Source: an uncultured Maribacter sp. (GTDB lineage Bacteria > Bacteroidota > Bacteroidia > Flavobacteriales > Flavobacteriaceae). From it: DNA of 64,000 bases. Under the pieces are notes generated by a model. It was not told the DNA's origin, did no database searches, and saw only the letters and a list, made by a program, of their open reading frames with translations. Positions 1 through 64,000 of the stretch are shown one piece after another. Made by a program: the position numbers and the translations under genes. The stretch covers positions 124,001 through 188,000 of the forward strand of contig NZ_CANMBB010000005.1 in the NCBI RefSeq assembly GCF_947495965.1. Reading direction: 5' to 3'. Numbering within the stretch: the stretch's first letter is position 1; each line of letters starts with the position of its first letter.

Positions 1-1785
1 AAAAGTCATTGGTAACTTACCACTTGGGTTATAATCGCCATACAACACTTGAGCAATTGCATTACCACTTTGCGTACCTAAATGCCATGCTTCTACAATG
101 GAAGGTATATTTTCATTAGCCCAATTAATAGCTAACGGACGACCGTTCATTAAGACCAAAACTATATTTTTATTTACTTTATAAACAGCTTCTAAAAGTT
201 CCTGTTGTAATCCTGGCAAATCTAAATTTGTTCTACTTCTTCCTTCTCCAGATTGAAAACCGTTTTCTCCTAAAACTAGTATAACCACATCATTTTTTGC
301 AGCTAAAGCAACTGCTTCTTTTATACCCGCTCTGTCCGTTTTATTTATTTTTGTTTCTAATGTAAAATCTGTTTTTCCATGGGCTAAGACTACCCCTTTT
401 TCATAAGAAATTTTATTTCCTTTATACGCATTTAAACCTTCTAAAACAGATACTGCTGTATTATCATCTGCAGCTATTCGCCAACTTCCAAGTGGACTAT
501 TCTTATCTTGAGCTAAGTCTCCTATTACTGCAATTTTTTGCCCTTTTTTAGGCAAAGGAAGTAATTGTTTTTCATTTTTTAAAAGAACAATAGATTTCTT
601 AGCCATGTCTAATACCTCAGCTTGGTTTTTAGCACTCCCAATTTCCTCCTTCTCTCTTTTTTCATCACAATACAAATATGGATTATCAAAAAGCCCTAAC
701 TCATACTTAACAGTTAAAATTCTTTTTACCGCATCGTTTATCTTTTCTACATCTACTTTTCCACTACATACTAAAGCTTCTAAATGATTTACGTACGCAT
801 AGGATTCCATATCCATATCAGAACCGGCATTTACTGCAATTGCACTTGCTTGAGTTTTATTTTCTGCATATCCATGCTCTATCATCTCATTAATAGATCC
901 CCAGTCCGAAACTACAAACCCTTTATAATTCCATTCTCCTTTTAAAACATCTCTTTGTAAAAAAGAATTACCAGTTGCTGGCACTCCATTAAGCTCATTA
1001 AAAGAATTCATAAAAGTTTTTACATCTGCATCAATTGCCGCTTTAAATGGAGGAAAAATCACATTACGTAATGTTGCTGTACCAACATCTACGGTATTGT
1101 AGTCTCTACCAGATTCTGAAAAACCATAGCCAGCAAAATGTTTAGCACAAGCAGCAATAGTATACACAGCACTTAAATTATCTCCCTGAAAACCTTTTAC
1201 TCGTGCATATGCAATTTTACTTGCTAAATAAGTGTCTTCTCCTGCACCTTCCATTACACGTCCCCAACGAGCATCTCTAGAAATATCTACCATTGGTGCA
1301 AATGTCCAATTTATACCACTTGCAGCAGCTTCTCTTGCAGCAACCTCAGCCGATTTTTTAATAGCATCCATATCCCAACTAGCAGCTTCTGCTAAAGGAA
1401 TTGGGCTAATTGTTTTATAGCCATGAATAACATCAAAACCAATGATTAAAGGAATGCCTAATCTTGTTTCTTCTACGGCTATTTTTTGTACACGCCTTAC
1501 TTCTTCTACACCACGAACATTTAGCATAGAACCTACTTGCCCAGATTTTAAATTGTCGTATTTTTTTGCTCCATCTCCTTCTTTTGGGCTAGGCCCTGTA
1601 ACATTCCAAAAGCCATTGTACTGGTTCATTTGACCAATTTTTTCTTTTAGAGTCATCTTACTTAAAAGAGATGCCACTTTTTGTTTAATTTCTTCTTTAG
1701 AATCCTTATTGCCTCCCCTTTTTTCTTGTGCATTTATATTGCATAATAAAAATATAAAACACAGTGTTACAATTTTTTTTTTCAT
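1..1785 (-). CDS. GH3 beta-glucosidase (BglX-like), partial at the left edge
   Basis: An open frame runs without a stop from the ATG at 1785 to the window edge, giving 595 residues. The start carries a signal peptide (MKKK, hydrophobic core, cut after NINA), so the enzyme is exported. The N-terminal (alpha/beta) barrel of glycoside hydrolase family 3 is clear: IGFDVIHG, KHFAGYG, and the nucleophile motif FVVSDWGS with Asp at about residue 294. The second domain follows with GENGFQSGEGRSR, which in this family usually holds the acid/base Glu, and the visible part ends at NPSGKLPMTF. Family members are about 750 residues, so some 150 are missing. It is the last visible gene of the glucan locus and probably turns oligosaccharides released by the GH16 enzyme into glucose. 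Family is certain; exact linkage preference is inferred from context. Confidence 0.93.
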   Translation of the reverse strand, partial: MKKKIVTLCFIFLLCNINAQEKRGGNKDSKEEIKQKVASLLSKMTLKEKIGQMNQYNGFWNVTGPSPKEGDGAKKYDNLKSGQVGSMLNVRGVEEVRRVQKIAVEETRLGIPLIIGFDVIHGYKTISPIPLAEAASWDMDAIKKSAEVAAREAAASGINWTFAPMVDISRDARWGRVMEGAGEDTYLASKIAYARVKGFQGDNLSAVYTIAACAKHFAGYGFSESGRDYNTVDVGTATLRNVIFPPFKAAIDADVKTFMNSFNELNGVPATGNSFLQRDVLKGEWNYKGFVVSDWGSINEMIEHGYAENKTQASAIAVNAGSDMDMESYAYVNHLEALVCSGKVDVEKINDAVKRILTVKYELGLFDNPYLYCDEKREKEEIGSAKNQAEVLDMAKKSIVLLKNEKQLLPLPKKGQKIAVIGDLAQDKNSPLGSWRIAADDNTAVSVLEGLNAYKGNKISYEKGVVLAHGKTDFTLETKINKTDRAGIKEAVALAAKNDVVILVLGENGFQSGEGRSRTNLDLPGLQQELLEAVYKVNKNIVLVLMNGRPLAINWANENIPSIVEAWHLGTQSGNAIAQVLYGDYNPSGKLPMTF

Positions 1786-1885
1786 TGCTTTTATTCTTAA
1801 AAACTACTATAAATTAAAAAGGAGAAATCTTAAACATTACAGAAAGATTCCTCCTCTTTTAGGAATATATTAGATACCCATTTTT

Positions 1886-3511
1886 TTATTGGTATACCCT
1901 TACATAATCTATCTCCATCGAATCTTCAATAAAACCAGGATCAACAGTACCTCCTAAAGTTCCTCCCATAGCAACATTAAGAATCATAAAAAAGTCTAGG
2001 TTAAATGGTAAATCTTCGGAGTTATTTTGTGTAAAGAAAACCTCATTATCTACTAACACCGTGAGCTCTTTTGTAGTCCACTCTACAGTGTAATTATGAA
2101 ATTCACTTGTAGATGTTGTATTTTCTATAGAAGCTGTTGGCGCATTACCACCTGAATTAGCTGGATAATGAGCAGCTGCAGAAGTTCTGTTTTTATCTCC
2201 TCCTGTTTGTTCCATAATATCTAATTCTCCACAGGCTGGCCAACCCACTGTATCAAAATTAGCTCCTAGCATCCATAAAGCTGGCCAAGTACCTTGCGAA
2301 GCTGGTAACTTTGCTCTAATCTCTACTCTACCATACGTAAACTCATATAAATTTTCTGATTTTAATCGTGCAGATGTGTATCCTCCAGAACCGTCTGCTT
2401 TAGCAATTATCTTAAGCACCCCGTCTTCTACAATTACATTTTCTGCATTGTCTGTATAGGTTTGCAACTCATTATTACCCCAACCACCAGCACCAAGGTC
2501 ATAACCCCATTTTGCAGCATTAGGCGCACCATTAACATCAAACTCATCAGACCAAATTAAATCATCAAAAATAGATTCAAAATCTTCTGGCTCTGCCGTT
2601 GCTTTGGTAGTAGAAAAAATATGATACCAAGCTAAATCTGAATTTAAAGCATCGTAAGTACGTACGTAAAGTCTATCATTTGTAAGTTCTAAAATTTCAT
2701 AGGACGAAGAACCTACATAATACCCCATAAAGCCACCGTCTGAAAAAGTCATTTGCGTACCTCTTGTTTCTGCTTCCGGCACCGTACCATCTGAAGGTCC
2801 TATAGACACATTTCTAGTCCCTGAAGTATCAAAATCATAACAAAAATCAAAACCTTCTGACCCTCCAGCTACAGCTTCATGTGCACCATTAAAATAGGTT
2901 TGCCCATTATTATCTAACTCATAGGTTAATTGGCCTGCGGCATCTACAGAGAATGTTAGTTCATCATCACACAAACAATCCGAATCTTCTGTTCCGCATT
3001 TTTCAAATGCCGCTGCAGCATACCATTTAGCATACCACCAATCTCCATCTATACCTTCCCGTGCAGGTCCTACGCCTAAATGACCAGGTTCTGATGCTGC
3101 TAAATACCACGTTTTTGTAGTGCCTCCTGTTAAAATTTCAATTGCTTCTGGATCCGAAAAATCGCTTCTTACAGTTACCTCAATAGTTTGTGAAGAGCTT
3201 ATACCGCCAGTGCCGTAGGCAACTACAGTAACTAGATAGGTATTTAAACCTGTTTTTGTAAACCTTTTAATTAATTGACCATCAGAATCTATATCCGCAT
3301 CGGTACCATCGTCATACACAAACTTGTAGTTAATAACATTAGTAGCGGTTGCATTAAAACTAACCATTCCAGAACCATCCTCTGTTGGTGTAGCGACAAT
3401 AGAAAGTCCTGTAGGAATCTCTAAAATATCTAGGTTAGGTTCTTCTTCTTGACAAGCAATACATAAAATTGCTAATATAAATGTGTACATAATTTTATTA
3501 AATGTTTTCAT
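1886..3511 (-). CDS. GH16 endo-beta-1,3-glucanase (laminarinase-type) lipoprotein
   Basis: This 541-residue lipoprotein has a signal peptide ending in a lipobox with Cys at about 20, followed by QEEE, an acidic stretch like the surface-export signal of Bacteroidetes lipoproteins. Next come a PKD-like beta-sandwich (about 29-115), a module of about 180 residues that begins with TWYLAASEPGHLGVGPA, and the GH16 catalytic domain (about 315-541). The active-site motif ELDIME places the nucleophile at Glu429, the helper Asp at 431 and the acid/base at Glu434. WPALWMLG and the ending MEIDYVRVYQ are typical of the laminarinase subgroup. It lies 11 bp downstream of the triplicated-module lipoprotein and upstream of the GH3 gene, so cleavage of beta-1,3-glucan at the cell surface is likely. 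Mixed-linkage glucan cannot be excluded. Confidence 0.93.
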   Translation of the reverse strand: MKTFNKIMYTFILAILCIACQEEEPNLDILEIPTGLSIVATPTEDGSGMVSFNATATNVINYKFVYDDGTDADIDSDGQLIKRFTKTGLNTYLVTVVAYGTGGISSSQTIEVTVRSDFSDPEAIEILTGGTTKTWYLAASEPGHLGVGPAREGIDGDWWYAKWYAAAAFEKCGTEDSDCLCDDELTFSVDAAGQLTYELDNNGQTYFNGAHEAVAGGSEGFDFCYDFDTSGTRNVSIGPSDGTVPEAETRGTQMTFSDGGFMGYYVGSSSYEILELTNDRLYVRTYDALNSDLAWYHIFSTTKATAEPEDFESIFDDLIWSDEFDVNGAPNAAKWGYDLGAGGWGNNELQTYTDNAENVIVEDGVLKIIAKADGSGGYTSARLKSENLYEFTYGRVEIRAKLPASQGTWPALWMLGANFDTVGWPACGELDIMEQTGGDKNRTSAAAHYPANSGGNAPTASIENTTSTSEFHNYTVEWTTKELTVLVDNEVFFTQNNSEDLPFNLDFFMILNVAMGGTLGGTVDPGFIEDSMEIDYVRVYQ

Positions 3512-3522
3512 ATGCCTTTAAT

Positions 3523-5616
3523 TTATTCTTTAACAAGTTTATACTGCCAAAACACACCTGAACCCGTACCTGACTCTACATAAGCATTCATGGTATTGTT
3601 GTTGTCTGAAAGCGTTACCATGTATGTTATTGTTGTTGGAACCGCTACATTTGGAAGTTCTCCTTCATTGTTAGCTTTTGGTATTCCTAAATATGCTCCT
3701 TCTCCTGAAATAGTTAAAGTTCCTGCTGTTTCGTCATAAGAATAAGTTGCCGTTATACTACCATCATGAGGAGCAACAGGAACTCCACAAGCATCACTTC
3801 CTCCTTGCCAAGACTCTATCCAAGTATCTGCACCTAAAACATTAGTAAATGAACCGTTTTCTGAGAAAACAAAGGTGTCATCAAAATAACATGCGCGATC
3901 TATAAGGCCTTGTTCATCTACAGAAAACCAACTTGTATCTCCTACTGCAGGCCCAACTCCTAAGGAACCAACCTCCGGAGCCATTTTCCATGTACCAGAA
4001 ATTGGAGAAGCTTCTGGAGCAACATATCTAATTAATTTATACTGCCAAAAAACACCAGAACCTGTTCCTGTTTCTATATAAATATTCATCGTATCATTAT
4101 CTTCAAAAGAAACTGTATACATAATTGATGCTGGTACTGGTACATTTGGTAATTCTCCTGCGTTATTAGCTTTTGGTATACCAACATAAGCACCTGATCC
4201 GCTAACCGTTAAAGCACCTGTAGAAGCATCATACATATAGGTTGCATTTGCTACTCCATCATGAGGAGCAACAGGAGCTCCGCAAGCATCGCTTCCTCCT
4301 TGCCAAGACTCTAACCAAGTATCTGTACCTAAAACATTTAAAAATGAGCCATCTGCCCCAAATATATATGTATCATCAAAATAACATGCACGTTCTACAA
4401 CTCCTTCATCATCTATTGCAAACCAGCTTGTATCTCCTATTGCTGGACCAACTCCTAAAGAACCTGCCTCTGGAGCCATTACCCATGTTCCAATGATTGG
4501 GGACGGTACATCTTTTACTAATTTATATTGCCAAAAAACTCCTGCGCCCGACTCTATATAAACATTCATTGTATTCTTATCTTCTGATAAAGAAGCAGTA
4601 TAGGTTATAGAGGCTGGAACTGCTACATTGGGAAGCTCCCCTTCATTATTAGCTTTTGCAAGCCCTAAATAAGAACCTTCACCAGTAAGTGTTAATGTTC
4701 CCGCAGACTCATCATAAGAATATGTTGCTGGTATAGTACCATCATGAGGTGCAACAGGAGCTCCACAAGCATCTCCTCCTCCTTGCCATGGCTCTATCCA
4801 AGACTCTACTCCTAAAACATTCATAAAAGACCCATTTTCTCCAAAAACATAAGCATCATCAAAATAACAAGCACGATCTATTAACCCTTGTTCATCTACA
4901 GAAAACCAACTTATATCTCCTACTGCTGGACCTACTCCTAAAGAACCTGCTTCTGATGCCATTTTCCATGTACCAATAAAATCACTAGCACTTGCTGTAT
5001 TGGGTGCTTCTAAAATAATATCTTTTGTTCCTTCTACAGTTGCTGCTCCTGCTCCCTTTGCTACAACTCTTATTGTATACTCTCCAGCCATTTCATATTC
5101 ATGAACTGCATTTTCTCCAACTAATATAGAAGTTGGTTCTTCATCTGCAACATCACCAAAATAAACATCAAACATAGTTGCGTTTGTAGCTTCTGGATTT
5201 ACCGTTACTTCTAAAGAATTTGCGGTTACTAATGTACCTATAGTTAAATCTGTTGGTGCAGCAAAAGAAATAATAACTTCTTTACTTAATTCACTTGTTA
5301 ACCCTGTTGCACCAATTGCAACGATTCTTAAATTATAAACTCCTTCGCTATACGTATGTGTTGTTGCATTTCCAGGGGATACTTCTGTAGCGGTTTCACT
5401 ATCTGTATCTCCAAAATAAACTTCAAAAGTTGTTGCTCCTTCTGCGGTTGGAGACACACTTATATTTCCCGAATCATCTTGAGCTATATTAAAAGTGGCC
5501 TGCACATTAACTGGTGCAGAAATATTTTGAAGTGCATACGATGTTTCTTCTTCTGTACATGCATTAAATACAGTCGTTACTATAATAAATATTAGTATTT
5601 GTTTTATATGTTTCAT
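3523..5616 (-). CDS. Surface lipoprotein: two PKD-like domains and a triplicated LGVGPA module
   Basis: This 697-residue protein is a predicted lipoprotein (lipobox NAC, Cys20, then TEEE). Residues about 27-205 form two PKD/Ig-like sandwiches, each with an EVYFGD or DVYFGD strand. The rest is three copies of a module of about 155 residues. Each copy starts GTWxMAxExGSLGVGPA, has RACYFDD and GDACG or SDACG (two Cys, possibly a disulfide), then VAPHDG, KANNxGELPN, and ends VFWQYKL. Copies 1 and 3 are most alike. The GH16 enzyme just downstream holds a divergent copy. Sitting third after susC-susD, it is placed like a SusE or surface glycan-binding protein. I infer glucan capture; no catalytic motif is visible. 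The module itself I cannot assign to a named family. Confidence 0.85.
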   Translation of the reverse strand: MKHIKQILIFIIVTTVFNACTEEETSYALQNISAPVNVQATFNIAQDDSGNISVSPTAEGATTFEVYFGDTDSETATEVSPGNATTHTYSEGVYNLRIVAIGATGLTSELSKEVIISFAAPTDLTIGTLVTANSLEVTVNPEATNATMFDVYFGDVADEEPTSILVGENAVHEYEMAGEYTIRVVAKGAGAATVEGTKDIILEAPNTASASDFIGTWKMASEAGSLGVGPAVGDISWFSVDEQGLIDRACYFDDAYVFGENGSFMNVLGVESWIEPWQGGGDACGAPVAPHDGTIPATYSYDESAGTLTLTGEGSYLGLAKANNEGELPNVAVPASITYTASLSEDKNTMNVYIESGAGVFWQYKLVKDVPSPIIGTWVMAPEAGSLGVGPAIGDTSWFAIDDEGVVERACYFDDTYIFGADGSFLNVLGTDTWLESWQGGSDACGAPVAPHDGVANATYMYDASTGALTVSGSGAYVGIPKANNAGELPNVPVPASIMYTVSFEDNDTMNIYIETGTGSGVFWQYKLIRYVAPEASPISGTWKMAPEVGSLGVGPAVGDTSWFSVDEQGLIDRACYFDDTFVFSENGSFTNVLGADTWIESWQGGSDACGVPVAPHDGSITATYSYDETAGTLTISGEGAYLGIPKANNEGELPNVAVPTTITYMVTLSDNNNTMNAYVESGTGSGVFWQYKLVKE

Positions 5617-5635
5617 TTTTTCTTAGTTTAGAATA

Positions 5636-7111
5636 TTAATAGCCAGTGTTTTGATTCCATCTATTTCCCGCCAACTCTATCTCTATAGATGGTATCGGGA
5701 AAACTTCATTTTTTCCTGCAGTAAACCCATCTATTTCTTGCGCTGCCCTACCTGTACGAACTAAATCAAAAAAACGATGCCCTTCGCCAACCAATTCTAC
5801 TCTACGTTCATTATAAATATCTGTTGTTAAATTAGTTCCCGTAGTGGTAACATTATCTAAGGTAGCTCTTGTACGCACTCTGTTTAAATAGGCTTGGGCT
5901 TGTGTATCATTTGGTGCGGCTTTTCTATTATGTGCTTCTGCTGCCATTAATAATACATCTGCAAAACGAATAGCCCTATAGTTATTTGGGTTAGTTAAAT
6001 TAGCATCCCCCGTATTTAAATCTCCTACACGAGAAATATATTTACGGTTATAATAACCCGTATGCTCATTACCTTCTACATAAGAAACTCCTGCATTTTG
6101 TGCTGCCCAAGATTCAATATCTAATATGGCAACATCTTCTCTAATATCTCCTTCTTCAAAAGCATTAACCACTTCTTGTGTTGGAACATTAAAGCTAAAA
6201 CCAGATTCGAAAAACGGCCCCGTATAATTACGAATACCATTAAAACCTACGGCAATATTACCTTCACTACACTGCAAACAGTCAAAGCCTGCACCTTCTT
6301 CATCTGTATATTGCACTTCAAAAACAGATTCTATATTATTCTCTCCTTCAAACTCGAACATAGCGTTATAATCTGTTACTAAATCATAAGGCCCAGTAGC
6401 AATAACTTCGTCCAGAACATCTGCAGCTTCTGTAAATTTATCTTGGTACAAGTAAACTTTACCTAATAAAGCTTGTGCAGCACCTTTTGTAGCCCTGCCT
6501 ACATCTGTTTGGGTACTTGGTAAGTTTTGTGCTGCAAAAATTAAATCTATTTCAATCTGAGCATAAACATCTGCCTTAGGTGTTCTTTCTACTGTATTTT
6601 GGTCTCCAAAAAGTAAACGCTCATCTACAGACAAAGGAACATCTCCAAACCATTTTACAAGTTCAAAATAATAGTAGGCTCTTAAAAATGTAGCCTCGGC
6701 AATTACGCTCTCTTTTCCTGAAAAATCTGTTTTATCCTTAAACTCTAATACATAATTTGCTCTATTAACACCAGCAAACATCCATCCCCAAATGTCTCTT
6801 ATTTGAGAATTCACTGGTGTATGTATCATGTCATCAACCTCTTGTATTCCAGGTACATCGGTAGCACTTTCACCACCTGCCAAAGTATTATCTGAAGCTA
6901 TTTCTCCTAACATCACATTTAAGTAGGTAGATTGTAATAAATCATAAGCTGCTACTAAGGCGTCTTGATAATCTTCTTCGGAATTAAAAAAGTCTTCGGA
7001 ATTTTCATCAAAAGCATCTACATCTACAAAATCATCCCCACAGGATATAGCTATACAAGCTGATACAAAAAGGACAACTAAAGATTTTATTGTTTTATAT
7101 CTCATTTTCAT
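5636..7111 (-). CDS. susD: SusD/RagB-family glycan-binding lipoprotein
   Basis: The 491-residue product has a lipoprotein signal (Cys24, then GDDF) and the SusD fold: an N-terminal segment with SEEDYQDALVAAYDLLQ, the helical TPR-like part (EATFLRAYYYFELVKWFG, DVPLSVDE, ATKGAAQALLGKVYLY), and the C-terminal RFADVLLMAAEAHNR and NERRVELVGEGHRFFDLVR segments that end most family members. Length is within the family range. SusD proteins sit on the cell surface, bind the polysaccharide and form the lid of the SusC channel. The gene starts 5 bp after the end of the SusC gene, as expected for an obligate pair. Ligand specificity is inferred from the neighbouring GH16 and GH3 enzymes. Confidence 0.95.
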   Translation of the reverse strand: MKMRYKTIKSLVVLFVSACIAISCGDDFVDVDAFDENSEDFFNSEEDYQDALVAAYDLLQSTYLNVMLGEIASDNTLAGGESATDVPGIQEVDDMIHTPVNSQIRDIWGWMFAGVNRANYVLEFKDKTDFSGKESVIAEATFLRAYYYFELVKWFGDVPLSVDERLLFGDQNTVERTPKADVYAQIEIDLIFAAQNLPSTQTDVGRATKGAAQALLGKVYLYQDKFTEAADVLDEVIATGPYDLVTDYNAMFEFEGENNIESVFEVQYTDEEGAGFDCLQCSEGNIAVGFNGIRNYTGPFFESGFSFNVPTQEVVNAFEEGDIREDVAILDIESWAAQNAGVSYVEGNEHTGYYNRKYISRVGDLNTGDANLTNPNNYRAIRFADVLLMAAEAHNRKAAPNDTQAQAYLNRVRTRATLDNVTTTGTNLTTDIYNERRVELVGEGHRFFDLVRTGRAAQEIDGFTAGKNEVFPIPSIEIELAGNRWNQNTGY

Positions 7112-7116
7112 CGCTT

Positions 7117-10100
7117 TTAAAATTTAAGGTTAAGTCCTAATAAATAAGTTCTTGGAACAGGATAAAACCCTTGATCAATACCCGCACCAATTGGTGAACC
7201 AGAGGATGCACTTGGGTCGTAGCCTGTATATTTTGTAAAGGTGTAAAGGTTATTTACAGATACGTAAAACCTAAGTTTATCTATACCAACCCGATCTATT
7301 GTTTTTTGTGATAACGTATACCCTAATTGCACATTTTGAATACGAGCAAAAGAACCATCTTCTACATAAAAGCTAGAAAAGTTAGTGTTAGATGTTGCAC
7401 CAGTAGTTACTCTTGGGTGGGTGTTTGTAGACCCCTCGCCTGTCCATCTATTTAATGTGTATACAGATTTGTTTACTAAGGCCTGGTTACGTTCATAATT
7501 ACGAACAATATCATTTCCGATAGATGCAAATGTATAAGCACTAAAATCAAAATTTTTATAGGAAGCGGATAAACTTAATCCCATAGTTACATCAGCAATT
7601 GGATCTCCAATATCTGTTCTATCATCTGTATCTATAACACCGTCGTTATTAATATCTACAAACTTTAAATCTCCAGGAGCAGCATTAGCTTGAACAGCAT
7701 GTGTGTCTACTTCTGCCTGGTTTTGAAAAATTCCATCGGTTTGTAATCCAAAGAAATACCCTATTGGTTTACCAACTTCCATTCTTGCAGGAAAGTCTTG
7801 ACCAACCCCAAAAGAGCCCCCTGGAACAAATGAAACCCCTTCTGGTAAATTGGTTACTTCATTCTTTAAAAAAGTAAAGTTATAATTTATTCCAAAAGAA
7901 AAATCGTTTACAGGTTTTGGAGAATATCCTACAGCAAATTCAACCCCTGTATTTTCCATACTACCAGCGTTTATTATGGGGGAACTATTTCCGGGAGCAG
8001 CAGCTCCTAAAATACCAGAAACCGGAGTTTCAATTAATAAATCGTCTGTTCTTCTTTTAAAATAATCTGCAGTAATATCTACAGTACTATTAAACAGTTT
8101 AATATCTATACCAAAATCTAGTGTTTTTTGTTCTTCCCATTTTACTTCTGGGTTTGCTAACCTTGAAGCAGCAATACCAAATACTCTTGTGCCGTTTAAA
8201 ACATAAACACCCTCTCCTCCTAATACAGATTGAAAAGCATTACTTTCTATTCTGTCATTTCCTATTACACCATAACTACCTCTTAATTTTAAGAAATTAA
8301 TAAGTTTATTATTGGTAAGAAATTTTTCCTCAGACACTACCCATCCTAAAGAGGCAGAAGGAAAATATCCAAATTTATTTTCTGGACCAAAATTACTAGA
8401 AGCATCTCTACGCATAACTCCGGAAAAAATATATTTTCCTTCATAGTTATATTGTAGTCTTGTAAAATAAGATAATAATGTATTTCTATATTTACCACTA
8501 GCGCCAGATAATTGTAAACCGTTTTCTACATCTTCCGCATCTTCTATATTTGCGGTAACTAAATTAACGTCTTGGTTTTCATCATAAAAACCAACTGTAT
8601 CCCCTGAGAATTGACCACTATTATCAAAAGTAGACATACCCAATAACACGGCTATATTGTGCTTTTGGTTTAAGGTTTTTTGATACTTTAAAAGGTTATC
8701 CCAAGTATTATCTCTAAAAATATTTTTATTGATAGATAATCTGCTTGTATTTAATCCGGCTTCATTTACTCTTATGTTATTAAATACTTTACCTGAACCA
8801 TAAAACAATATTGGTGTAAAGGTTCTATTCTGAGTTTCGGAGTAATTAAACTGAAAGTTAGACTCGAATGAAAAATCATTTAAAAAAGTATATGCTGCTC
8901 CAATTTTACCACTAATTCTATTTACTGTATTAGAATTAAAAGTATCCTCTATTTGCGCAAGAGGATTAATTACTTCATTCCCTAAACCTTCTGCTAAAGT
9001 AAATGCCCCAAAAGTATCTTTTACCGCAAAGGTTGGGGCGTTATTTAAGGCATTAAATAATACAGACCCTATAGCATTTTCTGAAAGTGTTCTTCTGTTA
9101 GTTCCTGTATACATACCACTAGCAGTGATTTTAAAATCTTTAAACAAATCATGCACAACATTAAAACGTGTAGTATACCTTTTAAAATTTGCTTTTGCAC
9201 CACCCACAATACCATCTTGAGTTAATAAAGAGGCCGATGCAGAATAGGTAGATTTTTTGGTACCTCCGTTTACAGATAAATTATGACTAAAAATTGGTGC
9301 TTTTTGAAAAACTTGATTTTGCCAATTTGTACCTTCATCTAAACCTGATAAATTAGGATAAACTATAGGCTCTCCATTGGCAGCAGAAGATTCATTTATA
9401 ATTACAGCATATTCTGTTGCATTTAAAACCGGAATAGTTCTAGAAGTTTCTTGGTAACCACCATAGGCATCATAATTAAATTTTAGTGGCGTAGATTTTC
9501 TACCCGTTTTAGTTTTTATTAGAATAACACCATTTGCAGCTCTAACACCGTATATACCAGCTGTTGCATCTTTAAGTACATTAATACTTTCAATGTCATT
9601 TGGGTTAATAACAGATAAGTCTTCTATAACATTACCATCTACTAAAATTAATGGTCTACTTGTAGATTTACCAGAGTCATCTACATTGTTAGATGAAATA
9701 CCTCTTATATTAATAGAAAGACCTGAACCTGGAGAACCAGAGTTAGAGGTTATATTAACCCCAGCTACTTGTCCTTGCAAAGCTTGCTCTACTTGCGTAG
9801 GGTTTAAATCCTGAATAGTTTCTGACCCAACAACGGTAACAGCTCCTGTAACTTCTTTTTTGCTTTGCGTACCATACCCAATTACCACAACTTCTTCTAA
9901 TGCACTAACATCTTCATTTAAATTAATGTTTAGTACCAAGTTATCTTTAACAACAACTTCTTTTGTAACAAAACCTAAATAAGAAAATACAATAGTGTCT
10001 CCTATATTTACATTAGATAGTATGTAATTCCCATCAAAATCTGTTGTAGTACCATTTACCGTATTTTTAACAATTACGTTAACCCCTGGTAAAGGTTCTT

Positions 10101-10200
10101 TATAAGCCAAGTCTTTTACATTTCCAGTAATTTTAAGATCTTGACTATAAATAAGATTAGTGCAAAACACTAATAAAATTAATAATACAATATGCTTCAT
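7117..10200 (-). CDS. susC: SusC/RagA-family TonB-dependent transporter
   Basis: At 1027 residues this has the full SusC architecture: signal peptide (MKHIVLLILLVFCTNLIYS), a carboxypeptidase-regulatory-like domain at about 22-95 (GNVKDLAYKEPLPGVNV, TDFDGNYILSNV), the conserved EEVVVIGYGTQSKKEVTGAV segment before the plug, the plug domain to about 230 (ESINVLKDATAGIYGVRAANGVILIKTK), and a long beta-barrel ending in a terminal Phe (LLGLNLKF). It imports large oligosaccharides across the outer membrane with TonB energy, with the SusD protein as lid. A 239-bp gap upstream separates it from the regulator gene, so its promoter probably lies there; I found no clear TANNTTTG box in that gap. Confidence 0.96.
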   Translation of the reverse strand: MKHIVLLILLVFCTNLIYSQDLKITGNVKDLAYKEPLPGVNVIVKNTVNGTTTDFDGNYILSNVNIGDTIVFSYLGFVTKEVVVKDNLVLNINLNEDVSALEEVVVIGYGTQSKKEVTGAVTVVGSETIQDLNPTQVEQALQGQVAGVNITSNSGSPGSGLSINIRGISSNNVDDSGKSTSRPLILVDGNVIEDLSVINPNDIESINVLKDATAGIYGVRAANGVILIKTKTGRKSTPLKFNYDAYGGYQETSRTIPVLNATEYAVIINESSAANGEPIVYPNLSGLDEGTNWQNQVFQKAPIFSHNLSVNGGTKKSTYSASASLLTQDGIVGGAKANFKRYTTRFNVVHDLFKDFKITASGMYTGTNRRTLSENAIGSVLFNALNNAPTFAVKDTFGAFTLAEGLGNEVINPLAQIEDTFNSNTVNRISGKIGAAYTFLNDFSFESNFQFNYSETQNRTFTPILFYGSGKVFNNIRVNEAGLNTSRLSINKNIFRDNTWDNLLKYQKTLNQKHNIAVLLGMSTFDNSGQFSGDTVGFYDENQDVNLVTANIEDAEDVENGLQLSGASGKYRNTLLSYFTRLQYNYEGKYIFSGVMRRDASSNFGPENKFGYFPSASLGWVVSEEKFLTNNKLINFLKLRGSYGVIGNDRIESNAFQSVLGGEGVYVLNGTRVFGIAASRLANPEVKWEEQKTLDFGIDIKLFNSTVDITADYFKRRTDDLLIETPVSGILGAAAPGNSSPIINAGSMENTGVEFAVGYSPKPVNDFSFGINYNFTFLKNEVTNLPEGVSFVPGGSFGVGQDFPARMEVGKPIGYFFGLQTDGIFQNQAEVDTHAVQANAAPGDLKFVDINNDGVIDTDDRTDIGDPIADVTMGLSLSASYKNFDFSAYTFASIGNDIVRNYERNQALVNKSVYTLNRWTGEGSTNTHPRVTTGATSNTNFSSFYVEDGSFARIQNVQLGYTLSQKTIDRVGIDKLRFYVSVNNLYTFTKYTGYDPSASSGSPIGAGIDQGFYPVPRTYLLGLNLKF

Positions 10201-10439
10201 ATAAGTTTAGTTTTGAAGTAGCAATATATATATTGTTGTATTTAAAACTTAATAATTCACCACTACATAAAATATACATATCTCAAAAATTATAGTTTTA
10301 AAATACGAATATGCTAAAATAAGCCCAAAATAAAAGGAACTTTGCAATTTTAAGCACAACTTAAAAAAAGAAAAAAATAACCCTATTTAGTCATTTGTAT
10401 GGGTAATGTTGTGGTAAAATTACAGTATGTAGAGGTTAG
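10201..10439. promoter_or_regulatory. Probable susC promoter/operator region
   Basis: This 239-bp AT-rich gap separates the end of the regulator gene from the start of susC. It is the only long gap within the locus, so the regulator most likely acts here. No confident -7 box or inverted repeat was identified by eye. Confidence 0.4.
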
Positions 10440-13244
10440 TTATATTTCTAAAATATAGTTTACTAAGCTTTTTTCATGCTCTAAGCCCATTTTTTTACGA
10501 AGACGATATCTTTTTACCTCTACACTACGTCCAGATATGTTTAATAATGGTGCTATTTCCTTAGAAGAAAGGTTTAGTCTTAAGTAAGCACATAAACGTA
10601 AATCGTTAGGAGTAAGTTCTGGGTGAAGTTCTTTTATTCTTTTAAGAAAATCTTTATCTGCATTATTAAATGCTTCTTCAAAAGTTTTCCAATCATCTGC
10701 ATTATTAATGTTACGATCTATAGTTCTTATAACACCTTTTATTTGTTGCGGCGTTTTTGCTTCAATTAATTGCGATTTAACAACATTTAAAAATTCGTTC
10801 TTTTTAATAATACTCATTGTAGAAGATGCTAATTCTCTATTCTTAGATTTTATTTCATCTTTTAGTTTTTCATTCTTAATTTCTACAATCTTTCTTTCTG
10901 ACTTTTGTTTTTTCTTTTTTAATTTTCTTTTATTTTCCTTTAGCAATAATGCTTCTTGTCTTTTATAATAGCGCTTATATTGTTTGTGAACAATTATAAC
11001 AACTAAAGCAAAAAATAGGGTATAAACCATATATGCTATATATGATAAATACCACGGCCTATTCACTATAAAAGTTTTATTTACTGCTTCCGTTATATCG
11101 TTATTTACCTTTGCTTTTACACTAAAAGTATATTCCCCATAGGGCAAGTTTTCAAAACTTATATCTGTTTTTTTTGTCCACATACTCCACTCTGCATGTT
11201 CCTTTGAGAGTTTATATTTGTACGTAACCTCTTCATATTTATTATACTCCGGCACATTGTAGGAAAAAGAAATGTTATTTTCTTTAAAGTCTAATTCTTG
11301 TATACTGTTAAGAGGCAAATTTTGTTGAAGAACATCTCCTGGATTTTTTTGCATTTTGGTTATGCTTACAGTATATGTTTTTTCTTTTAATTTATTAAGA
11401 TCTAGAGTTACATAACCATTTGATGTTCCTATTATATAGTTATTTTTTGAAATTGGTGTAATAGATTCAAAACCATATACTCCCATATTTTTTCTAAAAT
11501 AGGCTGGAACAGGAATTTCTACAACCTCATACCCATTATTTAGTTGTGATTGGGTTAAACTTAGAATATTATTATCTGAAAAACCCCATAAACGATTATT
11601 TGTAGTATCTGAAATTAAAACTCCAAAAGGAGCAAACTCTCTCTCAAAAAATTTTGGATTTAATTCTTTATCTAAATCAAAGCTCTCTTTATCCTTATTA
11701 AAAGAAAACATACCATCACTAGTAGTGTATATAATTTTATTATTAAAACTTACTAGGCTTGCACCACTACCAAAGGGTACTTGACTCGTTGTTTTCACTA
11801 CCTTTTTAAAGTCTTTATCTAACTGTAATACAAATACCCCTTTATTCTCATGATTAACTACAATTTTAGTGTTATTAACCCATTCAAAAAAACGAGTAGC
11901 AATATCAAAACCTTCAATTTTATTTCTAAAAATCCAAGAATTATCTTTTTTTTCTAAAACACTTATACCTTGGTAATTTCCTTGTAATAATAAATTGGGA
12001 TTATGCTTAAATGCTTTAATATCCCATGTGCCAGGTATATTTGAAATTAATTTGGCTTTCTTATTTGTAATTTGATAAGTGCCATTATTATGTCCACAAA
12101 ATAAATTATCCTCAATTATACGTAATGCCCAAACTTGCCCTTGTGTATTAGGCATAAATTTATATTCCTCTTCTTCATTATTTTTCTTATAAAATACACC
12201 TTGGTTGGTTCCTAAGTATAAATAATTTTTATAAACAATAGAGGAATATACCTGGCCAAGGTTACCTACCTTGTCTATATACTCTTTAAAAGGAGAATTT
12301 AAATTTATAACACAAATACCATTATCTAATGCCAACCACAAGTTATTTTCTTGATCCTCAAAAATGGATAAAACCGTATTATTATTTAATCCTTTTTGCT
12401 GATTTATAGCATTAACTAGCTTTCCATCTTTATTAACCTGGTAAATACCGTTAGATATAGTACCCAAAACAAAACTTTCATCTTGTAACTGTAACGTACT
12501 ATATATATTTATTTTTTTCTTTTTGGAAAGTTTATCTAAATCTGTAACCCAAGGCTCTAATTTTCCATTTTTTACAGAATAAAATTTTCCTTTTTCCGAA
12601 ACAAGTGTTAGCACATTATCTTTTAAATAAACACCTACAATACTATTCTCTTTAATTACAGAATCGTCTGAAACTAATACCGCAGTTCCGTTATCTATTT
12701 TAAAGAGTCCTACTCCACTTTTTTGAAAATAAATAGATTTACCAACTTTAAAAATTTGTGCTCTTTTAGAATTCGAAGCTATTGTTCTTACAGAAGAATC
12801 TTTTGTGTTATATATATAAATTTGATTTAATGACTGAAATAATATCCAATTTTGATATTCCACAATATTCCAAAACTGCTCGTCTTCTATTAAAGAAATG
12901 TTAGACTTAGAAGAAATAGATTGATACTCTAAAACTCCTAGGTTATTTTTTTTCCAGAAGCCAAATTCCATATAGCAACCCGTATATATTTTATCCCCTA
13001 TTGCTTTAACAGAACGTATAACAGAACCGTTTGGCGAACTATAAAGTTCCCAAGTAGCGCCATTAAAAACTAATAGACCACTATTATTAGCAACATAAAT
13101 ATATTTTTCTTTAGATTGTGTAATAGACCAGTTCTGGTTGGCCCCACCATAAGTAACCGCAGAATAATTTTGAATAGGTGGTAACTCTTGTGAGAAGCCA
13201 CAAACAAAAAGAAAATAAAAAAGTAAGAAAGTCTTATGCTTCAA
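10440..13244 (-). CDS. Membrane one-component regulator: beta-propeller sensor, Y_Y_Y domain, LuxR-type HTH
   Basis: The 934-residue protein has a signal peptide, a long periplasmic sensor of beta-propeller type (repeats such as ENNLWLALDNGICVI and NYLYLGTNQGVFY), a Y_Y_Y immunoglobulin-like domain (about 660-725; YKYKLSKEHAEW, LPYGEYTFSVKA), one transmembrane helix (about 732-752), a Lys/Glu-rich coiled coil (about 755-830), and a C-terminal LuxR-like helix-turn-helix (about 872-934; LTPNDLRLCAYLRLNLSSKEIA, RSVEVKRYRLRKKMG). Unlike hybrid two-component PUL regulators it has no histidine kinase or receiver domain, so the sensor appears linked directly to the DNA-binding domain through the membrane. 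It is the first gene of the glucan locus in the same orientation as susC, and probably switches the locus on when sugar binds. Confidence 0.9.
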   Translation of the reverse strand: MKHKTFLLFYFLFVCGFSQELPPIQNYSAVTYGGANQNWSITQSKEKYIYVANNSGLLVFNGATWELYSSPNGSVIRSVKAIGDKIYTGCYMEFGFWKKNNLGVLEYQSISSKSNISLIEDEQFWNIVEYQNWILFQSLNQIYIYNTKDSSVRTIASNSKRAQIFKVGKSIYFQKSGVGLFKIDNGTAVLVSDDSVIKENSIVGVYLKDNVLTLVSEKGKFYSVKNGKLEPWVTDLDKLSKKKKINIYSTLQLQDESFVLGTISNGIYQVNKDGKLVNAINQQKGLNNNTVLSIFEDQENNLWLALDNGICVINLNSPFKEYIDKVGNLGQVYSSIVYKNYLYLGTNQGVFYKKNNEEEEYKFMPNTQGQVWALRIIEDNLFCGHNNGTYQITNKKAKLISNIPGTWDIKAFKHNPNLLLQGNYQGISVLEKKDNSWIFRNKIEGFDIATRFFEWVNNTKIVVNHENKGVFVLQLDKDFKKVVKTTSQVPFGSGASLVSFNNKIIYTTSDGMFSFNKDKESFDLDKELNPKFFEREFAPFGVLISDTTNNRLWGFSDNNILSLTQSQLNNGYEVVEIPVPAYFRKNMGVYGFESITPISKNNYIIGTSNGYVTLDLNKLKEKTYTVSITKMQKNPGDVLQQNLPLNSIQELDFKENNISFSYNVPEYNKYEEVTYKYKLSKEHAEWSMWTKKTDISFENLPYGEYTFSVKAKVNNDITEAVNKTFIVNRPWYLSYIAYMVYTLFFALVVIIVHKQYKRYYKRQEALLLKENKRKLKKKKQKSERKIVEIKNEKLKDEIKSKNRELASSTMSIIKKNEFLNVVKSQLIEAKTPQQIKGVIRTIDRNINNADDWKTFEEAFNNADKDFLKRIKELHPELTPNDLRLCAYLRLNLSSKEIAPLLNISGRSVEVKRYRLRKKMGLEHEKSLVNYILEI

Positions 13245-13299
13245 AGAAAATATATTTTCTTAAAAGTATAGCTTTTATCTGTAAATAAAACAAAAAAGA

Positions 13300-13575
13300 T
13301 TACACAATTTCGGCATTTAGTCCTGCTTGCAAAAGGCGTGTACACCGCGGTTTTAAATCTTTAAACTCTCCAGTTTTAACCGTGCATTTTCCATTATAAT
13401 GCACTATTAATGAACATTGCTCAGCTTGTTCCGAAGTGTGGTCACAAACAGCAATTAGAGTATCTATTACATGATCAAAAGTATTTACTTCATCATTAAA
13501 TAGAACAATTTCGTTTTGCTTTACCGTTTCTTCTTCTAGTAATAATTCTTCTGATAGTTCTTCTCTAGTGCTCAT
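13300..13575 (-). CDS. clpS: ATP-dependent Clp protease adaptor ClpS
   Basis: This 91-residue protein matches ClpS along its length: an acidic, disordered N-terminus, then IVLFNDEVNTFDHVID, with the Asn-Asp pair that forms part of the N-degron pocket, and the HYNGKCTVKTG segment. ClpS binds the N-domain of the ClpA/ClpC-type unfoldase and delivers N-end-rule substrates to ClpAP. It lies 21 bp downstream of prmA on the same strand, so the two are probably co-transcribed. Confidence is high because the motif order and length both fit. Confidence 0.93.
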   Translation of the reverse strand: MSTREELSEELLLEEETVKQNEIVLFNDEVNTFDHVIDTLIAVCDHTSEQAEQCSLIVHYNGKCTVKTGEFKDLKPRCTRLLQAGLNAEIV

Positions 13576-13596
13576 AATAATAGAGTTTTATTACAA

Positions 13597-14433
13597 CTAA
13601 AATACATATTTTGCAGCTACCCAATTATTTTTTTCCAGGTTTTTTTCAAACTTTAACGAATATTCATGGCACCTAGAAGTAATCCTATCTAAATCTTCTA
13701 AATAAAAACCACTAAGAAATAAAGTACCGCCAGAGTTTAAACTTTTTACATAAGCAGGAATATCTTCTAGTAAGATATTTCTATTAATATTCGCTATAAT
13801 AACATCAAACTTTTTGTCTGTTAATAGACTAGCATTCCCTTCAAAAACCTGAATGTTAGGAAAACCGTTACGTTCTACATTTTCTTTAGCATTTAAATAA
13901 CACCAATTGTCTATATCTATAGCTTCTACAGGAGAAGCCCCTTTCATAGCTGCTAAGATTGCTAATACACCTGTACCACTACCCATATCTAAAACCGATT
14001 TTCCCATAAAATCATTTTCTAATATATGAGAAAGCATCATAAATGTAGTTTCATGATGTCCTGTTCCAAAACTCATCTTAGGCTCAATAACAATATCATA
14101 TTCTACTTTAGGTGCATCATGAAAAGGAGCTCTAACTACACAAGCGTCTCCTACCTGTATGGGTTTAAAATTCTCTTCCCAAGTAGCATTCCAATTTTCT
14201 TGTTCTATTTCTTTTACTTTATACGCTATTTTAAAGTTTTCATTTTTTAAAATAGAAATAGCATCTACCATAGCTTCTTTCCAATCTGTTTTTTGTATGT
14301 ATGCTAAAACGCCATTTTCATTTTCCACAAAACTTTCAAAGCCTATTTCTCCTAATTCTGCAATTAAAATATCGGATGTTGGTTGTACAGGAAAAACTGT
14401 AAAAGCGTATTCTATATATATGATATTTGCCAT
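13597..14433 (-). CDS. prmA: Ribosomal protein L11 methyltransferase PrmA
   Basis: The protein trimethylates ribosomal protein L11 with S-adenosylmethionine. An N-terminal substrate-binding domain is followed by MSFGTGHHETT and the SAM-binding motif SVLDMGSGTGVLAILAAMKGA, then AIDIDNWCYLNAKENVERN and FDVIIANINRNIL, all typical of PrmA. The frame opens at 14445 (MYISMANI), but I prefer the internal ATG at 14433, because PrmA proteins of this group normally begin close to the MANIIYIEYAF segment; this gives 278 residues. It is upstream of clpS and separated from tpiA by a hairpin terminator at 14457-14494, so it belongs to a different transcript from tpiA. Confidence 0.93.
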   Translation of the reverse strand: MANIIYIEYAFTVFPVQPTSDILIAELGEIGFESFVENENGVLAYIQKTDWKEAMVDAISILKNENFKIAYKVKEIEQENWNATWEENFKPIQVGDACVVRAPFHDAPKVEYDIVIEPKMSFGTGHHETTFMMLSHILENDFMGKSVLDMGSGTGVLAILAAMKGASPVEAIDIDNWCYLNAKENVERNGFPNIQVFEGNASLLTDKKFDVIIANINRNILLEDIPAYVKSLNSGGTLFLSGFYLEDLDRITSRCHEYSLKFEKNLEKNNWVAAKYVF

Positions 14434-14456
14434 ACTTATGTACATGAAGTGTATTA

Positions 14457-14494
14457 AAAAAAGCTGTTTAGAAGATAGCTCCTAAACAGCTTTT
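14457..14494 (-). terminator. Rho-independent terminator of the tpiA operon
   Basis: A 12-bp inverted repeat (AAAAGCTGTTTA and its complement) with a loop of about 14 nt lies 18 bp after the tpiA stop. On the minus strand it is followed by a T-rich stretch. Confidence 0.75.
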
Positions 14495-14511
14495 ACATAT
14501 TTATTCTAAAA

Positions 14512-15261
14512 CTAAATAGCTTTAATGATATCTACAAAATTATCGGCAACTAATGCAGCTCCTCCAATTAAACCACCATCTACATCTGGTTTAGAAAATA
14601 TCTCTTCTGCGTTCGCTGGTTTTACACTTCCGCCATATAAAATAGAAACATTGTTTGCTATTTCTTCATTATACGCCTCTGTTATTGTTTTACGAATAAA
14701 AGCATGCATTTCTTGTGCTTGATCTGCAGAAGCTGTTTCTCCTGTACCAATAGCCCATACTGGCTCATAAGCCAATATAATAGAACTCCAAGCACTAGCA
14801 TCTAAAGAAAATAATGCGTTTTTAATTTGGCTTTCTACAACTTTAAAATGGTTTTCAGACTTTCTATCTGCTAACTCTTCTCCAAAGCAAAACATTACAC
14901 GCAAATTCTTAGCTAAAGCTGCTTTTACTTTTTTCTCTAAAATTTCATCCGTCTCTCCAAAATAAGCTCTTCTTTCTGAGTGTCCTAAAATAACCGTATC
15001 TACTCCAATACTTACTAACATATCTCCAGAAATTTCTCCTGTATATGCACCACTTTCTGCAAAATGCATGTTTTGTGCTATAGCGTTAATTGTAGAAGAC
15101 TCTAAGCTATGTACTGCAGATGCTAAATTTACAAAAGTAGGTGCTACCATAACTTCTGCATTAGTATCTGGTAATTTAGCTGCAAGCTCTGTTAATAAAG
15201 CTTCTGTTTCTGCTAAATTTTTATTCATTTTCCAATTTCCGGCTACTATTTTACTTCTCAT
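14512..15261 (-). CDS. tpiA: Triosephosphate isomerase
   Basis: The 249-residue enzyme interconverts dihydroxyacetone phosphate and glyceraldehyde 3-phosphate in glycolysis. The N-terminus RSKIVAGNWKMNKN holds the substrate-binding Asn and Lys; ILGHSERR holds the electrophilic His; AYEPVWAIGTG holds the catalytic Glu; ILYGGSVKPANA and GGLIGGAAL form the phosphate loops. Length is the normal 250 residues. The gene is 5 bp downstream of a thioredoxin-like gene and ends the run DUF1599, BT_3928-like, thioredoxin, tpiA, a cluster I recall as common in Bacteroidetes. A terminator follows. Confidence 0.98.
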   Translation of the reverse strand: MRSKIVAGNWKMNKNLAETEALLTELAAKLPDTNAEVMVAPTFVNLASAVHSLESSTINAIAQNMHFAESGAYTGEISGDMLVSIGVDTVILGHSERRAYFGETDEILEKKVKAALAKNLRVMFCFGEELADRKSENHFKVVESQIKNALFSLDASAWSSIILAYEPVWAIGTGETASADQAQEMHAFIRKTITEAYNEEIANNVSILYGGSVKPANAEEIFSKPDVDGGLIGGAALVADNFVDIIKAI

Positions 15262-15266
15262 TTTAT

Positions 15267-15761
15267 TTATTTTGTAAGTTGTTTTATAATCTCTTTATCT
15301 CCTGCCTTAATGGCTTTATATAACTTTATGGTACCATCCTTATCTATCACCATATAACGAGGAATCCAATCCAAATCTATAGCAGTAAACAAATCGGACT
15401 TCCATCCTTTACTTGCCCAATAATGGGTTCCATCTTCTATTCCTAATTTTTTTATTCCTTTCTTCCAACTTTCTTTTGTTCTATCTAAAGATATATATAG
15501 AAAAGGCACCTCCTTAAAATCATTTTTCAGTTTCTTTACTGTAGGCATACCAACAACACAATCTTTACACCAAGAAGCCCAAATATCTATTAAAACAACT
15601 TTACCTTTAAATGCCTCTAAAACATCTTCAAAAGTATCTTCTCCTCCTTTTAAATTAACTAATTTATCTTGTAAAGCCTTTTCTGAAAAAGTTTTTTCTT
15701 GAGCATTAATGCTCATTAAATTTGCATATAAAAAAACAAGTCCTATTAAAATTTTTCTCAT
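15267..15761 (-). CDS. Secreted TlpA-like thioredoxin-fold protein
   Basis: This 164-residue protein has a signal peptide (cut near SINA-Q) and a thioredoxin fold with the redox motif WASWCKDC (Cys65 and Cys68), preceded by VVLIDI and followed by PTVKKLKNDF. The cis-Pro region is likely WIPRYMVID. It resembles the periplasmic TlpA/ResA group that reduces or exchanges disulfides. It sits 6 bp after the BT_3928-like gene and 5 bp before tpiA. The real substrate cannot be told from sequence; teamwork with the neighbouring DoxX-like protein is an inference. Confidence 0.88.
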   Translation of the reverse strand: MRKILIGLVFLYANLMSINAQEKTFSEKALQDKLVNLKGGEDTFEDVLEAFKGKVVLIDIWASWCKDCVVGMPTVKKLKNDFKEVPFLYISLDRTKESWKKGIKKLGIEDGTHYWASKGWKSDLFTAIDLDWIPRYMVIDKDGTIKLYKAIKAGDKEIIKQLTK

Positions 15762-15767
15762 AAGTAA

Positions 15768-16865
15768 TTAATTAAAAACTAGTTCTTCTAAATCGTTATA
15801 ATGCACTTTCTGCTTTATTGTTCCTTTTTCTAAAACTAAAACTCCTGGATTAGAACGCACAATTGTTTTTAAAGTAATTTCATCTGTAAAGTAAAAAGGA
15901 AACTCTAAATTGTATGCTTTACTAATTTCCTGTGTTTGTTTTGGCCCAGAGGCAGACATACCTATAACCTTATACCCTTTTTTCTCTGCTGCAACAGACA
16001 TTTCTTTTATTTCTACGTAAAAATCGGTATTCGTTTTTCTTAAATCATACGCAATTACCATTACCAATTTAGGTTCTTGCAATAAAGAATCTGCAAAATC
16101 CTCTCCATTTTGCTCTATAGTAAAATCGTGTATAGGTGGCTCATATCCTTTTTGAATTTCTGTTGTTTCTACATCTATAAAGTCTCCTGCAACAGTTGGA
16201 TAATCTCCTTTGGTATGGTGTATTTCCTCTTCTCCATTAACCTTAAATTTCCAAGCATAATCAAAAACAGCTTCTGGAGCTCCTTTAGGAACCATCATAC
16301 CTTCTTTAATATTTGCTCCTATTTTATATGGCCTAAAATCTATGACTGGTAAATGGTTTAAAACATAATATCCGTAACCAACACATAGTATTAAAGCTAT
16401 TGCAACTGCAATTCTATTAGGGTAAGGTCTAAATAATGGCGTTATTAAATTTCTCTTTATAAAAAGAAATACTATTAAAATTAATAAAACAATATCTTTA
16501 GAAAAAGACTCCCAAGGGGTTAGTTTTATAGCGTCTCCAAAACAACCACAATCTGTAACTTTATTAAAATATGCAGAATAGAATGTTAAAAAAGTAAAGA
16601 AAACAATCATTAATAGAAGGTTCCACATGGTAAATTTTACACGAAAACCAACCAAGAGCATTACTCCCAGAAGTATTTCAAAAATAACTACACCTATAGA
16701 TATCCATAATGCATAAGGTTCTAAAAAAGTTAAATTTAAAACTGCTTCGCTAAAATATTCTTGCAGTTTAAAAGAAAACCCTACGGGGTCATTTAACTTT
16801 ATAAATCCACTTATTATAAAAAGAACCCCAACAAACAACCTACAAAAACCAACTAAATATTTCAT
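15768..16865 (-). CDS. BT_3928-family membrane protein (DoxX/MauE-like plus thioredoxin-like domain)
   Basis: The N-terminal 150 residues form four transmembrane helices of the DoxX/MauE type (RLFVGVLFIISGFIKLNDP, with VTDCGCFGDAIKL in a loop). The C-terminal half (about 180-365) looks like a thioredoxin-like fold without an obvious CxxC: LVMVIAYDLRKTN, KGYKVIGMSAS, and ending VRSNPGVLVLEKGTI. MauE-like proteins are thought to take part in periplasmic disulfide chemistry. The downstream TlpA-like gene, 6 bp away, supports a joint redox role; this is inference. Length (365) fits the family named after Bacteroides BT_3928. Confidence 0.85.
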   Translation of the reverse strand: MKYLVGFCRLFVGVLFIISGFIKLNDPVGFSFKLQEYFSEAVLNLTFLEPYALWISIGVVIFEILLGVMLLVGFRVKFTMWNLLLMIVFFTFLTFYSAYFNKVTDCGCFGDAIKLTPWESFSKDIVLLILIVFLFIKRNLITPLFRPYPNRIAVAIALILCVGYGYYVLNHLPVIDFRPYKIGANIKEGMMVPKGAPEAVFDYAWKFKVNGEEEIHHTKGDYPTVAGDFIDVETTEIQKGYEPPIHDFTIEQNGEDFADSLLQEPKLVMVIAYDLRKTNTDFYVEIKEMSVAAEKKGYKVIGMSASGPKQTQEISKAYNLEFPFYFTDEITLKTIVRSNPGVLVLEKGTIKQKVHYNDLEELVFN

Positions 16866-16866
16866 A

Positions 16867-17415
16867 TTATTTAGCCTTGTTTTCGTTAATATGAATCATA
16901 GCAAATACTGCATAATTAACCATATCTTGGTAATTAGCATCTATACCCTCGCTAACTATAGTTTTCCCTTTATTATCTTCTATTTGTTTTACACGCAATA
17001 GTTTTTGCAAAATTAAATCGGTTAAAGAGCTTACACGCATATCTCTCCAAGCTTCTCCATAATCATGATTTTTATTTTCCATCAACGTTTTCGTTTCCGA
17101 AATATGTTTATCATAAAGAGCTACTGCTTTTTCTAACTGCAAATCTGGTTGTTCTACCACACCAAGTTCTAATTGAATTAATGCCATAATACTATAATTA
17201 ATTATGCCAATAAATTCTGAAGCTTCTCCCTCATCTACTTTACGAACCGAGTTTTGTTGTAAACTTCGTATTCTTTGTGCCTTTATAAAAATTTGGTCTG
17301 TTAAAGATGAAAGTCTAAGAATACGCCATGCGCTGCCGTAATCTTTCATCTTTTTCTGAAATAAATCTCTACAAATTTTTATAACCTCATTATATTGCTC
17401 CGAAGTATGCTGCAT
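16867..17415 (-). CDS. DUF1599 (Nmad1-type) domain protein
   Basis: The 182-residue protein is made of two copies of one domain. Each has a KMKDYGSAWR or KNHDYGEAWR segment followed by RxSSLTDxIxxKxxRxxxL, then a short loop and a hydrophobic helix (IGIINYSIMALIQLEL and YQDMVNYAVFAMIHI). This is the DUF1599 family, also described as a nucleotide-modification-associated domain; its activity has not been shown to my knowledge. The gene stops one base before the BT_3928-like gene starts, and is divergent from folP with about 100 bp between. It is probably the first gene of the operon that ends with tpiA. Confidence 0.87.
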   Translation of the reverse strand: MQHTSEQYNEVIKICRDLFQKKMKDYGSAWRILRLSSLTDQIFIKAQRIRSLQQNSVRKVDEGEASEFIGIINYSIMALIQLELGVVEQPDLQLEKAVALYDKHISETKTLMENKNHDYGEAWRDMRVSSLTDLILQKLLRVKQIEDNKGKTIVSEGIDANYQDMVNYAVFAMIHINENKAK

Positions 17416-17517
17416 GTAAATCTAATTTCCGTAAATTTCGCTTAAAATATTGTAAACGTCAAAGTTCTCGATTTAATCTTTCTTTGTCAAGTAATTACAA
17501 CGCTATTATTTAGTAAA

Positions 17518-18345
17518 ATGACTATTAATTGTAACGAAAACCTTATAGATTTATCTACTCCCAAAATTATGGGTATTTTAAATGTTACTCCAGACTCTTT
17601 TTTTGATGGTGGTAAGTTTAAAAATATAGAAGATGCCCTTTTACAAACCAATAAAATGCTGCAAGATGGCGCTACTTTTATAGATATTGGCGCTTACAGC
17701 TCTAAACCTGGAGCAAATCCTGTTTCCGAAGAAGAAGAGTTAGCACGTATACTGCCTATTGTTACTCAAATACAAAGCGCTTTTCCTAATTGTATTTTAT
17801 CTATAGATACTTTTAGAAGTTCTGTTGCTAAAGCATGCGTAGAAGCTGGCGCTGCTATAGTAAACGATATTTCTGGCGGAAAATTAGACCCTAATATGTT
17901 TACAACCGTTGCCGAATTGAAAATACCTTATATTTTAATGCATATGCGTGGCACTCCACAAAATATGCAGCAAAACACCACTTATGATAATTTAATAAAA
18001 GATATTATTTTTTATTTTTCGGAACAAATATATAAAGCTAAGGAAGCTGGTATTAACGATATTATTATTGACCCTGGTTTTGGTTTTGCAAAAACCGTAG
18101 AACAAAATTATGAACTTCTAAATAAGTTAGATTTACTACAAAACCTAGATGCTCCTATTTTAGCGGGACTAAGTAGAAAGTCTATGATTTACAAAACACT
18201 AAAGACCGATGCTAAAAATGCACTAAATGGAACTACGGCGCTAAACATGGTATGTTTAAACCATGGAGCCAATATTTTACGAGTACACGATGTTAAAGAA
18301 GCTGTGGAATGTGTTCAATTATTTAATGCTTTAAATAAAAACTAG
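17518..18345 (+). CDS. folP: Dihydropteroate synthase
   Basis: The 275-residue enzyme joins p-aminobenzoate to the pterin pyrophosphate in folate synthesis. All conserved loops are present: MGILNVTPDSFFDGG, IDIGAYSSKPGA, LSIDTFRSSVA, IVNDISGG, ILMHMRGTPQNMQ, IIDPGFGFAKT and LAGLSRKSMI, ending at RVHDV. Length is normal. It is divergent from the DUF1599 gene. In many related genomes folP is followed directly by cdaA; here four other genes lie between the two. Confidence 0.97.
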   Translation: MTINCNENLIDLSTPKIMGILNVTPDSFFDGGKFKNIEDALLQTNKMLQDGATFIDIGAYSSKPGANPVSEEEELARILPIVTQIQSAFPNCILSIDTFRSSVAKACVEAGAAIVNDISGGKLDPNMFTTVAELKIPYILMHMRGTPQNMQQNTTYDNLIKDIIFYFSEQIYKAKEAGINDIIIDPGFGFAKTVEQNYELLNKLDLLQNLDAPILAGLSRKSMIYKTLKTDAKNALNGTTALNMVCLNHGANILRVHDVKEAVECVQLFNALNKN

Positions 18346-18352
18346 AAATAGC

Positions 18353-18766
18353 TTATTCAAAAATAGCAGCATTACTCTCAAAGCTTTTAAACTCTAGTGC
18401 ATTATTACTATAATCTAACACAAACATAGTCTGTTGTTCTCCTTTTTTGCCTTTATATCTAGTTTGGGGTTTCACTAAAAAAGTAATGTCTTTACTTTCC
18501 ATTTTTTCTTGTATTTTTTTAAACTCTTCCTTTTCTAAAATACATCCAAAATGAGGAATAGGAACTTTAAGATTTTCTACCTTACCACAATAATCTAAAT
18601 CCGAAATATCTTTAGAGACATGTGCCGAAAGTTGATGTCCAAAAAAATTAAAATCGACCCAATCTTTAGTTTGTCTTCCTAAAGAACACCCCAAAATATC
18701 TTGATAAAACAAAATAGTACTCTCTATATCTTTTACTTTAAATGCAAAATGAAAAACTGTATCCAT
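18353..18766 (-). CDS. VOC-superfamily (glyoxalase/bleomycin-resistance-like) protein
   Basis: The 137-residue protein opens with FHFAFKVKDIESTILFYQDILGC, the usual start of a vicinal-oxygen-chelate fold, followed by DFNFFGHQLSAHV and ending FVLDYSNNALEFKSF. A candidate metal set is His5, a second His in the GHQLSAHV strand and Glu near LEFKSF. Members include glyoxalases, dioxygenases and resistance proteins, so the substrate is unknown. It lies 2 bp after the GhrA-like gene and probably shares its transcript. It faces the folP end with a 7-bp gap. Confidence 0.85.
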   Translation of the reverse strand: MDTVFHFAFKVKDIESTILFYQDILGCSLGRQTKDWVDFNFFGHQLSAHVSKDISDLDYCGKVENLKVPIPHFGCILEKEEFKKIQEKMESKDITFLVKPQTRYKGKKGEQQTMFVLDYSNNALEFKSFESNAAIFE

Positions 18767-18768
18767 AC

Positions 18769-19698
18769 TTAATATCCTTTTTTTAATGAAACTACATTTA
18801 CTAAGTTTTTTTTGTTTAAAAAATTCTGATAGTTCTCTATAATTTGTTCTGCAGCACTTTCTATATTAGTAAGACTAGCTATGTGTGGCGTAATTTTAAT
18901 TCTCTCATGTTCCCAAAATGGATGTTTTTCTGGTAATGGTTCTTCTCTAAAAACATCTAACAAGGCGCCAGATAACATAGAAGAATTTAATAGTTGCAGT
19001 AAATCTTCCTCGACCAAATGTTCTCCTCTACCTACATTAATTAAATATGCATTAGTGGCTAAACTTCCAAGTGTGTCCGTATTTAAAATATCTCTTGTCT
19101 CTTTGGTTAAAGGCAAAAGGTTAATTAAAAAATTAGTATCCCTTAAACAATCCTTAAACCCTTCTTTTCCATGAAAACTAGTAACACCAGAAAGCTGTTT
19201 TTTAGAATTACTCCAACCCTTTACTTTAAAACCAAGACCAGAAAAATTCTGAGCCACATACCCTCCTATACTACCCAAACCAAGTATTGTTACTGTAACA
19301 TCTTTAAAAGAAGCATACCTATGCTGCTTCCACTTTTTTTCTTTTTGTTGGGCTAAATAAAGGCTTATATTCTTAAGTTCTCCTAAAACTACTGCCGCTA
19401 GAAACTCCCACATATCTTGCGTTAGTTTAGTATCAATAATTCTAGTAACTACAGTATTTGGCTGCAGCGTTTGCGTATTAGTTATATGATCTATAGAAGC
19501 CCCTACAGACTGTACTACTTTTACATTTGGATATTTATTAAATATGTCTTTTTTAGGTTTCCAACATACTATAAAATCTACCAAAGAAGCATCTTTCACC
19601 TCTGGATAAACTTCTATGGTTACCTCTGGTAATTTTTCTTTTAATAATGTATACCAAGGATCAGGGTTCTTATTTTCAAAAATTAAAAGTATACTCAT
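18769..19698 (-). CDS. GhrA-like glyoxylate/hydroxypyruvate reductase
   Basis: The 309-residue protein belongs to the D-isomer-specific 2-hydroxyacid dehydrogenases. The NAD(P)-binding motif is TILGLGSIGGYVAQNFSGLG, the substrate Arg lies in INVGRGEHLVEEDLL, and the catalytic Glu and His are in LLDVFREEPLPEKHPFWEH. The arrangement and short N-terminal domain are like GhrA, which reduces glyoxylate and hydroxypyruvate with NADPH. It is the upstream partner of the VOC gene. The exact substrate is a family-level prediction. Confidence 0.9.
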   Translation of the reverse strand: MSILLIFENKNPDPWYTLLKEKLPEVTIEVYPEVKDASLVDFIVCWKPKKDIFNKYPNVKVVQSVGASIDHITNTQTLQPNTVVTRIIDTKLTQDMWEFLAAVVLGELKNISLYLAQQKEKKWKQHRYASFKDVTVTILGLGSIGGYVAQNFSGLGFKVKGWSNSKKQLSGVTSFHGKEGFKDCLRDTNFLINLLPLTKETRDILNTDTLGSLATNAYLINVGRGEHLVEEDLLQLLNSSMLSGALLDVFREEPLPEKHPFWEHERIKITPHIASLTNIESAAEQIIENYQNFLNKKNLVNVVSLKKGY

Positions 19699-19737
19699 TA
19701 CTAATATATTTTAGGAAGCATAGCTAGTAGCCACTTT

Positions 19738-20193
19738 TCATTTTAATTCTTTTTTAAAACAGATGCTATTTTCTGCCTTTACATATTCTCCAAAATTTGG
19801 AAATTTCTGGTAATTGTTCTTCTCATAAAATGCAATAGCGTAAGGCTTTTCTTTTAAAGTTTCTAATATACATTTTGTAAACCCTAACTCTAAACTCCAT
19901 TTTTCCAATGCTTTTAAAACTATAGTAGCTATTCCATTTCCACGGTATGCCGTAGGAACAAACATTCTTTTAATTTCCACTTCATTTTTAGAAAATTCTT
20001 TAATTCCACCACAACCAACTGGAATATCATTTTCATCATAAGCAACCACCACATGTTTAATAGGACTAATAGTATTTAGTTTATTATAAAAAGACTTTTC
20101 TCCTTTATAATAAATTCCTAAATCCACATCTAATTCTTTAACCAATTTTCGAAAATCTTGATTATTAGAATCTGTTCTTTTAACTGTTATCAT
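19738..20193 (-). CDS. GNAT-family N-acetyltransferase
   Basis: The reading frame opens at 20247, but the ATG at 20193 (MITVKRT) is the better start because the acetyltransferase fold begins there; this gives 151 residues. The acetyl-CoA motif is VEIKRMFVPTAYRGNGIATIVLKALEKWS (Q/RxxGxG/A version RGNGIA), followed by KCILETLKEKPYAIAFYEKNNY. Substrate is unknown. The gene is divergent from the Lrp/AsnC regulator at 20322, and the region between them holds two copies of a near-identical sequence that may be an operator. Confidence 0.85.
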   Translation of the reverse strand: MITVKRTDSNNQDFRKLVKELDVDLGIYYKGEKSFYNKLNTISPIKHVVVAYDENDIPVGCGGIKEFSKNEVEIKRMFVPTAYRGNGIATIVLKALEKWSLELGFTKCILETLKEKPYAIAFYEKNNYQKFPNFGEYVKAENSICFKKELK

Positions 20194-20250
20194 TTTTTCT
20201 ACTATCAAAAATTTAAAAGCAAAGGTATGTTGAATCCTAAATAACATAAA

Positions 20251-20329
20251 ACAGATTCATTGGTTAAAACATGAAAATTAACCGTAAAAAGTTTATTTTT
20301 AAGTAAATTAAGACAGATTCCATGGTTGA
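20251..20329. repeat. Two direct repeats in the GNAT/Lrp intergenic region
   Basis: ACAGATTCATTGGTTAA at 20251-20267 and ACAGATTCCATGGTTGA at 20313-20329 agree at 14 of 17 positions and are 62 bp apart. The second overlaps the start codon of the Lrp/AsnC gene. They could be binding sites of that regulator; this is inference from position only. Confidence 0.35.
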
Positions 20330-20732
20330 TGCTATTGATATGCAATTATTGCGCTTTTTAAAAGACAATTCTAGATTGTCTTTTGCAGATTTAGGAAGAA
20401 AAATAAATCTATCTCCTTCTGCAGTAAGAGAACGTGTTCAGAAAATGGAAGACACAGGAATTATACAAAAGTATAGTATTACTATAGACAATAAAAAACT
20501 AGGTTATGATTTAGAAGCCTTTATTTTACTTAAAATTTTTCCAGGCCAACTAAAACATATTCTAGAAATAATTAAAGATTTTCCAGAAGTTAAAGAAGCA
20601 CATAGAATTACTGGTAGCCAGAACATACATTTAAAAGTAGTATTAAAGAACCAAATTGCTTTACAAAAACTTTTAGACCAACTTATGGTTTTTGGAGATA
20701 CGAATACATTTCTTATTTTATCAGAAATTTAG
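20322..20732 (+). CDS. Lrp/AsnC-family transcriptional regulator
   Basis: The 136-residue protein has the N-terminal winged helix-turn-helix of this family (MQLLRFLKDNSRLSFADLGRKINLSPSAVRERVQKMEDTGIIQ) and a C-terminal ligand-binding RAM domain (LKIFPGQLKHILEIIKDFPEVKEAHRITGSQNIHLKVVL). Such proteins form octamers and usually sense an amino acid. It is divergent from the GNAT gene and near the GhrA-like gene, so it may control that small metabolic cluster and itself. Effector unknown. Confidence 0.93.
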   Translation: MVDAIDMQLLRFLKDNSRLSFADLGRKINLSPSAVRERVQKMEDTGIIQKYSITIDNKKLGYDLEAFILLKIFPGQLKHILEIIKDFPEVKEAHRITGSQNIHLKVVLKNQIALQKLLDQLMVFGDTNTFLILSEI

Positions 20733-20815
20733 TTCTTAACATAGCATTTTAGAAAAAATAGCGTTACACTAATAATAGATTTTATTTTCCCTAATTTTAC
20801 AAAAACGATTATCCA

Positions 20816-21601
20816 TTGGATTTTTTAAATTTTATAGACTTAAGAATAACAGACATTATAGATATTATCTTAGTGGCTATTCTGCTCTATTATATTTATA
20901 AATTAATTCGAGGTTCTGTAGCCATAAATATTTTTATTGGTATTGTTATAGTCTGGGCTTTCTGGAAACTTACGGAACTTCTTGGCATGGAAATGATAAG
21001 TAGCATGGTTGGTGCTTTTATGCAAGTTGGTTTAATTGCGCTTATTATAGTTTTTCAGCAAGAAATACGAAAATTCCTTTTAATGATTGGTTCTACCAAT
21101 TTTTCTAACAAACGAAACTTTGTAAAGCATTTTAAATTCTTAAAACAAGAGAGTCTTTCTACAAATGTAAATGTAGACGGCCTTATAAGTGCTTGCGATA
21201 AAATGGCAACCACTAAAACTGGAGCAATTATAGTTTTAGAGCGCAACAACTCTTTAGATTTTGTAAAATCTTCTGGAGATACCATGCACATAGAAATTAA
21301 TCAGCCAATAGTAGAAAGTATATTTTATAAAAATAGCACTTTACACGATGGTGCTGCCGTTGTCTCTGGTAATTACATTGTTGCTACTCGTGTTATATTA
21401 CCAGTTTCTAATGAGCGTAATATTCCTTTACGTTTTGGATTAAGACATAGAGCTGCTGTTGGTATTACCGAAAAAACAGATGCACTTGCTATTGTTGTTA
21501 GCGAAGAAACTGGTCTTATTTCTTATATTAAAAACGGAGAATTTATTCTTTACAAAGACACCCAGGAACTTATAGAAATGATTAAAGAAGACTTAGTATA
21601 A
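20816..21601 (+). CDS. cdaA: Diadenylate cyclase CdaA (c-di-AMP synthase)
   Basis: The 261-residue protein begins with three transmembrane helices (to about residue 80), followed by the DAC/DisA_N domain with SIFYKNSTLHDGAAVV and LPLRFGLRHRAAVGI (here PLRFGLRHRAA), the DGA and RHR catalytic motifs. It makes the second messenger c-di-AMP from two ATP. The start is TTG at 20816: there is no in-frame ATG between the upstream stop at 20792 and this codon, and the protein then begins MDFLNFIDLRITDI, as in relatives. It follows the four-gene insert after folP and is convergent with the ABC exporter gene. Confidence 0.95.
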   Translation: MDFLNFIDLRITDIIDIILVAILLYYIYKLIRGSVAINIFIGIVIVWAFWKLTELLGMEMISSMVGAFMQVGLIALIIVFQQEIRKFLLMIGSTNFSNKRNFVKHFKFLKQESLSTNVNVDGLISACDKMATTKTGAIIVLERNNSLDFVKSSGDTMHIEINQPIVESIFYKNSTLHDGAAVVSGNYIVATRVILPVSNERNIPLRFGLRHRAAVGITEKTDALAIVVSEETGLISYIKNGEFILYKDTQELIEMIKEDLV

Positions 21602-21604
21602 TAA

Positions 21605-23371
21605 CTACGCTACTTCTTCCGATAAAAATTGTGCTTCGTACAAATTACTATAATAGCCATTTGCATTTAGTAACTCTTTATGTGTACCAGTCTCTACAAT
21701 TTTACCAGCCTCCATTACAATAATTTTATCGGCTTGTTTTATCGTTGCTAAACGGTGCGCTATAATAATTGAGGTTCTACCTTCGGTAATTTTTTCTGTA
21801 GCTCTTTGTATTAATTGCTCCGAGTAGGTATCTACAGAAGACGTTGCTTCGTCTAAAATTAAAATACTAGGATTACTTACATAAGCCCTTAAAAAAGCTA
21901 TTAATTGTCTTTGTCCGCTAGATAGCATTGCACCACGTTCCTTTACATCATAACTATAACCACCAGGCAAACTAGTAACAAAATCATGCACCCCTATTTC
22001 TTTGGCAGCTGCTTCTATTTTGTCTATCGTAACCAATTTTTCTTTTAAAGAAATATTATTCTCTATGGTATCTGCAAAAAGAAAAACATCTTGTAATACT
22101 ACTGCTATTTTTGCTCTTAAAGAAGGTAATTTAAAGTCTTTAATATCTATACCATCTATTAAAATAGCTCCAGAATTAATTTCATAAAATCTATTTAGTA
22201 AATTAATGATGGTAGATTTTCCTGCGCCTGTAGCCCCAACAATAGCAACAGTTTCTCCTGCTTTTACATCAAAAGAAATACCGTGTAATACCTCTTCCTC
22301 TTCTACATAACTAAAATGTACATTTTTAAAAGAAATATCGCCCTTTACATCTTCCTTTTCAATAGTACCGGTATTAGCAATATTACTATCTGTATCTAAT
22401 ATTTTAAACACTCTATTAGCAGCAACCATTCCCATTTGTAGGGTGTTAAATTTATCTGCAATTTGGCGTAACGGTCTAAATAACAAATCTATTAGAAAGA
22501 AAAAAGCAAAAACATCACCAACTTCATTTGCTCCTATATGTACTACATTTTGTAAAATTCCAAACCAAACTACAAGACCTATTGCTATAGAAGAAACAAT
22601 TTCTGCAATAGGAAAAAAGATAGAGTTATACCAAACCGTTTTTAACCATGCATTTTTATGCTTTTCATTTATGTCTCTAAACTTAGCACTCTCTATTTTC
22701 TCTCTTGTAAAAAGCTGCACAATTTTCATACCCGTAATACGCTCTTGTACAAAAGAGTTTAAATTAGATACCTGTGTTCTTACCTCATTAAAAGCTACTT
22801 TCATTGCTTTTTGAAAAACACGTGTTGCGTATAATATTATTGGCATTAAAGCAAAAACAATAAGTGCCAATTTCCAGTTAAGGTATAGCATAACTACTGC
22901 GGCAGCTAGCATCTTTAATACATCGGCCACAATAACAAAAAAACCTTGGCTAAAAATTTCTCCAATACGCTGCATATCTGCTACGGCGCGCGTTACTAAA
23001 ACCCCTAAAGAAGAAGTATCAAAATACTGCATTTTAAAGCCTAGCATCTTTTTAAAAAGGTTTACTCTAATATCTTTTATTACAGATTCTCCTAACCAGT
23101 TAGCATAATAATTAAACAGTAGTTGGCAAGTTACTTGCGCTATAAGCACTCCTACTAATGCAAGTATATAAATTCCTAATAAATCTGCATCTTTTGCTTT
23201 TATCCCATCATTAATAACACGCCCTACTAGCATAGGGGTCATTACAGCAAAAACAGATACTAATATTGCTGCAAGCGCAACACCATAAAAAGTAACCCTA
23301 TAGGGCTTGGTGTGGCTCATTAATCTATTAAAAAGGCTTTTGTCAAATGCTTTTCCGGAATCTTTATCCAT
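21605..23371 (-). CDS. ABC exporter, fused permease and ATPase (MsbA/MDR-like)
   Basis: The 588-residue half-transporter has six transmembrane helices (about 1-320) and a complete nucleotide-binding domain: Walker A GATGAGKST, Q-loop AVVLQDVFLF, signature LSSGQRQLIA (first Gly of the usual LSGGQ replaced by Ser), Walker B LILDEATSSVD and the switch His in IIAHRL. It should act as a homodimer or with a partner half. Cargo (lipid, drug or peptide) cannot be read from sequence. It starts 1 bp after truA ends and is probably translated from the same message. Confidence 0.93.
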   Translation of the reverse strand: MDKDSGKAFDKSLFNRLMSHTKPYRVTFYGVALAAILVSVFAVMTPMLVGRVINDGIKAKDADLLGIYILALVGVLIAQVTCQLLFNYYANWLGESVIKDIRVNLFKKMLGFKMQYFDTSSLGVLVTRAVADMQRIGEIFSQGFFVIVADVLKMLAAAVVMLYLNWKLALIVFALMPIILYATRVFQKAMKVAFNEVRTQVSNLNSFVQERITGMKIVQLFTREKIESAKFRDINEKHKNAWLKTVWYNSIFFPIAEIVSSIAIGLVVWFGILQNVVHIGANEVGDVFAFFFLIDLLFRPLRQIADKFNTLQMGMVAANRVFKILDTDSNIANTGTIEKEDVKGDISFKNVHFSYVEEEEVLHGISFDVKAGETVAIVGATGAGKSTIINLLNRFYEINSGAILIDGIDIKDFKLPSLRAKIAVVLQDVFLFADTIENNISLKEKLVTIDKIEAAAKEIGVHDFVTSLPGGYSYDVKERGAMLSSGQRQLIAFLRAYVSNPSILILDEATSSVDTYSEQLIQRATEKITEGRTSIIIAHRLATIKQADKIIVMEAGKIVETGTHKELLNANGYYSNLYEAQFLSEEVA

Positions 23372-23372
23372 A

Positions 23373-24113
23373 CTACTCTACAATTGCTTTTGGGTATAAA
23401 ACTTGGGTCAAATATAACCCTTTTGCGGGTACAGAAACGCCAGCATTAGCCCTATCCTTACTTTTTATAATAGTATTAACATCTTTAACCGTTAGTTTAC
23501 CTTTTCCTACCTCTAAAAGGGTACCAACAATGGCTCTAACCATATTTCTAAGAAACCTATTTGCCGTAATTGTAAATACCAAATTCTCTTTATTCTGTGT
23601 CCATTCTGCCCTGGTTATAGCACACAAATAGGTATACACATCGGTATTACTTTTAGAAAAGCACTCAAAATCTTCTTCCATAAGTAAAATTTTAGCAGCA
23701 GTATTCATTGCTGCAATATCTAAAGGCTGTTTTATATAATGTGCCGTATCACTAGCAAAAGGGTCTTTCTCTTGCCTAATCCAATATTCATAGGTACGTG
23801 CCGTGGCATTAAACCTAGCATGTGCATCGTGCTGTACAGCTACTATCTTTTGCACAGCTATATCTTCTGGTAAATAAGAGTTTAATTTATATTCTAAATT
23901 TTCAATTTCTAAAGACGCTATATCAAAATGCGCATACATTTGCTTTGCATGCACCCCTGCATCTGTTCTACCAGCACCTGTTAAAACTATGGTTTGGTTT
24001 AGTATAGTGCTCATTGCTTTTTCTAGCACCTCTTGTACCGTAATAGCATTTGGTTGGCGTTGCCATCCGTGATACTGTTTCCCGAAGTATGAAAATTGAA
24101 TAAAAAATCTCAA
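23373..24113 (-). CDS. truA: tRNA pseudouridine synthase A
   Basis: The 246-residue enzyme makes pseudouridine at tRNA positions 38-40. FIQFSYFGKQYHGWQRQP opens the protein, GAGRTDAGVHAKQM holds the catalytic Asp, and NRFLRNMVRAIVGTLLEVGKG is the conserved C-terminal motif. Length is typical. A TATCTTTG box on the minus strand at 24140-24147 is well placed as its promoter. The ABC exporter gene follows immediately. Confidence 0.96.
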   Translation of the reverse strand: MRFFIQFSYFGKQYHGWQRQPNAITVQEVLEKAMSTILNQTIVLTGAGRTDAGVHAKQMYAHFDIASLEIENLEYKLNSYLPEDIAVQKIVAVQHDAHARFNATARTYEYWIRQEKDPFASDTAHYIKQPLDIAAMNTAAKILLMEEDFECFSKSNTDVYTYLCAITRAEWTQNKENLVFTITANRFLRNMVRAIVGTLLEVGKGKLTVKDVNTIIKSKDRANAGVSVPAKGLYLTQVLYPKAIVE

Positions 24114-24139
24114 AAGAATAGGCTAATTTTGTAAAGCTA

Positions 24140-24147
24140 CAAAGATA
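24140..24147 (-). promoter_or_regulatory. Candidate -7 box for truA
   Basis: TATCTTTG on the minus strand fits the Flavobacteria -7 consensus TANNTTTG and lies 27 bp before the truA start. No clear -33 TTG was found. Confidence 0.4.
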
Positions 24148-24192
24148 CTTTTTATAACCCATTTTTGCAGTATTTAAAAATTAGCATATACT

Positions 24193-24687
24193 TTGACAAA
24201 AATTTTACTTCTTTCAGACACACATTCTCATATAGATGATACCATTTTAAAATACGCAAAACAGGCCGATGAAATTTGGCATGCCGGAGATATTGGCTCC
24301 CTAGAAGTTACCGATGCCTTACAGAAAATAAAACCACTACGGGCTGTTCATGGTAATATAGACGACCATGTACTACAAAAAGAGTTTCCAGAAAACAACC
24401 GTTTTATGTGCGAAGGGGTAGATGTGTACATGACCCATATTGGTGGGTACCCTCCTAAATACAACATAAGAACACGCGATATTATAAAGCAAAACCCGCC
24501 TAAAATATTTATTTCTGGGCATTCTCATATTTTAAAAGTTATGATGGATAAAAAACTTGGGGTGCTACATATGAACCCTGGTGCTTGTGGCAAACATGGT
24601 TTTCACCAAATGCGTACCATGCTTAGGTTTGTTATTAACGGGGACCAAATAAAAGATTTAGAAGTAATTGAAATAGGAAAGCGTTAA
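24193..24687 (+). CDS. YfcE-family metallophosphoesterase
   Basis: The 164-residue protein carries the dinuclear metal motifs of this family: LLLSDTHSH, WHAGDIGS, HGNIDDH, MTHIGGYPP and SGHSHILK, followed by NPGACGKHGFH. YfcE-type enzymes cleave phosphodiesters in vitro; the cell substrate is unclear. Translation starts at TTG (24193), giving MTKILLLSDTH; no ATG lies upstream in a suitable place. It diverges from truA. A TAATTTTG sequence at 24124-24131 could serve as its -7 box. Confidence 0.92.
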   Translation: MTKILLLSDTHSHIDDTILKYAKQADEIWHAGDIGSLEVTDALQKIKPLRAVHGNIDDHVLQKEFPENNRFMCEGVDVYMTHIGGYPPKYNIRTRDIIKQNPPKIFISGHSHILKVMMDKKLGVLHMNPGACGKHGFHQMRTMLRFVINGDQIKDLEVIEIGKR

Positions 24688-24706
24688 ATTTTAGAATACC
24701 ACAAAA

Positions 24707-24802
24707 TTATACCAAGCTTACTACTGCAATTAACACCAAATAAATTGTAGCATATACCAAAGCTTTTATTTTATACTTTTCTATTTTGTGTGTATTAACC
24801 AT
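24707..24802 (-). CDS. Possible 31-residue single-helix membrane peptide
   Basis: A short frame with an ATG at 24802 encodes a basic N-terminus (MVNTHKIEKYKIK) followed by one hydrophobic helix of about 18 residues and a stop. The charge pattern fits a small inner-membrane protein with its N-terminus inside. There is no family I recognise and no other support, so this is a tentative call. It is convergent with the phosphoesterase gene. Confidence 0.35.
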   Translation of the reverse strand: MVNTHKIEKYKIKALVYATIYLVLIAVVSLV

Positions 24803-25077
24803 TACTTACATTTTACTTTGACAAGGTACTTTTTAAACCTACAATACAAGGATACGTATTATCTAAAAAATAGCACATATGTTTAAAATATACTACCAGC
24901 TACAGCTAGTATACAAAGCCGTTATCTAAACAACTTTTTAAATACCTGTTAATAATTTCTTACAAACAAATGTAGTTTATACTATATCTTCTTTTATTTT
25001 TGAGGCGCTCCCCTAGTATATTAAATAGTAACTATTAAAACTCCTGTTATTCGGGAGTTAGGCGAAATTAAAACAAA
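24803..25077. other. AT-rich intergenic segment with a hairpin before the PIN-like gene
   Basis: This 275-bp stretch holds no gene I can support. Near its end, AACTCC and GGAGTT (25039-25044 and 25054-25059) form a small stem-loop, and the right arm runs into GTTAGGC at 25057-25063, which matches the integron core-site consensus GTTRRRY. A full attC site is not present. Confidence 0.4.
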
Positions 25078-26679
25078 ATGGAAGACTCAATATTTAGACT
25101 AAATGAAGAGGACGAAAAAAAACTGTTTGAAAACGGTCACATTGTTTTTGACTCTTCTGCTTTATTGAGTTTTTATGGTTACACAGAAAGAATTTCTGAA
25201 GAGTATTTTAACAAGGTATTTGAAGCACTCAAAGGACGTCTATGGCTCCCAGCCCAAGTTATTTATGAATTCGAAAAAAATCGAGAAAAAGTAATTACCA
25301 AACCTAAAGGTGAATATCTAAGCTTAATTAAAAGCGAAAAAAAAGATGGGGGATATTTAAGCACTGTACAAAGTTATCTTGACCTAATTAGAAAAAACTC
25401 AAGTTCAATTAAGGGACAAATAAAGACCCTTTCGGAAAGAACAATAAAAGACGACAAACACCCGCACATAGAACAAAAAAGTATTACCGAATTTAAAGAG
25501 GTACTTAAAGTATTTGAAGCAAACATTGAGATTTTAAATGAGGGTTACCAAAACCTACTCAATAACATTCAAAACCAAATAGAAAAGAAAATTAAGGATT
25601 TAGATGAAAAAACTTCATCCGATAACTTTAGAGAAAGGTTAGACAGATATTTCACTCATGGAAAAGTCTATGCTTATGAGGAAATGCTAGAGATTATAAA
25701 AGAGGGGCGATTTAGATATGAAAATGAAATACCTCCAGGGTATAAAGATGAAAAAGACAAGATAGGTTTCCAGATGTATGGCGATTTATTGCTCTGGTTT
25801 CAAGTAATTGACTACGCAAAGAAAGAACAGAGACCAATAATCTTTGTCACTAATGATGTAAAGGAAGATTGGTGGCAGCAAGATGGATATGGTCAGAATA
25901 GCAATGTTCCAAGACACGAACTCTTGTATGAGTTCAAGGATAAGAGCGGCCAAAAGATTTGGTTCTATACTATTGACAATTTAATCTATAAGTCAAATCA
26001 ATACCTAAATACTGAAGTTTCAGATGATGTAATTGAAGAAATTCAAAATGTCAATATTAGTAACATTGACCAAGAATGGCTCAACCTACTTCAAGATGCA
26101 TTAGACTGCGATGAAGACGTTAGAGCAAATCATAGGTATAAATACGAAGGTAAATCTCTTGGTACATGGCTTGTAGGAATAGTTCAAGCGAATAAAAAAG
26201 ATAAAAAGCTTGATATAAGAGCTGAAATCGAAGATCTCGGATTTGATTATAACTTACGTGGAAGAACTCCTGAAGCTTCAACAAAAAGATTTATCAGACA
26301 GTTAGCTGCGGATGATGAACCACTCAAAGTAAATTATCAGAATTGGTTTAATCAGATTGTCGCTCCTAAAAAAGAAGATTTGACAGAAGAAACAATAGAG
26401 CAATTAAATCAAGTTTGGGAGCTAAAATTTGATGAAGAAAGATATTGGGAAATTCCTACTAAAATTAAGGACAGAGTTGATGATTGGAAAGAATTCAGGT
26501 ATAACTATAAAGCTAACCCAAGAGGAAAATGGTCTACGAATGATAGAGAAATGGGTAGTGACCTTTACACTTGGGTTCTTAAAAGAAGAAAAGAGGAGGA
26601 ATTAATGAGTCTAATTTTAGACCATTTTAGTCAACAAGAATTAGATGAACTCGAAGCAGAAGGCTTTGAAATAAAATAA
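25078..26679 (+). CDS. PIN-like (PIN_8/DUF4935) nuclease-domain protein with helicase-associated-like C-terminus
   Basis: The 533-residue protein begins with a PIN-like domain of the DUF4935 type: HIVFDSSALLSFY (Asp25), LWLPAQVIYEFEKNREK, a long coiled-coil insert (about 80-190), then YGDLLLWFQVI and IIFVTNDVKEDWW, which supply further acidic residues. The C-terminal half has two segments resembling the helicase-associated (HA) DNA-binding repeat: EGKSLGTWLVGIVQANKK to IEDLGFDYN (about 355-388), and MGSDLYTWVLKRRKEEE to LEAEGFEIK (about 480-533). A metal-dependent nuclease acting on DNA or RNA is likely. It stands alone in an accessory stretch and its codon use looks more mixed than its neighbours. 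A defence role is possible but unproven; no partner gene is next to it. Confidence 0.8.
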   Translation: MEDSIFRLNEEDEKKLFENGHIVFDSSALLSFYGYTERISEEYFNKVFEALKGRLWLPAQVIYEFEKNREKVITKPKGEYLSLIKSEKKDGGYLSTVQSYLDLIRKNSSSIKGQIKTLSERTIKDDKHPHIEQKSITEFKEVLKVFEANIEILNEGYQNLLNNIQNQIEKKIKDLDEKTSSDNFRERLDRYFTHGKVYAYEEMLEIIKEGRFRYENEIPPGYKDEKDKIGFQMYGDLLLWFQVIDYAKKEQRPIIFVTNDVKEDWWQQDGYGQNSNVPRHELLYEFKDKSGQKIWFYTIDNLIYKSNQYLNTEVSDDVIEEIQNVNISNIDQEWLNLLQDALDCDEDVRANHRYKYEGKSLGTWLVGIVQANKKDKKLDIRAEIEDLGFDYNLRGRTPEASTKRFIRQLAADDEPLKVNYQNWFNQIVAPKKEDLTEETIEQLNQVWELKFDEERYWEIPTKIKDRVDDWKEFRYNYKANPRGKWSTNDREMGSDLYTWVLKRRKEEELMSLILDHFSQQELDELEAEGFEIK

Positions 26680-26766
26680 CGAATGCCTAATAATGGCTAA
26701 AAAATCATAGCTGCCCTACGGGACAGCAACGCTTCATAACCGGTACGTTGTACCTAATGCAAAAAA
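26680..26766. other. Structured intergenic segment after the PIN-like gene
   Basis: Directly after the stop codon lie three small inverted repeats: GCC-N7-GGC at 26688-26700 (approximate), GCTGCCCTACGGGACAGC at 26710-26727, and GGTACGTTGTACC at 26742-26754. The segment is richer in GC than its surroundings and ends at the start of the next gene. It looks like the cassette-junction type sequences seen in accessory regions of Bacteroidetes, but does not meet the attC consensus. Confidence 0.4.
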
Positions 26767-27150
26767 ATGAAAAAAATAATATCCTTAATAGCATTCCTAA
26801 CTATATCTATAAACATTTATGCGCAAAAACCGGATTCAATAATAGGGAATTGGGTGTTTGCAAAAGCATTAAATAAAAATATTGATGAAGCTGGTTTAGA
26901 AACTTTAAATACGCAAGTAATTGGAAAATGGAAATTTGAGTTTAATTCCAATGGAAAATTTAGTAGTTATATTATGGGAGAAAAAACAAGTGGTGAATGG
27001 AAATTAATTATGGATTCTAAAACTCTAGTTCTAACAGGTATTGAAGGTGGGCCACAGGAGTTGAAAATTTTACAATCATCAGAGAATGAATTATCCCTAA
27101 AACTTGGGCTAGGTGAGTTTTTATTGACTAGGATAAAAGAAAATAACTAA
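26767..27150 (+). CDS. Small secreted lipocalin-like protein
   Basis: The 127-residue product has a signal peptide (cut at IYA-Q) and then SIIGNWVFAKAL, GKWKFEFNSNGKFSSYI, TSGEWKLI and ELSLKLGLGEFLLTRI, the alternating strand pattern of lipocalin-like domains often found in small Flavobacteria secreted proteins. No ligand-binding or catalytic residue can be named. It is flanked by the structured segment on the left and the IS element 18 bp to the right. Confidence 0.7.
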   Translation: MKKIISLIAFLTISINIYAQKPDSIIGNWVFAKALNKNIDEAGLETLNTQVIGKWKFEFNSNGKFSSYIMGEKTSGEWKLIMDSKTLVLTGIEGGPQELKILQSSENELSLKLGLGEFLLTRIKENN

Positions 27151-27207
27151 TACCAACATAAGTAACCGTTGCACAAGCCATTAATTCATAAAATATAGTA
27201 CTACTAT

Positions 27208-27233
27208 AAGCCTCACTAAGAGGCTTTATTTTT
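27208..27233 (+). terminator. Hairpin with T-rich tail, plus strand
   Basis: AAGCCT and AGGCTT enclose a 7-nt loop and are followed by TATTTTTG. It could end transcription of the lipocalin-like gene, although it falls inside the proposed IS boundary. Confidence 0.5.
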
Positions 27234-27371
27234 GTAATATTCCTAGCTTAGACTAAGTTTTGATGGTCTTACATCTATCAAAAATAGGTTCTGAAACGTC
27301 CTTTTGATATTTATAATAAAAGCACGCTGTCCTAGCCCACTATTGGAACGTTTTTGTTCAAATTTGAGATA

Positions 27372-28811
27372 CTACTTGAGATTGTAAGCTATCGCGGATA
27401 GATGCATCACCTTGTTGGCCTGTTTAATACCTATGGTATTTATTTTACGCATGCCCATAAACTGGGTTAAAGTGCCAAAAACGGGCTCTACCGTACTCTG
27501 GCGCTTGCCTTTCATATATCTGCCTTGTGGACTATTTACTCGCTTTATATTACGCTCATATTCTGCTCTATAGTAGGTAACACTAAACTTCTTCTCCTGA
27601 GCACTCTTGCCCAAACATCTTGTTTTTAATGGACAAGCAATACAGACATGTTTTCTTGCGCGGTACTCCTTCTTCTTTGTGCCTGTACGGTAGTCGCTAA
27701 ATATTTTGGTAAAGGGTATTACCTTACCTTGTGGGCAGGTATAGTTATCTTCTATTTCATTGTAAATGAAGTCTGTTGGCCCGCCTTTGTATGTACCGTG
27801 CGGTGGAATGAAACTCTGTAAACCTTGGGTTTCTAAAAATGCATAATTCTCTCCACTACTATATCCTGTATCTGCTACGCAGTTCTCCCAATACAAGCCC
27901 TGTTGCCATAAACGACTTTGTAAGCGATTTACAATATCCGGCAGTTGTTGGTTATCCTTACCATCCGCATGGTACGCTCTAATGTCTGTTATCACATGAT
28001 GGGCTGTATCTACACTGAGTTGACTCAAGTAATTTAACTTTCTTGCCTTACCTGGCTTTACGCTAATTCTAGCATCTGGATCCGTAGGGCTGTAATGTGT
28101 CTTATTACTCGTATATTTAGAGCCTTTATTGCCTGCACCTGGTCTTTGGTCTTGCGCTTTGGACCACTTCTTATTTCTGCTTGCGATTGCTCCCAACTCT
28201 TTCTCACTGGCTGTCACACTACGCTGTGATGTATCCGATTTGTCGTTCTTAGATTTACGATGAGGCACTTCTTTGTCCATAGAACTTATCGCTCGTATCT
28301 TTTTTAGATGTTCTTCCAAATCTTGCTCTGGTACTTTGAGCTCCAAAGTATCCATACTGGCATTGGCCTTTACAGGTGCTGAATCTATGGCTTGCGTGTG
28401 ACCACTTACCATTCCTTTGTCTACACACAACTGTAAAATATTCGTAAATACTGCTTCAAATACAGATGCTGGAAATAGTTGACGCGTTCTACTTATAGTG
28501 CTATGCCATGGTAATTCTTCATCTATATCATAACCTAGGAAATACAAAATATCCAAACGCATAGAACAATGCGATATCAGCTTACGGTCACTAATAAGAT
28601 TTTCTAAATAACCCACTAAACAAAACTTAAAAAATACTACAGGGTCTATACTCTTTTGACCGCTTTCTCCATAATATTCTCTAGTAAGCTTATATAGAAA
28701 ATGTAAATCTAAAACTCCTTTTAAACGCCTGTAGAAATTCGTCTCGGGGACACGCTCACTCAACTGAAAACTATTGAAAAGCTTCTCTTGATAATCTTTT
28801 TTACCCTGCAT
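27372..28811 (-). CDS. IS1182-family DDE transposase
   Basis: The 479-residue protein has the DUF772-type N-terminal domain (SIDPVVFFKFCLVGYLENL, LPWHSTISRTRQLFP), then a DDE catalytic core: Asp in HTQAIDSAPVKA, Asp in CVADTGYSSGENY and Glu in STVEPVFGTLTQFMGMRK. A Cys cluster (YTCPQGK, CIACPLKTRCLG) lies between the second Asp and the Glu, as usual for this family. The frame is intact from an ATG next to the right end to a stop 200 bp from the left end, so the element may still be active. A moderately higher GC content than the flanking genes also fits recent arrival. Confidence 0.93.
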   Translation of the reverse strand: MQGKKDYQEKLFNSFQLSERVPETNFYRRLKGVLDLHFLYKLTREYYGESGQKSIDPVVFFKFCLVGYLENLISDRKLISHCSMRLDILYFLGYDIDEELPWHSTISRTRQLFPASVFEAVFTNILQLCVDKGMVSGHTQAIDSAPVKANASMDTLELKVPEQDLEEHLKKIRAISSMDKEVPHRKSKNDKSDTSQRSVTASEKELGAIASRNKKWSKAQDQRPGAGNKGSKYTSNKTHYSPTDPDARISVKPGKARKLNYLSQLSVDTAHHVITDIRAYHADGKDNQQLPDIVNRLQSRLWQQGLYWENCVADTGYSSGENYAFLETQGLQSFIPPHGTYKGGPTDFIYNEIEDNYTCPQGKVIPFTKIFSDYRTGTKKKEYRARKHVCIACPLKTRCLGKSAQEKKFSVTYYRAEYERNIKRVNSPQGRYMKGKRQSTVEPVFGTLTQFMGMRKINTIGIKQANKVMHLSAIAYNLK

Positions 28812-29088
28812 AAATAAAGTTAATCATTTTTACTATTTTTAGCAAATGACTTGTGCAACAGGCACATAACCTATAATTAATGCGTTGGTTTGGTGTTCAT
28901 TAATAAGCTTGTGTAATTTTATAAAGTCGCCAAATTGAAAATTACCCGTTAGGGAAATATTCAAATTTGAGATTTTAAACAACAAAAAAAATGCAAACAA
29001 ACAATTATAACTAAGTACAAAGACGAAAACAAAAGTGCTTTTTATTCTTATACTACTCTTATATAGAAATATTTACACATTTTATACA

Positions 29089-29589
29089 ATGAAAAAAATT
29101 ACAGGCTTCTTATTCGTTTTATTGGTCTCCTTAAATGTATTTTCACAAGACGCATATATTAAATTACCACAAGCAAAAACTAAAAATCTAAGCTATATAT
29201 TCAACAAAAATGTAATTGGTAATGAATCTATATTTAAAAGTTTAGGAAATACAGAACAAGAAGTAAAAGATAAAGTGGAGCAACTATCTGTTTTAATAGA
29301 CAAACCAAATAGAGAAACTGCCGACTATTATAACCAAACAGAACTAGGAATATTATTTATAGATTTAAAAGAAAAACTTACCTCTAAAACACAATGGGAA
29401 CTAAATGAGTTTTTTGGTTTAGATAAGCAAACGGAGGTGTATGTGGATGGTTATTTATTAGAAAGCAAAAAGTACAAAATAGCCCTAAAGGCAATTGTTG
29501 CAATGGAAATTGTGGAGCCAAACACCACAAACAGCCTTAAAACTAGAGTTTTAAATGTTTGGACATTGAAAAAAAGTGAACGATATTAA
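29089..29589 (+). CDS. Secreted protein of unknown function
   Basis: The ATG at 29089 is preferred over the upstream GTG at 29035 because a standard signal peptide (MKKITGFLFVLLVSLNVFSQ) begins there; this gives 166 residues. The mature part contains IFNKNVIGNESIFKSLGNTEQEVKDKVEQL and an ending VEPNTTNSLKTRVLNVWTLKK. I do not recognise a family. It follows the IS element by about 230 bp and precedes the AraC-type gene by 24 bp; co-transcription with it is possible. Confidence 0.65.
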   Translation: MKKITGFLFVLLVSLNVFSQDAYIKLPQAKTKNLSYIFNKNVIGNESIFKSLGNTEQEVKDKVEQLSVLIDKPNRETADYYNQTELGILFIDLKEKLTSKTQWELNEFFGLDKQTEVYVDGYLLESKKYKIALKAIVAMEIVEPNTTNSLKTRVLNVWTLKKSERY

Positions 29590-29613
29590 GAATAAAAAAC
29601 TTTTATCCTACCA

Positions 29614-30429
29614 ATGAACTACCAAACATTTAAACCACACTCAGATTTAGAATCTCTTATAAGTTGTTACTGGACTTTGGAAGTTCCTATACAAAAAGAC
29701 CCAGAAAAACAACGGATTATTCCAGATGGTTGTATTGAAATGGCTTTTATTCTTGGAGACGATATTAAACGATATACTTCTGAAGATGAATTTATACTGC
29801 AACCTCGGGCAATGGTTCTTGGGCAAACCATTGAACCCTTTTATATTAAACCCACTGGATATGTAAATACTTTTGCTATTCGTTTTTACCCTTATGGTTT
29901 TGCTAATTTTGTTACTATGCCCATTAAAAATTTGGCAAATAAAGAAACACCCTTAAAATTATTGTTTGGAGAGAGTACTGCTAAAGAATTGGAACAAAAA
30001 ATAATTAATGCAACAGATACCAAACAACGAATTTCTATTATAGAAAACTTTCTTTTAAAAAAGCTAAACACCAAAACAACTATAGATACTATTGTAAAAC
30101 AAACGGTTGATGCTCTTTTATCATCCAATGGAACAGAATCTATAAAAACAATTCTAAAAGAGGACTTGTCTAAAAGAAGACAACTCGAAAGAAATTTTAA
30201 ACAACAAATTGGTGTTAGCCCAAAACAATTAGGCAAAGTAATACGACTACAAACTGCCTTAAAAATGTTGTTAAACAAAAAGACTGACAACCTTACCAAA
30301 ATAGCATATCAAAGTGACTATTTTGACCAATCTCATTTCACAAAAGACTTTAAAGAGTTTACAGGAGTTAACCCTAAAGAATTTTTAGGGAATGAAAACA
30401 TGATGCTCTCAGCACTCTTTTATAAATAA
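29614..30429 (+). CDS. AraC-family transcriptional regulator
   Basis: The 271-residue protein has an N-terminal sensing domain of the type often annotated DUF6597 (SLISCYWTLEVPIQ, IPDGCIEMAFILGD, GQTIEPFYIKPTGYVNTFAIRFYPYG) and a C-terminal AraC double helix-turn-helix (RQLERNFKQQIGVSPKQLGKVIRLQTAL, IAYQSDYFDQSHFTKDFKEFTGVNPKEF). The ligand is unknown. It precedes a VOC-domain lipoprotein gene by 75 bp on the same strand, which may be its target. Confidence 0.92.
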   Translation: MNYQTFKPHSDLESLISCYWTLEVPIQKDPEKQRIIPDGCIEMAFILGDDIKRYTSEDEFILQPRAMVLGQTIEPFYIKPTGYVNTFAIRFYPYGFANFVTMPIKNLANKETPLKLLFGESTAKELEQKIINATDTKQRISIIENFLLKKLNTKTTIDTIVKQTVDALLSSNGTESIKTILKEDLSKRRQLERNFKQQIGVSPKQLGKVIRLQTALKMLLNKKTDNLTKIAYQSDYFDQSHFTKDFKEFTGVNPKEFLGNENMMLSALFYK

Positions 30430-30504
30430 ACAAAGTGTCGCATTTTTACAATTTTAATTTATAACAAAACGTAATATTTGTACCACAAACTTTAACAACA
30501 AAAT

Positions 30505-30999
30505 ATGAGAAGGACAATACTTTTAAGTACTGCTATTATTTCTTTCAGCATTTTAAGCTGTAAAAGTCAAGACAAATTAAATAACACTACCCAGCAACTT
30601 AGTTTAAAGGAAACCCAAGAAACAAACAACATGAAAAGTTTTATTTCCATTTTTGAAATTCCTGCTACAGAAATTACAAGAGCAATCCACTTTTACAAAG
30701 CAATTTTAGAGATTAATATTGAAAAAATGGAATTCCCAGAAATGCAAATGGGAATATTCCCTTATGAAGGACAAATGGTTACAGGAGTTATTATGAAAGC
30801 GGAAGGCTACACCCCATCGGCCAATGGTGTAACTATATATTTAAATGGAGGTAATAATCTTCAAATAATTCTGGACAAGGTCGAAAAAAATGGCGGAAAA
30901 ATATTGGTTCCAAAATCACTTCACGCAGACGAAAGTGGGTATTATGCAATATTCCTTGACTCGGAAGGGAATAAAATTGGTTTACATTCTCCAAATTAA
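30505..30999 (+). CDS. VOC-superfamily lipoprotein
   Basis: The 164-residue product starts with a lipoprotein signal (lipobox ILSC, Cys at 19), followed by a Thr/Gln/Asn-rich linker and a VOC domain: SIFEIPATEITRAIHFYKAIL, FPYEGQMVTGVIM, VTIYLNGGNNLQIILDKVEKNGGKIL and GYYAIFLDSEGNKIGLHS. The closest relatives are usually cytoplasmic, so the lipoprotein signal fused to a VOC domain is unusual. An internal ATG at 30631 (MKSFISIFEIPA) could give a cytoplasmic form. Substrate unknown. Confidence 0.83.
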   Translation: MRRTILLSTAIISFSILSCKSQDKLNNTTQQLSLKETQETNNMKSFISIFEIPATEITRAIHFYKAILEINIEKMEFPEMQMGIFPYEGQMVTGVIMKAEGYTPSANGVTIYLNGGNNLQIILDKVEKNGGKILVPKSLHADESGYYAIFLDSEGNKIGLHSPN

Positions 31000-31054
31000 A
31001 CCTGCCTTAGGTCTTAGTCTAAATTATACCTAATACCATCAAAAAAGAAAATAA

Positions 31055-31087
31055 GAAATTAAAAAACCCGGGAACAACCCCGGGTTT
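31055..31087 (-). terminator. Strong hairpin terminator after the DUF4293 gene
   Basis: AAACCCGGG and CCCGGGTTT (31064-31072 and 31079-31087) form a perfect 9-bp stem with a 6-nt loop, followed on the minus strand by a T tract. Confidence 0.85.
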
Positions 31088-31116
31088 AACGCACTAATAC
31101 TACTAAGATATAAGGT

Positions 31117-31527
31117 TTAACGTAAACGATCTACAGATTTTACAAGATCTTCATCCTTTTTTATAGCTCTATTGGCAAGAACTAAAAAAACGATAGAAAA
31201 TACAGGAATCAACATCCCAATACCCTTCTCAGAAACCAAAGTTTCTCCGGATAAATTTAGCGACCGATAAACGAAAAATCCTAGTAAAAAAATATTAAAT
31301 ATCATATTCAATCTGTTTACTACAAATTGATTTTTTCTTTGTTTAAAAAGCATAATGGCTATGAACGCTAATGCTGCAATACTATAAAATGCAACTGCAA
31401 TTAGAACGTCTTGTTTTGCAAAAAATTCTACTCCTTTGGCATCTTTCCATAAAGGGAATATAAATGGTAATACACCACTTAATAAGATAACAATAAATAA
31501 ATAAACAGATTGTATTCTCTGAATCAT
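31117..31527 (-). CDS. DUF4293 membrane protein
   Basis: The 136-residue protein has four predicted transmembrane helices and starts MIQRIQSVYLFIVILLSGVLPF, the characteristic opening of the DUF4293 family of Bacteroidetes. No function is known to me. It is divergent from rho with about 200 bp between, an arrangement I recall as common in Flavobacteria. A strong terminator lies 30 bp downstream. Confidence 0.88.
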   Translation of the reverse strand: MIQRIQSVYLFIVILLSGVLPFIFPLWKDAKGVEFFAKQDVLIAVAFYSIAALAFIAIMLFKQRKNQFVVNRLNMIFNIFLLGFFVYRSLNLSGETLVSEKGIGMLIPVFSIVFLVLANRAIKKDEDLVKSVDRLR

Positions 31528-31730
31528 ACCCTAACTTGCCTTTATTATTTGCAAAAATAGGTGTCTTTTTTAAAAATAACCACGTATTCTTAAAAATAAT
31601 TTGTATTATTGTTACGTTATTGAGAAATACTTACCTTTTTTCGGGAATTCTTTTCCCAAATAAATTTTCCAAGTATCAACACTTCTTTAAAATAGTCATA
31701 AAAAAGACATACTAATTTATTATACAATTA

Positions 31731-33419
31731 ATGTTTGAGATTTCAGATTTAAAATCAAAAAAGCTCCCTGAGCTTCAAGAGATTGCAAAAGGATTAAATG
31801 TTCCTAAATACAAAACACAGAAAAAATTAGATTTGGTTTACCAAATTCTTGATGTACAAGCTGCCAACCCTAAAGCTGCTGCCGAGGTTATAAAAACAGA
31901 ACCAAAAGCTAAAGCCGCTCCAGCGCCAAAAGCTAAAGCAGAAGCAGAAGCAACAGAAGAAAAACCTGCTGCAAAACCTGCCGCAAGAAAACCTAGACCA
32001 AAAATTACCAGAAAAGTGGTAGAACCTGCTAAAGATACAGAAGCAAAAACTGCCGCTCCTAGTAATGAAACAACAAATACTCCTAAAGCAGCAGAAGCTA
32101 CTAAAACGGAAAGTACAGAAGAAAAAAGGCCTAGACCAAGACCAAGACCTGTACAAAACAATAATGGCGACAAGAAAGATTTTCAGAAAAAAACGCCACA
32201 ACATAAAAATCAAAATACGCAAAGAAATCGTCCTAACAAGCACGAAAAAAATAACAACTTTGACAAGGATCTAAAAAATAGATACAAAGAACCAGAGTTT
32301 GAATTTGATAGTATTATTGCTAGTGAAGGCGTTTTAGATATAATGCAAGATGGGTACGGTTTTTTACGTTCCTCTGATTATAACTATTTATCTTCTCCTG
32401 ATGATATTTATGTATCACAGTCTCAAATTCGTTTATTTGGTTTAAAAACTGGAGATACTGTTCTTGGTAACGTAAGACCTCCAAAAGAAGGAGAAAAATA
32501 TTTTCCATTAATTAAAGTAAACAAAATTAATGGTATAGACCCTCAAATTGTAAGAGACCGTGTTTCTTTTGAGCATTTAACGCCATTATTCCCTCAAGAA
32601 AAATTTAGATTAGCAGAACGCCAAAGTTCTATATCTACGCGTATTATAGATTTGTTCTCTCCTATTGGTAAAGGGCAAAGAGGTATGATTGTTTCTCAGC
32701 CAAAAACTGGTAAAACAATGTTACTTAAAGATATTGCAAATGGTATTGCTGCAAACCACCCAGAAGTTTATCAAATTATATTATTAATAGATGAACGTCC
32801 TGAGGAAGTTACAGATATGCAACGTAATGTAAAAGGAGAAGTTGTTGCTTCTACTTTTGACAAAGAACCTTCAGAGCATGTTCGTATAGCCAATATAGTT
32901 TTAGAAAAAGCAAAACGTTTAGTAGAATGTGGCCATGATGTTGTTATTTTATTAGATTCTATAACAAGGTTAGCACGTGCGTACAACACGGTACAACCAG
33001 CTTCTGGTAAAGTATTAAGTGGTGGTGTAGATGCTAACGCATTAAACAAACCAAAACGTTTCTTTGGTGCGGCTCGTAACATTGAAGGCGGTGGTTCTCT
33101 TTCTATAATTGCTACTGCACTTACAGAAACTGGGTCTAAAATGGATGAAGTTATCTTTGAAGAATTTAAAGGTACTGGTAACATGGAATTACAATTAGAT
33201 CGTAAAATATCTAACCGTAGAATATTCCCTGCAATTGACCTTACTTCTTCTAGTACACGTAGAGACGATTTACTGTTAGATAAAGACACTATACAACGTA
33301 TGTGGATTATGCGTAAATATTTAGCAGATATGAACCCTGTAGAAGCTATGGAGTTTATAGAACAACGTTTTAAACAAACTAAAAACAACGAGGAGTTCTT
33401 AATGACTATGAACCAATAA
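31731..33419 (+). CDS. rho: Transcription termination factor Rho
   Basis: The 562-residue ATP-dependent RNA helicase ends transcription at Rho-dependent sites. Residues 1-50 are the Rho N-terminal helical domain ([18 protein letters not shown]). Residues about 53-190 are a disordered stretch rich in Lys, Ala, Pro, Glu and later Arg/Asn, far longer than in E. coli Rho (419 residues in all). The RNA-binding domain follows ([20 protein letters not shown]), then the ATPase with [15 protein letters not shown] (Walker A), [13 protein letters not shown] and [16 protein letters not shown] related insertion in gut Bacteroides Rho has been reported to drive condensate formation; whether this one does is unknown. 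A perfect palindromic terminator follows. Confidence 0.98.
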
Positions 33420-33450
33420 TAGTCTTAAGAATTTAAAATAATTTATATAT

Positions 33451-33490
33451 AAAATCCCTAGTAGAAATTTCTACTAGGGATTTTTATTTT
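33451..33490. terminator. Bidirectional terminator between rho and the lipoprotein gene
   Basis: A perfect 34-nt palindrome (33451-33484) centred on AAATTT, with CCCTAGTAG arms, has A and T tracts on both sides. It can serve the convergent genes on either strand. Confidence 0.85.
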
Positions 33491-33504
33491 CCTTAATAAA
33501 ATTT

Positions 33505-34488
33505 TTAATATGCTTCCGGATGATAAAAACCATAACTATTATCCGCAGTTTCTATAACAGTTTGCACTTCTTTAGTATCCACATTAATTTTTTTAATACG
33601 GAATGGCGTTTTAAAAACTTCTAAACTATGAAAGTATACATACTTACCATCTGGAGACCAACACATACTACCACCATTTGCATTAGCATTATCTAACAAA
33701 ACAGATTCCTTTTTTGATACCAAATCATACAACAGTAAATCTACATTACTATATTCTGCATTACCTCCAGAAAAAACTATTTTAGTATTATCTGGAGAAA
33801 AATCTGGGTCATGATCACGAGTACTATTTTGTGTAAGCGATACTATATTGGTTACCATATTGCTTTCCTTATTATAAATTCCTTTTTGCAATTCTAATTT
33901 TGTTAGATCAAAGGAAAGCTCATTATTAGCAAAACCCATAAATACAACACTAGAATTATCTGTAGAATAATTACAATCTATAGCCCAATGGTTAGACAAA
34001 ATTTTAGGATTTTTGCCTAAAGCATTAGTTTCTACTAAACGCCATTGCAAACCTACATTTGTTTCCACCTCAGCACACATTAAAATTTTTGTTCCATCCT
34101 TATTCCACCTACAAACTCCTTGTGCATTCCACCCGTTAGCGTTTTTAGGAAGTAATACTTGCGGATTAGTCCCATCTATATTCACAACCAATAATTCTGC
34201 ATTTAGATAATCATCATGGTTTTTCTCTGGATTAACAGCAGACCTATATACCAATATTTTAGAGGCATCTGGACTTACCTTAGGCCACCAAAAATCATAT
34301 TTTGAGTCGCTTAACAAAAGTGTTTCCTCTCCTTTATGCAATTTATAGAGTTCATTATATCCCTTAGGGTTCTTAGAATAAAGCAATGTAACATCTGCTT
34401 CCTTAGGTATACTAGTCTCCTGAGAATCATTACTACATGAAAACATTAGGAAGACAAAAGATACAAGTAGTAATTTAATTATTGCCAT
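33505..34488 (-). CDS. TolB/WD40-like beta-propeller lipoprotein
   Basis: The better start is the ATG near 34488 (MAIIKLLLVSFVFLMFSCSND), which gives a standard lipoprotein signal with lipobox Cys; the frame opens at 34512. The 328-residue protein has PD40-type propeller blades: WWPKVSPDASKILVYRS, CRWNKDGTKILMCAEV, HDPDFSPDNTKIVFSGG and MCWSPDGKYVYFHSL. Such proteins resemble the TolB propeller and are often surface or periplasmic binding scaffolds. Ligand unknown. It converges on rho. Confidence 0.85.
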   Translation of the reverse strand: MAIIKLLLVSFVFLMFSCSNDSQETSIPKEADVTLLYSKNPKGYNELYKLHKGEETLLLSDSKYDFWWPKVSPDASKILVYRSAVNPEKNHDDYLNAELLVVNIDGTNPQVLLPKNANGWNAQGVCRWNKDGTKILMCAEVETNVGLQWRLVETNALGKNPKILSNHWAIDCNYSTDNSSVVFMGFANNELSFDLTKLELQKGIYNKESNMVTNIVSLTQNSTRDHDPDFSPDNTKIVFSGGNAEYSNVDLLLYDLVSKKESVLLDNANANGGSMCWSPDGKYVYFHSLEVFKTPFRIKKINVDTKEVQTVIETADNSYGFYHPEAY

Positions 34489-34604
34489 AAAACTATTTTT
34501 GTCTTGGTGCATACATTTTACTTTAAAAGAGTAAACTCCTTACAACATTAACGATTAAAAAGCATCGTATTATATACTACATTTATAATTTTAAAAGCAG
34601 AAAA

Positions 34605-34634
34605 CAAAAAAAGCCCTAACCAATGGTTAGAGCT
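34605..34634 (-). terminator. Terminator after rpsT
   Basis: AGCCCTAACC and GGTTAGAGCT (34612-34621 and 34625-34634) pair with one mismatch around an AAT loop. On the minus strand it is followed by a T tract, 25 bp after the rpsT stop. Confidence 0.75.
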
Positions 34635-34658
34635 CTTAAATTTTATAAAAAGAGTAAA

Positions 34659-34910
34659 TTATAAAGCCGCTACGTGCTTTGCTAATTTACTTTTTAAGTT
34701 AGCTGCTTTATTAGAATGAATAATGTTACGCTTAGCTAAACGATCTATCATACTAACAACACTAGGAAAAAGTGCCTCAGCATCTTTCTTCGTTTCTTGT
34801 GCACGTAACTTTCTTAATGCATTACGCATTGTTTTATGTTGGTATCTGTTACGTAAACGTACTGCCTCGTTTCTTCTAATTCTCTTTAATGCTGACTTGT
34901 GATTTGCCAT
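34659..34910 (-). CDS. rpsT: 30S ribosomal protein S20
   Basis: The 83-residue basic protein [26 protein letters not shown] is a clear S20, with the conserved HKSALKR start and the [20 protein letters not shown] helix. S20 binds 16S rRNA early in assembly of the small subunit. The gene sits 48 bp after the tRNA-Glu pair and has its own terminator. Confidence 0.98.
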
Positions 34911-34957
34911 CTTCTTTTTATTATTATGTTGTTGTTAGGGATATTATCCCAATTTTG

Positions 34958-35029
34958 TAGTCCGTAGGGGAATCGAACCCCTGTTACCAGGATGAAAACC
35001 TGGCGTCCTAACCCCTAGACGAACGGACC
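34958..35029 (-). tRNA. tRNA-Glu (UUC), copy 1
   Basis: The 72-nt gene folds as a full cloverleaf: acceptor arms GGTCCGT and ACGGACT (first pair G-U), T arm with GGTTCGATTCC, and an anticodon loop TTTTCAT between CCAGG and CCTGG, which gives anticodon TTC. The CCA end is not encoded. It is identical to the copy 109 bp upstream in transcription order. Confidence 0.95.
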
Positions 35030-35067
35030 GTTAAGACATTTAAATTCAATATTTCAGAACTTATTTG

Positions 35068-35139
35068 TAGTCCGTAGGGGAATCGAACCCCTGTTACCAG
35101 GATGAAAACCTGGCGTCCTAACCCCTAGACGAACGGACC
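35068..35139 (-). tRNA. tRNA-Glu (UUC), copy 2
   Basis: This gene is identical over its 72 nt to the copy at 34958-35029, with a 38-bp spacer between. Anticodon loop TTTTCAT gives TTC. Both are probably processed from one transcript. Confidence 0.95.
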
Positions 35140-35216
35140 ATACATTGTGCAAATGCGGATGCAAAAATACAATTATTTTTTACTATCGCAACACCTGTAC
35201 TTATTTTTTTTTAAAA

Positions 35217-36692
35217 TTAATATGCTTTTGCAAATAACACCCTTCTTTTAGAGGGTTTTCCAGATATTATATCTACTCCATTTTCTTCTTTCGCATCCAT
35301 AGGAATACAACGAATAGTTGCTTTTGTTTCTTCTTTTATCTTATCTTCTGTTTCCGTAGTACCATCCCAATGCACAGAAACAAAGCCTCCTTTGTTTTCT
35401 AAAACATCTTTAAACTCTTCATAAGTATCTACCTCTGTTATATGGTCTTCTCTATGTTTTAATGCTTTTTGATGTATGTTTTTCTGAATATCTTCCATCA
35501 AAAATTCAATTTTAGAAATTACCGCATCAGCAGCAACGGTTTCTTTCTCAAAAGTATCTCTTCTTGCAACTTCATAAGTACCATTTTCTAAATCTCTAGG
35601 GCCAATTGCCAAACGTACTGGAACACCTTTTAATTCGTACTCATTAAATTTAAATCCTGGCTTGTGTGTATCTCTATTATCAAACTTAACAGAAAACCCT
35701 TTTGCACGTAATTCTTTTACTAAAGGGTTTACTTTTTCAGAAATAGCATCTAATTGCTCTATCCCTTTATAAATTGGAACAATCACAACTTGTATTGGAG
35801 CTAACATAGGAGGTAACACCAAACCACTATCATCACTATGCGTCATAATTAATGCCCCCATTAAACGTGTAGAAACGCCCCAAGAAGTAGCCCATACATG
35901 TTCTTTTTTTCCTTCTTTAGTAGCAAATTTAACATCAAAAGCTTTTGCAAAATTTTGACCCAAGAAGTGAGAGGTACCTGCCTGTAAGGCTTTACCATCT
36001 TGCATTAAAGCTTCTATACAATACGTTTCTACAGCACCAGCAAAACGTTCACTTTCTGTTTTTACCCCTTTAATAACAGGAACAGCCATGTGGTTCTCGG
36101 CAAAATCTGCATATACATGCATCATTTGTTCCGCCTCTTCAATAGCCTCCTTTTCTGTAGCGTGCGCAGTATGCCCCTCTTGCCATAAAAATTCTGCTGT
36201 TCTTAAGAAAAGACGCGTACGCATTTCCCAACGCACTACATTTGCCCATTGGTTTATTAATAATGGCAAATCTCTATAAGATTGTATCCATTTACGGTAC
36301 GTATCCCAAATAATAGTTTCAGATGTTGGCCTAACTATTAATTCCTCTTCTAATTTAGCTTCTGGATCCACAATAACACCAGAACCATCTTCAGCATTTT
36401 TAAGTCTGTAATGCGTTACCACAGCACACTCTTTAGCAAAACCTTCTACATGGCTAGCTTCTTTACTTAAATAGGATTTTGGTATAAAAAGTGGAAAATA
36501 AGCATTCTCATGCCCGGTTTCCTTAAACATTTTATCTAATGCCGCTTGCATTTTTTCCCATATTGCGTAACCGTATGGCTTAATAACCATACACCCACGA
36601 ACTCCTGAATTTTCTGCTAAATCGGCTTTTACTACAAGTTCATTATACCATTTAGAATAATCCTCGCTTCTCTTCGTTAATTTTTTACTCAT
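35217..36692 (-). CDS. proS: Prolyl-tRNA synthetase (archaeal/eukaryal-like type)
   Basis: The 491-residue class II enzyme charges tRNA-Pro. Motif 2 ([28 protein letters not shown]) and motif 3 ([25 protein letters not shown]) are clear, and the anticodon-binding domain follows ([11 protein letters not shown] region and [22 protein letters not shown]). There is no bacterial-type editing insertion and the protein ends in the C-terminal domain with a final Tyr (RVLFAKAY), which marks the archaeal/eukaryal-like class. It is upstream of the tRNA-Glu genes and divergent from the repeat-rich lipoprotein. Confidence 0.97.
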
Positions 36693-36788
36693 TATATGTA
36701 GTTTGGCACAAAACTTGTGTTTATGTTATTGAAAATAATTCGGTAAAACTAATTATTTTTACTATGTTCAACAATTAATTTTACAACG

Positions 36789-38081
36789 ATGATATATTCT
36801 AGACCCCTCTATTCTTTTAACAAAGTACTTTCCTTTGCTATTTTAGGTGTTTTTGCCGTTTCTTGTGGATCTTACCAACAAGCCTCTTATTACGATAATG
36901 ATGGCATTTACTCATCTGGTAATGAAACCACTACAGAAACTCGCACACCAAATAGAACTGTCGTAAAAAAACAAAAAGAGAACAATACTTACGCAGATTA
37001 CTTTGGTGAAAAAGCAAATCAATATAACGAAATATTAGATGAAGAAATTTTTACAGATGTAGATTCTTATTCTAGTAAAGTTGTTAATGATAGCATAAGC
37101 GAAGCACAACTAACAGATTATTACACATCTAACAATGATTACGAAGGGTATGGTAATTGGGGCGACAATACTTCTGATGTAAACATTACAGTATATAACA
37201 ACGGATGGAATAACGGCTGGAATAATTGGGGTTGGAACAATGGATGGAATAATTGGGGCTGGGGAGGCTATGGATATGGATGGAACAACTTTGGATGGAA
37301 TAATTGGGGCTGGGGAGGCTATGGATATGGCTGGAACAACTTTGGATGGAATTACGGTTGGGGCTTTAACAACCCTTGGAGATGGGGCGGCTACGGATTC
37401 GCAAACCGCTGGAACTCTCCTTACTATTATGCTTATGGAGGATATTATGGTAATAGATATAACAGATTTAACAGATACAATAGAAGCTACGCATACAATA
37501 ACTCTAGAAGAGGATATTACTTAAGAGGTAATGTAACAAATAGATCTAGCAGAACAACCACTAGATCTAGTTATTCTGGTAGAACAAGTTCACCTAGATA
37601 CAGAAGTACAAGTACGCGTACTTCCAATACTAGAGGTACTACCTCTAGAAGTTATAGAAGTGGAAGCTCTAGCAGATCCGTTGGTGTAGATCAAAACAGA
37701 GCCTACAGAACAAGCAGAAGCACTAGAGCTACTCCTAGATACAATAGTTCTTCTAGAACTAGCCAAACTAGTAGAAGTTCTTCTCCTAGATCAAGTACTT
37801 ATAGAAGCGGAAACTCTACCTCTAGAAGCACAAGTACTGCACCTAGAACATCTTCGTACAGAAGTTCTAGATCCAGAACAAGTAGTCCTAGAACAAGTAG
37901 CTCTAGATCTAGTAGTTCTAGATCCAACCAATCCTACAGAAGTTCTTCTCCACGTAGCAGCAATTACAGCTCTGGAAGAAGTAGTTCATCTAGCAGAAGC
38001 AGTGGTAGCTATAGAAGCTCTAGTAGTTCTTCTAGCAGAAGTAGTGGTTCTAGGTCCTCTAGTAGTAGAGGCAGAAACTAG
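36789..38081 (+). CDS. Low-complexity lipoprotein: Trp/Asn/Gly repeats and Ser/Arg-rich tail
   Basis: The 430-residue product has a signal with lipobox (AVSCGSY, Cys about 26), a polar linker of about 100 residues, a Trp/Asn/Gly/Tyr region (about 135-215) that contains a 17-residue tandem repeat of WNNWGWGGYGYGWNNFG, and a tail of about 190 residues made almost wholly of Ser, Arg and Thr (like SR-rich proteins). Database entries for similar Flavobacteria proteins are often named after vitellogenin because of the Ser-rich tail, which has no functional meaning. The Trp/Gly part may contact membrane or glycan and the Arg-rich tail may bind polyanions; both are guesses. The FadL-family gene follows after 34 bp. 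Confidence 0.8.
   Translation: MIYSRPLYSFNKVLSFAILGVFAVSCGSYQQASYYDNDGIYSSGNETTTETRTPNRTVVKKQKENNTYADYFGEKANQYNEILDEEIFTDVDSYSSKVVNDSISEAQLTDYYTSNNDYEGYGNWGDNTSDVNITVYNNGWNNGWNNWGWNNGWNNWGWGGYGYGWNNFGWNNWGWGGYGYGWNNFGWNYGWGFNNPWRWGGYGFANRWNSPYYYAYGGYYGNRYNRFNRYNRSYAYNNSRRGYYLRGNVTNRSSRTTTRSSYSGRTSSPRYRSTSTRTSNTRGTTSRSYRSGSSSRSVGVDQNRAYRTSRSTRATPRYNSSSRTSQTSRSSSPRSSTYRSGNSTSRSTSTAPRTSSYRSSRSRTSSPRTSSSRSSSSRSNQSYRSSSPRSSNYSSGRSSSSSRSSGSYRSSSSSSSRSSGSRSSSSRGRN
37241..37342 (+). repeat. 51-bp tandem repeat, two copies, within the lipoprotein gene
   Basis: Two 51-bp units (starting at 37241 and 37292) differ at about one base (GGATGG against GGCTGG) and encode 17 residues each. Shorter, imperfect units with GGATGGAATAA lie upstream at 37203-37240. 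Confidence 0.85.
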
Positions 38082-38115
38082 TATTTTAAGCTTTTAATTG
38101 ATAAAAAAAAATTCT

Positions 38116-39618
38116 ATGAAACATATATATACTTCATTATGTCTTTTGGCATGCATTACATTAAGCGCCCAAAGTAGCGCCGATGCATTACGATATAGCA
38201 CAGAAAACACCACAGGAACAGCTCGTTACAATGCAATGAGTGGTGCATTTGGAGCCTTAGGCGGAGACTTATCTGCTTTAAATACTAACCCTGCTGGATC
38301 CGCAGTATTTACAAACAGTCTTTTCACTATATCTGGCAGCAACTACAATAGAGACAATTACGCTAGTTATTTTAACACAGGCAACGGAACAAAATTAAAT
38401 AGCTTAAATATAAACCAAGCTGGAGGTGTTTTTGTTCTTAAAAGTAATAGCGATAGTGATTGGAAAAAAATTACACTTGCCATAAATTATGATTTAGCTA
38501 CAAATTTTGATAATGAGTTTTTTGCATCAGGAGAAAGTAGACAAGGGATAGATAATTATTTTTTAAATTTTGCACAAGGAGTCCCTTTTGGGTCTATATT
38601 AAAACAAGATGGCGAATTTTTAGAAGATGCTTATTTGGATATAGGTGCTAATGCAGGTTTTGGTAGCCAGCAAGCATTTCTAGGATATTATGGAGGTATA
38701 TTAGACCCTGTTAACGAAAATAATGATACAGATCAATATACAAGGAATGCTAATTACACCACTGTAAACCAATCTTACTTAAAAAATACTTCTGGATACA
38801 ACAGCAAAATAACTTTAAATATAGGTACACAATACCAAGAGAACTTATACTTAGGAGCTTCTTTAAACTTTCATAGTATTGTGTATGATGAACTTAAAGA
38901 ATTTACAGAAAGAGGTTATGATAATGACTCTCCTATACAAGAAACAATTTTTGATAGTTTTTTACATACAGAAGGAAATGGAGTCTCATTAAATATTGGC
39001 GCTATTGCAAAACTTAATCAATTTATACGTATTGGTGGTAGTTATCAAACTCCTACTTGGTACAGAATTAATGATGAATTTTCGCAAAAAGTAGATTCAG
39101 ACTTAGGGGATGACGATATAGGTTTTATTAATTTTAATGTTGTAAATATATTTGACACCTACACCCTTAAAACCCCTAGTAAACTTACCGGAAGTTTAGC
39201 CGTTATTTTTGGCAAGCAAGGACTTCTTAGTTTTGACTATGGCTACCAAGATATGTCTAAAGCAGAATTTAGACCCACAAATGACCCTAATTTTTCTATT
39301 GAAAACGACAACATAAGCAACACTCTTGGAGGTGTTTCCACATTAAGAATTGGTGGCGAATATAGAATAGCATTAGTTAGCTTAAGAGCTGGATACCGTT
39401 ACGAACAAAGCCCATATAGCAACAACAATTTCACTGGAGATTTAAGTGGATTCTCTGGAGGAATAGGATTTAACTTTGGAGGAAGTAAATTAGATTTTGG
39501 ATTAAGCAGAACAGACCAAGATGTGAGCGAATTGTTATTTACAACAGGACTTACAACCCCTACTGTAGTAAATAGAATTAATACTACGGCAACTCTTAGC
39601 TATACATTAAACTTTTAA
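38116..39618 (+). CDS. OmpP1/FadL-family outer-membrane transporter
   Basis: I place the start at the ATG at 38116 (MKHIYTSLCLLACITLSAQ), which gives a standard signal peptide and 500 residues; the TTG at 38098 is less likely. The N-terminus SSADALRYSTENTTGTARYNAMSGAFGALGGDLSALNTNPAG matches the FadL/TodX family plug region, with the NPAG motif. The rest is amphipathic strands ending in TLSYTLNF with a terminal Phe, as in outer-membrane barrels. FadL-type proteins let long-chain fatty acids or other hydrophobic compounds cross the outer membrane. It follows the repeat-rich lipoprotein and converges on the T9SS genes. Confidence 0.93.
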   Translation: MKHIYTSLCLLACITLSAQSSADALRYSTENTTGTARYNAMSGAFGALGGDLSALNTNPAGSAVFTNSLFTISGSNYNRDNYASYFNTGNGTKLNSLNINQAGGVFVLKSNSDSDWKKITLAINYDLATNFDNEFFASGESRQGIDNYFLNFAQGVPFGSILKQDGEFLEDAYLDIGANAGFGSQQAFLGYYGGILDPVNENNDTDQYTRNANYTTVNQSYLKNTSGYNSKITLNIGTQYQENLYLGASLNFHSIVYDELKEFTERGYDNDSPIQETIFDSFLHTEGNGVSLNIGAIAKLNQFIRIGGSYQTPTWYRINDEFSQKVDSDLGDDDIGFINFNVVNIFDTYTLKTPSKLTGSLAVIFGKQGLLSFDYGYQDMSKAEFRPTNDPNFSIENDNISNTLGGVSTLRIGGEYRIALVSLRAGYRYEQSPYSNNNFTGDLSGFSGGIGFNFGGSKLDFGLSRTDQDVSELLFTTGLTTPTVVNRINTTATLSYTLNF

Positions 39619-39631
39619 AAAACACAGATAA

Positions 39632-39668
39632 AACAAAAAAGAGCCTTTTTATAAGGCTCTTTTTTGTT
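39632..39668. terminator. Bidirectional terminator, FadL gene and T9SS cargo gene
   Basis: An inverted repeat (AAAAAGAGCCTT and AAGGCTCTTTTT, loop TTTAT region, 39634-39666) has A and T runs at both ends. It lies between two convergent genes. Confidence 0.8.
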
Positions 39669-41135
39669 TTATCTCTTTAATGTAAAATGAGTTTTTCTAT
39701 TCTTAGCAACTATTAGGCCACTTTCATCCTCTGTATATTCTAACCTAAACCAGTAATCTGTTGAAGGTAATTGCCTGCCATTATAGGTACCATCCCAACC
39801 AATTGTATTAGCATCTAATTGTTTTAGCAATTTACCATATCGGTCAAAAATAAATACTCTTGCATCGGTTAACATATCAATACCCAAAACATTCCAAGAA
39901 TCATGAAATCCATCACTATTTGGTGTAAAGAATTTTGGATACCCTATTATAAAAAAGTCTATAGGCTCCGTAATTCCACAACCATTCTTATCATTTATAA
40001 TTAACGTATTTAAACCAGGTGGAATATCTGTAAAAATTGGATCATCTTGAAAATCCCCTCCATTTATAGCAAATTCATATTTACTATTACCTACTACAAA
40101 AATCTCTATATTATTTTTATCAGGATCCGCTGATAAATTAGTTTCCAAAATTTCTACCCTGTCTAGCACTGGCTCTCCATGAAAAGTAATAAGTACCCCT
40201 CCATCATCAGCAACTGTAGGAGGCGTACCACTAGCAGTAGTAATTACCGCAAAATACCTACCCGAATTAGGGCTTGCCACTACTAATTCCGCTCCAAAAT
40301 CTCCAGAACCTGGCAAAGTAGCATCTACTTGCCCATCATCTTCATAATCTACCGTCCACTCTACACTTCCTATATCTGAACCCGCAGGGGAATTAAGTGC
40401 ACTTAATGTAATATCTGGATCCCCTTCACAAGCAACAATGTCTAATCCTAAAAATTCATCACGCAAAGTGCAATCTAAAGCTGTATTTTGATCTGCTTCT
40501 ACAGAGCTCCCCGTAAATGTTAATGAATAAGGCTCAGGGTCACCATCAAAATTAGTATTAAAATTATTTATTAAGATATAATATATTTCCCCAGGTTGCA
40601 CATCTAACCATTCGTCATAGGTATTTTGGCTACCAGTTAAAAATGGTGCTCCTTCTTGACCGTTTTCTGGATTTACCCCTACTCCTGTAAAATTAGTATT
40701 ATTTACCTCGTAATTACATCTAATTGGTTGCGCTACTCCACTACCAATATCTCCACAATCTACGTCTGGACCATATACCGCAAAATCCCATTCTGCAGTT
40801 GGTGTTCCACTACCACCGCCAATTGCTAAAGATTCTATATCAAAACCAACTTGTCCGCCAGTACCAGCTCTAAAAACATACCAAGATGTATTGTTTTCTA
40901 TGTTTGCAGAAGAAATACTTCCTTTTTCTAAACAGCCGGATTCCCTGACTACATCTGGGTCAAAATCATCTATATCTCCACCTCCATCAGCTTCAGAAAA
41001 AATAGGAGCATCTGCACAGACTGGAATTGCAGTCCTACAGTCTGCCGAATTTTGTTGTGCATTTGTATTAAACAAAATAAATAAAAAACAAATAATCGTT
41101 AAATAAGGTAATCGCATAGATTGTGGTGCTAACAT
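39669..41135 (-). CDS. T9SS type B cargo protein, gliding-motility-associated C-terminal domain
   Basis: The 488-residue protein has a signal peptide (probably from the internal ATG at 41117, MRLPYLTIICFLF, cut at TNA-QQ). The mature N-terminus DCRTAIPVCADAPIF is followed by a Cys-containing globular domain (WYVFRAGTGGQVGFDIE, WDFAVYGPDVDC) and an Ig-like region. The end has the CHU_C-type sorting signal: PKFFTPNSDGFHDSWNV, ARVFIFDRYGKLLKQL, WDGTYNGRQLPSTDYWFRLEY and a final LKR. Such domains send proteins through the type IX system to the cell surface. It is a paralogue of the next gene upstream. Confidence 0.93.
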   Translation of the reverse strand: MLAPQSMRLPYLTIICFLFILFNTNAQQNSADCRTAIPVCADAPIFSEADGGGDIDDFDPDVVRESGCLEKGSISSANIENNTSWYVFRAGTGGQVGFDIESLAIGGGSGTPTAEWDFAVYGPDVDCGDIGSGVAQPIRCNYEVNNTNFTGVGVNPENGQEGAPFLTGSQNTYDEWLDVQPGEIYYILINNFNTNFDGDPEPYSLTFTGSSVEADQNTALDCTLRDEFLGLDIVACEGDPDITLSALNSPAGSDIGSVEWTVDYEDDGQVDATLPGSGDFGAELVVASPNSGRYFAVITTASGTPPTVADDGGVLITFHGEPVLDRVEILETNLSADPDKNNIEIFVVGNSKYEFAINGGDFQDDPIFTDIPPGLNTLIINDKNGCGITEPIDFFIIGYPKFFTPNSDGFHDSWNVLGIDMLTDARVFIFDRYGKLLKQLDANTIGWDGTYNGRQLPSTDYWFRLEYTEDESGLIVAKNRKTHFTLKR

Positions 41136-41247
41136 TACATTAGAGATTACTACTATAACTAGTACACCATCAGTTTAGTATATTAAACGTAAAAATTAGA
41201 CACTTAATCGATGAATAACATAAAATCTCCTATCCAAGGCTAGAAAA

Positions 41248-43065
41248 TTATCGTTTTAAAGAAAAATGATTATTTATATATTTTGCAGTTTTAGTTTGCC
41301 CATTTTCATCTGTATAATCTAATTTAAACCAATAATCTGCTGCAGGTAAAGGCACTCCATTATAGGTACCATCCCAACCTTTTGAAGCACTTCCAAATTG
41401 GTATAAAAATTTACCAAAACGGTCATAAATATATACCTGAGGATTTTGCAATTCTGCAATTTCATTTATTTGCCAGTAATCATTAATAGTATCTCCGTTT
41501 GGTGTAAAGAATTTTTCAAAACCTATCACTATAATTTCTTCGGCTACTTCTCCACAACCTTTAGGGTCTATCACTTTTACTGTATGCCTACCTGGTAACA
41601 CATTACTAAATCGTCTGGATTGTTGCACTGTTTCTTCATCCATTTGATACTCATAATCTCCTTCTAAATTTATAAACACTTCTACAGTATTACTACTTTG
41701 CAAGTCCTCTATTTTAACATCTATTATTTCTGGTAGATCCGACTTAACAACAGTAACACTTCTTGCATTTGTGCAACTTACACCATTGCTTGTATGTGTT
41801 GCTGTTAAAGTATAAACCCCAGCCTCACTTGCAACAATACTAGAAGAAGTTTCTCCTGTATCCCAACTATATACATAATTAGAATTTGGAGACAGATCTC
41901 CTATAGTTCCAGAAGTTTCGTTAGCACATAAAAACAATTCTTCCTCAAAAGTTAAAACAGGAGTTTCTACACTTGTATACCTAAAACTCTCAGAGACATC
42001 AAAACACTTAGGATTTTCTATTGAAGTTGTGCGAACATATATGGTTTGCGAACCTGTTAAAACTGTATTTTCTTTCTCTAATGGATTTACACCATTTGTT
42101 GCATCATTTTGTGATGCATAATAACTAACTCTAAAATCACTAGAACTTTGTGTTCCTAAAGCTTCCGAATCTTTTAATTCTAAATTAATTTGTGCATTTC
42201 CCGAACAAGAAACTTCATCTTGCATAGGATATGTAACTGGCGATGGCGAAAAAGCCACCTGTGCCTCACTAACAATATTATTTCCTAAAGGCATTACAAC
42301 AAGAACACGATATAATGCAGAAACCGCAACATTTAAAGTCGGGCCACTTTCACCAGGTATCCTAGAAAAACCTGTTCCTAAATCTAAATACCATTCATAA
42401 CCAATAGCGGTAGCCGTTGTAGCATCTAAAATAACCGTATCCGTATCACATGCAGATACAGGCGGTCCTAATAAATTATTAATTATAGAACAATCTAAAG
42501 CATCGTTAGGATTTGTAACAAAAATATGCCCCGAAAACTGAATAGAAAAACCTGAGTTAGTATTACTAAAATTGTTTATCAGCAACAAATAATCTTCTCC
42601 TGGTTCTACCTGTAACCAGTCTTCATACAAAAAAGTATCTTCATCTCCTGTTGGATCTTCTCCAACTCCCATATAAGTATTGGCATCGGCGTTATCAAAA
42701 AAATTGCAACGAACAGGCATTCCTAAATTAGTACAATCTGATGTTTTATATAATGCAAAATCCCAATCTTCAGAAGTATCAAAACCTATATTAAAACCCA
42801 ACTGTCCGCTAGCACCAGTTCTAAACTTATACCAAGCAGAATTAGTTTCTATTACTCCAGATGTTGTTTGTCGCAAACAACCACTTTCTGTAGCGCCATT
42901 AAAATCATCTACACCATAACCTGTTGTACCACCATTTACTGGCGTATCATTACATATTGGAATAGCATTAGAGCAATCTGGAGAAACTTGCGCATTTAGC
43001 AACAAACCAGAAGCAAAAAAAAGAAAACATATTATAGCACCTAAACGGTTCATAAACCTATACAA
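41248..43065 (-). CDS. T9SS type B cargo protein, paralogue of the downstream gene
   Basis: The 605-residue protein shares its layout with the 488-residue neighbour: signal peptide (likely from the internal ATG at 43053, MNRLGAIICFLFF), DCSNAIPICNDTPVNGG, WYKFRTGASGQLGFNI, EDWDFALYKTSDC, two extra Ig-like repeats, and the type B sorting signal (EKFFTPNGDTINDYWQI, VYIYDRFGKFLYQF, WDGTYNGVPLPAADYWFKLDY, final LKR). The extra length comes from the middle region. Secretion by the type IX system is well supported by the C-terminus; binding partner unknown. It diverges from folE. Confidence 0.93.
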   Translation of the reverse strand: MYRFMNRLGAIICFLFFASGLLLNAQVSPDCSNAIPICNDTPVNGGTTGYGVDDFNGATESGCLRQTTSGVIETNSAWYKFRTGASGQLGFNIGFDTSEDWDFALYKTSDCTNLGMPVRCNFFDNADANTYMGVGEDPTGDEDTFLYEDWLQVEPGEDYLLLINNFSNTNSGFSIQFSGHIFVTNPNDALDCSIINNLLGPPVSACDTDTVILDATTATAIGYEWYLDLGTGFSRIPGESGPTLNVAVSALYRVLVVMPLGNNIVSEAQVAFSPSPVTYPMQDEVSCSGNAQINLELKDSEALGTQSSSDFRVSYYASQNDATNGVNPLEKENTVLTGSQTIYVRTTSIENPKCFDVSESFRYTSVETPVLTFEEELFLCANETSGTIGDLSPNSNYVYSWDTGETSSSIVASEAGVYTLTATHTSNGVSCTNARSVTVVKSDLPEIIDVKIEDLQSSNTVEVFINLEGDYEYQMDEETVQQSRRFSNVLPGRHTVKVIDPKGCGEVAEEIIVIGFEKFFTPNGDTINDYWQINEIAELQNPQVYIYDRFGKFLYQFGSASKGWDGTYNGVPLPAADYWFKLDYTDENGQTKTAKYINNHFSLKR

Positions 43066-43158
43066 ATTTGTAATTTCTAAAAATAACCAACCTGTTTTCT
43101 TAACACTAATTTATGTTGTGTAAGCACTAGAATATAGTATAAAGTGCCATATTATGTA

Positions 43159-43166
43159 TATCTTTG
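43159..43166 (+). promoter_or_regulatory. Candidate -7 box for folE
   Basis: TATCTTTG matches TANNTTTG and lies 25 bp before the folE ATG, giving a leader of about 20 nt. No -33 TTG is seen at the expected spacing. Confidence 0.45.
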
Positions 43167-43190
43167 CGCTTCCATTAAAGTTGAATTTAA

Positions 43191-43871
43191 ATGAAAATCG
43201 ACACAACATTAGAAGAGCAATTTGATAACATGGGAGACGATCATATATCCTCTACAGAAGACACTCCTATGCGAGAAGATGCATTTGCTCTAAATGACAA
43301 AGAGAAAATAGAAAAGATTAAAGCTAGCGTTACCGATATTTTGCACACCTTAGGTTTAGATTTAAATGATGATAGTTTAAAGGGAACTCCTAATAGAGTA
43401 GCAAAAATGTTTGTTAATGAAATTTTTGGTGGATTACACCCAGACCGCAAGCCTAAAGCATCTACTTTTGATAATAAATACAAGTATGGAGAAATGCTTG
43501 TAGAAAAAAATATTACCCTTTATTCTACCTGCGAACATCACTTATTACCAATTGTTGGTAGGGCTCATATTGCCTATATTTCTAATGGGTCTGTAGTTGG
43601 CCTTTCTAAAATGAATCGTATTGTAGATTATTACGCAAAAAGACCTCAAGTACAGGAAAGACTTACTATCCAGGTTGTAAAAGAATTGCAAAAAGTTTTA
43701 GGCACGGATGATGTTGCTTGCATTATTGACGCTAAGCATTTATGCGTAAATTCTCGAGGAATTAGCGATATAGAAAGCAGTACAGTTACTGCAGAATATG
43801 GTGGAAAATTTAAAGAAGAAGCCGTACGCAGAGAATTTTTAAATTTTATTCAACTAGAAACTAAATTTTAA
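43191..43871 (+). CDS. folE: GTP cyclohydrolase I
   Basis: The 226-residue enzyme opens GTP to dihydroneopterin triphosphate, the first step of folate and pterin synthesis. The conserved zinc and active-site segment ITLYSTCEHHLLPIVGRAHIAYI is present, along with VVGLSKMNRIVDYYAKRPQVQERL and HLCVNSRGI, which supplies the second zinc Cys. An acidic N-terminal extension of about 35 residues precedes the family start. cysS follows after 18 bp. Confidence 0.97.
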   Translation: MKIDTTLEEQFDNMGDDHISSTEDTPMREDAFALNDKEKIEKIKASVTDILHTLGLDLNDDSLKGTPNRVAKMFVNEIFGGLHPDRKPKASTFDNKYKYGEMLVEKNITLYSTCEHHLLPIVGRAHIAYISNGSVVGLSKMNRIVDYYAKRPQVQERLTIQVVKELQKVLGTDDVACIIDAKHLCVNSRGISDIESSTVTAEYGGKFKEEAVRREFLNFIQLETKF

Positions 43872-43889
43872 TACCATTCCCTTTCCAAA

Positions 43890-45371
43890 ATGCAAGCATT
43901 TAAAAATCAGACTTTAAAAATATATAATTCCCTTAGTGGAAAAAAAGAAGTTTTTAAACCCATAAATGAAGGTCACATAGGTATGTATGTTTGTGGCCCA
44001 ACAGTTTACAGCAATGTCCACTTAGGAAACTGCAGAACATTTATGTCCTTTGATATGATTTTTAGATACTTTAAGCATCTAGGCTTTAAAGTAAGGTATG
44101 TAAGGAACATTACAGATGCTGGCCATTTAGTAGATGATGCAGATGATGGAGAAGACAAAATTGCCAAAAAAGCACGTTTAGAGCAATTAGAACCAATGGA
44201 AGTTGTACAGCGTTACACGGTTGACTTTCATAATATTTTAGAAAAATTTAATTTTCTTCCTCCAAGCATAGAACCTACTGCTACTGGACATATAATTGAA
44301 CAAATAGAAATCATTAAAACAATTATAAGCAATGGCTATGCTTATGAAGTAAACGGCTCTGTTTATTTTGATGTAACTACTTTTAATGAAAAAAAGGAGT
44401 ACGGAAAACTTAGCGGGAGAAAACTAGAAGACATGATTGCTAATACTCGCGAATTAGCAGCACAAAGTGAAAAAAGAAATCCGCAAGATTTTGCTTTATG
44501 GAAAAAAGCAGAACCAGAACACATTATGCGTTGGCCTTCTCCTTGGGGAGATGGTTTTCCTGGCTGGCATTTAGAGTGTACAGCAATGAGTACAAAATAT
44601 TTGGGAGAAACTTTTGATATACATGGTGGCGGAATGGATTTAAAATTCCCACATCATGAATGTGAAATTGCACAAGCAGAAGCTTGCAATGGTCCCTCTC
44701 CTGTTAATTATTGGCTACATGCCAACATGCTTACCCTAAATGGTAAGAAAATGGCAAAATCTACTGGAAACAGTATATTACCAAATGAAATTTTTACTGG
44801 AGAAAACACTTTCTTAAGTAAAGCTTTTTCACCTTCTGTGGTTCGTTTTTTTATGATGCAAGCACATTATACTAGTATTTTAGATATTAGTAATGATGCC
44901 CTTTTAGCATCCGAAAAAGGGTTTAACAAACTTATGGAAGCTATAGAAAGCTTAAATAAATTACCTGTACAAGACAACTCTACTTTTAATGTAGAACAAT
45001 GGCAGCAACAATGTTATGATGCCATGAACGATGATTTTAACAGCCCAATACTAATTGCAAAATTATTTGAAGCTGTAAAACAAATTAATCTTATTAAAGA
45101 AGAAAAAGGAACTATCACGCAAGAAGACAAAACAACATTAACCGAAACACTTAACAATTTTGTTTTTGATGTTCTTGGTTTAGAAGACAAAAAAACTACA
45201 GATAATAGTAGCAATAAAATAGACGGCGTAGTAGAACTTTTAATTGAACTAAGAAAAGAAGCAAGAGAAAATAAAGATTTTGCTACATCAGACAAAATTA
45301 GAAACCAATTAGCTGAAATGGGAATAGAATTAAAGGATGGAAAAGAAGGCACTACTTTTAATATTCTGTAA
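43890..45371 (+). CDS. cysS: Cysteinyl-tRNA synthetase
   Basis: The 493-residue class I enzyme charges tRNA-Cys. [17 protein letters not shown] holds the HIGH-type motif (HLGN), GWHLECTAM and [13 protein letters not shown] hold the zinc-binding Cys and His, and [11 protein letters not shown] is the KMSKS motif. The C-terminal helical domain follows ([30 protein letters not shown]). It lies between folE and yidD on the same strand. Confidence 0.97.
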
Positions 45372-45379
45372 ATAAAAGT

Positions 45380-45604
45380 ATGGTAAAAAAAATACTAATA
45401 GCACCTTTTGTTTTTTTAGTTAAGTTTTACCAAACTGCAATATCCCCCTTTACGCCTGCAACATGTCGCTACTCCCCTACATGTTCGCAGTACACTTTAG
45501 AAGCCTTGAAAAAACATGGCCTTTTTAAAGGCGGGTGGTTAGCAACAAAAAGAATATTTAGCTGCCATCCATGGGGAGGAAAAGGATATGACCCTGTACC
45601 ATAA
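45380..45604 (+). CDS. yidD: Membrane protein insertion efficiency factor YidD
   Basis: The 74-residue protein has the family signature [32 protein letters not shown] and [24 protein letters not shown], with its three conserved Cys. YidD assists YidC-dependent membrane protein insertion. It begins 8 bp after cysS, so the two are probably co-transcribed, and lgt follows. Confidence 0.95.
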
Positions 45605-45689
45605 ATTTAAAAAAATACTAACATTTAACTCCTAAATAGCTAATACTAATTACTTATCTTAGGCATTCATTTAAAAATAAAACACAACT

Positions 45690-46655
45690 ATGTTTTTCTT
45701 AGGCTTTACTTGGAATCCCAATGAAACTCTTTTTAATATAGGTTTCATTCAGATTAAATATTACAATTTATTATGGATTACCTCTTTTGCTTTAGGATGG
45801 TATTTAATGAAGAAAATATTTTTGAATGAAAAGAAAACTGTAGAGCAGTTAGATTCTCTTTTTATTTATACAGTATTAGCCACAATGCTTGGCGCTCGTC
45901 TAGGCCATGTTTTCTTTTATGATTGGCCGTATTACAAAAACCATATAATTGAAATCTTGTTACCAATAAGAGAATCTGCAAATAGTGCTTTATTTGGTTT
46001 TATTAATGGTTATGAATTTACTGGATTTACAGGTTTAGCTAGTCATGGCGCTACTATTGGTATTATTATTGGCATGTATTTATACACTAGAAAATTTCCA
46101 GAATTTAAAATTTTATGGATACTAGATAGGTTGGTTGTTCCTGTATCTATAGGCGCTTTTTGTGTGCGTTTAGGAAACTTCTTTAATTCTGAAATCAACG
46201 GAAAACCTGTGGAAAAATCATTTGCATTTGCCACTCGTTTTATAAGAGATTCAGATGATTTACACCCGTCTAAAGCACTCGCAATAACAAAAGAAAAAAC
46301 ATTAAACGCAGCGTACGCAGCCATAGAAAACAATCCTAAGTTTGCACAATATTTAGAAGAAATTCCATATCGTCATCCTGCACAATTATATGAAGGAATA
46401 AGCTACGTTTTTGTTTTTATAATTCTTTACTTTTTATATTGGAAAACAGATAAGAAAGATAAACCTGGTTATTTATTAGGCTTATTTTTAGTTCTTCTTT
46501 GGAGTATTAGATTTATCGTAGAATTTGTTAAGAAAAGTCAAGGTGGTTTTGAAGAATCTTTAGGATTACTATCTACTGGCCAATGGCTAAGTATTCCTTT
46601 TATAATTATTGGTTTTTATTTTATGTTTAAACCATCTAAATTAAGTTCTAAATAA
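45690..46655 (+). CDS. lgt: Prolipoprotein diacylglyceryl transferase
   Basis: The 321-residue membrane enzyme adds diacylglycerol to the lipobox Cys of prolipoproteins, the first step of lipoprotein maturation. ASHGATIGIIIGMYLYTRK and the signature VRLGNFFNSEINGKP (the Lgt motif with the essential Arg) are present, followed by RHPAQLYEGISY. Between these two lies an insert of about 45 charged residues (RDSDDLHPSKALA...NNPKFAQYLEE), which is absent in E. coli Lgt but, as I recall, common in Bacteroidetes. It fits a genome with many lipoproteins. Confidence 0.95.
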   Translation: MFFLGFTWNPNETLFNIGFIQIKYYNLLWITSFALGWYLMKKIFLNEKKTVEQLDSLFIYTVLATMLGARLGHVFFYDWPYYKNHIIEILLPIRESANSALFGFINGYEFTGFTGLASHGATIGIIIGMYLYTRKFPEFKILWILDRLVVPVSIGAFCVRLGNFFNSEINGKPVEKSFAFATRFIRDSDDLHPSKALAITKEKTLNAAYAAIENNPKFAQYLEEIPYRHPAQLYEGISYVFVFIILYFLYWKTDKKDKPGYLLGLFLVLLWSIRFIVEFVKKSQGGFEESLGLLSTGQWLSIPFIIIGFYFMFKPSKLSSK

Positions 46656-46663
46656 TATTTAAG

Positions 46664-47155
46664 ATGAAATCTTTACGACACTCTTTATTGTTCTTTGTAT
46701 GTATAGCTGCAACGTTATTTTCCTGCAAAACAGAAAACAAAAAAATAGTTAAAACTGCTGCAATAGAATTTAAGAAAGAAGGTACACTAACCATACGTAA
46801 AGGTGATAAAGATTCCGTCTTAACAAAAATAAATATTGAGATTGCGGAAACAGAATATGAGACCCAAACGGGTCTTATGTACAGAAAAGGTATGGCTACC
46901 AATGAAGGAATGCTTTTTATTTTTCCAGATGTAAGAATGCATTCTTTCTACATGAAAAACACACAATTTCCATTAGATATAATATATATTGATGAAAATT
47001 TAAAAATTGCTAGTTTTCAAGAAAATGCAAAACCATTAGACGAAACTTCATTATCCTCTATTGTTCCTGTAAAATACGTTTTAGAAGTAAATGCAGGATT
47101 AGCCGAAAAATGGATTTTAGAAGTGGGAGATACCGTAGAGTTTACCAAACTTTAA
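46664..47155 (+). CDS. DUF192 lipoprotein
   Basis: The 163-residue protein has a lipoprotein signal (LFSCKTE, Cys about 22) and a DUF192 domain with IEIAETEYETQTGLMYRKGM, MLFIFPDVRMHSFYMKNTQFPLDIIYID and VLEVNAGLAEKWILEVGDTVEF. The family is widespread but of unknown function; proposals include a role in polysaccharide or envelope biology. It starts 8 bp after lgt and the GNAT gene follows after 4 bp. Confidence 0.9.
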   Translation: MKSLRHSLLFFVCIAATLFSCKTENKKIVKTAAIEFKKEGTLTIRKGDKDSVLTKINIEIAETEYETQTGLMYRKGMATNEGMLFIFPDVRMHSFYMKNTQFPLDIIYIDENLKIASFQENAKPLDETSLSSIVPVKYVLEVNAGLAEKWILEVGDTVEFTKL

Positions 47156-47159
47156 ATCT

Positions 47160-47678
47160 GTGAAGCTACTTTTAGAAGAAAAAGAAACGGAACGCCTAAT
47201 ATTTAGAAAAATAATTCCTTCTGATTTTAATTCATGGCTACCTTTTTACAAAGACCCAACAAGCACCCAATTTTGGGAAGGGATAGATAAAGACCCTGAA
47301 ATTGCTTGTAATAACCACTTTAAAGGAGTATTTCATAGATATAATAATAATCTAGGAGGAATGAATGCCTTACTAGAAAAAGAGTCCTTAGAATTTATAG
47401 GAATGTGCGGCCTTCTAGTACAAACAGTAGACGCTATAAAAGAAATAGAAATTGGTTACTCTATACTTCCTAAATATAGAAAATTAGGTTATGCTACAGA
47501 AGCTGCTAAAAAATGTAAAGCTCATGCATTAGAAAATAAAATTGCAACTTCTATTATTTCCATTATACAAATAGATAATATTCCTTCACAAAAAGTTGCC
47601 ATAGCTAATGGCATGTATTTAGACAAGACTACTACGTACAAAAATAATCCTGTACATATATTTAGAGTATTATTATGA
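47160..47678 (+). CDS. GNAT-family acetyltransferase (RimJ/RimL-like), GTG start
   Basis: The 172-residue protein starts at GTG (47160) and reads MKLLLEEKETERLIFRKIIPSDFNSWLPF, the opening of the RimJ/RimL-type acetyltransferases. The acetyl-CoA loop is EIGYSILPKYRKLGYATEAAKKCKAHA, followed by IIQIDNIPSQKVAIANGM. Its stop overlaps the start of the next ABC gene in an ATGA, so the two are translationally coupled. Substrate unknown. Confidence 0.88.
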   Translation: MKLLLEEKETERLIFRKIIPSDFNSWLPFYKDPTSTQFWEGIDKDPEIACNNHFKGVFHRYNNNLGGMNALLEKESLEFIGMCGLLVQTVDAIKEIEIGYSILPKYRKLGYATEAAKKCKAHALENKIATSIISIIQIDNIPSQKVAIANGMYLDKTTTYKNNPVHIFRVLL

Positions 47679-48919
47679 AAAATAACCAACATTGGGGAAT
47701 ATATATTACTAATACATCTAACAAAAAGAAATTAATACAGGAGTTCTTAAAAAACAGCTTCTATCAAAACATAACATCTTATACTGGCCATAAAATAGCA
47801 TTATTTTCCAAAATAACTATTGCGCAGCTAATTGAAGACGAAGACCGTTATGAGTTTAAAACAATTGCTAAAGAAAACAACCAATCTTTAAAATCCATGT
47901 CTAGTGGAGAACAAAAAAAGGCACTTTTAAAACATCTTTTTAGCACCGATAATAAAGTAATTATCTTAGATAATGTTTTTGATAACCTAGACGTAGAGTC
48001 GCAAAAAAACATAAAAAAAACACTTACAGAGAAAGCCAATACCATTTCTTTTATACAACTAATAAGCAGGAAAAAAGACAAACTGCCATTTCTTACGCAT
48101 TATGCAGCCTTAGAAAAGGAAACTCTAAAAACATACACTTCCTTAAATGATATTCCTCTTTTTAAAAACAAAAATAATCTAACAGGTAATATTCCTCCTC
48201 CAATCCAAAAATCTGATTTTATTGAGAAAACAATAATTAAGTTAAATAACATTACTGTTTCATTTGGAGAAAAAACCGTTCTAAAAAATATTAACTGGCA
48301 AATAGACCGTGGTTCTTTTTGGGAATTAATTGGGGCAAACGGTAGCGGAAAAACTACAATACTCTCTATGCTAACAGGAGAAAATCCTAAAGGCTACGGA
48401 CAAGATTTATACATTTTTGGGAAGAAAAAAGGTAGCGGAGAAAGCATCTGGGATATAAAAAAACGTATTGGATATTTTACCCCTTCTATGACCGATAAAT
48501 TTAAGGGCAACCACACTATAGAAAATATGCTAATCTCTGGTTTTAATGATTCTATAGGTCTTTATGTAAAACCAACAGATGTTCAAAAACAACTAGCAAA
48601 ACAATGGTTAAAACTCTTGCAAATGGAAGGTTTAAAAGATACTTTATTTAGAGAATTGTCTATGGGGCAAAAAAGAGTAATTATGACCACTAGAGCTATG
48701 GTTAAGCATCCAGAATTACTTATTCTAGACGAACCAACGGCAGGATTAGATGATTTTTCTGCCAGCTTATTAGTTTCTCTTGTGAATAAAATGGCTCAAG
48801 AATCGCAAACTACTATTCTATTTGTTTCCCATAGAAAAGAACGTAATTTAACACCACAATACCAGTATTTATTAACTCCTTCTACCACAGGATCCAAAGG
48901 ATCAATAACCCGTTTATGA
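47675..48919 (+). CDS. Tandem ABC ATPase (ModF-like) with a degenerate first domain
   Basis: The 414-residue protein has two nucleotide-binding halves and no transmembrane segment. The first half has a signature SSGEQKKALL and a Walker B (IILDNVFDNLD) but no Walker A: the expected P-loop is replaced by NTSNKKKLIQEFL. The second half is complete: GANGSGKTTIL, Q-loop GYFTPSM, signature LSMGQKRVIM and LLILDEPTAGLDD, with FVSHRKE as the switch. The layout is like ModF/PhrA, a cytoplasmic tandem ATPase near molybdate transport in some bacteria; no molybdate genes are in this window, so its role stays open. It overlaps the GNAT gene by 4 bp. A terminator follows. Confidence 0.88.
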   Translation: MKNNQHWGIYITNTSNKKKLIQEFLKNSFYQNITSYTGHKIALFSKITIAQLIEDEDRYEFKTIAKENNQSLKSMSSGEQKKALLKHLFSTDNKVIILDNVFDNLDVESQKNIKKTLTEKANTISFIQLISRKKDKLPFLTHYAALEKETLKTYTSLNDIPLFKNKNNLTGNIPPPIQKSDFIEKTIIKLNNITVSFGEKTVLKNINWQIDRGSFWELIGANGSGKTTILSMLTGENPKGYGQDLYIFGKKKGSGESIWDIKKRIGYFTPSMTDKFKGNHTIENMLISGFNDSIGLYVKPTDVQKQLAKQWLKLLQMEGLKDTLFRELSMGQKRVIMTTRAMVKHPELLILDEPTAGLDDFSASLLVSLVNKMAQESQTTILFVSHRKERNLTPQYQYLLTPSTTGSKGSITRL

Positions 48920-48931
48920 TACTTTATTAGT

Positions 48932-48967
48932 AAAAAAAAGGCTTAAGTAAAATTACTTAAGCCTTTT
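48932..48967. terminator. Bidirectional terminator between the ABC ATPase and secDF
   Basis: A stem of GGCTTAAGTAA and TTACTTAAGCC with a two-base loop (about 48939-48964) has A and T runs on either side. It serves the converging genes on both strands. Confidence 0.85.
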
Positions 48968-48986
48968 TCATAGTTATAAAAATATA

Positions 48987-51983
48987 CTATTCTTTTTCTT
49001 TACTATCTTTTATAATAGTATCTGCTTTACCTGAAAGTATTTTTTTCTTCAAGGTATCAAACATAACAGGAGTTGCAATAAATACAGAAGAGTATGTACC
49101 CACAATAACACCAATAATCATTGCAAACATAAACCCTCTTAAAGATTCTCCTCCAAAGATAAATATTGCTAATAATACCACTAAAGTAGTTAAAGACGTA
49201 TTTAAGGTTCTTCCTAACGTACTATTAATAGCAGAGTTTACATTTTCTCCTTTGTTCCAACCTCTTTCCGCTATTATTTCTCTAATACGGTCAAATACTA
49301 CAACGGTATCATTCAGAGAATATCCAATTACGGTAAGTATTGCCGCAATAAATGCTTGGTCTATTTCCATATTAAAAGGCATTATTTTACCTAATAAAGA
49401 GAAAATACCTAATACTATTAATACATCATGGAAAACCGCCACAACAGCACCTAAAGAGAATTGCCACTTACGGAAACGTATTAAAATATATAAGAACACA
49501 ACTGCTAAAGAACCTAAAATTGCTAAGAATGCATTATTCTTAATATCATCTGCAATAGTAGGGCCTACTTTTACGGATTGTAAAATACCTATAGATGCTT
49601 CATTACTACCAACATTAAAATCCTGTTGTGAAATTCCATCTGGTAAATATTTTTGTAATGCAGTAAATAATTTTTCCTGAATTTCAGTATCTACTTCAAT
49701 ACCTTCAATATCTACTTTATAAGGTGTTGTAATTTTTATTTGATTTGATTCTCCGTATGTTTTAACATTAGTACCACTACCAAATACAGCATTTAATTCT
49801 GATGCTATTTCTGAAGGATTTACCTGCTGCTCAAAACGTACTTGATACGAACGACCACCAACAAAATCGACACCCTGTTGCAATCCTGCTCCAAAGAATA
49901 ATGAAAATAAACCTACACCTACTAATATTGCAGAAATTACATAAGCAATTTTTCTTTTTCCTAAGAAGTTAATACTAATATTTTTAAATAAGTTTTTTGT
50001 TGCTCCTGTAGAAAAATCTAATGTTCTTCCCTTACCACTTAGGTACCAATCTACTAACAATCTAGTAATAAATATTGCAGTAAATAAAGAAGTAAGAATA
50101 CCTATTAATAATGTAGTTGCAAATCCTTTTATTGGACCAGAACCAAAAACAAATAAGATTATTGCTGTAAGACCAGTAGTAATGTTAGCATCTAAAATAG
50201 AAGATAATGCATTACCAAAACCATCTGAAACAGCCTGAGATTTTCCTTTCCCTTTTGCTAACTCTTCTTTAATACGCTCAAAGATAAGTACATTAGCATC
50301 CACAGACATACCTATGGTTAATACGATACCTGCAATACCAGGTAAAGTAAGAACTGCATTTAAACTAGTAAGTACTCCAAAAATTAATAATATGTTTAAT
50401 AATAAAGCAATATCTGCAAAGGCACCAGCTTTACCATAATAAGCTATCATCCATAATAAAACAATTGCCATTGCTATTAAGAAAGACATAAAACCACTAT
50501 CTATAGCTTCTTGTCCTAAAGATGGCCCAACAATTTCTGATTGAATAATTTCTGCAGATGCAGGTAATTTACCAGCACGTAATACATTAGAAATATCTTT
50601 AGTTTCGTTAATTGTAAAGTTACCTGTAATTTCTGAACGTCCTCCAGTAATTGGTCCTGTAGATACTCCAGGAGCGGTATATACTTTATTATCTAGAACA
50701 ATTGCAATACCTGTTTGGTTGCTATATGCATCTCCAGTTAACTTTTCCCATAATTTGGCACCTTTAGTGTTCATGGTCATAGAAACTGCAGGCTTGTTAA
50801 ATTGGTCAAAATCATCTCTAGCATCACTAACCACATCTCCACTAATTCTTGGTGTAGCGTCTCTGTTAGATTTTAATGCATATAAATCTATAACCTCAAC
50901 TTCTTCACTAGTAGGACGCTCCCATACAAATTTTGTAAACTGAATATCTGCAGGTAATAAACGTCTAATTTCTGGCATTCTTAAATATGCTCCTAATTGT
51001 GCAGTATCTTTAATTGCAGCTCTAAACATTGCATTTGTTCCTGGATTAGCAGGAATTAATAAATCATATAAAGGATTTACCTGGCTTGCTAAGTCTAAAG
51101 AGTCTGCAGCCACATCGGATAATAAAGAATCTATTTCTGACTCTATTACCTCAGGTTCTGGTTTTTTAATATCTACTATAGTTTTTAGTTTTTCATTAGC
51201 AGAAATTAAAAAATTATTAAAACTTGGGTTTCCTTGTTTGTACGTTTCCCAGAACTCTAATTGTGCAGTACTAGATAATAAACTTTGCGCTCTAGCTATA
51301 TCTCTTGCTCCAGGAAGTTCTACCAAAATACGACCAGAATTACCTTCTCTTTGTATGTTTGGTTGTGTAACTCCAAAACCATCAATACGCTCTCTTAATA
51401 CTTCGAAAGCAGAAACAATTGATTCGTCTATTTTTTTTCTAATTACTGGCTTAACAGCATCATCAGCCATTTGAAAGTTAACTTCTTCGCTAAGTGCTTT
51501 ATTTGCAAAAATGTCTGGAGACGCTAATTTAGTTTCTCCTTTAATTTTATCAAAAGCTTCAAAAAATAACTCTACATATGTATCATCACTATCTTTAGAT
51601 AAAGCATCTGCATCTGCTAGTGCTTTATTAAAAACAGGATTTTTAGTATTATTTGCAAGCCCCTTTAAGATGTCTTTTACAGATATCTGAAGGGTAACAT
51701 TAATACCACCTTTAAGGTCTAACCCCTTATTTAATTCTTTCTTTTTTGCTTCGTTATAATTAGTATAACCAAAAACACTATTACCACCTATAGAATCTAA
51801 ATAGCTTGCTGCTAATGTTTCTCTTTTAGAAATATGATCCGCTTCTGATTCTGAAATACGGCTGGCAGCAAAAACCTGTGCCTCCTTCTCTACTTTACTT
51901 GTAATAAAAGTATAGGAAAGCTGGTAAATACTTACTAACCCAAATAATAAAGCAAAAAGCTTTATAAGTCCTTTGTTTTGCAT
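48987..51983 (-). CDS. secDF: Fused protein translocase SecDF
   Basis: The 998-residue protein joins SecD and SecF, which use the proton gradient to help the Sec channel pull proteins out. The SecD half has the N-terminal helix, the D1 motif LDLKGGINVTLQI, a large periplasmic region with ERIDGFGVTQPNIQREGNSGRILVELPGARD, and helices with TIGMSVDANVLIFERIKEE. The SecF half begins about residue 665 (LGKRKIAYVISAILVGVGL) with FVGGRSYQVRFE and VIGYSLNDTVVVFDRIREI. Twelve transmembrane helices are expected. A small protein with a similar periplasmic fold is encoded 112 bp upstream. It converges on the ABC ATPase gene. Confidence 0.97.
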   Translation of the reverse strand: MQNKGLIKLFALLFGLVSIYQLSYTFITSKVEKEAQVFAASRISESEADHISKRETLAASYLDSIGGNSVFGYTNYNEAKKKELNKGLDLKGGINVTLQISVKDILKGLANNTKNPVFNKALADADALSKDSDDTYVELFFEAFDKIKGETKLASPDIFANKALSEEVNFQMADDAVKPVIRKKIDESIVSAFEVLRERIDGFGVTQPNIQREGNSGRILVELPGARDIARAQSLLSSTAQLEFWETYKQGNPSFNNFLISANEKLKTIVDIKKPEPEVIESEIDSLLSDVAADSLDLASQVNPLYDLLIPANPGTNAMFRAAIKDTAQLGAYLRMPEIRRLLPADIQFTKFVWERPTSEEVEVIDLYALKSNRDATPRISGDVVSDARDDFDQFNKPAVSMTMNTKGAKLWEKLTGDAYSNQTGIAIVLDNKVYTAPGVSTGPITGGRSEITGNFTINETKDISNVLRAGKLPASAEIIQSEIVGPSLGQEAIDSGFMSFLIAMAIVLLWMIAYYGKAGAFADIALLLNILLIFGVLTSLNAVLTLPGIAGIVLTIGMSVDANVLIFERIKEELAKGKGKSQAVSDGFGNALSSILDANITTGLTAIILFVFGSGPIKGFATTLLIGILTSLFTAIFITRLLVDWYLSGKGRTLDFSTGATKNLFKNISINFLGKRKIAYVISAILVGVGLFSLFFGAGLQQGVDFVGGRSYQVRFEQQVNPSEIASELNAVFGSGTNVKTYGESNQIKITTPYKVDIEGIEVDTEIQEKLFTALQKYLPDGISQQDFNVGSNEASIGILQSVKVGPTIADDIKNNAFLAILGSLAVVFLYILIRFRKWQFSLGAVVAVFHDVLIVLGIFSLLGKIMPFNMEIDQAFIAAILTVIGYSLNDTVVVFDRIREIIAERGWNKGENVNSAINSTLGRTLNTSLTTLVVLLAIFIFGGESLRGFMFAMIIGVIVGTYSSVFIATPVMFDTLKKKILSGKADTIIKDSKEKE

Positions 51984-52095
51984 TTTAAAATTTATTTAAT
52001 TTATGTTGATTATGATTGTATGAAATTTATAGCCTAAAGTAAATTACTCTTATATAAAGTAATTACATTCTTTAGTAATATTCTTTGTATTGGAA

Positions 52096-52719
52096 TTAAC
52101 TATTTCCACTTACATAAGGTCCTGCCCTTACTTCTGGAATTATTTGTGAAGTGTTGTATTTTGCAATTGCAATATTCTTATTAATCCTAAATGCTGCCTG
52201 CACAACAGCCTCCTGTTTAAAAACGAATGTTTTTTTACAAGGTAAAACTACTAGTTTAAATAATGTATTTAAATCTTGCTTTACTATAAAAGCATACTTT
52301 CCATTTAAATTCTGGCCTTCTTTAACGTGCTGATGCAGGTCTGAAACTACTAAATTATAACTTTCTGGAAGTTCATCTATTGGAAAATCTAGAGGATGCT
52401 TATCTACATCTTTATTCTTTACAGCAAGTTGGCTGTCTTTAGAAAGAAATTCTTTTACACTATCTGCATCAATAGCACTATAATAACGTATACTTAATTG
52501 CGCTTCGCCGTTTTCTATTATTTCAATAGTATCTACGCCTAACTGCTGCAGTTTTTTAGTAATGGCGGCCAAAACCTCATCATGAGCAGTATCTGAAGCT
52601 AATTCTACATCTGTAAATTCTAATAAAATTTGCTGATTAGAAGCTTTTGTTTGCTCTTGACTTAGCCCAAATATGGCTAGAATAATAATTAAAGTACTTA
52701 CGCACCATTTTGCATTCAT
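52096..52719 (-). CDS. Secreted protein with SecD-periplasmic-domain-like segment
   Basis: The 207-residue protein has a signal peptide (MNAKWCVSTLIIILAIFGLSQ) and no other membrane segment. Its middle (about 30-110) resembles the SecD periplasmic head: ILLEFTDVELASDT, then AAITKKLQQLGVDTIEIIENGEAQLSI and DADSVKEFLSKDSQLAV, which line up with REIDGFGVTQPNIQREG, ILVELPG and ARAQSLLSSTAQLEF of the SecDF next door. The C-terminal part, with PCKKTFVFKQEAVVQAAFRINKNIA, I do not recognise. The gene is 112 bp upstream of secDF on the same strand. A link to SecDF is inference from position and similarity by eye. Confidence 0.65.
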   Translation of the reverse strand: MNAKWCVSTLIIILAIFGLSQEQTKASNQQILLEFTDVELASDTAHDEVLAAITKKLQQLGVDTIEIIENGEAQLSIRYYSAIDADSVKEFLSKDSQLAVKNKDVDKHPLDFPIDELPESYNLVVSDLHQHVKEGQNLNGKYAFIVKQDLNTLFKLVVLPCKKTFVFKQEAVVQAAFRINKNIAIAKYNTSQIIPEVRAGPYVSGNS

Positions 52720-52797
52720 GCGGCAAATATAAAAAGAAAGATTATACTAGGTAGTATATTTTTACAATATATGTTTCTGACCACTACCCTCTTATAA

Positions 52798-52836
52798 TAA
52801 GAAAGCCTTTATAGCTTAACTATAAAGGCTTTCTTA
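52798..52836 (-). terminator. Terminator after mdh
   Basis: A 17-bp stem (TAAGAAAGCCTTTATAG and its complement) with a 5-nt loop lies about 20 bp after the mdh stop. It is strong enough to act on either strand. Confidence 0.82.
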
Positions 52837-52856
52837 TAGGTTTATGAGTATGTAAA

Positions 52857-53783
52857 CTACAACTCTAAAAGACCGTTAGTTTTAGTAACACCAGCAGCAC
52901 TTTCTTGCATTTTTGCTTTTTCTGCATCACTTAAAGGAACATCAACGATATGTTCAATACCGTCTTTCCCTAAAATTACAGGAACACCAATACAAATATC
53001 ATTTAATCCATATTCTCCTTCTAAATAGGTAGAACAAGGGAACATTTTCTTTTGGTCACATGCAATTGCTTGTACTAAACCAGAAACTGCTGCACCTGGA
53101 GCATACCAAGCACTTGTTCCTAAAAGTCCAGTTAATGTTGCACCACCTACTTTAGTATCTGCAGCAACTTGCTCTAATCTTTCCTCAGATAAAAACTCAG
53201 AAACTTTAATACTGTTTCTTGTAGCATGCGATGTTAAAGGAACCATCCCTTTATCACTATGACCACCAATTACCATTCCGTCTATATCAGAAATAGGAGC
53301 TTCCATAGCCTCTGCTAATCTATACTTAAAACGTGCACTATCTAAAGCACCACCCATACCTATAATACGGTTTTTAGGTAAGTCTGTTGTTTTGTGCACT
53401 AAATAGGTCATAGTATCCATAGGATTACTAACTACTATTAATATTACATTTGGAGAATGCTCTATTAAACTAGAAGAAACTGTCTTTACAATTCCTGCAT
53501 TAATACCTATTAACTCTTCACGAGTCATCCCTGGTTTTCTAGGAATTCCGGAAGTAATTACAGCAATATCACTACCTGCAGTTTTAGAATAGTCATTAGT
53601 AACTCCAGTAATTTTTGTATCAAAACTGTTTAAAGAAGCTGTTTGCATTAAATCCATTGCTTTACCTTCTGCATAACCTTCTTTAATATCTAATAATACT
53701 ACTTCAGATGCAAAATCTTTAATAGCAATGTACTCTGCACAACTTGCCCCAACGGCACCTGCCCCTACTACGGTAACTTTCAT
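52857..53783 (-). CDS. mdh: Malate dehydrogenase (LDH-like type)
   Basis: The 308-residue enzyme oxidises malate to oxaloacetate with NAD in the TCA cycle. The NAD-binding motif KVTVVGAGAVGASCAEYIA opens the protein, ITSGIPRKPGMTREEL holds the mobile-loop Arg pair, VSNPMDTMTYLV and IGMGGALDSARFK hold substrate contacts, and IGGHSDKGMVPL holds the catalytic His. The sequence type is the LDH-like bacterial MDH. A TACTTTTG box on the minus strand lies 36 bp upstream. Confidence 0.97.
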   Translation of the reverse strand: MKVTVVGAGAVGASCAEYIAIKDFASEVVLLDIKEGYAEGKAMDLMQTASLNSFDTKITGVTNDYSKTAGSDIAVITSGIPRKPGMTREELIGINAGIVKTVSSSLIEHSPNVILIVVSNPMDTMTYLVHKTTDLPKNRIIGMGGALDSARFKYRLAEAMEAPISDIDGMVIGGHSDKGMVPLTSHATRNSIKVSEFLSEERLEQVAADTKVGGATLTGLLGTSAWYAPGAAVSGLVQAIACDQKKMFPCSTYLEGEYGLNDICIGVPVILGKDGIEHIVDVPLSDAEKAKMQESAAGVTKTNGLLEL

Positions 53784-53818
53784 ATACTTATATTTTTTTA
53801 ATATTTCTTTTAACGTAC

Positions 53819-53826
53819 CAAAAGTA
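53819..53826 (-). promoter_or_regulatory. Candidate -7 box for mdh
   Basis: TACTTTTG on the minus strand fits TANNTTTG and would give a leader of about 30 nt. The -33 element is not obvious. Confidence 0.4.
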
Positions 53827-54035
53827 CTGAATTATCCCTAAAAAGTAAGGAAGATATCCATCAAAATTTAACTTTTAGACCGATAAAATAAACGTATTAT
53901 TTACCCTTTAACCCTAAAAAAAAGTCACTTAATCGATTATCTAACAATTTTGATGCAATACGTCGAATTTTAGCAATACAATTTTCTTAAATAGCGTTAT
54001 AAATTTAAGAAACCCCCAAATCTAATACCTACAAA

Positions 54036-54416
54036 ATGAAAAAAGTAGTTTCATTCTTAGCTATTATAGCTATAATTTTAGTGAGCAACTGTTCTCGTAT
54101 TGAAGAAAACAACGACCCTGTAATTGGTATTTGGTCTAATGCAAGAACATCATCAGACAATGTAACTAATAAGCAAACCACAAGCAAGCAAGAGTGGATA
54201 TTTAATGATGCTTATTTAGGAAGGTACCATGATTTACAAAATGGTTCTATTACTATGAAAACGGATTTTAAGTGGACTCAGAAAAACGGAGTTTACACTG
54301 TTTCTTATCCTGGATTACCAGATAAAACTAATGATGTTTTTGTAATTGTAGACAAAAGTCCGGAAGGCATTCTTTTACAAGATCAGAATGGCGATTTAAT
54401 TGCGCTGAGAGAATAA
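54036..54416 (+). CDS. Small lipocalin-like lipoprotein
   Basis: The 126-residue product has a lipoprotein signal (ILVSNCSRIEEN, Cys19). The mature part DPVIGIWSNARTS, KQEWIFNDAYLGRYHDL, FKWTQKNGVYTVSYPGL and GILLQDQNGDLIAL has the spaced strands of small lipocalin-like domains. Ligand unknown. It is divergent from mdh and faces the DUF6588 gene with a shared terminator. Confidence 0.72.
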   Translation: MKKVVSFLAIIAIILVSNCSRIEENNDPVIGIWSNARTSSDNVTNKQTTSKQEWIFNDAYLGRYHDLQNGSITMKTDFKWTQKNGVYTVSYPGLPDKTNDVFVIVDKSPEGILLQDQNGDLIALRE

Positions 54417-54436
54417 AAAAACATAAAGCGGTGATT

Positions 54437-54471
54437 AAAAAAGGAGCTTTTGTTTTAAAAGCTCCTTTTTA
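54437..54471. terminator. Bidirectional terminator
   Basis: AAAAAGGAGCTTTT and AAAAGCTCCTTTTT pair around a short GTTT loop (about 54438-54470) between two convergent genes. Confidence 0.85.
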
Positions 54472-54473
54472 TT

Positions 54474-55478
54474 TTATCTAAACCCAAAATTAATACCCAT
54501 AGATAGGGTGTTAAATTCTGCAAGCGTATAATCTGCATGTAATCTAAAAAAGCCAAGTTTTAATTTTGCTCCTATATTACCGGTTACACCGCTTATTTTA
54601 TTATTAATAGAAAAAGGGTCTGTTACACTACCTGCTAATAAACCTCCACTATAAGTACCTAACACATCTATTTCAGATTTTCCGGCTATATAACCTAGAC
54701 CACCATAAAAGTTAATTATTGGCAATTTTGTAGACACTATAGCTTGAAAAACCCAAGTATTCATTTTCGCATCTAATTTTTGATCATCTCCGGCTATTAC
54801 CCCTTGTTCTGTAAAGTCATAAGAACCATTTAAATGGGTATAACCAATTACTCCTGAAATAGCTATAGGCCAAATTTTTTCTGCTGGTAATAGACTAGTA
54901 AATTCATGTTGCAAACCAACACCATAAAAACCTAATTTAGCTTCATCAGTATTAATCTTTGGCAAAAATCTTGCTTTAATTTCCGTTCCTTTTATTAAAC
55001 CTAAACTTACCTGCACAAAAGCTGAAGGCACAAAATTTATATTTTCTGACGACAAGCCTGTTGGTAACTCAAAATCTTGACGATCTATATTACCCGCTAA
55101 AGGGCCATCCACATATACACCAACCCCATCTATATCTCCAAGAGCAGTAGCTACTGTTTTTACAATACTACCATCTTGAAATTGTAAGTTTTCATAATCT
55201 GCTGTATTTAACTCAAATCCTTTTTTACCTTCTTTATTTTTAAAAGAAGCCATATTTCCTATTATAGATATTTCAAAACCTCCAAGTGGTTTTGCTTTTC
55301 CTGAATTATACCATCCATTAGACATGCTATAAAGCAAACCTTCAGACATTGGAGTTACATATGCATTTGTAAATTTTTCTGCATCGTTTACCCCTGCTGC
55401 AAATAAATCGTTAGCATTAGATTGCGCCATTATGTGCAAACTAGATACTAGTGCAATTAAAAAAAGTATATTTTTCAT
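54474..55478 (-). CDS. DUF6588-family probable outer-membrane protein
   Basis: The 334-residue protein has a signal peptide (cut at IMA-Q) and the typical start SNANDLFAAGVNDAEKFTNAYVTPMSEGLLYSMSNGWYNSG of this family. The rest reads as amphipathic strands: FVQVSLGLIKGTEIKARFLP, GFYGVGLQHEFTSLLP and TNIGAKLKLGFFRLHADYTL, ending FNTLSMGINFGFR. A beta-barrel in the outer membrane is probable but the ending differs from the usual Phe. Function unknown. It is downstream of gyrB but separated from it by a terminator. Confidence 0.85.
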   Translation of the reverse strand: MKNILFLIALVSSLHIMAQSNANDLFAAGVNDAEKFTNAYVTPMSEGLLYSMSNGWYNSGKAKPLGGFEISIIGNMASFKNKEGKKGFELNTADYENLQFQDGSIVKTVATALGDIDGVGVYVDGPLAGNIDRQDFELPTGLSSENINFVPSAFVQVSLGLIKGTEIKARFLPKINTDEAKLGFYGVGLQHEFTSLLPAEKIWPIAISGVIGYTHLNGSYDFTEQGVIAGDDQKLDAKMNTWVFQAIVSTKLPIINFYGGLGYIAGKSEIDVLGTYSGGLLAGSVTDPFSINNKISGVTGNIGAKLKLGFFRLHADYTLAEFNTLSMGINFGFR

Positions 55479-55502
55479 GATTAAAATTTTCTCTAAAACT
55501 AA

Positions 55503-55529
55503 AAAACTCGCCCTTTAGAGGCGAGTTTT
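55503..55529 (-). terminator. Terminator after gyrB
   Basis: AAAACTCGCC and GGCGAGTTTT (55503-55512 and 55520-55529) form a 10-bp stem with a 7-nt loop, followed by T residues on the minus strand. Confidence 0.85.
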
Positions 55530-55549
55530 TGTTGTGTAAGTAGCTTTTC

Positions 55550-57508
<1,959 letters not shown>

Positions 57509-57534
57509 TTAAACTTATTGCAATAGCAACTTAA

Positions 57535-57542
57535 CAAAGATA
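57535..57542 (-). promoter_or_regulatory. Candidate -7 box for gyrB
   Basis: TATCTTTG on the minus strand matches TANNTTTG and lies 45 bp before the gyrB ATG. No -33 TTG was seen at the expected distance. Confidence 0.45.
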
Positions 57543-57793
57543 AAATAAAGGATATGTCTTTTTTAAATGATTTTAAGCCAATATTAAATAGTTATCAACA
57601 ATTTACCCAAGTTTAGCAAAAGTTCATAAAAAAGCCTTAAAAGCATCTTAAATACGATTTAACAAAAAATAAAAAGAAAACCCAGAATAACTAAAATAAT
57701 AAAAGTCGCTAAAAAACCTTTTAAATTAATTTCCCTTTTTTAGAAAAAAATATTTACTAAAATAAAAAAACTACAAACTACTTGCTATAACAA

Positions 57794-57819
57794 AAGAAGC
57801 ACCCAATTGGGCGCTTCTT
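57794..57819 (-). terminator. Probable terminator of asnB
   Basis: AAGAAGCACCC and GGGCGCTTCTT pair over 11 positions, with one non-Watson-Crick pair (A opposite C or G opposite T, depending on strand), around AATT. It lies 88 bp beyond the asnB stop, and T residues follow on the minus strand. Confidence 0.65.
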
Positions 57820-57906
57820 AAGGACTAATTAAAATAAAAAAACTGAGACTATTCTTTCGAATAGACAAACAGAATTATTGTTAACGTATAATTCACTAAT
57901 TAATTG

Positions 57907-59571
57907 TTAATACGCTTTGTCATGTACGTTAGCTATTGCCCTACCAGAAGGGTCATTCATGTTCTTAAATGCCTCATCCCACTCTAAAGCTGTTGCTGTA
58001 CTACAAGCCACACTTGCTTCTTGTGGTACGCTTAATGCTGCAGCATCACTCGGGAAATGTCCTTCAAAAATAGTTCTATAGTAATACTCTTCTTTATTTA
58101 AAGGTGTGTTTATTGGAAAACGAAAAGCTGCATTTTCAATTTGCTCATCTGTTATTTCGTTTTCTACTAATTCTTTTAAGGTATCAATCCAACTATACCC
58201 AACACCGTCGCTAAATTGTTCTTTTTGTCTCCATGCTACACTTTCAGGTATCATATCTTCAAATGCCTTACGAACTACCCATTTCTCCATACGCTCCCCA
58301 TTGATCATTTTATCTTTTGGGTTTATACGCATAGCAACATCCATAAATTCTTTATCTAAAAATGGCACGCGCCCTTCAATTCCCCAAGCAGCTAAACTCT
58401 TATTAGCTCTAAGGCAATCATACATATGTAATTTATCTAATTTACGCACAGTCTCTTCATGAAACTCTTGCGCATTTGGAGCCTTATGAAAGTATAAATA
58501 TCCTCCAAAAATCTCATCTGCTCCTTCCCCAGATAATACCATCTTTATACCCATAGACTTAATAACTCTTGCCATTAAGTACATTGGTGTAGAAGAACGA
58601 ATGGTAGTAATATCATACGTTTCTATATTATAAATAACATCTTTTATAGCATCTAAACCTTCTTGTATAGTAAACTTAATTTCGTGGTGTACGGTACCAA
58701 TATGATCCGCAACTTTTTGTGCTGCTGCTAAATCTGGAGAACCTTCTAAACCTACAGAAAAAGAATGTAATTGTGGCCACCAAGCATCTTTAGTATCTCC
58801 AGACTCTACTCTCTTTTGTGCATATTTTTTGGCTACTGCAGATGTTACAGAAGAATCTAAACCTCCTGATAATAAAACACCATAAGGAACATCTGACATT
58901 AATTGTCTATGTACTGCTGCTTCTAAAGCTTCTTTTACTTCCTGAATGCTAGTTTCATTTTCCTTAACTGCATCATACTCCATCCAATCTCTAGTATACC
59001 ACTTCTTAATTTCTCCGTCTTTACTATCTAAATAGTGTCCTGGAGGAAATAATTCTATTTTAGTACAAGTACCTTCTAAAGCTTTTAACTCTGACGCTAC
59101 GTAAAAAGTACCATTTTTATCCCAACCCATATATAAAGGAATAATCCCCATATGATCTCTTGCTACAAAATAAGAATCATTCTCCGTGTCATAAATAGCG
59201 AATCCAAAAATACCGTTCAATTCATCAATAAAACTAGCTCCTTTTTTTTGGTATAGAGCTAAAATTACTTCACAGTCAGACTCTGTTTGAAAATTATAAG
59301 TACCATCAAATTGCTTTCTTAACTCTCTATGGTTATAGATTTCACCATTTGCGGCTAATACTAATTTTTTATCTTCACTAAACAAAGGTTGAGTTCCTGA
59401 AGCTGGATCTACAATAGCTAATCTTTCATGAGCTAAGATTGCTTTTTCATCTGCATATATTCCACTCCAATCTGGTCCTCTATGTCTAATCTTTTTAGAC
59501 ATTTCTAACAACTGAGGTCTTAAAACCTCTGTGCTTTCCTTTACATCAAACGCACATACAATTCCACACAT
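57907..59571 (-). CDS. asnB: Asparagine synthase B (glutamine-hydrolysing)
   Basis: The 554-residue enzyme makes asparagine from aspartate with glutamine and ATP. The glutaminase domain begins with Cys2 (MCGIVCAFD), and has IRHRGPDWSG, ANGEIYNHRELR and SDCEVILALY. The synthetase domain has the PP-loop GVLLSGGLDSSVTSAVAKK and MVLSGEGADEIFGGYLYFHKAP, and GRVPFLDKEFMDVAMRI. Length matches E. coli AsnB. The upstream region carries a CATCTTTG sequence, one base off the -7 consensus. The window gives no sign of a partner gene. Confidence 0.97.
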   Translation of the reverse strand: MCGIVCAFDVKESTEVLRPQLLEMSKKIRHRGPDWSGIYADEKAILAHERLAIVDPASGTQPLFSEDKKLVLAANGEIYNHRELRKQFDGTYNFQTESDCEVILALYQKKGASFIDELNGIFGFAIYDTENDSYFVARDHMGIIPLYMGWDKNGTFYVASELKALEGTCTKIELFPPGHYLDSKDGEIKKWYTRDWMEYDAVKENETSIQEVKEALEAAVHRQLMSDVPYGVLLSGGLDSSVTSAVAKKYAQKRVESGDTKDAWWPQLHSFSVGLEGSPDLAAAQKVADHIGTVHHEIKFTIQEGLDAIKDVIYNIETYDITTIRSSTPMYLMARVIKSMGIKMVLSGEGADEIFGGYLYFHKAPNAQEFHEETVRKLDKLHMYDCLRANKSLAAWGIEGRVPFLDKEFMDVAMRINPKDKMINGERMEKWVVRKAFEDMIPESVAWRQKEQFSDGVGYSWIDTLKELVENEITDEQIENAAFRFPINTPLNKEEYYYRTIFEGHFPSDAAALSVPQEASVACSTATALEWDEAFKNMNDPSGRAIANVHDKAY

Positions 59572-59783
59572 ATTATTATAATTATATCAATTCTTAAACA
59601 AAGATGCGTAATAACTTTCAATTAGAAAACATAAATAGCTTAATTAATTTCATATTAAAACTTAAAATAATTATATAAATTAAAATATATAACTTATTCG
59701 CTACTTTATTCCTAGAATCCCTACATTATGTAAGTTATAAAAACTTTAACGACTTTTTATGTATCAATACATCTAGAACTCAC

Positions 59784-59791
59784 TAGATTTG
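59784..59791 (+). promoter_or_regulatory. Candidate -7 box for the DUF2911 gene
   Basis: TAGATTTG matches TANNTTTG and lies 24 bp before the ATG at 59816. Confidence 0.4.
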
Positions 59792-59815
59792 AATTTATAT
59801 TAAACAATCTTTATC

Positions 59816-60355
59816 ATGAAAAACTTACTTGTACTTTTTACTCTAGTGCTTTCACTAGCATTTACTACCAACACAAACGCCCAAAAATTTAACGATTTAG
59901 ATAGAAGTCCTATGGATATGGCTACTTTTCCTACTAGTTATAAAATTTCTGAAAAAGTGGTACGTGTAATCTATAGTCGTCCACAATTAAAAGGAAGATC
60001 CATAGCGCAACTTGCTCCTGCAGGAGAAATATGGCGTACTGGAGCAAATGAAGCTTCTGAAATTACTTTTTATAAAGATGTTAAAATAGCAGATAACGAT
60101 ATTAAAGCTGGAACGTATGCATTATTTACTATCCCTGGAGAAAAAGAATGGACCATTATTCTTAATAGCAAATTAAACCAATGGGGTGCTTACACTTATG
60201 AAAAAGCTGATGACGTATTACGTGTTAATGTAAATGCATCTATTGCAAAAGAAACCCTAGATGCTTTTTCTATAAGTTTTAAGGAAGAAGAAGATGGCGC
60301 TTCATTAGTGATGGGTTGGGATACTACACGAGTTACCGTTCCTATGTCATTATAA
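59816..60355 (+). CDS. DUF2911 secreted protein
   Basis: The 179-residue protein has a signal peptide (cut at TNA-Q) and a DUF2911 domain: SPMDMATFPTSYKISEKVVRVIYSRPQLKGRSI, LAPAGEIWRTGANEASEITFYKDV, GTYALFTIPGEKEWTIILNSKLNQWGAYTY and a Trp-containing ending MGWDTTRVTVPM. The family is common in Bacteroidetes and its role is unknown. It stands alone between asnB and a convergent small gene. A long perfect hairpin lies downstream. Confidence 0.9.
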   Translation: MKNLLVLFTLVLSLAFTTNTNAQKFNDLDRSPMDMATFPTSYKISEKVVRVIYSRPQLKGRSIAQLAPAGEIWRTGANEASEITFYKDVKIADNDIKAGTYALFTIPGEKEWTIILNSKLNQWGAYTYEKADDVLRVNVNASIAKETLDAFSISFKEEEDGASLVMGWDTTRVTVPMSL

Positions 60356-60369
60356 CACTACAATTAAAT

Positions 60370-60417
60370 AAAAGCATAAAAAAACCAAGGCGTCTACCTT
60401 GGTTTTTTTATGCTTTT
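60370..60417. terminator. Bidirectional terminator
   Basis: A perfect 21-bp stem (60370-60390 and 60397-60417) with a 6-nt loop CGTCTA has A and T tracts within the arms. It lies between two converging genes. Confidence 0.88.
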
Positions 60418-60432
60418 ATTTTTTACTTATTA

Positions 60433-60849
60433 TTACTGCAATAAAACTTCCTTAACTCCTTCTACTTTATAGGAACCAGAAGAAGAATTACTTGTCCCAG
60501 AAATTCTATGGTTAGCAACTGAAAGAGAAAAAGAAACCTTCTCTTTATTTATAACTATTTGAAACGAAATTTCATCATTATTAACGACTATGTTTTCTGC
60601 ATAAAGAGAACCAACTTCTGCATTAAGTTTTACTACATATTCTCCTTTAACTTTAGCAATAATTAACTGCCCTTCTGCATAAGATTTAGAAGCTCCCTTA
60701 ACGTTAAGTAACCAAGCTCCTTCTAAAGAATCTTCAATATTAACATTTAACGCAGCACATTCTGTAGCTTCACTATTTATAATTGGTGATGCTACTATTG
60801 CTGTAAAACCGCTTAAAAAAGCAACGAACACAAATACTATCTTTTTCAT
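60433..60849 (-). CDS. Small secreted protein of unknown function
   Basis: The 138-residue product has a signal peptide (MKKIVFVFVAFLSGFTAIVAS). The mature part has alternating strands: EGAWLLNVKGASKSYAEGQLIIAKVKGEYVVKL, NDEISFQIVINKEKVSFSLSVANHRISGTS and a short tail. The pattern suggests a small beta-sandwich or calycin-like fold, but I cannot name a family. It is convergent with the DUF2911 gene and divergent from the ABC-F gene. Confidence 0.65.
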   Translation of the reverse strand: MKKIVFVFVAFLSGFTAIVASPIINSEATECAALNVNIEDSLEGAWLLNVKGASKSYAEGQLIIAKVKGEYVVKLNAEVGSLYAENIVVNNDEISFQIVINKEKVSFSLSVANHRISGTSNSSSGSYKVEGVKEVLLQ

Positions 60850-60995
60850 TCTTCTAATTTATATTACAACAATTATAACGCTCAGGAGCTTTTTTAATTA
60901 TAAAAAATCTATTTATTATACCAATTACATTAATTTTTAATAAAATTAAATATCTAAGAATGCAATTTAACCTCTAAAAATGCTATAGTTTTTGT

Positions 60996-61003
60996 TAGTT
61001 TTG
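60996..61003 (+). promoter_or_regulatory. Candidate -7 box for the ABC-F gene
   Basis: TAGTTTTG matches TANNTTTG and lies 19 bp before the ATG, which would give a leader of about 10-12 nt. Confidence 0.4.
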
Positions 61004-61021
61004 CTCTCTTAAAAAACAACT

Positions 61022-62659
61022 ATGATTTCAGTAGATGGTGTTGCCGTAGAATTTAGTGGCGAAAGCTTATTTAGCGATGTTTCTTTTGTTATAAATGAGC
61101 AAGATAAAATTGCCCTAATGGGTAAAAATGGAGCCGGAAAATCTACTCTAATGAAAATTATAGCAGGCATGCAAAAGCCAACAAGAGGTAATATTAGGTG
61201 TCCTAAAGATGCTGTTATTGCATACTTACCGCAACACTTACTTACCGAGGATAATTGTACCGTTTTAGAAGAGGCATCTAAAGCTTTTGGTCATATTTTT
61301 GCTATGCGCGATGAAATTGAAGAAATAAACAAAGCTTTAGAAACCCGCACAGATTATGAGTCTGAGGAGTATATGAAGCTTATTCAAAAAGTGTCTGATT
61401 TAGGTGAGAAATACTATGCTTTAGAAGATATTAATTACGAAGCCGAAGTAGAAAAAGCTTTAACAGGATTAGGTTTTAAACGTAAAGACTTTAAAAGACC
61501 TACAAGCGAGTTTAGTGGCGGTTGGCGTATGCGTATTGAACTAGTAAAAATACTATTACAAAAGCCAGATTTAATACTTTTAGATGAGCCCACGAACCAC
61601 GTAGATATAGAATCTGTTCTATGGCTAGAAGATTTTTTACTTAATAAAGCCAAAGCTGTAGTTGTAATATCTCATGACCGTGCTTTTATAGATAATATTA
61701 CAAACCGTACCGTAGAAATAACTATGGGTAAAATTTACGATTATAAAGCAAACTACTCGCACTATTTACAATTAAGAGAAGAACGTAGAAGCCACCAGAT
61801 TAAAGCCTACCAAGAACAACAAAAATTTATTGCAGACAACCAAGCTTTTATAGACCGTTTTAAAGGAACCTATTCTAAAACCAATCAAGTTTCTTCTAGA
61901 GAACGCATGCTAGAAAAACTACAAATAATAGAAATTGATGAAGTAGATAATAGTTCCCTTAGACTTCGTTTTCCTCCCGCACCGCGTTCCGGAGATTACC
62001 CTGTTACCGCAATAGACCTCTCTAAAAATTATGACGACCATATAGTTTTTAAAAATGCTAATCTAAGTATTGCTAGAGGGGAAAAAGTTTCTTTTGTTGG
62101 TAGAAACGGAGAAGGAAAATCTACCATGATTAAAGCCATCATGGGACAAATAGATTTTGAAGGTAGCTGTACTTTAGGGCACAATGCAAAGGTTGGTTAT
62201 TTTGCCCAAAACCAAGCATCTTTATTAGACCCAGACCTTACCGTTTTCCAAACTGTAGATGAAGTTGCTAAGGGCGACATAAGAAACCAAATAAAAAATG
62301 TACTTGGCAGATTTATGTTTAGTGGTGATGCAATTGATAAAAAAGTTAGTGTACTATCTGGAGGAGAAAAAACCAGATTAGCAATGGTAAAACTTTTATT
62401 AGAACCTGTAAATGTTTTAATATTAGATGAACCAACAAACCATTTAGATTTAAAATCTAAAGATGTATTAAAAGATGCTTTATTAGAGTTTGACGGCACT
62501 TTAATATTAGTTTCTCACGATCGCGATTTTCTACAAGGATTGTCTAAAAAAGTATTTGAGTTTAAAGAAAATAGAGTCATAGAACATTTTGAAACTATTG
62601 ATGCTTTCTTAATTAGAAATAGAATTGAAAACTTAAAAGAAATGGATCTAAGTAAATAA
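61022..62659 (+). CDS. ABC-F family ATPase (YbiT/EttA-like)
   Basis: The 545-residue protein has two complete ABC domains without membrane segments. The first has GKNGAGKST, FSGGWRMRIELVKILL and LLLDEPTNHVDIESVLWLEDFL; the second has GRNGEGKST, LSGGEKTRLAMVKLLL and LILDEPTNHLDLKSKDVLKDAL. The interdomain linker (YLQLREERRSHQIKAYQEQQ to SSRERMLEKLQIIE) marks it as ABC-F. Such proteins act on the ribosome, relieving stalling or conferring antibiotic protection; the motif set and length suit the YbiT-like housekeeping group. Confidence 0.93.
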   Translation: MISVDGVAVEFSGESLFSDVSFVINEQDKIALMGKNGAGKSTLMKIIAGMQKPTRGNIRCPKDAVIAYLPQHLLTEDNCTVLEEASKAFGHIFAMRDEIEEINKALETRTDYESEEYMKLIQKVSDLGEKYYALEDINYEAEVEKALTGLGFKRKDFKRPTSEFSGGWRMRIELVKILLQKPDLILLDEPTNHVDIESVLWLEDFLLNKAKAVVVISHDRAFIDNITNRTVEITMGKIYDYKANYSHYLQLREERRSHQIKAYQEQQKFIADNQAFIDRFKGTYSKTNQVSSRERMLEKLQIIEIDEVDNSSLRLRFPPAPRSGDYPVTAIDLSKNYDDHIVFKNANLSIARGEKVSFVGRNGEGKSTMIKAIMGQIDFEGSCTLGHNAKVGYFAQNQASLLDPDLTVFQTVDEVAKGDIRNQIKNVLGRFMFSGDAIDKKVSVLSGGEKTRLAMVKLLLEPVNVLILDEPTNHLDLKSKDVLKDALLEFDGTLILVSHDRDFLQGLSKKVFEFKENRVIEHFETIDAFLIRNRIENLKEMDLSK

Positions 62660-62708
62660 GCTAGTTAAAATTTAAGAACACGTATATTTTAAATTACCCA
62701 TTAAACAG

Positions 62709-63833
62709 CTAATCGTCCTCAAATAATGTTTCTGCGTAATTGTTTCTGCTTTTTGGTATAAATCTTTTTTCGGACAAAATAAACTCTGCTCTTCTGTTCT
62801 TTTGTTTACCTACTAAAGACTTATTAGCTACTACTGGTTTCTTTTCCCCATGACCATACCACTGTATACGGTTTTCATTTACACCTAAAGCTATTAAATA
62901 ATTAGCAACAGATTTTGCTCTTTTGTTAGACAAACTTTTATTATAAGATAAATCACCATCATTATCTGTGTGCGCATGTATAGAAATAAACATTTCAGGA
63001 TTTTTCTTAAGATGCTTGTAAAGCGATTTTAAATCGGTTTTTGAAACAACATCTAATCCGTAATCATCTACAGGAAAATGAACTTTTTTAAATGCATATA
63101 CCCTATCTACTTTTAAATTTTCATAGGAACTAGTTTCTATTGGCAGCACAGAAACCATATCAATATAATAGTAAGAAGCATTTTTTGTTCCCTCTGCTTG
63201 TAAGGTTTTTGTATCTCTATTATCCTTAAAATTTCCAATTATCAAAAAATTCTCAGTACCAGAAGCTGTTATTTCTGTATAAACTTCTGTCCAACCTTTT
63301 TTATCTTTAAAAAAAGAAGGCTTTTTTATTTCTGCATAATTAAAACTGTTATTTTTTTTACTTTTAAGAGAAGTTCTTTTAATCACCTTAGTACTTTTTA
63401 TATTCATTTCCTTGGCAGATAATAAAACTCCAATATCTCCAATTGCATACTTAGATTTTTCAGAAAGACTTATATAAAAACTTATACCATAACGTTTTCC
63501 TTTTTCTAAAGTCTTTAGTAACTTTCCTTGTATGTACTCCCTATAATTATTAGGTGCTAAAAAATATGCTCCAGCATAGGCAGAACCAAAAGCAGCTGTT
63601 TGGCTTCCATTAAAATTATTGGGTACTCCCATTTTAGAACTACATGTATTAAAATAATCTGAAGTTCCTTCTGTAGCTTTACTCCAGCTCCCAACATCTT
63701 CAGCTACATTACCATGACCATCTGGACAAACACTAAATTTCTCGAAACTAGGGTTTGAAATTAAATTTTGAGCATTAACAGTATAAAGCTGCAATCCTAC
63801 AAAAGCTATTAAAAGTTGAAAAACATTTTGCAT
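62709..63833 (-). CDS. OmpA-family protein
   Basis: The 374-residue protein has a signal peptide (cut at VNA-Q), an N-terminal domain of about 210 residues with NLISNPSFEKFSVCPDG and Cys pairs (a carbohydrate-binding-like fold seen in related Flavobacteria proteins), and an OmpA C-terminal peptidoglycan-binding domain (about 260-360: ISIHAHTDNDGDLSYNKSLSNKRAKSVANYLIALGVNENRIQWYGHGE). The Asp and Arg that bind diaminopimelate are both in place. It anchors the outer membrane to the wall. It is 81 bp downstream of a probable outer-membrane receptor on the same strand. Confidence 0.92.
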   Translation of the reverse strand: MQNVFQLLIAFVGLQLYTVNAQNLISNPSFEKFSVCPDGHGNVAEDVGSWSKATEGTSDYFNTCSSKMGVPNNFNGSQTAAFGSAYAGAYFLAPNNYREYIQGKLLKTLEKGKRYGISFYISLSEKSKYAIGDIGVLLSAKEMNIKSTKVIKRTSLKSKKNNSFNYAEIKKPSFFKDKKGWTEVYTEITASGTENFLIIGNFKDNRDTKTLQAEGTKNASYYYIDMVSVLPIETSSYENLKVDRVYAFKKVHFPVDDYGLDVVSKTDLKSLYKHLKKNPEMFISIHAHTDNDGDLSYNKSLSNKRAKSVANYLIALGVNENRIQWYGHGEKKPVVANKSLVGKQKNRRAEFILSEKRFIPKSRNNYAETLFEDD

Positions 63834-63914
63834 AAAATATTTGTAAGTTTTTACCTACATAATTCATTAACGATATCCAGAGCAAAATAGTATATACTTT
63901 TAATTTTGAAGTAA

Positions 63915-64000
63915 TTAAAAATCAAATTTATAGGTTGCTCCGCCTAACACCTGTATTCCCTGTACTGGAAAATTTGCCCAGTTTTGGTAATCTGAATTGG
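63915..64000 (-). CDS. C-terminal end of a probable outer-membrane receptor, partial
   Basis: An open frame enters from the right edge and ends at a stop at 63915-63917. The 28 visible codons read DYQNWANFPVQGIQ and then GGATYKFDF, ending in an aromatic residue, a pattern typical of the last strand of a TonB-dependent receptor or similar barrel. The family is inferred from so short a segment that the call stays tentative. Confidence 0.4.
   Translation of the reverse strand, partial: NSDYQNWANFPVQGIQVLGGATYKFDF

Follow-up and report, generated by a model that had tools for sequence, protein, structure and literature searches.

A triplicated LGVGPA module in a Maribacter SusE-position lipoprotein appears to be a lipocalin-like glucan-binding domain of the SGBP-B superfamily

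Laminarin makes up a large part of marine primary production; a 2024 study attributes to it more than 10% of the carbon dioxide fixed each year (PMC11345257). Two of the described systems closest to the locus analysed here concern this polysaccharide. The first is the Bacteroides fluxus protein SGBP-B (BfSGBP-B), which is encoded at the SusE position and which, in affinity gels and ITC, bound two laminarins and the mixed-linkage glucan of barley, and showed weak binding of yeast glucan (PMC7157763). The second is a Maribacter GH16_3 enzyme, for which the 2024 study gives a lipid-site signal peptide, a PKD domain, a BfSGBP-B-like domain and GH16, the same layout as in the GH16 protein of our locus; laminarin binding by its N-terminus was already inferred there from homology to BfSGBP-B (PMC11345257).

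The locus lies in a window of 64,000 nucleotides of Maribacter DNA, the whole stretch analysed. Its genes follow one another on one strand in the order regulator-like protein, SusC, SusD, lipoprotein, GH16 and GH3, and are made up as follows.

10440..13244, minus strand: regulator-like protein with a Y_Y_Y domain (Pfam Y_Y_Y 2.8e-9; GerE 7.4e-5, just under cut-off)
7117..10200, minus strand: SusC-like TonB-dependent transporter (TIGR04056, E 2.3e-255)
5636..7111, minus strand: SusD-like protein (Pfam SusD_RagB and SusD-like_3; best PDB match 6gcz, E 1.6e-67)
3523..5616, minus strand: putative surface lipoprotein at the SusE position, 697 aa (open reading frame directly 3' of SusD; Cys20 followed by TEEE)
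5557..5616, minus strand: its signal peptide with putative lipobox, ending at Cys20 (from the sequence; lipobox judged by eye)
4987..5556, minus strand: residues 21-210, interpreted as two PKD-like (Ig-like) domains (two stretches match Pfam PKD_4, E 4.7e-6)
4510..4986, minus strand: LGVGPA module copy R1, residues 211-369, with Cys250/Cys284 (repeat comparison and profile)
4024..4503, minus strand: LGVGPA module copy R2, residues 372-531, with Cys411/Cys445 (repeat comparison and profile)
3526..4008, minus strand: LGVGPA module copy R3, residues 537-697, with Cys576/Cys610 (repeats; AlphaFold2 pLDDT 92; Foldseek 7KV5, 2.9e-7)
1886..3511, minus strand: GH16 lipoprotein, 541 aa (open reading frame; Pfam Glyco_hydro_16, 4e-21)
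3140..3451, minus strand: PKD-like N-terminal region of the GH16 protein (the 7kv5 chain alignment spans query residues 8-300)
2600..3139, minus strand: divergent module copy in the GH16 protein, residues 125-304 (profiles; pLDDT 91.8; Foldseek 7KV7, 3.7e-13)
1889..2563, minus strand: GH16 catalytic domain, residues 317-541 (Pfam and PDB sequence matches)
1..1785, minus strand: GH3 glycosidase, running off the window, 762 aa in the longer contig piece L131 (Pfam GH3 N and C domains)

The top PDB match of the GH16 protein is 4bq1 (E 1.1e-57), named an endo-1,3-beta-glucanase, and its PKD-like N-terminal region has no Pfam match. Among the best PDB matches of the SusD protein are 6gcz and 7kv1-7kv4, which we take to be SusD-like proteins of beta-1,3-glucan loci. 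The GerE match of the regulator-like protein suggests a LuxR-type helix-turn-helix. Genes resembling sulfatases and glycosidases occur in the same genome past the left edge of the window, a few kb on from GH3 (L131:2459-7791); judged by eye, they seem to belong to another polysaccharide locus.

The initial annotation of this DNA had described three copies of about 155 residues filling the C-terminal two thirds of the lipoprotein. The number and extent of the copies hold, since R1-R3 take up 70% of the protein and the quoted motifs, from GTWxMAxExGSLGVGPA to VFWQYKL, are present in all three, but the length is nearer 160 residues per copy. Over these roughly 160 residues R2 is 69% and R3 77% identical to R1, which rules out chance repeats; the E values of 1e-97 to 1e-102 obtained for R1-R3 come from a profile built from the same copies and are hence no independent test. 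One Cys pair is kept in each copy (250/284, 411/445 and 576/610), and this pair, conserved in LGVGPA modules, possibly forms a disulfide.

At the nucleotide level the copies within the window are 75-78% identical, with dS of 0.75-0.88, and a very recent triplication is thereby ruled out. Their dN/dS is 0.16-0.28, falls to 0.09-0.13 when R1-R3 are compared with the same-numbered copies of Maribacter vaceletii, and lies at 0.07-0.28 when the window copies are pooled with those of two relatives, in the 14 of 18 pairs that allowed its computation. Because these values, which are simple Nei-Gojobori estimates at high pS, are low, all three copies are kept by purifying selection. In the module tree that includes the three window copies, these intermingle with the three M. 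vaceletii copies (support 0.50), and 9 of 34 two-copy proteins have copies that are each other's exclusive sisters. Re-duplication or conversion of LGVGPA copies is possible. Two family matches to the lipoprotein were taken as spurious, namely DUF3830 on the whole protein (0.0025, 18.2 bits against a cut-off of 26) and the 6-phosphofructokinase model TIGR02482 (22.7 bits against a cut-off of 371).

A divergent copy had also been proposed between the PKD-like region and the catalytic domain of the GH16 enzyme, and this reading is borne out. Residues 125-304 align over their full length with R1-R3, with TW, LGVGP, W, DD, F, G and a C-terminal W in common. The similarity of the single sequences is weak (GH16 residues 121-263 against R3, BLASTP 8e-5). 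The comparison of profiles is clear; it used one of LGVGPA modules alone (A3; 76 rows from 90) and one of GH16-type modules (A4; 38 from 45), both after removal of partial modules, X rows and rows more than about 90% alike. Aligned with each other by hhalign, they gave a probability of 96.4 and E 1.4e-9 over 54 columns, in the N-terminal part only. At E<=1e-3 the GH16-type profile matched 68 of 102 LGVGPA modules, and at <=0.05 it matched 99; for the LGVGPA profile the corresponding numbers were 22 and 48 out of 71 GH16-type modules. These counts are not independent trials, as the rows are interrelated and partly the profiles' own relatives, and most of the best-scoring stretches span the N-terminal half of the profile. 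Exact duplicates, X-containing rows and GH16-type profile matches lying on LGVGPA modules had been removed before counting, and the reversed controls at E 0.05 were clean (0/102 LGVGPA and 0/71 GH16-type). Thus, as judged by sequence, residues 125-304 are a divergent homologue of the LGVGPA module.

The two forms of the module are tied to BfSGBP-B by different routes. The N-terminus of the GH16 protein (residues 8-300) matches the chain of 7kv5, 7kv6 and 7kv7 directly (E 5.2e-17), as does the GH16-type profile (7kv5, E 4.6e-18). Searches of PDB sequences with the whole lipoprotein (phmmer), with the LGVGPA profile and with a profile of LGVGPA modules plus one GH16 copy (A2) found no match; since the LGVGPA profiles alone miss the PDB, their sequence link to SGBP-B requires intermediates. 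Such a route exists through L058, a stand-alone SGBP-B-like protein, which the LGVGPA profile reaches at E 5.7e-8 and which alone matches 7kv5 at E 4.1e-9, and a mixed profile of 20 modules (A6) matches 7kv5 at E 6.8e-25. Homology to SGBP-B is therefore detectable directly for the GH16 copy and via intermediates for LGVGPA.

The predicted models point the same way. AlphaFold2 gave mean pLDDT values of 91.8 for the GH16 copy and 92.0 for R3, and in Foldseek the top four PDB matches of the GH16-copy model were SGBP-B (7KV7, 3.7e-13, TMq 0.75). The top four of the R3 model were likewise all B. fluxus SGBP-B (2.9e-7 to 1.1e-6, TMq 0.62-0.64), in structures that are apo or hold laminaritriose or mixed-linkage glucotriose; the agreement is moderate (rmsd 4.2-4.3, 20-22% identity), and the rows that follow, which start at 3.5e-3, are mostly lipocalins and fatty-acid-binding proteins with a few others. 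As SGBP-B comes first in both profile and Foldseek searches, the module would be a lipocalin-like barrel of the SGBP-B kind; the predicted models share its fold, and a PKD-type domain in front and a SusE position in a SusCD locus are found here too. The profile and AlphaFold/Foldseek searches that the initial annotation had suggested thus lead both module forms to glucan-binding BfSGBP-B. It had taken a match to a known non-binding family as evidence against its reading, and searches of both forms met no such family.

Related loci were collected from named genomes with the patterns GVFWQYK and [IF][IS]GTW[KV]MA, so that divergent members are missed. By their titles, the 47 LGVGPA loci obtained (L007 and L032, two contigs of one MAG, count as two) come mostly from flavobacteria; a Saprospirales MAG and a MAG bearing the label Gammaproteobacteria are also represented. 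In 43 of the 47 the neighbour upstream is SusD; the misses are L048 and three loci (L007, L030 and L034) whose sequence starts at or just before the gene. A GH16-type module is found in the downstream neighbour in 45 loci, in 41 of them joined to a GH16 catalytic domain, the misses being L032, where the sequence ends within the gene, and again L048. Within the genus of the window five of eight genomes carry LGVGPA, the window's own included, and it occurs in 55 of 397 sampled Flavobacteriaceae genomes and 42 of 237 genera (E<=1e-10).

A jelly-roll module (A5), of which two of five aligned members match CBM_4_9, is found in 199 of the same 397 genomes (1e-6), and the GH16-type module in 49 of 198 relatives of genome G072 (1e-6). 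As the gene before the GH16 protein carries either the jelly-roll or LGVGPA, two unrelated modules fill one slot. Genome G397 encodes one protein with four jelly-roll copies, and the GH16-type profile has no match at E<=0.1 in G397 or in G367. A third domain type (DWGQ ... FIDNIYFYK, about 168 aa) precedes the LGVGPA copies in several relatives, at the place of R1 (L003:7993-8496 and L017:8476-8982; also L033, L040, L134, L144, L147 and L152), and two copies scanned had no Pfam match.

Twenty loci picked for unusual lengths were also read, and in 14 of them the LGVGPA gene is preceded by SusC and SusD homologues. The protein of L143, with a PKD domain and one module in 278 residues, has the layout of BfSGBP-B; no glucan gene was recognised adjoining it, the single neighbour scanned being an H+-pyrophosphatase. 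The beta-1,3 reading gains support from the presence near LGVGPA of GH81 and GH17, both beta-1,3-glucanase families: a GH81 gene adjoins the module gene in L152, and in L139 a distance of about 3.6 to 6.4 kb separates it from GH17 and GH30 genes. L139 and the canonical locus L035, whose contigs are equally long, may be one extended region; the LGVGPA protein of L139 is T9SS-tailed and carries other binding domains. Two further architectures do not point to beta-1,3-glucan, namely L138:6190-8475 (minus strand), where LGVGPA occurs with starch/glycogen-type binding domains (AMPK1_CBM, X25 and CBM_48) and a T9SS tail, and L140:6147-8042 (plus strand), where it occurs with DUF4886 and a T9SS tail. 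On the contig labelled as a Gammaproteobacteria MAG (L048:6156-8934), four LGVGPA copies lie in two open frames, with no SusCD homologues in the 9.8 kb examined; the label may be wrong, or the copies may have been transferred.

In L133:6647-9244 (minus strand), LGVGPA sits inside a GH16 lipoprotein in the order PKD, LGVGPA, CBM_4_9 and GH16. The catalytic domain of this enzyme is broken by an A5 jelly-roll at residues 564-708, and those of L114:1063-3222 and L115:1138-3231 (both plus strand) are split by an A5 (CBM_4_9-like) insert of about 140 residues. A catalytic-domain insert is likewise described for the Maribacter GH16_3 (PMC11345257), whereas the alignment of the window GH16 shows none.

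On this evidence we assign LGVGPA with good confidence to the SGBP-B superfamily, as a carbohydrate-binding module with a lipocalin-like beta-barrel that in this laminarin-type locus most likely binds beta-1,3-glucan. Since the family's solved member binds laminarin, the module would in all likelihood be a clamp for glucan, of a type already known. The lipoprotein would be anchored in the outer membrane and displayed at the surface, with its PKD-like domains as a stalk, and the three tandem modules would jointly hold a single long glucan chain, or several short ones, and so gain avidity. The divergent copy beside the catalytic domain of the GH16 enzyme would hold the same chain during cutting, and the oligosaccharides would then pass through SusD/SusC and be finished by GH3. 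Homology, the predicted fold and the gene context thus give good support to the earlier proposal that the SusE-position protein and the enzyme have a glucan-binding module in common, with binding itself a prediction from sequence and model.

The alternative that survives best, though we judge it improbable, is that the module binds a glycan but with a specificity away from the linear beta-1,3 chain. Its target might then be beta-1,6 branches, the ends of chains, glucan of mixed linkage or some other glucan altogether. The two module forms differ: the His of GHLGVGP is present in 38 of 38 GH16-type modules but is Ser or Ala in seven aligned LGVGPA rows, and the GYYxGSSSY segment is replaced by the long KANNxGELPN loop. 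Because LGVGPA lacks the conserved His and has this loop instead of the segment, its ligand site may differ, and two forms per locus could serve two target features. BfSGBP-B itself binds mixed-linkage glucan too (PMC7157763), and L138 pairs the module with alpha-glucan-type binding domains. However, the neighbours are GH16 proteins whose best PDB matches are named endo-1,3-glucanases, with GH17, GH30 and GH81 in single loci, and in L133 LGVGPA takes the place between PKD and GH16 that the GH16-type copy usually holds. Less probable still is a mainly structural or protein-protein role (a spacer or a SusCD contact) or a small-molecule lipocalin-like pocket, without polysaccharide binding: tandem repeats can serve as spacers, the fold neighbours past SGBP-B are mostly lipocalins and fatty-acid-binding proteins and 1 of 76 members weakly matches Lipocalin_4 (0.0085), but a glucan-binding SGBP is the best fold and profile match by orders of magnitude, the module also occurs without SusCD in the sequence examined (beside GH81 in L152 and in the T9SS-tailed proteins of L138 and L139), and Trp8, Trp68 and Trp155 are present in 76 of 76 members, the counts for Trp8 and Trp155 being biased by the GTWxMA and GVFWQYK patterns through which the loci were found.

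Returning to the glucan-clamp reading, the question of a name arises, as the module had been called uncatalogued. With regard to family models this stands: NCBIfam gave no model above cut-off across the modules of both window proteins, and Pfam gave no match at E<=0.01 on the 38 GH16-type modules and, on the 76 LGVGPA modules, that single Lipocalin_4 match (PF13648) with none above cut-off, so that membership of Lipocalin_4 is rejected for both forms. Identity with the jelly-roll CBM4/9 is also rejected, as CBM_4_9 (PF02018) matched none of the 76 and none of the 38 at E<=0.01 and the A5 profile matched none of 102 LGVGPA modules at E<=10. However, the superfamily is already known from a solved, ligand-bound structure and from measured laminarin binding by BfSGBP-B; what is absent from Pfam is the LGVGPA branch, for which we found no description in the openly licensed papers searched.

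There is a real chance that LGVGPA is already a named family. Zuehlke et al. in 2024 reportedly founded two laminarin-binding families on Christiangramia forsetii proteins, CBM102 on an SGBP said to carry four copies and CBM103 on a GH16_3 enzyme said to carry one. The GH16 copy is probably CBM103, and it is doubtful that LGVGPA is CBM102. CBM102 might instead be the jelly-roll, which takes up the corresponding slot elsewhere. No Christiangramia title is among the 47 named LGVGPA loci. We see an even chance that LGVGPA is a separate, unnamed lipocalin-like family, a mobile flavobacterial clamp that swaps with the unrelated jelly-roll in the SusE-position protein and with a distant cousin in GH16 enzymes; the docking protein of a locus would then share one exchangeable module set with its enzyme. 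An LGVGPA profile would annotate binding proteins in matching Flavobacteriaceae genomes, where Pfam gives one weak match in 76, and would also show unrelated folds filling one slot of these loci. Furthermore, as both module forms are tied to a solved, ligand-bound structure, mutants should be easy to design.

In summary, the closest known counterpart of LGVGPA is the C-terminal domain of B. fluxus SGBP-B (PDB 7KV5, 7KV6 and 7KV7), to which it is homologous and with which it shares the same predicted fold. In both, a PKD-type domain stands in front, and both are placed at the SusE position of a beta-1,3-glucan locus. Unlike SGBP-B, LGVGPA carries a Cys pair and the KANNxGELPN loop and lacks the His of GH(L/F)GVGP, and the SusE-position proteins of the loci read contain between one and three copies of it.
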